From the NCBI RefSeq assembly GCF_000002865.3, contig NW_001865051.1, forward strand, positions 818,047-860,546: a DNA stretch of 42,500 bases. The letters are read 5' to 3'. The notes under the pieces are model-generated. The model searched no databases and had not been told where the DNA came from. It saw nothing but the letters and a program-made list of their open reading frames with translations. Source of the stretch: Monosiga brevicollis MX1 (taxonomy: Eukaryota > Opisthokonta > Choanoflagellata > Craspedida > Salpingoecidae). Below are positions 1 to 42,500 of this stretch, piece by piece; the first letter of the stretch is position 1; each line of letters opens with the position of its first letter. The translations under genes were made by a program, and so were the position numbers.

Positions 1-153
1 TCAAAAATTTAATGAGCTGATGCGAATGGAGGAGACATGCACGATCAAATCGGTTTTGCTTTCATTGGAGTGGTGATGGATTCTGGATGTGGGCTCTGAG
101 TGAGTCATCGAGGTCTGGATTAGTTTGTGGACAAGCTTGTGGACAAACTTCTG

Positions 154-1415
154 CTAGTCCTCATGGCTGACATCTGGGCGTTTGGCGTGAGCTTTCGCCC
201 ATTCATAGCCGGTAAAAGTCAGAGAGGAACTTAGGATGGCAAAGCTGAGGCGGGGGAAAAAGCCACGGTAGACACCCCGCAGGCCTTCGTGGCGTATGGT
301 CCATTGCAGAATGGTCAGAAACCCTTTGCTAAGGGGTCGGGTGACAGCGTCGATAGGCACGGCGCATATGGGTGAGTGAGGACATTTGTAGTTGGTCGGG
401 AAGGCAAGCAGTCAGGGTCAAGGGTGTGTACCGAAGAAGACGGGCATCGTGGGGGTTGGACCAATCCATGGCTTGTTGACGCGTCTTGGCAACGTCGAGA
501 GGGTTGGTGAGCAAGACTGAAACGCAGCCAGCTGCACCACCAGCAAGCAAGTGAATGATGGGCTGCTCATCAATCAAAGGCCAAAGGCGCTTGAGTGAAG
601 GCTGCAAGTGAGGGCTAAGGTAGTGCTTGGTGTGTTCATAAGTGGCAAACCAGATGGCTGATGCTGGTGCAAACGTGGCAATGGAGCCCCCCAGCCCGCG
701 GTAGAAGCCTGTGCAAAGGGTTGCCGTGAGGGTAGCGGCGATGCAAGGGGCTAAGTGGCAAAGCAGGTGGTTCCAAGGAGAGCACACGCGCGCGAGGGAA
801 GTTGGTGAGCCAGATGCCAAGTCACAGACCTAGGAAGCCTTCTTGGCGATAAATGCCTCGCACCACATCACGTAGAGTGGCACTACGTGGGTGAGACTGG
901 TCTGCGTAGAGGGGCCTTTGAAGAGAGGCCACCATTTGCTTTTGAGCAATGCAATCAGCTGGGGTGTGCACGACAAGGGCAACAACGTCCCCCAGAAACC
1001 CGGCTGCCCCGCTAATTAGCCAACGAGACCAAGCAGACAGGGGCCTATCGCCATCTGTCGTCTGGCGGTGCTCAAGACTTGAGGAAGCCCGGGCAGGCCG
1101 ATCAAGGACACGCGTCCAGGTTTGGAGGCGCTCGCGAGCGAGCTCATAAGTCGCGAAAAAGGAAACCTGTCCAGGAAAGGCGGCAGCAGAGTTGACGAGG
1201 CACCCTCGGTAAAAGCCACGCAGACCCTCGCGCTGCCACAGGTTTCGGGTGAGCCAGCTTATACTGCGCGTCTGGCCCTGCAGAGGCAAATCAAATTGCT
1301 GGCGGGTTTTGATTAGGTCCACGGGATAAAGCAGAACATCGAGGGACACGAGAAAGGTGCCCGAGTAAAGAATGTATTTGCTCCCATCAAGCTGTTGCCA
1401 GGTCAGATCCTCCAT
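154..1415 (-). CDS. SLC25A44: Mitochondrial carrier, SLC25A44-like (branched-chain amino acid carrier family)
   Basis: Three exons (1415-830, 708-432, 328-154) splice in phase to a 345-residue protein; the human family member is slightly shorter. It has the three-repeat mitochondrial carrier layout, expected to be six helices in the inner membrane. The repeat signatures are PVDLIK (about residue 31), PADCIAQ (about 152) and PLDVAK (about 265). The second lacks the usual basic residue, as SLC25A44 does at that position. The start MEDLTWQQLD and the segments GFYRGCLVNS, FFATYEL and LLTNPLDV also resemble SLC25A44 more than other carriers. SLC25A44 is reported to import branched-chain amino acids; that substrate is inferred here from homology. 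The start is the first in-frame ATG. The gene is divergent from the DPY19 gene. Confidence 0.9.
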
Positions 1416-1799
1416 GTCGGCGGTTGGTCCTTCGACAAGGTGCCATCGGGGCGCGTGCAGGAGGGCCAGGCACTGAGGAGGCTGCTCCAAGTCAGGCACA
1501 CGGCCGGGGTGCAAATAGGCTGACTCGCTTTGTGATGCGGCTGTAGGCGTTATTGCCGTTGCTTCTGAGCCACCGCGGCGCGCTGAGCCAGTCCTCAGAA
1601 CCAGCTTTCAGACATTGCTCGCTCGAGTGCAAGGGGTCGGCAAAGCTTGTCCAGGCAAACAAACTGGGGAGGTGTTGCCAGTGGTGCGAAGCAAATGACC
1701 AACGTAGTTCTGAACCTGTACAAGGAGGAGTGGTATGCAAAAATGGTCAAGGCCACGCTCATCCAACACACGCGGTCGAGCGCGCGCTGCCTGCGATGG

Positions 1800-1888
<89 letters not shown>

Positions 1889-2161
1889 TGAAAGGACGCT
1901 GTTGTTGCATCTGCCTTTCACACGGACGTTTGACTTCTCTGCTGCGACATAAAAAGTATGACATTAATTGTCATCATCATCATCACCATCATCAAAATTA
2001 AATTTTCTCTCCCTCTCTCCTTTTTTTTTAATGAAAAGGTGGTGGTGGTGATGGCTGGCTGAATGGGGCCTCGGCTGGGTGTGGTCTAGAATGTCAAGTG
2101 CTTGAGTACAACAAGTGGGCAAGACGGTGCACGGCTGGTCTCAGAGGAGGCACTGTCGACG
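1416..2161. other. Divergent intergenic region between the carrier and DPY19 genes
   Basis: This must hold both promoters and 5'UTRs. I see no coding exon. It contains a long GT microsatellite, a short CAT run near 1971-1994 and a GGT run near 2038-2049. Open frames crossing the GT tract are artefacts of the dinucleotide repeat. Confidence 0.6.
1802..1881. repeat. (GT)n microsatellite, about 80 bp
   Basis: Essentially pure GT dinucleotide run, followed by one TAT interruption and a few more GT units. It lies in the divergent carrier/DPY19 promoter interval. Confidence 0.98.
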
Positions 2162-5100
2162 ATGGCGATGGATCCAGAAACAACAGCGACACGAACGCCG
2201 CAGACCATGCTGCCGCTTTTGCTGTCGTATCGACGATTGTTTCCGGCCTTTCGCGTTATGGACCTCAGCCCCTGGCTCCGTCCTCTGTTCATCCTTCTGC
2301 TTGGTCAGTCAATGGGACATTGGCCTTTGGCAGCGCTTTGAAGTCGCATGGTGGTTGTTCCATGGGTCTATCGTGTCGTGCAGACGTGTGCCTCACGATG
2401 CTTTGAATACCCCTCTCACGTGATGTGCAGTCGGCAGCACGGTCCGGCTCGAGGCGTGAGTGAATAGCCCGAGGCGTACCCACACTTATTGCACCCTTGT
2501 CCACTGCGTGACCCCTTGACCCTTACCTCGTCCTTTCAGTGCCTATCTGGAGCGCTTACAGGAAAATGCCAAGTTCTTTAGCCACCTCTCGACGACCGAG
2601 CGAGAGACTGCCATGTGGTCAGAGCAGGTACGCATCAGCAGCACCAGCGGGCTTGGGTCCTGTCATTCTTTTTGTGTTAAGGTCGCTGCGTGCAAAATCC
2701 ACCATGATCGCCTGAAGCTCGGATAGCACATTTCTCAAGCATGGCTTGCTCCGTTGTTCATAGTCCATGTACTATTCGTATTTCAAGCGCAGCGTGACGA
2801 TGTTCCGGGACGGCTCTTCCTGGGCGCAGGTTGCACAGGTTGGTTCGCTTTCTCCAAAGCAAGCTTCACTCAGCAACGCTGTCGACGAATATGAGTTTGG
2901 TTTCATTTGACCCCGCTGGTGTCTGAGGCAGAGATTCACCGTAGACGAGACCATCGAATATCCAGACGCGATCAACGCGCTCAACCGTTTTAACATTTAT
3001 CCTGAGCTAGCACTGGCGCGGCTTTATTCACTTTTGGAACGCGTGCGTCAACGACTCTCTGTCCCTTTTGTCTTCTTTCTCTTCTTCAGGACACCTTGGT
3101 TCTGCCTTTTCTCATGCCATCGCGCTTCTTTGGCCTTGTTCACATCGTCATTATGCGCCATCCCGCCGCCCAGTCTTATGAGGAGGTCGCCTCGCCCGTG
3201 TGCACAACTGGTGCGTTGCTTCAGCCTCATCGCACTGTATTTACAAAATCACAGTCTAACCAGGTTTGCAACACACCCCGACCTCCTCCTTTTCAGTCAT
3301 GCGAGCTGCCCCATTGGAGCCTGTAATGGCCTGCAGCGGCTGGCTCAATGCAGAATACTTTTACTCTCGTGTGAGTGTGTGCTCGTGAAACTTACTTTTG
3401 GCGCACCGGCCAATTCTTGTCCAGCACACCCTTCAGGCTTTGCCAAGGCGCCTTCTCCCTTCTGATGCGCCTAACCCTTCGCGACTCGATACTCAGATTG
3501 CCCACCAGTCATTACTCATCCAGCCTCCTGTTTTCTTGGGCACCGGGCCGGGTGTGAATAGATGGTGTTCCTGATGCAGGGCGCAGGCCTGGGGGCGATG
3601 GTTTACATGACTTACCACGTTTCCCACAATGCCCTTGCCGCGATGCTCGTCGCTCTTTTTGCTTTTTACAACCATAACGAGGTACCTTTTTCAACGCTCG
3701 GGCTGCCGGCATTTTGATGTCAATTCCATTCCGCCTGTTACTGATGCATTTTCCTCTGTGCAATGTTCGCCCGTCCACTCTACACTTGCACCTTTGCATA
3801 GATGACGCGCGCACAATGGATGCCTTCGCTTCGCGAAGCTTTTGGCGTTCCATTGCTGCTATGGCAGCATCTCTTTGTCGTCGCCGCGACTCATGCGTTG
3901 GTCTTCCATGTCTCCGCTCTTGCCTTTGCTCCGATGCTTGAATCAATACTCGAGGCTGTCTCACTCATCTCGAACGCATATGTTTAGCAAGCGCCGCGCC
4001 GTTCTGCAAAATGGACTGCTGCAGCTGGCTCTTGGGATTACCACCTTCCTTGCGTTGCTGGCTTGGCAGTTTGCCCCCTTTGCCCTTTTCACTCAACTTG
4101 GAGCACTGCTGGCGACGTACCTTTGTGGGTATCTACGCCTGCGCGTTCTTGCCCGCATGGCATTTGTTCAGGTTCGATGATTGTCCCTGCATGGACAGCC
4201 GGCATACCCTCCTGGAAAGGCCCTTTCGCTCATTTCGAGGGTTGATCTTTCCTTTCTACATCACAAATGCACAGTTGCTTGCGACCTTGGGAGCCGTTGT
4301 GGCCATGTATCAGCAAGAGTCTTTGGTCGTCAGCCCGTATCTCTTGACTCTCCTCGGTGCGCTCCTGCTGCTCAATTGTGCACTTTTCAAGCTGGCAGTG
4401 CATTTTGCTGTTTGCATGGCAGTCAGCCCCACTCATGCCTTGTGCCCTGGTATAGCATTGCCCTTTGCGGTATTGCTGGAGCGTTTTGTGGACGCAAATC
4501 AGATGTCGGGCCGCTTCCTGCTTGTGGTTGTGCTCGGACTGGTTGGTCGGCGAGGCCCTCTGCACCCGTTTTGATGCCCTGCTTTTCCTGCCCCATCGTG
4601 TTGCCCACCCGATCAATGCTCTCACCGCGTACTGGCTTGGTTTCACTCAGGCGGTGGTTCTCGGCAAGCTGGGCATTCAATTCATGACCAACTTGGGTGC
4701 TGATGTAAGGCCTTGACATCAGCAGAGCTTGGCGCACAGCAGGAAATCACTTTGCCTTGCTCTGTCAGTCGCACATCTTTCACATCTTAGGCACCAAGCT
4801 ATTCGGATTGCCAGCAAACTTTGATGCGCAGCTGTACCTCTGCGCGCCCGAATTCAGATTTCTCAACGAGGTGAATCGCCTCTTCAAAAGTGGGCAGGCA
4901 CTCGACGCTACTGCCTTTTGCAATCATTTTGCGCACGGTCAAGACAGTTTCTACTTTGATGTCCTGAATAATCCGATGGCCTGAGTTGGGGAGTCATTTC
5001 TTCCAGTAGTCTCACATTTAAAATCCTTGGGTTGGTGCATGGTGTGGTAGGAATATACGACGCTGACAAAAACTTGCCTTCTGCCTGCCGCGGGACTTGT

Positions 5101-5658
5101 GGTGACGGCGGTGGGCTTGCTGGTTTGTGATGCACCGCTTGTGCTAAGGCGGTGAGGTGATTTTATATTGTTGCCACGTTCACTGCCACCACTGTGTGTG
5201 TGTGTGTGTGTGTTGTGTATGGGGGAAACAATGGGCGCTAGATGTTGCAAACACCGCCATCGGATCGCTCTCGGAGCAACACATCCATCGTCTACTTGAC
5301 GATGCAGACCATCGCATATAGCTTGCTTGCCGTATTAGTGATGCGGCTCAAGGCACTCATGACTCCTTTCTTGATTGTTATGGCAAGCCTGCTGGGTTCA
5401 GTGACGGTGGGTGACTCTTGGCTTTGCTAACAAGCGTCATTTTGAGCTCTTGGTTACATGACCTGTTGTGTCGATGAACCGTGTGCTCCTCCCTTTGCCG
5501 CAGTTTTTTGCTCCTCTCTTGCGGTTGCTGCGGATCAAGAGGGACCATGTTGTCATCTTTGTGCACGCCCTCTTCTTGGTGACACTGGTTGCAGGTGCGT
5601 TTAGAGAGATTAGGCCGAATCGTTCAAGTGCAGATTTTGTCCCTACCAGTTCCAAGAG

Positions 5659-5711
<53 letters not shown>

Positions 5712-6532
5712 TGAGAAGTCGTGCGGGCGCCGTCACGGGCGCGCCTTTGCTGACGTTGTCCTTTGGGTGCCGATGTAGTGGCAAGCCAGGCGGGTCTAGC
5801 CAATGTGTATCAAAATGTGACCCACAAAGGGGAATTCCAACACCCCCATCTCACCGAGTTGGTGGAGCACGTTCAAAAGCACCTCAAGCCTGAGATGACG
5901 ATCCTGGCTGGCCCCATGTCGGTGCTACCCATCCTGCATAGTACGGCTGGTATTCGGACGGTTAACCACCCACATTATGAGAATGCCGAGCTGCGACGGC
6001 GCACACATTTACTTTATCAGATGCTAGCTCTTCGGAGTGATTCAGAAATGCACACGGCTGTTGCACAATATGGCGCAACCCATCTCCTTCTGCATAGGGA
6101 CCATTGTGCCGCAGGTACCAGGTGAGTCAGCTCGAAGCACCACTCGAGACTGCACATGCCCATCAGGCTCGAGGATTATTGTTGCCTGGACTTTGTGAAA
6201 TGCACTCAATCTAGCCATGAATTGGCCATCTTGCTTGGACGGTGCGTAGCTCGGGCGCGTGTGGTGTCCAATCCTATTACACTCCAAGTTTGGGCGTGAC
6301 TGAACCGTTTTGTGTGCGCTGGCTGCGCCGGCAACAAGCAAATGGTTTTTTTCGCATCGCCTTTCGCAACGAGCACTTCACGGTATGGCTTGTGCGACGC
6401 GCGCCCTCAAAGCACCAGGCCCTGTCCTTCTCACTGTATTGGCTTTTCCGCCTCCACTCCCTTGCCCCCAATCTTCCCAGCTGTTGCAACTTCAATGACT
6501 TCTTTGCGCATGATGAGGTTAGATTTTTGTAG
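2162..6532 (+). CDS. DPY19L: DPY19-family C-mannosyltransferase, ER multipass membrane enzyme
   Basis: Eighteen exons give a 787-residue protein: 2162-2307, 2540-2627, 2764-2829, 2932-3042, 3090-3210, 3297-3370, 3562-3681, 3802-3900, 3992-4171, 4275-4397, 4555-4704, 4769-4870, 5051-5151, 5277-5406, 5504-5594, 5779-6121, 6167-6241, 6289-6532. Family landmarks run in order: FFSHLSTTERE, MYYSYFK, INALNRFNIYPEL, NHNEMTRAQWMPSLREAF, LYLCAPEFRFLN, LVMRLKALMTP and the luminal RTVNHPHYENAELRRRT. DPY19 enzymes transfer mannose from dolichol-phosphate-mannose to tryptophan, typically in thrombospondin repeats, inside the ER lumen. The Glu just before MYYSYFK (SEQSMYYSYFK) sits where I believe the proposed catalytic acid of the worm enzyme lies. 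The exon 8/9 junction and the ends around 4397-4555 are the least certain. The start is the first in-frame ATG before the first hydrophobic segment. Confidence 0.92.
5193..5212. repeat. (TG)10 in a DPY19 intron
   Basis: Short TG dinucleotide run in the intron between the 5051-5151 and 5277-5406 exons. Confidence 0.95.
5661..5710. repeat. 50-base poly-T tract in a DPY19 intron
   Basis: Uninterrupted T homopolymer in the intron between the 5504-5594 and 5779-6121 exons. It lies on the coding strand, upstream of the acceptor that starts the C-terminal luminal domain. A homopolymer this long is prone to sequencing length error. Confidence 0.98.
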
Positions 6533-6572
6533 ATTTCACATCCGCATGCTGACAATTGAATCATACGCGAAA

Positions 6573-6641
<69 letters not shown>

Positions 6642-6861
6642 CACATCATCTTTCACATCAACATCAATGTTTTCACATCAACAATGGGAGCAGATCAAAA
6701 GATGAAAAAACAAAAAACAAGTGGCAGCACCGAGATTCTCCTGTCTGTGATCGTTATTCAAGCTCAAGCAGTGGCTTGTTCAGCCATGACCGGGCAGGCG
6801 GGGTGCCCCGGTCTGGGCCATTTTTTAGGCAGACGTAGCACTCTCCACAGCGCACTTCACC
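6533..6861 (+). other. Intergenic: DPY19 3' side and promoter of the next gene
   Basis: Tandem arrangement with 329 bp between stop and next ATG. It is dominated by a CA microsatellite and holds no recognisable exon. Confidence 0.6.
6574..6640. repeat. (CA)n microsatellite, about 67 bp
   Basis: Uninterrupted AC/CA run immediately downstream of the DPY19 stop codon, probably in the 3'UTR or spacer. Confidence 0.98.
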
Positions 6862-8664
6862 ATGTTGCGGTTGAACACCGGCAGGCATGGCGTTGGCTCA
6901 GCCCAGCACGGGACATTGGCCCGGGCCCAAAACACGGGCGGTCGAGACGAGCAGAGCTCAATACTGACACACTCGTTGGCCAGTCTACCTATGCAGGATC
7001 CGGTCACTTCGCTCATGCAGTGCATAGCTGGAGCCCAGGATGCTTCCAGCCCGCCCATCTGGTCTGGTGACCATTTGCCTTTTGGTGAAGAGAACGCTGA
7101 CTTGCCGCCTTTCCTCAGCTTTCCTTTTGAGAATGACGATTTGGCGGACACCTTACTATCCGAGCAAGACATGTTACAAGCGACTCTGGAGCCACCGCAG
7201 CTTAATTATCAGGGAGTGCGCAACTCTGACATTGTGCCCAGCCAACATCAACTGGGCAACGAATCAGCTGATGCCAGCCGTCTTTTCTACCCCGCCTCTC
7301 CCACTTTGCCACCGCAATTGACCACGCCATCACCCAAGGATACGCTGGCGAGTGAGAGTCCTTCCACGTTTGAGGGGGCTGCGTGCCTCCAGGCCAGGCT
7401 GCCCTGCACAATTCGCACCGCCGCCAATGCGGGCATGCACGTGGGAACGACCTTGACAGATGGCGCTGGCACCGTGTCAGCCGAAGCCAACAGTGGGACC
7501 ACCAGCTCACGGGGCATTTGCCGAGAGTTGCAGGCTGCTGCAGTGCCCGCTAGGCGAAGACTTGCAAAGCGTTCTTGGGTTGACAAAAACGAGACGGCAG
7601 CAGTTGCAATGCCAAAGCCCTGTAGGTCGCTTCTCACGCGATGTCGGCATGAAGAGCCCGTGCTTCAAGTTCCAGACAACATTCAGATAACTCGCAGTTT
7701 TGTGGTGCGGGTCAACCTTCCTGCACATCTCCCAACAGACTTGGAGGTAAGGCAAGCGTCGCTGGCAATTGTGGCAGCTTGCCCCCCCCACTTGTGCTCA
7801 CCTCCATGTATGCTACTGGATGAATCCAGGTGATGGGGTTCAGCGCGAATGGCCAACGAACGCATGCCATGCCCCTGGAATCATTGGTGATTTTGCTCTC
7901 CAGCCCAGCGCTCGCTCACGAAGTGTACTACTTGCAACTCGGCGCCATTTATGAGGCCGAGTCTGAGTCCCCTCCTCGCACTCGGAGTAAGGGCCGGGTG
8001 GAGAAGCACAAAGTGGCTGCTCGCACCACCGACCCACAGGAGGAAGTGGATACACACATTTGGCACATTGCAAACACACACGCCGCAAGGCACGAAACCG
8101 GTGCGTGCTTGACAGCAAGTTTTGGTGACGCAAACTCATCGCATCTCTTGCCAGCTGCACACAAATTCTCTTTATCCGTGCAAACCATCAATGACTGGCT
8201 GGTGTGGTTGTAGAGGCAGAGGAGCATGCCGTAGTTCGGCTGACCGCCAACACCCTGGCCTCGGTGACACTTTATCCCATCGTTACTGGGCAGCGCGTTG
8301 AGGTCCCCACGCGCTCCTCCAAACGGTGCATTGGAACCAGAGCCGATGTAGCAGCCAACTGCAGCAAAAAAAAAGAGGATACAGATGCAGAGCCCACTTT
8401 GGTGCTGGAGGCACAAGTGACGTTGGTGGGTCGCCTGTCAAAACGCCTTTCGACCCCGGCACGCCTCGTGGCAGCGTGGCAGCGCGCCTCGCTAAATCAT
8501 CAGGTCTGTATTTAGAACGTATCTGGTGCGACATGATGTCCTGAGTTGTGAGACTGAGGCAGTGCCAACTCCCATAGGTTCTGGCGCGTACTGGCCGCAG
8601 CCATCATGAACTTGCGTCGCTTTCAGCAGTTTCGGTACGATTCCCCTTGCTTCGCGCATCATGA
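6862..8664 (+). CDS. Orphan protein with acidic activation-domain-like N-terminus
   Basis: I do not recognise the family. Four exons (6862-7746, 7830-8100, 8214-8503, 8578-8664) splice in phase to 510 residues. The first 120 residues are acidic and hydrophobic (LPPFLSFPFENDDLADTLL), of the kind seen in transcriptional activation domains. Residues about 130-230 are low-complexity Ser/Thr/Pro/Ala. A basic patch (ARRRLAKR) leads into a beta-rich-looking region beginning VLQVPDNIQITRSFVVRVNLP that continues into exon 2. Basic clusters RTRSKGR and SKKKED could be nuclear localisation signals. The start could instead be the ATG at 6991. The last exon is short and the true 3' end may differ. A transcription regulator is a guess from composition only. 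Confidence 0.6.
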
Positions 8665-8944
8665 CGCACGAGCAGCAGATCATGCGCCACCTTTGATGCC
8701 GGCTGCGTTTCCCTGACAGGGTCCAACCTTGGTGCATGGCAAAAACTGGGCTTGCCGAACGCAACGACGGCGCAAACGTTGAGTATCGAGTTGCTGTTTG
8801 GAAACCGGGCGCTTGGACAATGTCGTAAATGAACGGCAATGGCTTTGTGAACACAGACGATATAAGCATTTGAGAAAAATGGAATGAGTTTTCGTGCAGT
8901 CAATTGATGAGGTTCATCAGTTGGATGTCCACGGCAACATCCGC

Positions 8945-9924
8945 TTAGAACTTGGAGAACTTCTTGCTACCACCGCTGTTCTTAGCAATGCGCAGCACGT
9001 TGAATCGCACGGTCTAATAATGATATCAGGGTAGATCCGAGGCCAAGCCGGTGAGATTGAACGAAAATGAGTTAATCACAAGCGCAAACACAACAAGAGG
9101 CTGCCTCTTAGTTTCTTTTTGGGAAAGGAAATCAGCAAACCAAAGAAATAGAAACAAGATAAAGAAGCGTACCTTGGAGAGAGGGCGGCACTGGCCCACG
9201 GTGACCTGGTCGCCAACGGCGATATCACGGAAGCAAGGCGACACGTGGACGGGCAGGGTCTTGTGGCGCTTCTCGAAACGGTTGTACTTCTTGATGTAGT
9301 GCAAGTAGTCACGGCGGATGATACCCGTCCTGCAAAAGATTGGATCAACAAGACAAACATGAGAACCATCAGCCACCTGCACTCAATGATGTCAAACTGT
9401 CGACCCGGCTCGGCTGGATGGCCTTTTCTGAAAAGTCACGAGAACCGCAGAACTGAGAAAGTGGGCCGAGCCAAGGGTGAAGAGGGGAAGTTTACCTCTG
9501 CATCTTCAGGGTCTTCACAACACCAGTGAGCAGACGGCCGCGGATGCTGACATCGCCGGTCCAGGGGCACTTCTTGTCAATGTACTTGAGCTCACGAGCC
9601 TGAGAGCCAAAGAAAATCGCGGACACAATGCACACGAATGAGCTTTCTCATTGGACATGGAGCCAGTGACTCGCAGCACGGAAAGCATGCCAAGACATCG
9701 ATGCACAAGCTGCCAAAAATGTACGACAACATCTTCTGGAAACAGAATTCAATGCAAGGCTTCCAAATACCCACCTCCTTGGGAGTCTTGAAGCCAAGAC
9801 CAACGCTCTTGACAAAGCGGAGGTCCTGCGACTTGGCGCGCTGGCCGAGAACACGCTTCTTGTTCTCGAAGATGGGCTTCTGCTTGAGGTAAGAACGCTC
9901 CGACTGCGCACCCGTGACATCCAT
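8945..9924 (-). CDS. RPS11: 40S ribosomal protein S11 (uS17)
   Basis: Four coding exons (9924-9775, 9599-9496, 9329-9173, 9013-8945) give 159 residues, against 158 in human. Diagnostic segments are [62 protein letters not shown] and [11 protein letters not shown], ending KKFSKF. The protein is an early 18S rRNA-binding component of the 40S subunit body. A CTGCAG acceptor ends 5 bases before the ATG, so a 5'UTR intron is likely, with a GTGAGT donor at 10376-10371 (intron 9930-10376). The 3' end converges on the orphan gene, 280 bp away. I saw no snoRNA boxes in the introns. Confidence 0.97.
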
Positions 9925-10376
9925 GGCGACTGCAGGGAAGCATGAAACAATAAAAAAACCACGTGAATGCTTCACAATGATTTTTGGACGAATCAACGAT
10001 GCTTGGGACTGCGGCAACCAGCCAGCTGAGCTAGAGAACGATGCTCTCTGGCCCTGCCCAATAAACACGAGCATTCGGAACAACAAAACTCAATCCCGAG
10101 GTCTGCCATCAACACGCCGAGGGCTGTGGGAGAAGCCCCTTGACGAGCATCGAGCCAAGGGGCTCAAAGGGCATGTGGTCTGTGCTGGGCCGTCGTGACA
10201 GAGCCTGACACGTCCGAGGCTCACTGGCTGCCACGGGAGCAGTACCACAGCGTGTGCAGCGCTCCACGTCTTGATCGCAGAGGGATGGTAGCCCCGACAG
10301 CCCGCCCCGACCCCGAGCTCGTGGTCCCATTTTCGCTGAGCGACGCGTCGTTCTGTGTGCGCCATCGTGTACTCAC

Positions 10377-10402
10377 CGGTCGAGGGTAAAAAAAGGCTGA
10401 CC
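10377..10402 (-). promoter_or_regulatory. RPS11 first non-coding exon with TOP-like pyrimidine start
   Basis: On the minus strand the sequence GGTCAGCCTTTTTTTACCC runs into a strong GTGAGT donor. That fits transcription starting at a C followed by a pyrimidine tract, the 5'-TOP hallmark of ribosomal protein mRNAs. The transcription start is inferred and not directly visible. The NUP50 ATG lies about 270 bp away on the other strand, so this is a compact divergent promoter. Confidence 0.55.
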
Positions 10403-10672
10403 TTAAGGTTCAAATCTCCTCAGATTCTTGAGATTGGCCAGTCTCTACAGAGACTCGCAAAGACTGCTGACAACATGTGAGGCCCGATTCAAACTGTCAG
10501 CAACAGCCGTTGTAAACAGCATTTATTCTTTTCCTTTTTCTCTTTGTTTCTTTCCTTTTCTTTCCTTTCCTTTCCTTTTTGTGTGTGTGTGTGTGTGGGA
10601 AATTAATTTTCAATTCTGTCTGTGTGAGTGTGTTTATTTGGGCGCTAGGTGTTGACGGCAAGACCACGAGCC

Positions 10673-11923
10673 ATGTCCACGGCGAAGCGGCAGGCAGACC
10701 GTCAGCTGACGGCTGACAACAACGAGGATAGCGATGACGGGGCGAACAGCTCTGGCTTGTTCCAAAAGGCTTCCTCTGAAACCTTGGCCAAGCGCAAGTG
10801 AGGCGACTGCATTTCCTTTCCTTTCCTGGCTGAGGCCCCGCGGGCTACCGATCAATGAGTGGCCTGCTTCCCGTTCGCTCATGTCGTACTTGGGGTGATG
10901 ATGTAGGATTGTGTCAGCCAAGCGCAATTCAAGTACAACCAGCTCACCGGTATGAAGTTTATGTCCCGCCCTTGACGTCTGCGGCGAGTGGGTCCTCAGT
11001 GAGCAAAGCAAAGGCACCCCGACTGACCAGCTGCGGCGTTCGCCCGGATTTTGTCATCCTAGAATCCCTTGGCAGCTTTCAAGGGGTTTGGTTCCTCAGG
11101 CACAGATCTCAAGTCCAACCTGTCAGGCTTCAAGGCCCCCAGTAAGTGAGGCGGTGCCTCAGGCAGGTGGAGGCTTTTTGGCTTTCAAGAGTCAGTTCGA
11201 GAGTTGATAAGAATGGAGCTCATGCGTCCCGGTGCGGGGGTACACAGGCGACTCGGCTGGCTCCCCTTTTGGCAAGTCTGCGACAGCGGGTAGCGGTGAT
11301 GCGCGCACTCCCTTTTCAGGAGGTGCAAGCAAGGGCGGCTTTTCTTTTGGCAACAAGACAGACAGCAGCAAGACGGCCTCGCCCTTTGCCGGATTTGGTG
11401 CCAAATCGGCCGGCTCAGAGTCAAGCTCAACTCCGGCGTCCCCCTTTGGCCAAGGTGCCAAGACATCAGGCTTCAAGTTCGGCAGTAGTGCATCCGACTC
11501 GCCAAGCACTACCACCAAGCCAGTCTTTGGGGGTGCATCGACGTCAGACCCCAAGAAAAGTGGTTTTGGCGGTTTTGGCGGTTTTGGTGGCTTTGGTGCC
11601 AAGAAGGTGGGGTTATATCTGCAAGTGCTCAGTGCGAGCTGGCGTGCACGTTCAGGGGTGTGCCTTCCGTCTTGTTGTATCTGTGTTTGATATTTTGTTG
11701 AGAGCGGCTCACCCGACACCACCCTTGTGACCAGGATGACCAAAAGAAGGAGACCCAGGAGGCCAGCAAGGACGAGGATGAGGACGAAGAGGTTGCGCAA
11801 GTGGACGATGAAGGCGACGACGACGACGCCGGCGCGGCTGAGGATGACAATGGCGGTGACGAGGGCGATGATCACGACAATAGCAACGATGACAATGACG
11901 ACGACGACAACGACGACGATGAC

Positions 11924-11958
<35 letters not shown>

Positions 11959-13360
11959 CGACGATGATGATGATTCCAAACCGGCACCCAAGCTCTCATT
12001 CGCCCCTTCATCGACTGGAACTGGCTTTGGTGGGTTTGGCGCCAAGCCCGCCACAAGTACAAGCTCGGCTTCATTGTCGTTTGGCAACAAAAGCACGCCC
12101 TTCGGGGGGTCGAGTGGCGCAGGACTCGCCGCCAGCAAACCTGTTTCTTTTGGAATCCCACCAGCAGCGGTTAAACCCGCTGAATCGGCATCTACCTCAA
12201 GCAGTTTGGCGTCCGCCTCAGGTAGCAAGGCGTCGCTTGCGAGCCAGTCGCTCTCATCGCCCAAGGTTGCGCTACCTCACCGCTTGTTGGTGCCGCGCCG
12301 CGCGTCGTGCGCCCCCCGTCCAATGTAGGCTGGCGCGAGGATCAACTTGGCAAGCTCAAGGCACTGAACACTGCTTTTTTGAAACATGTGACGGCCGAGG
12401 TGGGTCCCGTATCGCCCATTGTCCGATTATGCCTCTTTTGTGTTTCTCATCACGAAGGGGATTCGTGTGCCCCAACCTTAAATGCGTGTAGCTTGCCCAA
12501 CCGGGTGCCGTGGATTTGACTCCTGTTCTGGATGATTACAAGAAACATCTGAGCACAATTCGTAGTAGCTCGGCGCCCGCTGCGAGTGCCAAGCCCGATG
12601 TCCAGCCGAGTGCCACCAGCGCAGGCACTGATGCGAATAAGCCTACAGCCAGCGAGGCGAAAACGGGTGATGCTGCCAAGGAAGACTTGCCCGATGAAGG
12701 CGAAACGCTTCACAGCGTGCGGTGCGTTTCACTCAACTGGTCGTGCTCATCCAGATTCATTCGCTTGCTCACCGTCCAAATTGCCTGTTGTATCCCCATG
12801 GACCGTTCACAGTGCCAAGCTGTTTTACAAAGTCAAAGATGCGTGGAAAGATTCGGGTACAGGCACGCTGCGCGTGTTGAAGGAATCGGATACGAAGAAA
12901 ATTCGCCTCATCATTCGCGAGGATGAGGGATCGCGGTGAGTTTGGCAACGGTCTTGCGAGGGGGTTTCGTGCCAAGTGCTCACCACTCTTTGTTCGCCCG
13001 AGCAGAAAAATTCGCCTGAACGTCTATCTTCAAAAGGATTTGCCAGTGCTGGATGCGCAGAAGAACACGGTTTGTTGCGTTGTTCTGGACATATTACTTG
13101 GTCTTGGCCCTCATTGCCAGCAGGCAAGAGCGGTGTTCGAGGTTGACCCAACTCACACCCTGCCTCCTCATGATTTTTTAAATCTCTTCCTCGCATAGGT
13201 CATGTTGACGTTGGTTCCCAACCCGCCTTTGGAGCCGGAAAAGAAGGATCCGGAAGCAGATTCCGCTTCCGGTCCAGTGCCAGCCCTTCTCAAAGTCAAG
13301 ACGCCCGTCTTTGCTCAAAACTTGGCCAAGAAACTCAAGGAGCTCCAGGCCTCTTTGTAA
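10673..13360 (+). CDS. NUP50: Nucleoporin Nup50 with C-terminal Ran-binding domain
   Basis: Ten exons give 591 residues: 10673-10797, 10907-10949, 11063-11141, 11248-11606, 11735-12265, 12340-12399, 12492-12721, 12813-12935, 13006-13069, 13199-13360. The N-terminus AKRQADRQLT..GLFQKASSETLAKRK matches the importin-alpha-binding segment of Nup50. FKGFG and many FGG/FGN/FGA repeats follow, split by a long Asp tract. A central LDDYKKHL segment matches the Nup50 FKDYEKYL region. Residues about 476-591 form a RanBD1-type domain (AKLFYKVKDAW, GTGTLRVLKE, IRLIIREDEG, TLVPNPPLEP). Nup50 sits at the nuclear basket and promotes cargo release from importin-alpha/beta. The exon 5/6 junction is the weakest: the acceptor is GCGAG, and reading through instead gives a frame break. 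Confidence 0.93.
11880..11975 (+). repeat. GAY (Asp-codon) tract inside NUP50
   Basis: A mixed GAC/GAT run encodes a near-continuous polyaspartate of more than 20 residues, interrupted by a few Asn. It separates two FG-repeat blocks of the nucleoporin and contains a purer GAT microsatellite core. Confidence 0.95.
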
Positions 13361-13470
13361 TCAGCCACGAGAAAGGTCAAAACTCGAAATTGAATTCTGG
13401 GCATGGCATATGGGTTGGAAACGTCATGATTTGCAATGTTAAAATCAAACTCTTTTGGCTCGGTTCTGCT

Positions 13471-15543
13471 TCATCCTGTATCAGCGTTCATGGCTGGACT
13501 TGTGTGGCCTAGTTCCCGTTGGTGCAAACCCTTGAGTGAATCCACAACGGGCTCGAGGGCAGGGTCTTGAGCAGCGCGCATAGCGGTCTTTCCCATCCAA
13601 ATCAAGCCAAGGCAGGAATGTAAGGTTTATGGGGCAAACTATGCCGTGCGAATATACATGCAGCCATGCAGCAACCAACGGCGACTCACCATAACCTCCT
13701 GCACATTCGAACTGTCAACGAAGTTGCCTGATACCTGAACCAGAAAATAAAACAAAAAAAACCAAGGGGTCGGGGCGACAGCCAATGTTTGTCAGCTGCG
13801 CGGCAAAACATGCTTGCATGATTCGGCCTGAAGCTTCAAGGGATTAAGCAAACCAGCCGACGGACCGCAATGGTATCGGTCAAGTTGGTGACGGTATGTG
13901 GACTTCCACCCGGAACAAAGAGGAGATCACCGGCACGCAGGACACAGCGCATAGGTGTTGCATATTGCACGGCAGGGGTCTCTGGCTCATCGGGGCGACG
14001 AACATCAGCCTGCCAGCAGGTTACGAAAGAAGGCATGACGAAAAGATTGGTCGCGGAGGAGTGAAACACGCAAGTGCAAGCGCAGGAAACGGGAGCTTGC
14101 GGCATGGATACTACCTCAAAGATGGGTTCAGCTGAGGCGCTGTAGTCTGGATAGAGCAGGGGGAGCTGAGCGGGTGGTAGAAAAATCCATTCCTTCTCGC
14201 CCGACATCATGGCCATATAAAAGTGTGTGCCAAAGACGTCCACATGCCACGCGCTGCTGACGTGTTTGGGGCCAATGAATAAGCTGGGCCAAGCTGCTTG
14301 ATATCGCTGCCCGGCTGGCTGTTGAGTCAGATAGTCGTTGTCGACCCATTTGGGCATTTGTAGGCGAGCAGCCAAATCGGGGCAGTGCACAGGTAATGAC
14401 CAGTCAAACAGGTAGAGATCCTGCCAAAAAGGTGCGTTGGTGATTGCGGCAGCTACCAACCGACGCGCGAGACGAGCGGGTGGAAGTAAAAGAGAACCAT
14501 GCACCGTACCTCTGCCTGGTGAGTAGCGAGGCGCTCAAGAAAGTCGGACACGGTGGTGTGCTGAGCATCTTCGAGCCTAGCCCAGTTGACGCTGTCGGCC
14601 ATGGGTCGGCGCAGTTGAACCTGTTGGTGTTCAACCAAAAACGCGTGCACACACAGAGAGAGGGAGAGAGAGAGCGTGTGTGAGACAGAGTGAGAATGTT
14701 GAGATACTGGCAGAGGCGTTGCAAGTGGCAAAAGGCCTCACCCGCGATTCACCGGCCAACTCTCGGATCGTGTCCAAGGAGAGGAGGGAAGCGGACATTG
14801 CATACGCCCCACGCCGGATGACAACCGGGCGCCTGCGGTGTTGAGAGGCGGCAACGATGCCAAAAGTCCAGGTGTCGGATCAGCAGGAGAACGATCGACC
14901 AGCATCGGTGCAGGTGTTGGTGGACACGATGATGCAATGCGTACCGTGGTCGCACAAAACGAGCCTGAAACTCAGACACGGTCAGGTGTTCGGCCTCCAC
15001 CTCGGTCACGGGGGTGTACGAGATGGCCTGGCGAGCCGAGACGGGCGTGGCGGGCGGATCAGCAAGGAGAGCTGCCCGCTGGGTCAGGGCGGCGTCTGCC
15101 AGCAACGCACGGGCAGCAACTTTAACCAGGGGTCCATCCTGAAGTGCTCCTGGCTGAAGTTGTCGAAAATTGTCGAGGATGAGGCGCGCGTCGCTGGGCT
15201 GGCGCAGGAGCAGCAGGGCGCCCAGCAAAGCCTCGAGCACCCCATTGTGTTCGCTGCGCTCCGAGCACGCGCGCTCTATTGCAGCAGCCGGTTCGGTCAG
15301 AGGTTCTGGTCTTGTCCAGGGCGCCAAGGCGTGTGTGCGCCGTACACAGGTGACGAGCAATTCGCGGCCCGCCGCGGAACGTGCAAAGCGAACCAGTCGC
15401 GTCTGTGGACAAGCGGGCTGGCTCGGGGCTGACGCCGCCCCTGCTCGGGCTGCACGACGCATGTGCCGTGCCAGCAGCACAAAGATGTCACCGGACGGAG
15501 CCCCCTCTCCATCCCCCTCTCCACAGCAGCAGCAGCGCCCCAT
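13471..15543 (-). CDS. JmjC-domain 2-oxoglutarate/Fe(II) oxygenase
   Basis: Seven exons (15543-14945, 14832-14742, 14620-14510, 14420-14115, 14009-13866, 13734-13690, 13587-13471) splice in phase to 470 residues. Residues 1-180 are Ala/Leu/Arg-rich and probably helical. The cupin entry follows: LTVSEFQARFVR, PVVIRRGAYAM, TVSDFLERL. The JmjC core WPSLFIGP..SSAWHVDVFGTHFYMAMMSGEKEW supplies the iron-binding HxD. LLFVPGGSPHTVTNL supplies the distal His, followed by VSGNFVD. All three metal ligands are present, so activity is expected. The layout (helical N-terminus, then JmjC) recalls JMJD5/KDM8, but the core looks closer to JMJD4/JMJD6-type hydroxylases, so the substrate is unknown. The first ATG is uncertain (15543 chosen). 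A GT/AG-rich low-complexity stretch sits in intron 2 near 14645-14690. Confidence 0.82.
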
Positions 15544-17087
15544 GTTCGTTCGACCAGTCGATCGCCTTCTGTGCTGGTACTGGTGCTGGCTCCTCTCTCT
15601 CACTCCCACTTCACATTGTCAGCATGTCAGCATGTCATCTTACGCCGTTTGCGTGCATGCACGCACCGTGGAGGGTTGTCCGCCAGCCAGCAGCTGGGAT
15701 GCTACAGCAGTGGAGCGGGCATGGCAAGAAGGGGCGCTGTCCGCGTGTTTCTGTCCGCAGGCAAGTCGTGTCCGCTATGCGCTCGGATGGCCAGGGCTCG
15801 CGACTGACAGGACAAGGGAAACAAGGCAGAGGGACAAAGCGAGATGTTGCCAGAATTTGTGTCCGCTTTTGCGCGCCGGACACGAAGCGATGCCTGGTAG
15901 ACGGGGCAACGTCATACTGAGGCGTGAGCGGGCGGCAAGTACTGTAGCTGCCTGCTCCTCTGGCGTTGTGCCCGCTCCAGCTCTGACAAACTCAAAGCAA
16001 AACCTTGGCAGGACACAAGGACGAGCAAAACCACCCCACCGTCATGGACTTCGTCCTCATTCCACCCAAAGGCCTCTAGGTGGCTTTGACACCCAAGCCG
16101 GCTTTCCGTCCGTTTGCACGCCACAGGGCGCCTTTTGTCCGGGTGCCTAAGAGCAGGATGGCCGTTACAGCCACGTTCCCACTTGTGTTTGCTGGCCCCT
16201 CCCCACCACATTGCGTTGCTCCGTCCTGATTCCTGGCCGCCTTGGGGCTCATAAATTGGTCATCATTGCCAGCGTGCCAGAGTGACCAGTCAGCCCTGCG
16301 TTCCTGCCCCCACTCCCTCACACACACACACACACACACACACGTACCAGCAAACACTGCCCCGACGCGCGTTCAGTCGCTTGTGGCCAGGCTCGGGCAG
16401 CAGAGCCCGTCCGTCCGGCTGCATACTTTCAACGGCCACTTGGATTCTGGGCATTGCCAGCCCCCACTTTCCTACTCACACTCTCCCAACTCAACCCCCT
16501 CGCCCACCCGTGACCGGCCAAGCGAGCGAGCGCGCATGCCATCCTCATTCCCACTGCTGCCATTGTCGCCGCCGTCGCTCACGCCACTACACACTCCCCT
16601 CTCTCCTTGTTGCCAGTTGTTTTTGCTCGCCAACACCATCACAGCGCTTGCTCTCGTTGCGTTTCCTACCCACACTATTGTACGAAAGCCAAGCCCTTGA
16701 CCTTGGTTGAGGCGTGACAAGCGACATTGGCATCCAGGCCACCAATCTGTTTTTCCTTCACATGCCACAGCGCCTCACCCCCTGAGTTTGGGGTCGGTGC
16801 GTTAAGACTCTGCACTCTCGACGGCCACTTGCTCTCGGCACGACCATCTCGCAACTGTGCCCGACGACCCCATTCTGCCCCCTCACTGCCCTCATCAGGT
16901 GCTACACTGCCACTTGATCGGGCCACACTCAAAGCGCCATTATCCCTGCATTTTTCCCAACTTTTTTTGAAGGAGACGCTCGTGGCGTGCGGCTGTGCTG
17001 AGCTTTCGTAACACCACGTTTTTACGCGTCTGCTCCCTGCTTGCCGTACTACCTGCACCGCAAAAAAAAAACAAAAACAAAAACACC
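15544..17087. other. Divergent intergenic region, JmjC and MYND genes
   Basis: About 1.5 kb with no supported exon. Open frames here are short and low complexity. It holds a (CA)12 run at about 16320-16343, a 16-bp palindrome TGCGTGCATGCACGCA near 15650, and an A-rich leader just before the MYND-protein ATG. It presumably contains both promoters and 5'UTRs. Confidence 0.55.
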
Positions 17088-18493
17088 ATGGCCACCGTGG
17101 GGCCTGGCGGCTTGCAAGTCAAGCTCCAATCCAACAACGTCTGCGGCAACCCCGTGTGTCGTCGCATTGCCCCGAAGCACAAGTGTGCTCGCTGCATGTC
17201 CATCTGCTGTACGTTTGCATATTCGTTGCTTGGTTGCAGCCTCTTGGACATGTCAATGCCGCGCCAATGAGCTGCAGCCCACGAATCGCCACTCACCAAT
17301 CATGCTGCTACTCCGTGACACTGGCCCCTAGACTGTAGCCGAGAATGCCAGTTGAGCCACTACAGCGTACATAAGATGCCCTGCAAGGCCATCGCCGCAC
17401 AATTCCTTGGCGTTGACAACCTTCGCTTCCTGGGTTTCGAGCCTCAGGACGCTGAGGATCGCCACATCATCATGGCCATCACAACCATTGCCGAACAGCT
17501 GGAACGCACCATGCCTCTACCCTCGTGCATGGTGCACCCAGATGCACCCCTCAGCCACTTTCATGAGGGCATTTTGCCGCTCCTGCCTGCCCACAAGGTA
17601 CACCCACCCCCCGTGACTATTCGCTCAACTTGCAGCCATCGCCCCCTTTTATATCCGACTCATACCACGGCCCTCTTGCCTACTTGCCGCTCTTGTAGGA
17701 GGGTGATTGCTTGATTGATGCTGATCAAACCTACGCCGGAGTTGTGCTCTCTCAGCGGCTGCTGCAAACCATGCTGTTGCGCGCCAACCTTCGCATGGGC
17801 GACGTGCTATACTCAATCACCACGCGCGATGGAGTGGCGCGTGCCGTTCTTGCCAGGGATCCCGATAGTGCCGACCGCGTCCTCATGTACACGCCCCTCA
17901 TCCCCATGCTCCGCCCCAGCCAAGGCGCTGCCATGGGCTCGATATCGGTGGCGTCGCTCATTCGCTGGCGACGTTCGACCATGTGCGCCCACGCTTCGGC
18001 CTCAGACCTGACGCAGTTCACGCCGACGGAGCGCGCCTCCATCGCTCAGGAGTTGCTCTTCCTGGCCGACCAAACTGCCTTTCCCACCATGCAGCTTGCC
18101 CGCGCCATGGGTGTTCGCGGTGCATTGGTGTTGCATGTGACAGAACACAATCTCTGTTGGCAATTCCGCCCGCGCTTCTTCTTGCGTGAAATGGGCGAAG
18201 AGGTGCTGCGCGCAATCGACAACTATGATCCTGACCAGGCCATTGTGACTCTGACCATGGGCTCGATTATTTCCAGCGAGGATAATCCCACCACGGTCCT
18301 GCTTGTCAACCCGCTCCACGTGGCCCGGGCATTTCATCAGCAGGTCCTCGAGCCCAAGGTGCTTGCCAACATGCGAGCTACCTGCTATCAGTCACCGTGC
18401 CAGGCTGAATACGACATGCTGCATGCCCGTCAGTCTCAAAAGGCCGCTCATTGCTCCGACATGGGGGTGGCAATCGATGAGAGTGAGGCGTGA
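17088..18493 (+). CDS. MYND zinc-finger protein
   Basis: Three exons (17088-17208, 17332-17597, 17699-18493) give 393 residues. An N-terminal MYND finger (residues 19-58) has zinc ligands C19, C24, C33, C36, C42, C46, H54 and C58, with the hallmark ICYCSRECQLSHYSVHKMPC spanning the first intron. The perfect join across that intron supports the model. MYND fingers are usually protein-interaction modules that bind proline-rich peptides. The remaining 330 residues are well-ordered in composition but match no family I recognise; there is no SET or ankyrin signature. The start ATG follows an unusually A-rich leader (17062-17087), which probably favours initiation. The gene converges on the Caprin-like gene. 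Confidence 0.8.
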
Positions 18494-19021
18494 TCCCTGC
18501 ACGCGCTGATACTAGACACCGGCAAATTGTGCTGATTATTATTATTCTTTCCAACCTTTCCTTCGATGTTTGATTTCTTTCCCTTTGAGTCCGTTGTTCT
18601 TGATGGCTGTGATCATACATAGCAAGACGATGACGTTCAAGACGATGTTTCATTACCGACATGTGAGTCCTTCCTGAGGTTTTCCGTTTTTTTTTTTTTT
18701 TTAAAGATTTCCACTCGCATATCTCTGCTCGTACCGTCGTGCTCAGCATTTTTAAAAGCACAAATGCAAAAGCGACACGGAAAAAAGAAGAGCTGTTTCA
18801 AGATGGCAGTGTTGTTGACATGTGAATAGATAATGACTTTGTGATCAGCCGTGAAGGCACATTTGACATGATGACTATGCTAGTGGCAAGAAGAGAATCG
18901 CGATTATGATGATCGAGGGCGCCGCATCTGGCTCCTGAACCATGAGAGAAAAGGAGAGAATGGGCAAAGAACACCAACGATACTCGTGTCAAAACAGTCG
19001 ATGCTGTCTTCAACTTTGCGC
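18494..19021. other. Convergent 3' spacer between MYND and Caprin-like genes
   Basis: Holds the two 3'UTRs, an ATT run near 18536-18546 and a T homopolymer at about 18687-18702. I see no gene and no canonical AATAAA signal that I could assign confidently. Confidence 0.5.
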
Positions 19022-22000
19022 TTAATGGTTCAGCGAAGCGAAGTAGGTGCCACTGCTGTGAGCTGGATGCGTGGGGTCGCTGTGGTTGGGCATGGTACTA
19101 CCAGCGCTGCTTGCACCTGTGCCATTGGTACGGTAGCCATAGCTTTGGTGACCCAAACCCAGTCCGAACGGAGCCTCTCCTTGTGCGACGTGGGTGTTCT
19201 CTTCATACGTAAAGGAATCTGAGGTCCTGGGAGGACCATACATGCCAATGCTACCTGTCGGGCGCTCGAGGCCCGGTGGAAAGCCACCGCTTCCGGCACC
19301 TAGTGTCCACATACCCGAGGTAAGAAAAACAGGCTTTCCTCCAAAACACAGTATCCCTCCTAATCGACATTCATGCAGGTAGTCAGGCCTTACCTGGCCG
19401 AAGGGGTGCTGTTGCTTCCTGAGCAGGCTGGGACGCATGTTGCGGGAGGGTTTGGTGGTCAGAGCTCGACTTGAATGGCTGATCCCGCACATGGCGGTTG
19501 AATGATGGTTCCGAAAGCAGCCCATGCGTGAAATCGGTATCAGAGTGCGCGACCTGAGCTGGGTCGATTCTCTGTGCATATGGCGCGTTAAGTGACATGG
19601 ACATGGGCGTTGGCTGCTGGAATTGATGAGGCGCTGCAGCAGGTTGATGCTGCTGTTGTTGCTGTTGTCGATGTTGATAAAATTGTTGGTACTGTTGCTG
19701 TTGTTGCTGTTGATAGTGTGGTTGATAGTGTTGTTGCTGCTGCTGCGGTTGCTGCTGCTGCGGTTGCTGTTGCTGTTGTTGCTGCTGTTGTTGTTGTTGT
19801 TGTTGAAACTGCTGTTGTTGCTGCGGCTGCGGCTGCGGCTGCGGCTGCTGTTGTGGTTGCTGTTGTGGTTGCTGCTGCCGCGGTGGTTGTTGTGGCTGTG
19901 ACGAAGGGGGTGACAAGTGTTGTTGAGCTTGTTGGCGAAATTGTGGCATGTGAGGCATGTTGCCAGTCAGCATAGCGTGCATTAGATGCGGCGGCATGCC
20001 CATTCCTCCAGGAGGATGCCCCATGCCCATCGCCTCTTGCATTTGCCGGAGCCACATCATTTGCTGCGTTGCAGGGCATGGAATACAAGAACAGATGTGA
20101 GCTGTCAGGCAAGGCGGCGGACACCAATTTTGCATGATCAAGAAAGAGATGTCAATACAAGTTGGTGACTTGGAGACAGACAGGCAGCCAGACAGGCAGA
20201 TAGACAAACAGCCAGACAGGCAGATAGACAGATAGATAGACAGACAGATAGACAGACAGACAGAAACACACGCTCCAGCGCATGCTGACCATCATCATAG
20301 GGTTGTTCATGGCAGCCTCCATCCAAGGCATGTATCCAGGATGGTTGCCTGCAGGGCTGTCATTCTGTGTTTCTGGCTCATCTGCAGCCTGATCCTGTTG
20401 CAGCATGTTGCCCTTTGTAAAGGCATCTGCGGCATGCTCTTCCGGCAGACCCGTGCTAGCCGAAAGTGTTCCATCCTCCTGACGGACAGCATTCATGTCC
20501 ACGGCACGAGTGGCCTCAGCATGGCTTGCCTCTGCGCTTGGTTCGGTCTGGTCAAGGGGCGGCCGCTCGTTCGTCCCTGTGTTTGCAGATGATTGGTGGC
20601 CAAAGCCCAAGTCTTCGCCGTGGCCCACGCTGGCCGCAAGAGGTTCAAATGGGGCCGACTCGCTTTGGGAAAGTGCTGAACCAGGGGCAGGCTCCTCCAC
20701 AGCCTCATCGGCGGGGTCAGCGAAGCAAACTCGGCCCGGAAAGCCTGTCACAGCTTCATTGCCCGCTTGGAGAGCGGCTGGGTGGCCATAGTAGGCCTCA
20801 AAACGCCGCTCTTCAAAGCTAGCCGAAACATTTGATGACTGCTCGGGGTTCACTCGCTCTGGCAAGGCGTTTTCACCAGACACCACGTCCATGGGTTCGT
20901 CGTGGACATGATGATCGCCCATGTCCTCTCCGGCGACATCTGAGTTGAGTTGAGTGGGCAGCACAACTGGCTGCTCACGGCGAAAGTCGGCTGACTTGTT
21001 GTCAGCTGGAGCCCGACGTGAGGCCTTGGCGCTCAAGATGGCCGGATCATCCAGGTCGTTCAGATCGACAGTGTCTTCGTGGGTGTCTGCATTGTCGGCT
21101 GCAGTTGCTTGCGTCTCAGGCTGGTGGTTGAACCAAGGCGTTGGCATCTGGTGTAAGCATAGGCAAGGCTTGCATGAGTGCATGGTCTACAGAACGTCCC
21201 TCAAATTGACGCGCCTCACTAAAACAACCATACGTACCTCGGACAAAACGGGAGCAGGAGGACGCAATACGACCACTGGATCAGCCGGGTCTGTTTGCAG
21301 AGTGGCCTCTTGTGCCGCAGCCGCCGTCTCAGTGTTGTCTTGCCCCTTGGTTTCTGCTGGCGCTGCATGCGCCTGTGGTGCAGCGGTTCCCTGTCCTTTT
21401 GGTTCAGCACTTGCACCCTGCTCTGGCTGTTGCAAATCCTGCTCCCGATGCTCACTATCTGTGTCCGCCTGCATTGGCTCCACCTCGTCGGCTGCCGGGC
21501 GTTTAGGCACGACATCGTCCGCCGCTGCCTCCGCTTCTACCTCTGCCTCTACCGAGTGATCGTCTGCTTCACCAAGTTTAGGCACCCTTGGTCCGTTGCC
21601 AATATTTGCCAAACAAACATGTTGTGCTTGCCACGCCTGAGCCAACGCTATGGCTGGAGCTTGATCGGCATTGGCGTCGCGCAACGGTGCCAGAAGAGGG
21701 ACAAAAGCGTCCGTGGCCAACTCCAGCGAAGCGGGTTCGTGGCTATCAATCGCGAGCAGAGAGGTTTGCCGTGCTGCTCCCTCGATGTCGGCTGCATTGG
21801 TGGGCAGAGTAGTGAGTGCCACCGCCACAGCCTCGAGGACCTGAGATGCATGGAAAGCATGCGCACGCATTGGATGGTGATCAAAGGGATTCATTGATGA
21901 GCAGACGGAGCAGGCCGAGCGTGATCGGCGGTTCGCGTGCATTTCATGGGCTGGGCGGACGTACCCGGCGGCAATAAGCACGTTCAAGACCAGCGACGGA

Positions 22001-23178
22001 AGCTTGCGTCTGTGCTTGAGCGTCCAGAACCCGAGCGCAAGTGGTCTCTAGTTGAGCCAGGAGAGAGGCGCGAAGGTGCGCGCGCTGGGCGCGAACACGC
22101 TCCTGTTGCTTAGCCTCCGAATTGATGACGTTTTCAAGACGTGTTTTAATGGAGTGCAGCTCCTGGATGAGTTGGAGAAGGCTGTCCTTGTGGGCCAGCA
22201 TCTCGCGTTGGTCATCTTCAATCTGACACCCGGGGTTCTCACGCAGCCGGGCTTCCACTTGCTCTGTTTTCATCTGCAGCGTGGCAAGAAATGTTGATTA
22301 GAAGCAGCAAGGTGATGAGGAGCGGATGAGAGTGAGCAAAGAACCGTCAAGGGACTAGGGTACAGGCGGCCGGTGATGTTGTTGGACCACCGGGGACAGG
22401 GTGGCATGACGAGTCATTCTACCTTGCGCTTGTTTAGTGCACGGAGGCGCTTATGAATGATGTCAAGGCACAGCTCGGTTTGCGATGGCTCGGCTGACTC
22501 TGCCGGAGTCATGGGAGCCAAAATCTCGGCCACATGTGCCTCCAAATCGGCCAAGGGCGCGGCCAAACTGGGCCAGGCGATGGCTTCGGGCTGCACAGCA
22601 ACGTCTGCTATCGGAGATGCGGGAGTATCCGTCGCGTTGGTCCCAGAAGCCTCAACAGCTGCTTCGCTCGATGAAGCCGGGGCAGCGACCGTGTCAGGTG
22701 CTTCATTCGTCTGAGAGCTTGTTGGCTCGTTGGGCAAGAGTCGTGTCGAGTCTTGTCGGGGTTGATCCGAAATCGTGGTGGTTGGAGCCGCAAACTCCAC
22801 GGCTTTGTCCGTGGTGGGAACCGAAGTGGATCCATCCGCCTTGGGAGGCAAGACTGATGCCTCTCCATTGCGGCTGGTGCCGTCAGGCACCTTTTTGTTG
22901 CGCTGGTGCGGACCAGATCGCGGGGTGCGCGGTCCTTTGGCCCCATTCGTACGGGCAGGGGCGTCAGTTGGTCCTGCCTTTTCGTTGCCACCATTGCGAC
23001 CATCACGGCGCTATTTGCGGTGCCAAGGAGAACCGTGAGTTGGTTGTTTTTGGAGAAAGCCCTGCTCTTGTCAAGGTCAGTGACTTACCCCAGATCGAGA
23101 ACGCCCAGCACCACCTCGACGCCGACCACCATTGCCAGCAGAGGCGCTGCTGGCTCGGGCGTCGGGAGCAGATTGCAT
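19022..23178 (-). CDS. Caprin-like RNA-granule protein with Gln-rich prion-like region
   Basis: Seven exons (23178-23089, 23010-22423, 22273-21965, 21840-21238, 21147-20272, 20063-19394, 19299-19022) give 1137 residues. The N-terminus is Arg/Gly-rich (GNGGRRRGGAGRSRSG). Residues about 205-330 carry LDIIHKRLRALNKRK followed by a charged coiled-coil (MLAHKDSLLQLIQELHSIKTRL). This matches the start of the Caprin homology region in both sequence pattern and placement. A long acidic, Ala/Glu-rich disordered middle follows. Exon 6 encodes Met/Gly/Pro-rich sequence, then a Gln/Tyr/His-rich stretch of about 100 residues. Caprins bind RNA and G3BP in stress granules; that role is inferred. The family call rests on one region, so a diverged paralogue is possible. 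The exon 5 donor may instead be slightly upstream. Confidence 0.72.
19641..19890 (-). repeat. Polyglutamine-coding CAG/CAA tract
   Basis: Minus-strand CAG/CAA repeat encoding runs of up to about 14 Gln broken by Pro, His, Tyr and Phe. It lies in exon 6 of the Caprin-like gene. Mixed CAA and CAG codons suggest selection for glutamine as well as DNA slippage. Confidence 0.95.
20173..20262. repeat. CAGA/TAGA/CAGG tetranucleotide repeat in a Caprin-like intron
   Basis: Imperfect array of 4-bp units inside the intron between exons 5 and 6. It begins within about 10 bases of the inferred splice donor on the minus strand. Translated through, it gives a Cys/Leu/Ser periodic frame that is not a real exon. 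Confidence 0.9.
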
Positions 23179-23584
23179 TGTGCTAGGTTGAACTTGCGAT
23201 GCAAGAAAGACTCAGACCGCCAAAGTGACGTGATTGCACACAGCTGGCCGTCAAAGTTGCCCCCGCTTGCCAAGTGATCACCGTATTTCCCCCACCCACG
23301 AAAACCCTGTGACCGCCGGGCATCACGAGTCAAAAATCCGCAAGCAACCATGAGTTCAAGTCTCCGGTCGCCCAACGAACACGGCACAGCACAAGAACCA
23401 CAAAGCCCCAACACCTCAACCCCAGACTGGTACAGCCACAACCACAGCCACAAACGCCACCAAGCCCATTGCCCACACAATCCACCACGAGCACCTCAAG
23501 CGACCCGCCGCTTCCCACACACCCCTGACCGCCTCGACTGCCATTGACAACCACTCACGATGACCCCACTGAACTGAACTGAAC

Positions 23585-23705
<121 letters not shown>

Positions 23706-23893
23706 GGAGGCATCAAGAGCACCACCAACGTGTGTGTGTGTTGTTGGGTAAAACAGCAAATAGTAAAGTGTGTCGTTGCTTACACTGGTGGTTAAAACAA
23801 GAAGAAGAAGAGATAAAGTCCGAGCGACTTGAGGCAGATATGGCAGGATTGGAATTCGTGGAGATGAGGGGGAGGGACACAAGACACACGAGG

Positions 23894-24029
23894 CACACAC
23901 GGTCCACACGGTCCAAGTCCACAAGGTATACACGGTCCACAAGGTCCACAAGGTCTTCAAGGTACTCAAGGTATACAAGGTATACAAGGTATACAAGGTA
24001 TACAAGGTATACAAGGTATACAAGTTACA
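23894..24029. repeat. 9-bp minisatellite, consensus AAGGTATAC
   Basis: About fifteen tandem nonamers. The left half is diverged (AAGGTCCAC, ACGGTCCAC, AAGGTCTTC). The right half is six near-identical AAGGTATAC copies. Homogeneity rising to the right suggests recent expansion there. Confidence 0.93.
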
Positions 24030-25589
24030 CAGTGGTCGACAAGAGGGTGAAGAATATCCCTGATCGTTTGATGCGTTGGGATGCCGTGTTCTCGGCGTTG
24101 TAATGTGCGATTGAACTTTGAATTGAGCGCTGCAGCATTTTGTGACAACGGACAAGTTCTTTCGGCACGGGAAGAGCAGAGGAATGAGATACTGGTTGGC
24201 AAACCCAGAACACCAAGTCTGGAAAGAAAACCAAAACTTCTTCCTGTCGATCCCTGTTCCCCACGAAAGAACAAAGTGTGGTGGGCTCTGAGCAAGTATA
24301 CAAGAGCCTCGTGAGCGCCAGCCTAGGGCCTGCTGTCAGTCAAAGTGAAACGCGTGTGGGCACCGATCTTCGGGTGTTTGATTACCCAAAGCTTGCATGT
24401 GCTTCTCAAACGAGACTTCAAGCCTTGATGAGCTGCACCCCCGCCCGGCACGACCATTGAACAGTGCCCTCGCCGTCGCTAGTCTTGGCTTATTTTTGAA
24501 GCGACTGGCAACACATACCCTTCGACCTGGGCACTGCCCGGCCTCGTCCGGCTGTACGTACCGAAGAGACGGATAACCACGTGCACCAGCGGGGTTCGTG
24601 ATCTACGGCACCATGAATGCGGGTGGCCCGTACCCCGTGTCCGTCAGGATTGGATCTGCTGGGTGTGAACGTAGATTTAAAACTGCCTGCCAATGGTGCC
24701 TTGGAATGAAAGGCAACCAAAAGGGTTTGGGCACCCAGTTGGTTCCGAGCTAGGGCGGAGCAAGCAACGTGGCGCACCCGTATGGGCTTGCCTGGCTGGC
24801 AGGCAGCTTCTTTGACGCATGACATGGGGCGGGAGTGAGGATGGTGCAAAGGACCGGATGCAGCACGATAGCGGGACCGTGCGCTTCTGTCGAGCATTCG
24901 GCCAGCGACGTATGCAGGCTGTTGGGCAAGGATGGTTTGAGTGCTGTGATCTACTGTTCTCCCCATCGCCCTCCCGACCTACCTACCTACTACCGCTGCG
25001 CCCACAACATGCATGCATGCATGCTCAGCAGCTGCACAAATTGTCAGATCACGTGTTGTCAGATAAATTGTCACAACTGCTTGCAAGCTTGGATTTGGCG
25101 ACATCACCCAACACACACAGCGTGAGCCAGCCAAGCCATCTTGCTACACACACAACATGCACTTGGTCGCTTGTAAGCTTGTAAGGCCTTCTTCATGCCT
25201 TCTTCATCACCACAACAGACACACACCATTGCCGACTTTGTCACACTGATCTGGCACAACACAACACGGATCAACGTTCAAATCCCACACCTTCCACCTT
25301 TATTGTTGTGGTCCGAGTCATCATCACGTTTGTTGTTGATGTGATCAGTCCGCAGCTACCTGTCAAACCAAAACAACACAAAGCACTTGATATTCAACAA
25401 TAAATAAAACAGAGTTTCTTAACAAAACTTCAACAAGTTGTTGAGTTGCATCATAAACTGGGAGATCTTGCTGCCCCCCGGCTCCTGCCCTGGTGTTTCC
25501 GGATCAGTGGCACGCCGCCGCACCGCTTGCTCGACTGGCATTTTTCGACTCGCTCCAACCCACTGAAACTGCCACCCGTCATCAGCATC

Positions 25590-26278
25590 ATGTTGCGTCT
25601 TGTTTGCTGCTTGGCCGTTTTGGCCCTGGCTGCTGCCCAGATCCCGGCCCGTTGCGCCTCTCCGGCTCAGTGGTCTGGTAAGTTCATGGCACTCGATCCG
25701 TGTCGCACGCACGCACACAACACCTTGGTATTGTTTTTTCGCCTCTGTGGATCTCACCTTCACTTGCACACTCGATAGCCCAGGCCTTTGTCCGTGACTC
25801 GGAACGTGGGCAAACCGAGCTGATTGGGACCCGTTATTTCTACGACGCCGTCAACCAACGCAAGGCCCGCTTTGACCAGGTCGACGCCGATCGCAACACC
25901 AGCTATTTTATTGTCATTGAGCTGCACCAGGAGGGCACTGAATACATCTACGACATCCAGAGCCGCAGCTGCAAGAAGCAGGACCTCCGCCGTCCCTTCA
26001 TCCCCCACTCTGTCGTTGACAACGCCACCTACCACGGTGACTATATCATTGGTTCCAGCGCCACCCCCGACTCTGGCGTCGAGATTGAAGTGTGGACCCA
26101 CCGCTTCGAGTCTGAGCACGGCACCTTTGAGTGGACCGGCGAGTTCACCCGCAGCCACTGCTTTCCCGTGGAATCCCATGTCGAAGGCCGTGGCTTCTTC
26201 TTCGTCGAACAATTCATTGACATTGTCGTCGGTCTCCCCGACCCCAACGTCTTCATCCCCCCCGAGGAGTGCCAGTAA
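25590..26278 (+). CDS. Secreted ependymin-family protein
   Basis: Two exons (25590-25677, 25779-26278) give 195 residues. A clear signal peptide (MLRLVCCLAVLALAAAQ) is followed by C-x-S-P-x-Q-W, then YFYDAVNQRKARFDQV, SYFIVIELHQEGTEYIYD, SRSCKKQDL, WTGEFTRSHCFPVES and a C-terminal IPPEECQ. The spacing and the conserved cysteines (CASP, CKK, HCFP, EEC) match the ependymin/EPDR1 family. Members are secreted or lysosomal lipid-binding glycoproteins with a LolA-like beta fold. Length is typical. DNAT and DRNTS give possible N-glycosylation sites. It is expressed away from the Caprin-like gene and converges on the SH2 adaptor. Confidence 0.9.
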
Positions 26279-26617
26279 ATCACTTGCCCAGTTGACGCTG
26301 GCTTGAATCGTTTTTATCACCTTCCTCTCTTTTGTGTTTTAGCAGTTTGTTGTCATTTCGCGCTCATCCAAGGCGCCGCTCGTGTGTAATACCTTGCTTC
26401 AAATCGACATGAACGTTTTTTTATTTTCTAACATCGGATGTAACATGTATTTGCCTACAATCGCATTGCCTGCAAGAACGGCCGACACATTTTATAATTA
26501 TTTGACTTGTCGCGTAGGATTTTCTAAAGCAGCAGAACGGTATTGATGTAATTGGTCGCGACTTGTGAATTCACCCGCAGCATTGATCGGCAAACTTGAA
26601 GACTTGTAAACGCACGG
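26279..26617. other. Convergent 3' spacer, ependymin and SH2-adaptor genes
   Basis: AT-richer than its surroundings, holding two 3'UTRs. A TTTTTTTATTTTC stretch near 26416 reads as AATAAA on the minus strand and could serve the adaptor transcript, whose stop is about 200 bp upstream of it. No gene seen. Confidence 0.45.
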
Positions 26618-28695
26618 TCAATAAGTGTCAAAGGGCGCATCAAAAGCGGGAGGTGCGCTCGGATTGCCAACCGAGCGAGGCTCACGCACTTCAACATGTA
26701 CGTCATCCGGTTGATACTCGTCAGGCACAATCAACTCAACGTCGCACGAAGACAGGTACCCGTTTTGCCCGTTGCAAAAGCCCTGCCACTCGCCCGATTC
26801 ATGTTGTGCAGTCACGTGCACAACATCTCCAGCCTCGTATGTGAGCCGACCCGGCTCATACGCGCTTGCCTGACGCGTCCGCAGAGCGCGGTAGGGTACA
26901 GGTGCCTCGGCTGCCACTCCAAAATGCAGATCAGGGTTGGGAATGCCATCCAAAATGCCGTAGGTGTCCTCCTCAAACTCAGCTTCAAAGATCGGCGCAG
27001 GCACGGGCCCACCCAGAACAACGGCATTGGGTGGGATGCCGTTTGCGGCCAAGCCGCTTGAGGCACTAGAGCCCGAACGACTATTTGCCTCTCCCGCCTA
27101 CAGCAGAGTCCAGATGTAAAGAACAGAATAGGCAAGAGAAATAAAAAGTAAGTGTGAAGACCCGCTACCTGTCGACCTCTGGTTATGCAGCGCACACCAC
27201 GAAAGCAAGCACGCACCACGCCGGGAGAGACGGGGGCTGGCGGCGGTGCTACGTGCTCGTGATCAAAGCTAACGGGCATGTGCGTGGCCGGATCCGTGCC
27301 AAGTTGTTCCGAATGCATGGGCACTTGCGCACTATAGCTCGTTGGCCGTCCGGTTGTATTAAGGCCCGGGTTCACAAACCCGTTCCCTTCCGCTCGCCCA
27401 GCCTGCCACACCCATCGCCGTCATCCATTACACAGCCAGCGCCAGCCATGAGCCTTACATCTTCAAATGATAGGATCCCCAACACCCTGTCAGCTCAGAC
27501 AAGCATACGACACACACACCTTCTGCTTCCGCATGAACCGGCTGGAAATGCGACTCAGCGCTGCACGCGCCTTGGATTTTTGTGCAGGGTTGGATTTTCT
27601 GAGTTGGCCAAGACAAAAACCCACCCGCGCGCAAACATGAGAACTGCGTGAGCCTAAATGTACCCTTGTGCATGGTGTCGACCGAGCTGTGGCATTGGAA
27701 AACGGACTTGGACTGCGAAGTTTGCACAATGTCAGCCAGGGCTGGCTCCCGCTGCACACGAGCCGCAAACTCCTCGTTCTGCATCAAAGATGCGATCCGA
27801 ATATCCTCCATTAAAATGGCGTTGCGCTTGTTCGTCTCGATCGTCTCCAGCAACTGTAGGTCAACCCAACCAAACAATAAGGAACGGTGAGTGCAACAGG
27901 GAGATTGACACACCCAAAGCATCAGTAATAATCCCTACAATCCGCTAACAAAGCGCAAGAGACAGGTCCGGGCACGAGCAGCTGTTTTCCTTTTCATTTG
28001 CTCTTCTTGTTCTTTGTCTTTTTGGTGTACATCACTCGCATTCATTTACCGTACCTGAGCAGCGTCGGGGGTGTCAAAATAATAAACGCCGCGAAAACGG
28101 CCTTGGCTCACAATCACGCGCAGCGTGTATTGCGACTCGGATGCCACTTGCTCAATCTCATCATATGCGATAATACCCAAATCGGGGCCCTCCTGCGTCA
28201 GTAACACGCGCATGTCCATCTCGGTGGTCTTCACAAAGCATTCTTGGGATGGCTCACTCAGGCGTGACAAGCCTACAGGTTATCGGTGCCACACCAGCAG
28301 AAAATCCGACTCGTGTGAGACTTGGTTCACTAAGACATGGTCGGTACTGCCAGGGAGGTGACCGTACCAAACTTTTCAATGTCTTGTGTTTCGTGAATTC
28401 TTACTGCAAAAATATAGTCGCCTGCATATGGTGGTATCTAAGTCGCAGAGAGGTGGTTGTCTCTGCATGAGGACACACGATGCAGCAAGCAAATATGAGG
28501 ATACAGGACGTACGTCGGGCTCTCCCACTGGTCCGCTACTCGCAGCTGCATCCCATTGAGGGGGGGTGTAGCTCAGGCTGCAGTCCAACAGAGATGAAAA
28601 GCCCAAGAACAACCAACAAGGGCCACGTCGTGAGGAAGGCAAGCGAAGAACAAAGGGAAGACCGAGTGTGAGCAAGAAAGTGAGGCAAGAGAAAG

Positions 28696-28731
<36 letters not shown>

Positions 28732-30188
28732 AGAAGAAGAAGCGTAAAGAAACAAGAAACAAAGAGCCAGTCTGAAAGGTCGCACCTTTGAGCTCGAGTG
28801 TTGCGGCGACCTTCCTTAGCCGTGTAGGAAAAGGTCGGGCTGCTGATGGGGGGGTTCTGAGGCGGTGGCGGACGATGAGGCGAAGTGGAGGCCGGGCGAT
28901 GATGGACAGAAGAATTGCGCATGCGACTCTGCATGCTGGCACTGATGCCGGGGACACTGGCATACTGATCGTCGCCATTGATGAGAAGCTCAGAGGCGGC
29001 ACGCGGCACGTGCATGTTGAGGGGAGTAAGCCAGCCGTGCTGAGGTTGAAAATCAGACAAAAAATGGATCAAGCCTTCCAAGGTGTCGGCTTCAATGTCA
29101 AATATTTGGTAGCAGGTGTGGCCAGCGTAAATAATATGGTGCAAAATGTCATCGCGGTGGCACAAGCTCAAAACGAAAGCGCCCGGGACACTGGTGCTCC
29201 TGCGAACTAGGAAGAGACCATCGGCAGCGCCTTGCTGTTTAAGAAGGGCCTCGGCAACCTCACGCGAGATCTCACCGTGTAACCAGTCGTTGGCGGATCG
29301 GGGCTGCTGGCGGATTGTTTGGGCAGTGTCGGCTTGGCTTGCAGCCGAGTCTGGGGCGGGTTCATCGCTCATGGCCTTGGCCAGCAGAAAATCAACGGCG
29401 GTGTCGATGCTGCCTTTGCTCAAGCGCAGGGCCTCCTCCAGATCCGCACGAGGGGTGCGAGAGAACATGCCCTGTAGATGATCTAGGGCCTGACCAAAGG
29501 CGTCAGTACTGGTGGATGCGGCGGCCTCCACGTGGGCGTGTACTGTTTGGTGATCGAGTTGCATGTACTGGTCATCACTGTGATTGACAATGCTACCGTG
29601 AGAACGCTCGTGGCTAGCCGCAGGTGGCTGGGACGCTGCTTCTACGTTGTCCGAGGCGTCCGTCATGACATAGCCTGTATCAAGGGGGACCTGAACTTGA
29701 TCGCTCTCCACGGTGACGTAAAGCTGCTGGTCGACCGCACGCATCAGATCTTCGACGGAAGGAGGGGGCAGGTTGGACCGTTGGCGTGAGGCAAACTGGG
29801 GGGTAGCAGGTGGCGATGTGGTTGCCGAGGCTGCTAGAGCAGGTGATGTTGTGAGCGTAGAGGACAGGAGTTTGGGCACGGCATATGTTGATTCGGTCAG
29901 GTGTGTTGCGGGGGGCTGGTCATTGGGCGTAGTTGCCGTTGGGTTTCGAGATCGGCTTTTGTCCACGAGGGTGAGTTTCATCGCCACGGCGTCTTTGATT
30001 TTCAGCAAGAGACGACGACGCAGAAGTTTTGAATTGAGGCCAAGTTCTTGGAGCATTTCATCGTCGAGCTCCATGAGCAGCTGCCCATCGACTCGGTTTT
30101 TCAAGAAGGCAGGTTTTAGTGCCTGTAGCTCGATGCTTTGCAACCATTGACCCACCTGTTCAGGGGTCCATTTTGGAATGGCCGTCAT
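26618..30188 (-). CDS. SAM-CUE-SH2-PTB-like-SH3 signalling adaptor
   Basis: Seven exons (30188-28811, 28421-28368, 28272-28055, 27853-27708, 27598-27520, 27402-27217, 27097-26618) give 846 residues with no kinase or other enzyme domain. SAM is at 6-68 (WTPEQVGQWLQSI). A CUE-type ubiquitin-binding helix bundle is at about 234-272 (LDHLQGMFSRTPRADLEEAL, TAVDFLLA). SH2 is at 301-395 (DWLHGEISRE, FLVRRS with the phosphotyrosine-binding Arg329, HHIIYAGHTCY). A PTB/PH-like fold is at about 453-560 (GDYIFAVRIHETQDIEKFG, RGVYYFDTPDAAQLLETIE). SH3 is near 755-811 (VPYRALRTR, GEWQGFCNGQNGYL). Tyrosines in acidic contexts (DDQYMQL at 209, DDQYASV at 409) are candidate phosphosites. The PTB call is by pattern; the others are firm. 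It is head to head with PACSIN. The exon 4/5 junction is the least certain. Confidence 0.85.
28696..28729. repeat. 34-base poly-A in the adaptor's first intron
   Basis: Homopolymer A on the plus strand, so poly-T on the coding strand, followed by AAGAAG units. It lies in intron 1 (28422-28810). The long frames reading Phe runs through it are artefacts. Confidence 0.97.
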
Positions 30189-31910
30189 GACGGCAATTGA
30201 CCGATGCAACGGTAATGAGGGTCAAGTGACAGGCCCACTTCTGATCAATGTGCGTCAGATGCTTTGGGGAGAGCCGTCCTGCAAAAAGCACTGGACCCGT
30301 GGCAGCGCAGGGATGTAAAATGATAATCCGGGATGCTTTTGTTTTTATTTCTGCTTGTTTTTTTTTTCTTTGGTAAACCTGGCTTCCGCAGCAGGCGCGG
30401 GCCCTGCAAGGTATGCTGCCCTAGCGCCAATTCAAAGTCGTGGCAGTGCAAGAACCACAGCTACCAATTGCAAGAGTAGTAGCACACGAGCACGCTCGGA
30501 ACGGATCAGATGAATGCGCCTCGGCTGAGAAGAACTTGATGAAAAATGCCGGTGTCTGCGGCTCTGGCGTCAATCGGCTGACGCACGGTTCCTATCCCAA
30601 GCCCACCGAATCCCGTGAATGACACAAACAAATCAACTCAAGCAAAGCAACCCACTGACGGGGGCGCACGGCAAGCCACCGCCAACTCTCATAAACGCTT
30701 GACACACACACCCAAAGCACTCAAAAAAGTAGTAAAAAAAGAAAGGCAGGCGAGGTCCACAAGACCTGCTGCCGCCATCAGCACTGCGAGTGTCAATGCC
30801 CGTACCTCCTTGTAGCAGGCTAGCACTTTGTGACGCCTGACTGCCATCCGTCGTCAGCGAGCGTTGAGAGCAAAATGAAGGACCAGCCAGTGAGTCAAAG
30901 GCAGGCAGAGAGGCGGACCAAAGCGAAACGTAAAAGCAGAGATAGAGGCAGGCGGTCACACTCTAACGAGCAGATACAAGGGCAAAAGAGAGAGCCGCAG
31001 AGAGTGCGTCAAACCCTTGCCCCTACCCGAGAGATGTACACGCCTGAAATCAAACACTACAGCAACGCAAGCAAAAGAGGCAAAAGAAACAAAAGTAAAG
31101 GGGGCACACACATAACAAGCAGAAAACACACACAAGTGCTGAGTACATGTAGCTGACTTCAAGCCTCAAGTGCAACTGTTGTCACACTTGATCTGCTCAA
31201 AGGTGCACACGAATCGTTGAGCCGTTCGAGTCTCCATGGAGACTCGAGCAGATTCAACAGACACCAAAGCATCTTGCGTGCATGAAGGCATGCGCGCGCG
31301 ATCAGCGAAGATGTGTCCGCGCAAGTGTCGGGATGGAATGCCTGGCGCGCTTCTCGGTCAACCAATGCCGCAAGCCAAAGCAATGAAGACGGACGGGAAA
31401 AAAGGCTGACCGCACTTGGCCTTGCGTTGGCCTTTGCTTCTTGCTAGTTACGGGCTATCGTGTGTGCGTCTCTCGCTGTGTCCCACCTTTTGTCTTGACC
31501 GCCCGCTGCATCGCCCACCTCATTGGCGCCCCGTGGCATCATCCTCGGGCGACCTCAAGGTCGTCATTATCCCCATCTTGGCGCTTCACAAACGTCGCCG
31601 CCCGTTTACCTCGAGCCAGCCCGTTGCTGGCACCGACACTCTGTTCGTCGACCTGCTGGACAGTGCGGGTATCTTGTCGGTTGGGCGTGATAGTCACGCT
31701 CGAATCACCGTCGGCCCTGCTCAAGCGCGGCAGTGTTGTGCATGCGAACCGCCTCGGCATTGAGCACGCAGCTTCATGCATCTCGCACGATCACCATCAT
31801 CATATCAAATGCTGCAATCTCAGCCCACCTCGATCGGCAGTGGCCCCGCCGCTGGGCCGCGCCTGACGCCTCTCCATGACGTCAATGCCAAGATTGCTCG
31901 CGCCAATAAG
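30189..31910. other. Divergent promoter interval, SH2 adaptor and PACSIN
   Basis: About 1.7 kb with no convincing exon. It contains a 22-bp perfect palindrome (31226-31247), a TCAAGTG...CACTTGA hairpin (31167-31191), and a 14-mer AAAAAAGGCTGACC (31398-31411) that also occurs at the inferred RPS11 start. The plus-strand reading frame is open from 31776 into the PACSIN start, so a longer PACSIN N-terminus is possible. Confidence 0.5.
31226..31247. repeat. 22-bp perfect palindrome
   Basis: TCGAGTCTCCATGGAGACTC followed by GA is self-complementary over its whole length with no spacer. It lies in the adaptor/PACSIN promoter interval and could be a dimer-binding site. Confidence 0.85.
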
Positions 31911-33697
31911 ATGGCCTCAGCCCCCAGCTTTTGGAAGGTTCGACACTCCGCGACTGTTCTTCTCTTTGGCCTCTTGGCCGCCTCTTGGCCCGTGTGTGTT
32001 TGTCCGTCTGCCTGGTGGTCTCCCTGTCCAAATGGCTGGACGGGTCATTCGCTCCACTCATTCCCTCTGCATACATAGGTCAACAAGTACAAACGTGTGG
32101 TCAAGCGCGTGGAGGATGGCGCCACATTGCTTGATGATCTCAAAGCTCTCGTTCATGAAAGGTCAGCCCCAGCCCCTTGCACTTCCAGCTGGCACTACCC
32201 TTGTCAGCTGCCCCCACCCCTTTTCCTCCGCGGGCTCGCTCATCCTCCTGGCGATCTCAGAGCGCAGATTGAGCGCAAGTATGCACAGATGCTGGCGGCC
32301 TTTGCCAAGCGATGGGAGGACAAGATTCAGCGCGGACCAGAAGAAGAAGAAGGCACGCTCCGCCCCGCGTGGCTGGGACTTTTATCAGAAGCCACCCAGC
32401 TCAGCGAGACCCACGACAAGAACGACGAACGCCTCCGCACAGAGGTGGCAGACCATATTGCCGACTGGAAAAAGGCCAACTACAAAAAGCATATGCGGAC
32501 CCACAAAGTCACCAAGGCATGTTGCTCTGGGCGGCATGATCCAGCGTCAAGCGTGGGCGGTCTTCTCACCTGGCACCTTGTCCTGAATTTTTATAGACGG
32601 CAAACGACCAATTCGTCAAAGCCCAAAAGCCTTGGGCAAAGCTGTTGCGGGAGATGAAGCGGTCGCGGAAAGCATATTACGCTAGCTGTGAGGCTCTCAC
32701 AGCCGCGGAAGACAAGGCTCGCGGTCTGCGTCGGGAGGGTGCCGCCAGCGAAGACATTGCCAAGGCTGAAGCCAAGGTGGCCAAGCTGACCCAACTCAAG
32801 GCAGACAACCGAGCTCAGTATCAAAACAACGTGACTGCGTTGGCTGGTGACCAGCAGCGCTATGAAACGACCATGTCCAAGGCTTTTGAATTTTGTCAGG
32901 ACCTCGAACAGCGCCGTCAGGACGCCTTTAAGGGCTTCATGAACACATACGGGCGTATTCTGGCCGGGCACACACCCGCACAGTGTGAACCCCTTTTGCG
33001 CGACGTGCAAGCGGTCAACCCAGACGCCGACCTACTAGCCTACCACAAAGATAAGGGCTCAGGCATGCCCTTTCCCCGCCCCGTCTTTGAGGACTACGGG
33101 GCCAAGCCCACGATCGAGTTGGTTGTCAACAAAGTGGAGGACCGCAACTCGGTGCCCTTGGCTATGAAGCTTGTGGACCTGCCCAGCAAGCAGTGCTCGC
33201 GCAAGAGCCGACGGGACAATGCGTCGTTTGGCTCGGACGAGGAGGAGGAAGAAGAAGATGAGGAGGAGGAGGAGGAGCGCGATTGGCAAGATGACACGCA
33301 ATGGGAGGCGCCACCGGCCGCGGCGGCTGAGGAGCCGATTTTGCCCAAGATGCGCGCTCTTTATGCCTATCAGGCCGAAGATGAGGAGGAATTGTCCCTG
33401 AAACCTGGTGACATTATCGCTCAGGTCGAGGATGAGGATGAGCAAGGGTGGTGCAAAGGCGTACATCTGGGCTCGGGTAAGACGGGCATCTACCCAGCTC
33501 TTTATGTAGAGCCGCTGCCTGAAGGCGCTGATGACGGCGACTACTTGGAGATGGTTGGGACGGGGGTTGATGGCTTGTCCTCAACCAACGTGGATCCCGA
33601 GGAGTCGCGGCGGCGCCGTCTCAAGCTTTATGACAACTACGAAAACGGCACCGCCGTGAGCCCTGAGGCTCCAATGGTGCCCGATGCAGTCGCCTAG
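31911..33697 (+). CDS. PACSIN: PACSIN/syndapin-type F-BAR and SH3 protein
   Basis: Four exons (31911-31937, 32079-32161, 32261-32516, 32597-33697) give 488 residues. The F-BAR region (SFWKVNKYKRVVKRVEDG, ERKYAQMLAAFAKRWEDKI, KAQKPWAKLLREMKRSRKAY) follows metazoan PACSINs closely. An acidic Glu-rich linker follows; the NPF motifs of animal PACSINs that bind EHD proteins are not seen. The SH3 domain (about 376-429) has ALYAYQAEDEEELSLKPGD and the family-diagnostic EDEDEQGWCKG. PACSINs bend membranes and couple dynamin/N-WASP to endocytosis. Unusually, the SH3 is not C-terminal: a 59-residue tail follows with DGDYLEM (Y438), YDN (Y467) and YEN (Y470). Intron 3 uses a GC donor. The start is chosen for its Kozak context (purine at -3, G at +4). 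An upstream in-frame ATG at 31776 is possible. Confidence 0.93.
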
Positions 33698-34485
33698 AGG
33701 CGCCAAGCACATTGCGACTAGCGTGAGACTTGTTCGCGTCGTCATGGCGCTGCTGGCTTGCAGAAGTGTACTGTAGTATCTATCGAGTCTTGACTGATCA
33801 CGCGCCACCCCATCGTTTTCTTTACTTTTTATTTCGCTGTGTCTGGCGCTCAAGGCGCGTGTGTTGTGGAGACATCGTCCAGCCACCCAAAACAATTTAC
33901 TTGATCTGAATGCACCTCACCCCTCGCCCAATCTGTCTGCTCCCTACGCAAGACCAGACAAACACCACTTCACGAACAAACGAAAAGCAAAACAAAAAAA
34001 AAAAAAAAACGAAGCAGGCCAACAGCACCATGTATTCCCATCTGGTCACCCACGATAGTACTAGCATGGCCCAACATGGCTTAACTGCGGCGATCGGACG
34101 AGAGCCGGTGTATTCCATGTGGTATGACCGTTGGCGATAGTGCCTCCCGTAAAACAACTTAAAAAGGAGGAACAGGTTTGATCACCTTGAAGTACTGTCC
34201 CAGGTCCGGGGACTGGCTCTGAGACAGTGGGAGCGGTGGCCAGTTGCACAAAGACAGACAAGGCAGCGACGGCAGCCACCCATTAGCAACAGAGACGAAA
34301 CAACCCCTCCCCGACACGTTCACCTCCAACAGTCGTCGATCTGCACATGTCGTGATGGAAAAAGGAAAAAGGAAAAAAAAAAAAAGCTCGCTTTGCACAT
34401 GTTAGAAAAGAAGTGAAGTGGTGTGTCTGCGTCAAATAAAAAAGTCGCGCGTCAAGGTGTGCCCCATGACGTATGACATAATAAT

Positions 34486-34572
<87 letters not shown>

Positions 34573-34866
34573 CAACAAGAACTTGTACAACCTTGCTTGA
34601 CATGTGTGTGGTGTGTGTAGGCGGCGCACTTTCTCTCGAGAGACGGACGGTGTTGGATTGGAACTCGACTGAGCTTTCAAGGAGGTGTGTTTGTCGTCGG
34701 GGGCGGGGTGGTTTGCTGTGTGCTGGTCTTGGTCTCGTGTTTGGTTGGCTGGTGGGCTGTGCTTTTTCTGTGCCCTGGCCATGTCTTGATTGACCTTTGA
34801 CGTGCCCGCGGACTGATCCCTTGCTCGCTGCCGCTTTCTTCTTTCTTCAACAGTCGACCGATTGTC
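33698..34866. other. PACSIN 3' region and receptor promoter
   Basis: About 1.2 kb without a supported exon. It has an A-rich stretch near 33986-34009, a short poly-A near 34375-34384, and a GT microsatellite. Open frames across the GT tract on both strands are repeat artefacts. Confidence 0.55.
34487..34571. repeat. (GT)n microsatellite, about 85 bp
   Basis: Uninterrupted GT run about 300 bp upstream of the receptor start codon. Confidence 0.98.
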
Positions 34867-37800
34867 ATGACGCGCTTTCAACAACGGACCTTTGGGGTCT
34901 TGGCCCTGGCCCTGCTTGGTCTTGGTTGGTTGGGCCCTGCCCACCCCTCGCATACCCTTGTTTCGCTCAAGCCAATGGGGTCTCGACCCAGCTTCGCTCT
35001 GCCTTCGGACTTGCTTCTTATACTGCTTGTCTCTGTTACCCTACCACCATTCGCTCCTCGATTCCAGGTACCTGGGTCGCTGCCGACACCATCGGCACGG
35101 AAACCGGTGCGCCACTCCCGCCACCGCACAAACCCGTCAGCCCACAGGCGCGAGAAGCGCTTTCTCATCCGCCGCTTGGCTTTTTTGTTCGTTGGGCCAG
35201 ATCAATCTTATCAGGTAGACTGTGGCACAGCCAAGCTGCTGTGGACAGCGGGTTGCAATGAGCTGGGCGGCAACATGTCCCTCTCCGCCACCTGCGACGT
35301 ACGTCATGTCATGCTTCCTACATCTTTGCAGGTGTTTACAGGCCCACAGCATCGTTGGCAAAGTCCGCGACTGCAACTGTTGAGCTCTCTCGCTTCTTTG
35401 GCTCGTCTTGCTCACATGCCCTTCCCCGCATGTCCTGGCGCTGGCCGATGATAGAATGATCTCCATCTTTTTTCCCAGCCTGCCTGCAACTCCACCGTGT
35501 CTATGGCCGTGAATCCCGCCACAATCTGCTCCCAGTTTGGTGGTGGCCAATCCGGCAACGACTCCCCTAGCACAAGTTGTTCAGCAGCTGGTAAGCAGCG
35601 GGGGGGGTTTTTTTTCGGCCCATCTTTTGACTGCCGTCCGTCCCCTTGATCCTAACCTCTGAAACCCGTTTCTCCGCGCTTTCTTTCGTCCATAAACTGC
35701 GACACACCACAGGTGCTCACACTTTGGGTGCCAATCAAGTTGCCTTCACCTTCTTCGCTCAAGATTGCACTGCTATGTACCACCAGCTTCTCTTGGATGT
35801 GGATGCGTGCTTCTCCGCTGGACCAGGCTCCGCCATCAAGGTCGTTGGCTGCTCAGAGGGGGTAAGGACTATGTTTTGGTGACAGGAGAATGTGGTTTAC
35901 AAGCGCAATGCTCAAGCTCAGAGAGATACCTTCGCGCCCCCTTGACCAAGCGCCTTTGATCTGATGTGAATGCTGCCGGCTCCACTAGGTTCTTTTCTAT
36001 GATCTCTTTGAGAGCACGACATGCGAAACGAGCGGTGGCTCAGTGCGACAAAGCGCAATGATCGGAACCGATCAATGCCTCGGCGCAGATGCCCTCCCAG
36101 GTCTTTTGGATGATTCCCTCAGCGCCACCGTCCAATGTGGCTCCAATATCGAACCACGTATGTAGCCTCTGTTTAACATCTCACTGTCAAGTTTGGTCTT
36201 GCATATGAGCGAACCGTGTGGGGCTGCTCCTCTCATTTCCCCTGCTCGCATTCTGTTGATGCACTTTGTTGCAGCAACAACGGTCGAACCAAACACCGTT
36301 TCCCCGTCAGGCAATGGCAGTGCCGTCGCCAACGGTACTTTGCGCGCGCTATACATGCATGCCAATGTCCTGTTTCTTTTCTTCTTTTCTTCTTTTCTTC
36401 TTTTCTGTTGAGGGGAGGGGGTTGTTTTGGGAGTGGTGGTTTTTATTTATCACCATTACCACCTGTCATGGTGGCTTTTTTCAGCTTGTACGGCGCTCGT
36501 CCCTTCGTCCCTCCGTCCTCTTACTTTGTGTGTGCCCTCGGAATTTTCAGGTTACGCCGTCTTTGTCTTTTTCGATGGAAATGCCAGCACCTCCGGAAAC
36601 TCATCTTACGACACCGATTGCACACAGCACAGTGACTGTCCCGAGAACGAGTACTGTGATGTCGATGGACGCTGCTTCCTCTGTCAAGATTGCTACGATT
36701 ACGAAGACGCTCGCAACGGCTCTTGCAGTCAGATTTGCCCGCTGTCTTGCAATGTGTCCAACGATTGCCCTTCCAATGCTTGGTGCACCGTTGCTAACAC
36801 TTGTGAGAGCTGCCTGGCTACGACCTGCATCGATGAGCAAGAAGCCACCAACTCATGCGACAGCAGGTGCATGGCAAACGATGACCCTGGTGTGCCTCCC
36901 CAATGTGGCATTGATTACACTTGCCCGGAAAACTCTGTCTGCGACAACGGCCAGAGTTGCCTCGAATGCCAGTTTTGTTTTTTTGCCTCAGACCCCAACA
37001 TCGACTGCTATGCTGAGTGTGGCCTTACATGCAGCACCTCTGACTCTTGCCCATACGGACGCTTCTGTGGCAATGAGGCCTGCCTCAACTGTTCCCAGTG
37101 CACCGACTACCTGCAATCCCACCCCGACAGTGATTGCGCATCAAACTGCCCTACGAGCGACACATCCTGTCAGACAAACAGCGATTGTGCTGCTTCACCC
37201 AACCAGTACTGCAACATGTATGGTCTCTGCGACAATTGCACCCTATGCTGGTTATATGGCGATGCCATGGTCAATTGCAACGGCTGCGACCCAGTCTCAT
37301 GCCAATCAAAACACGACTGCAGCGGTGGCTTTTGCGACGCCAGCTCCGTTTGCCAGACGTGTCCCGATGACTGCAACACCCTTGCTACGCAAGGGGACAG
37401 AGATCAATGCACCGTGGACTGCACCCCAATCACTGAAGCCCCCCGCTGCACCACCAGTGATCAATGCGCACAAGACTCATACTGTGATGCCACCGGCTCC
37501 TGCAGTACCTGTAGTAATTGCTTCTTCCTCAGCCCCTATGATGAGTCGGAGGAATGTGCCGAGGTGTGCCAGGTCAATTGCTCACAAACTGTCAGTCACT
37601 ACGAGTGCGCTTACGCCAGTTTTTGCAGCCCTGAGGATCACAAGTGTGAATCGTGCTGGACCTGCACTGGCCAACTGGATGAGTGGAATACGTCCTGCAC
37701 CGATGTGTGCCCATTCAATGCCAACTCGAGTAATATCAACCTTTTCGATAGCTGCGCTACCAGTAGCCAGTGTGGCGGCCCTGATGATGACTATTTCTGT

Positions 37801-40749
37801 ACTCTCTCCAACTTTTGCGATCTTTGCAGTAGCTGTGATAACAGCGTTACCTATGGCAGGCCGGCAGGCAAGAACGTGCGCTGCCAGGATGTCTGTGCCC
37901 CAAACTGTGCCAGTGACAACGATTGTATGCCAGGCCAGACTTGCAATGATGGCTGGTGCGCCTATCCCGCGTACTCCACCGTGAGCACCACCTCATTCCC
38001 AAGCCAGCCCACGTCACCATGGCCCTGGAGCACGGACATCCCACCCTCCAACAGTGCCATTGGCGACGACGATGACTACGCTCCCCTCCCATGCGACCCT
38101 GCCCAGTACTCTCATATCGCGGCCTTTGCCATTAACCAATGCGTGGCAAGCGAAGAAGGCTCCTTCAAGATCTCCTGTTCACAGGTGAGCTACCGTTCAT
38201 CTTTTCGGTAGTGCAAGAACAAGACCAGGATCCGTGTGTTTTGAGTTGGGATCTTTTTCTTAAGCGCCTCTTGATTAACTTGTTTGGGGAAAAATAGACC
38301 AGCTTGACCATGGAGTTTTTCACCGACACCATGTGTCAGTCCGCCAGCAATACCGAAGATCTCAGCTTCACAGAGTGCTTCAGCAACTTCCGTGTCGAGG
38401 CTTGTGTTGGTAAGGTTGTGGCCACCTGAAACCACCATCACTCGTTCTGGCAAAGCATATTCCCACTCTCTGGAACCCTTGTTTCGACTCGGGCAACCCT
38501 CACCGCCAATGTATAACCATCCCAGAGCAATTGACAGCATATGAACGGCAGTTCCTCTTGGAGCAAATGCCCTCATCGTGCAATGACGCCCCAGAAGAAG
38601 TGAGCATTGGCTACTTGAACGAGTGCTTGCCTTATCTCGACTCGGGGTACCTGAAGATTGAAGAGTGCACTGCAAATGTACGTCCTCTCACCCTCATGTC
38701 GCCAAATTGGCGTTTAAAATTGCTTGACACTCACGAGCGTTGCTTTTGCTGGCATCATAGGGTGAGGTGAAGGGCACTGCTTACAATGACCCTGCTTGTG
38801 TTGACGTCAACCACACGCTCTCGCTGCAAGATCGCCAGTGTTTTGCTAAGCAGGGAAAATACCTTCGTGCTCGCTGCGGAACGAGCAGCGGCGCCTATTC
38901 CACTGATGCACCGAACCCTTCTGTCATGAGCTCTTCAACCACTGTGACGCATGCATCGACCGCCTCTTCCACTGCCAGCCCCACCAACGGCGCCTCCTCC
39001 ACTGCCAGCCCCACCAACGGCGCCTCTTCCACTGCTGGCCCCACCAACGGCGCTTCTTCCACTGTTGGTCCCACCAACGGCGCCTCTTCCACTGCTAGCC
39101 CCACCAACGGTGCCTCCTCCACTGCCAGCCCCACCAACGGCGCCTCTTCCACTGCTGGCCCCACCAACGGCGCTTCTTCCACTGCTGGCCCCACCAACGG
39201 CGCCTCTTCCACTGCTAGCCCCACCAACGGCGCCTCCTCCACTGCCAGCCCCACCATCGGCGCTTCTTCCACTGCGAGCCCCACCAACGGCGCTTCTTCC
39301 ACTGCCAGCCCCACCAACGGCGCTTCTTCCACTGCTAGCCCCACCAACGCTGCCTCCTCCACTGCCAGCCCCACCAACGGCGCCTCTTCTACTGCTAGCC
39401 CCACCAACGGCGCCTCCTCCACTGCCGGTCCCACCACCGACAAGAGCGCAAGCACAGCACCCACGGTCATTCCACCACTGGACAACACAGAGACAGTCCA
39501 AGGAACAATCTCTTTTCAAGGGGCGCTCTCAGATGAGATCAACAATGGTTGGGGGTAAGAGTCCAATTTTTCAGGGAGCGTGATCATTGCGGTCTGCGCT
39601 CAAGCCTCATTCCTTTTTTGCCTTTTCCCAAACACAGCGAGCAAGCGGTGGTCAGCTTTTTGCGCACGCACGTTAGTCCACGCTTGTCATTGGCCCACCA
39701 GGACTACGTCAACACGTTGGTTGTCACGAGTCGCACGAGTGATTCGACTGGCGCCACCATGCAATTCAAGATCCAGGTATGTTCAATATCCAAATGTAAT
39801 AAATGTTGTTGACTTACGCCAATTTTCAACAGTCTAGCCTCCCAACATACTGACTCGTGCACCCGTCCCCTGCTGGAATTGTCGGTATCTTCGTCTCAGG
39901 TTCCCCTCACAGCGGCAGATGATGTGACTGAAGTCTTCAATGAGGTATTTACTTTGGCTTGCGAGCTTCTGTGGTTTGGGCAACACTTGTGCTTTTGACT
40001 CATTTTAGGTGCTCTTTTAGATCTTCACCAACTTGAACGGTACCAACGGTTTGGTAGAGGCTTTGCGCACTGCAGGCCAGGTATGTCACCAAAAAAAAAG
40101 ATCCAACTACTTGATTTACCTCTGTGCCTCCTCCTCATCCCGCTTTGTCTGCTTGCCGGTCACCCTTTAACGCCAGGCCCAAGGCATCCGCGCCATTGAC
40201 ACAAGCACCTGGTCTGCATCTGGCCTCTTGCAAGCCTCCAAGCTCAACACCACTTCCACGCAATCACCCGGCGGTACCGTCGCGGGCTCAAAGTATGTTT
40301 ACCCACCCAGCTCACTTGCTTTTCTTGAATCCTTCAGCTCGCTGGCTCACTGATCTTCCCTTTCAACATCATAGGGGTTCTGGCAACAAGACCAGCAGCA
40401 CCACCACAATCGCCGTTGTGGCCGTTGTCTGCGCTCTAGTGGTCATCGTAGCTGTGTTCGCTGGACTGCACTACGCGTATGTTCTTGTTGGAAAGATGCG
40501 AGGTCGGCGCGCCTCACTTGTGTGGTAAGGGACTGTAGTCGCTCACAATTTTCGTTTTTCTCCTCCAGGCGCAAGGCAGGTGCTCGAGATGCAGCTGCCA
40601 ATCATCGTGAAGGCCCAATTTCCATGGTCAACCCAACCTATGATGGTGGTATGCAGCAAGCGACGGCACAGCAGGATCACCTCTACAGTGACGGTGACTA
40701 CATGGAGCCTATGACCCATTTTGAAGCTTCAGAAGATTATGAAGCTTAA
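34867..40749 (+). CDS. Cysteine-rich single-pass receptor with tyrosine-motif cytoplasmic tail
   Basis: Sixteen exons give about 1385 residues: 34867-35067, 35215-35298, 35479-35590, 35713-35861, 35989-36157, 36275-36334, 36551-38184, 38298-38409, 38526-38677, 38761-39554, 39638-39776, 39900-39944, 40021-40080, 40177-40292, 40375-40524, 40569-40749. All phases agree. In order the protein has a signal peptide; short Cys-containing modules; nine and a half eight-cysteine repeats of about 45-55 residues (about 270-790, pattern C-x5-C..C-x2-C-x2-C..C-x3-C..C, as in SDCPENEYC); more Cys modules; a 16-copy ASSTASPTNG stalk (about 959-1118); and a juxtamembrane domain (VVSFLRTHVSPRL). One transmembrane helix (about 1286-1310, TIAVVAVVCALVVIVAVFAG) leads to a 70-residue tail with NPTY (1347-1350), Y1365, YMEP at 1370 and Y1383. 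No kinase is present. I recognise no named family. MGSRP (34975) is an alternative signal-peptide start. Confidence 0.85.
38962..39441 (+). repeat. Coding minisatellite, 16 units of 30 bp
   Basis: Sixteen exact-length tandem units encode ASSTASPTNG with variants (AG, VG, TIG, TNA, TTD). Ser/Thr/Pro richness predicts a heavily O-glycosylated, extended stalk between the Cys-rich ectodomain and the membrane-proximal domain. Unit length is a multiple of three, so copy-number change keeps the frame. Confidence 0.97.
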
Positions 40750-41688
40750 GTGTGAAGCTCAAGTGTGAACGTGCGATTTGGGCTTGCGGCTTCTTTTTGC
40801 ATCTGTTCCCTCCCTCCGTGTTTGCGTGTGTGGGGAGTGCAAACCAGTGGTGTGCCAACTCACCTTCTTGACCGCCCACTTGCTCTTTCGTCCATCCGTC
40901 TTTCACATCTGCGTGTTGAGTGTCTTGGTTGTTTCATGTTGCTGTTGTTTTGCTTGGCTTTCGTGTCTGAGGCCAGGTTGGCTTGAATGTATGTCCTTGA
41001 CCTTCTACCCGCCCTTGATCCTTGTGTATTTCCCCAGTTTGAGTGAAATGTGCTGTGATGTTGTGTTACGCGACCATCTGTGCGTGTGCGCGCCAGACCC
41101 ATTGAGGCTTGGCAGCGCCCCGACAAAGTGACGAGATTTGTTTCACGTGTCAAAAACACCGTCATGGTGCAGCCTCGGCCATCTGAAGATTATGTTCGAT
41201 TGTGGTGTTACTCACTCGCCGCACACACGGCTACAACAAGCGTTTGCTGTTGGTCGATAAGGGACAAGTTTAGTTGGCGTGTTACGAGCCCGACGCAACC
41301 TGGCTGTTCAAATTGCTCAAAGATCAAACCTGATCGATATTAGACACAAAACAGTGAGAAACAAACAGAGGACGAAAGGCGTTGGAATAAAATGCAACCA
41401 GACAAAAGTCTTGTTGCTCCTCAACAAAGGCTTCTGCGATGTGCAAACAATGACTCAGAGCAAGCCCCAACGGCACGCTTCGTCCAAAAACGTGCAGGTC
41501 TTGAAATATAAACCACTCCTAAAGCCACGGCCAGCGGGTATGGAATGGTATACAACGCACACGATCAAGACCATCGACATGGTGGTGACACATTCATTCA
41601 GTCTATGAAATGGGCCACGGCACCTGATGACAAAAGCAAAACAAACATTCAGAGAAAAGCCATTCTCCGAGACCACAACAGAGCTGGC
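40750..41688. other. Convergent spacer after the receptor gene
   Basis: Receptor 3'UTR and the 3' side of the next minus-strand gene. An AATAAA occurs on the plus strand near 41384, about 640 bp past the stop, and could be the receptor's polyadenylation signal. No exon recognised; small open frames lack domains. Confidence 0.5.
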
Positions 41689-42500
41689 TCACGCCCAAGT
41701 GTCCGCAAATGAGGGATCAGCAGGTGCACCATAAGAGCGTTGGTGCCCTGTGCCACGGAATGTGATGGCAGGCTCATATCCAGCGTCAGTGCTCGGATTA
41801 AGGCCTGTCCAAGCATCACCACCTTCAACCCATCCACCAGCATATTCCGAGATGCCTGAATCCATGTCGGAATCAGGCGCCACGCCTGGTCGAACTGAGG
41901 AAGGCGGTTGAAGAAATGGGCGACTAGTCACGTGACCAGTCTGAGAGGATGGTGGATTTTGACGTAACGACGGTTGCTCCTGAAAAGGTTGTTGGCCTTG
42001 GATCTTGGCCGCACTGGCCTCCTGTGGCGAGAGAAATTGCATGTGCTGTTGGAACGGTGAAATAACCTGCGGATGATGATGCGTTTGAGGACCCAAAGAC
42101 CTCGTTGGAGGGTAACGTGGGTAGACGGCTTGTGCAACCGGATTGGAACGGGACTCGGACGAGGTATGGGAGCTAGACTGCTGTGTATACATGGCTGAGA
42201 ACTGCATCTGAGGCTGGTACTGGCGCGATTGCATCGAGGCTGATCCCAACCGTGCCTCGCGCGGGCTCTGCGCAGTTGCTTGATTATGTCCCGTGTTGGT
42301 TGTCAGGGACCTCTTCAAGTGGTGGGGAAGGGACGGTACGCCTTGCAGTGTTTGCAATGATGCATTTTGCTGGTGGTGTGTCCACGGAGGCCGAGCACCG
42401 TGGAGCAGCGGTGCAAACTGGGCAGAGCCCATCCCGTCCAAATCTGGCGAGTGAGCCGAATGTCCCTCCCCTTGCGTCCACAGGAAAAGCCGAGACTGGC
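41689..42500 (-). CDS. C-terminal part of a Gln/Pro/Ser-rich protein (incomplete)
   Basis: One frame is open on the minus strand from the right window edge to a TGA at 41689, giving at least 269 residues, so the gene starts outside the window. The sequence is low complexity and rich in Gln, Pro, Ser and His (SPFQQHMQFLSPQ, QQPFQEQPSLRQNPPSS), with a more acidic end (DSDMDSGISEYAGGWVEGG, SFADTWA). No domain is recognisable. The composition fits a disordered C-terminal tail of a regulatory or scaffold protein. An intron near the edge cannot be excluded. Confidence 0.6.
   Translation of the reverse strand, partial: QSRLFLWTQGEGHSAHSPDLDGMGSAQFAPLLHGARPPWTHHQQNASLQTLQGVPSLPHHLKRSLTTNTGHNQATAQSPREARLGSASMQSRQYQPQMQFSAMYTQQSSSHTSSESRSNPVAQAVYPRYPPTRSLGPQTHHHPQVISPFQQHMQFLSPQEASAAKIQGQQPFQEQPSLRQNPPSSQTGHVTSRPFLQPPSSVRPGVAPDSDMDSGISEYAGGWVEGGDAWTGLNPSTDAGYEPAITFRGTGHQRSYGAPADPSFADTWA

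Follow-up and report, generated by a model that had tools for sequence, protein, structure and literature searches.

Several proteins that contain SH3 or SH2-like parts connect signalling by tyrosine kinases with the binding or ligation of ubiquitin. Among them are UBASH3/STS, CBL and STAM, which by description have the layouts UBA-SH3-phosphatase, TKB-RING-UBA and VHS-UIM-SH3 respectively and are thereby set apart from the protein considered here. An SH2 and a PTB domain are found in one protein in tensin, where the order is SH2-PTB, and in Shc. The adaptors GRB7, GRB10 and GRB14 have an RA-PH-BPS-SH2 layout. In an ordinary PxxP-binding SH3 domain the groove is lined by the ALYDY tyrosines and by a later Pro and Tyr. 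The full MIU consensus combines a central Ala with a conserved Leu-Gln in an acidic helix, and CCDC50 carries a MIU. The Leu-Gln pair is described as highly conserved among MIUs, and a ZUFSP Leu/Gln mutant is described as having retained activity (PMC5824887). In the MIU of RNF168 an Ala-to-Gly substitution is reported to weaken ubiquitin binding (PMC2699339). CRK is described as an SH2 domain followed by two SH3 domains, the C-terminal one of which is reported not to bind proline-rich targets (PMC5043372). Human CUEDC1, a little-understood animal protein, gave a match to CUE alone in Pfam and contains PPVY/PPAY by eye; binding of CUEDC1 to Smurf2 has been reported (PMC7655170).

We analysed a window of 42,500 nucleotides from the choanoflagellate Monosiga brevicollis MX1 (contig NW_001865051.1, positions 818,047 to 860,546), to which all coordinates below refer. 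In keeping with this source, a Sec1-family piece of the genome aligns with chain A of PDB 2xhe (UNC18, from M. brevicollis) at E 6.4e-25; 47 of 49 columns are identical, and the two that differ are the first and the last. The minus strand carries, at 26618..30188, what looks like a real gene. On balance we read it as one gene for a scaffold of approximately 844-864 residues with SAM, CUE, SH2, a PTB/PH-like region, a MIU-like helix and SH3, in which the CUE domain and the helix around the motif QNEEF would form a ubiquitin-binding pair of the CUEDC1 type. The ATG at 30188 opens an uninterrupted frame through SAM, CUE and SH2, and a stop codon at 26620-26618 closes the last exon. In the predicted model the exons are joined by GT-AG borders in matching phase, with no stops at the joins:

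28811..30188, minus strand: exon 1 (SAM, CUE, SH2), open frame, donor GAAG/GTCGCC
28368..28421, minus strand: possible 54-nt exon adding DYIFAVRIHETQDIEKFG ahead of the PTB-like region, phase 1-1
28055..28272, minus strand: exon encoding the PTB/PH-like core, open frame, positive codon score
27708..27853, minus strand: exon encoding the QNEEF block together with the terminal helix of the PTB-like region, phase-0 junction with the preceding exon
27520..27598, minus strand: exon with a basic segment, phase-consistent join, positive codon score, alternative start 27560
27169..27402, minus strand: linker exon, phase-0 joins, donor ACAG/GTAGCG
26618..27097, minus strand: final exon, encoding SH3 (Pfam SH3_2 E 2.2e-6) in an open frame up to the stop codon

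The donor of exon 1 was picked because its phase fits the following exons. We propose the 54-nt exon because the first strand of the PTB-like region would come from there. Its phases are compatible with both neighbouring exons; its codon score is weak (14% of 834 open non-coding windows score at least as high), and including it gained neither a PDB match nor a relevant Pfam match. The exon at 27853-27708 has a positive codon score, a weak donor and an alternative end at 27664. The linker exon has a negative codon score, which makes it the least certain exon, and all splice joins downstream of the QNEEF block are predictions that we regard as uncertain. The direct join gives a protein of 844 amino acids, in place of the 846 given in the preliminary description of this locus; with the 54-nt exon the length is 862, and with this exon plus an alternative exon 3/4 border it is 864. 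Several linker tyrosines (for example residues 208, 409 and 749) lie in an acidic context, and the protein could conceivably be a kinase substrate.

The presence of SAM, CUE, SH2 and SH3 in one gene, as first proposed, is supported by Pfam matches and phase-consistent exons. The matched regions are:

29991..30173, minus strand: SAM domain, residues 6-66, Pfam SAM_2 E 1.4e-14
29385..29492, minus strand: CUE domain, residues 233-268, Pfam E 2.9e-4, best PDB match 2dhy
29064..29285, minus strand: SH2 domain, residues 302-375, Pfam E 1.2e-13
27749..27811, minus strand: CUEDC1 block MEDIRIASLMQNEEFAARVQR, MIU-like helix, from the alignment to human CUEDC1
26756..26893, minus strand: SH3 domain, residues 772-817, similar to the C-terminal SH3 of CRK, best PDB match 2ggr

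The SAM, SH2 and SH3 assignments are solid. On the joined 862-residue protein their Pfam E-values were 4.4e-14, 2.0e-13 and 2.0e-5 (SH3_2) respectively. The best PDB matches of the SAM domain were liprin-beta-1 (E 1.3e-10, summed over three SAM domains, no single one passing) and SARM1 (1.2e-8). By Pfam score the CUE assignment is borderline: against a cut-off of 21.1 bits, the exon-1 translation scored 20.9 and the joined 862-residue protein 19.5 (E 7.6e-4). In the genome scan it reached 24.3 bits and was among the six CUE places above the cut-off, nine being listed. When residues 210-405 were modelled with AlphaFold from the single sequence (mean pLDDT 55.1), the model showed the three CUE helices that had been looked for, at residues 228-241, 247-256 and 261-273, with block-mean pLDDT values of 73-88 and 63 in the last block. 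Fold searches with this model returned nothing informative for the CUE domain. The SH2 part of the model has helix, strands and helix in the expected order at low confidence.

The PDB search with the SH2 domain gave 172 distinct sequences at E <= 0.001; the top five were GRB7 and GRB10 (E 5.8e-14 to 9e-14), then came SYK and SHP2, as seen in the best 60 of the 172. The stretches GLFLVRRS, WLHGEISRE and LHHII align with GRB7. The FLVR arginine noted in the preliminary description is indeed present (GLFLVRR), and the pocket Arg and His on either side of it, at what we take to be their usual positions, are also kept in the alignment. The pocket thus appears intact and phosphotyrosine binding is predicted, so that a functional SH2 domain is a reading from sequence. 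The resemblance to the GRB7/GRB10/GRB14 adaptors, the closest by SH2 sequence among the matches listed and with pocket residues kept, does not extend to their layout; RA-PH-BPS-SH2 is absent here and the extra domain comes after the SH2 domain.

For the SH3 domain, the best eight of 57 distinct PDB matches (E <= 0.1) were CRK or CRKL chains, headed by 2ggr (E 5.8e-9). Two of these chains are 303-304 residues long, and their matched part, 237-297, is the C-terminal SH3; the short CRK/CRKL chains presumably represent the same domain. By eye, the sequence reads ALRTR and GYLSSCDV at the ALYDY site and at the later Pro/Tyr groove sites, and the Trp is kept. With the groove residues largely absent, the domain does not look like a canonical PxxP-binding SH3. 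The likeness to CRK and CRKL lies in this non-canonical C-terminal SH3. The SH2-SH3-SH3 order of CRK does not recur, since the present protein has one SH2 and one SH3 in addition to SAM and CUE, and CRK lacks SAM, CUE and a MIU-like helix.

A PTB/IRS-like fold had been proposed behind the SH2 domain, which made for two phosphotyrosine readers in one protein. Neither proposal was confirmed. Pfam scans of two joins gave no PTB, IRS or PID match in this region, and its only Pfam trace after joining was RME-8_N (E 0.034, far under the cut-off of that family). PDB sequence searches with the region gave no relevant match, and an AlphaFold model of exon 2, intron and exon 3 read through shows strands followed by a helix at low confidence (mean pLDDT 57.3). 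A second phosphotyrosine reader is unsupported because the region could not be assigned. These results are consistent with a different domain of the PH superfold, binding lipid or protein, or with a degenerate domain, and we think that one of these is probably what the region is. The counter-evidence comes from hhalign comparisons with profiles of DOK1/2/5, FRS3, talins and two genome loci, in which just the last strand and helix aligned with the IRS-type profiles. For the combined profile, hhalign's own P was 0.014 and its probability 3.1%; with the profile split, P was 0.065 (DOK/FRS only) and 0.024 (talin type), which is too little to decide the matter. With the PTB identity putative, the parallel to tensin and Shc is loose, and these proteins differ by description in their remaining domains.

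Searched against the PDB, the CUE region matched 2dhy best; this entry is the CUEDC1 CUE domain, and the E-value (0.021) is modest. The human, rat and Tasmanian devil CUEDC1 sequences printed in Table 3 of PMC12027864, which contain QNEEF, were used to build a profile. It matched the choanoflagellate protein twice and in CUEDC1 order, first at the CUE domain (E 7.9e-5) and then at the QNEEF block (5.5e-6; both are E-values of a one-sequence search). Smith-Waterman scores against human CUEDC1 were 64 for the CUE domain and 59 for the block, values reached by none of 5000 shuffles (maxima 43 and 48 respectively). A profile of the C-terminal part of CUEDC1 scored 13.8 bits, and none of 20,000 whole-protein shuffles reached this value (best 7.6). 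The LMQNEEF helix, which the preliminary description had singled out as a possible further interaction element, is therefore present beyond chance and corresponds to a block that is conserved in CUEDC1 of animals; binding by it is predicted. The two proteins share a CUE domain with an F-QA-D---MF start and, later in the sequence, the pattern ED-RIA--xQNEEF----QR (ED-RIA--LQNEEF in human CUEDC1). They differ in that the choanoflagellate protein adds SAM, SH2, the PTB-like region and SH3, and in that it lacks two features of CUEDC1, the PPVY/PPAY motifs and a detectable basic tail. No PP.Y occurs in the 862-residue model, in which a PPxY was looked for between the CUE domain and the block. The conserved CUEDC1 basic tail (DKLKHMGKSTRRKL...) gave a Smith-Waterman score of 21 that was reached by 3083 of 5000 shuffles; the basic-segment exon, tried as its counterpart, was rejected because its alignment score is no better than chance. 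A 50-residue segment of human CUEDC1 used as a genome query gave no candidate. Because the PPxY and the basic tail are absent, we describe the protein as one that looks related to CUEDC1, a relative or a chimera, and unproven as an orthologue.

The core of the block reads A-x-x-M-Q-x-E-E here and A-x-x-L-Q-x-E-E in human CUEDC1. In EDIRIASLMQNEE the Ala and the Met-Gln are, by eye, spaced as expected for a MIU. The exon also gave a weak Pfam match to CCDC50_N (E 0.1, under the cut-off), which lends the MIU reading only faint support. The block fits a ubiquitin-binding helix of the MIU type, and judged by this motif it may bind ubiquitin.

An alternative to common descent with CUEDC1 is a lineage-specific, shuffled adaptor in which CUE and the MIU-like helix arrived independently, each as a general ubiquitin contact, and which resembles CUEDC1 by convergence. 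M. brevicollis tyrosine-kinase proteins are described as having domain combinations unseen in multicellular organisms (PMC3082566), and such an origin would agree with the missing basic tail and PPxY. A CUE domain elsewhere in the genome (L018) also fits a CUE-only CUEDC1 profile better than the CUE of this gene does (14.0 versus 11.5 bits), the Smith-Waterman scores against the CUEDC1 CUE being 60 for L018 and 64 for this gene. However, the common block exceeds a bare A-x-x-L-Q core and follows the CUE domain in the same order in both proteins. With the C-terminal CUEDC1 profile, moreover, the QNEEF exon ranked first (E 0.0041; next 1.6) among 1575 six-frame open reading frames from the region of this gene and eight other CUE regions of the genome. 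Three sites in the genome carry an exact back-translation of QNEEF; apart from the one in this gene, they lack CUEDC1 context. We consider separate gain unlikely and keep to a single scaffold with a CUEDC1-type pair. We also raise, tentatively, the possibility that CUEDC1 began before animals in a phosphotyrosine-ubiquitin scaffold of this kind, from which animals lost SH2, SAM and SH3, or that the choanoflagellate inserted these domains.

Within the genome (39.5 Mb, 57 contigs) there are 114 SH2 matches at E <= 0.001, and just one of these places, the present gene with its CUE domain, is accompanied on its strand by a match to CUE, UBA or UIM at a distance of up to 10 kb. The partner places counted were CUE 9, UBA 13, UIM 12 and SAM 29, all sought exon by exon, a procedure that may overlook domains interrupted by introns. 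None of the 114 had a UBA or UIM place on its strand at that distance. A SAM place lies within 6 kb of four SH2 places, which belong to three sites.

A division into two genes or transcripts, one with SAM, CUE and SH2 that ends in the long first intron and another with the PTB-like region, the QNEEF block and SH3, would account for the length of the first gap (28810-28273, 538 nt), the run of 34 T in it on the coding strand and the exon-1 frame remaining open as far as 28536 (a 561-residue open reading frame), but is very improbable, since the exon phases join across the gap without stops and the likeness to a single animal protein, CUEDC1, straddles it with CUE before and the QNEEF block after, an argument for a single gene that does not depend on splice signals.

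In the one-gene scaffold, the SH2 domain sits between the CUE domain and the QNEEF helix; SAM lies N-terminal to this arrangement and a CRK-type, non-canonical SH3 C-terminal to it. Through its SH2 domain the protein would dock on receptors or substrates that carry phosphotyrosine, self-association through SAM would increase avidity, and the CUE domain and MIU-like helix would bind ubiquitin attached to that cargo. The scaffold may thereby collect activated kinases, or the substrates of these kinases, for sorting that depends on ubiquitin. For the atypical SH3 we would expect a part in regulation or dimerization rather than the recruitment of proline-rich partners. A scaffold linking tyrosine phosphorylation to ubiquitin-dependent trafficking had been suggested at the outset; the SH2 domain, the CUE domain and the MIU-like helix argue for the link itself, and the trafficking steps are what we infer from it.

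The literature search found no paper on such a protein among the sources it covered; the 2008 surveys of M. brevicollis tyrosine kinases, which lay outside it, may include the gene among the SH2 proteins. In this search no paper combined CUEDC1 with the phrase 'motif interacting with ubiquitin'. If our reading is correct, the protein would physically link phosphotyrosine to ubiquitin directly, outside animals, and CUEDC1 would gain a relative outside animals. The QNEEF helix would then offer a testable second ubiquitin contact in human CUEDC1. Were CUEDC1 indeed to have originated in a pre-animal scaffold, the animal protein would have a second, unrecognized ubiquitin-binding helix.

The adaptor gene and its surroundings contain the following features:

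28577-28515, minus strand: candidate alternative exon; its acceptor is good and its donor reads GTACGT
28696-28729, plus strand: run of 34 A (T on the coding strand of the adaptor gene), within the long first intron
31226-31247: perfect palindrome TCGAGTCTCCATGGAGACTCGA, upstream of the adaptor gene, spotted by eye
25590-26278, plus strand: Ependymin-family gene (Pfam Ependymin, E 2.6e-38 over 25682-26275)

The segment at 28577-28515 is a possible alternative exon of the adaptor gene; its codon score, a measure of coding-like codon use, is near zero, and no phase fits the remainder of the gene. The palindrome lies outside all genes identified in this analysis. The Ependymin-family gene is convergent with the adaptor gene, and a putative first exon, from about 25590, looks by eye as if it encodes a signal peptide.

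Three further sites were located in the 57-contig genome:

G000:C54:804438-807698: locus L003, talin-type F3 domain
G000:C52:274601-277504: SAM and SH2 matches near each other, on one strand
G000:C36:434252-437523: SAM and SH2 matches near each other, on one strand

The F3 domain of L003 is very close to vertebrate talins (PDB talin-2, E 1.7e-40). The other two sites are candidates for SAM-SH2 proteins besides the adaptor gene.
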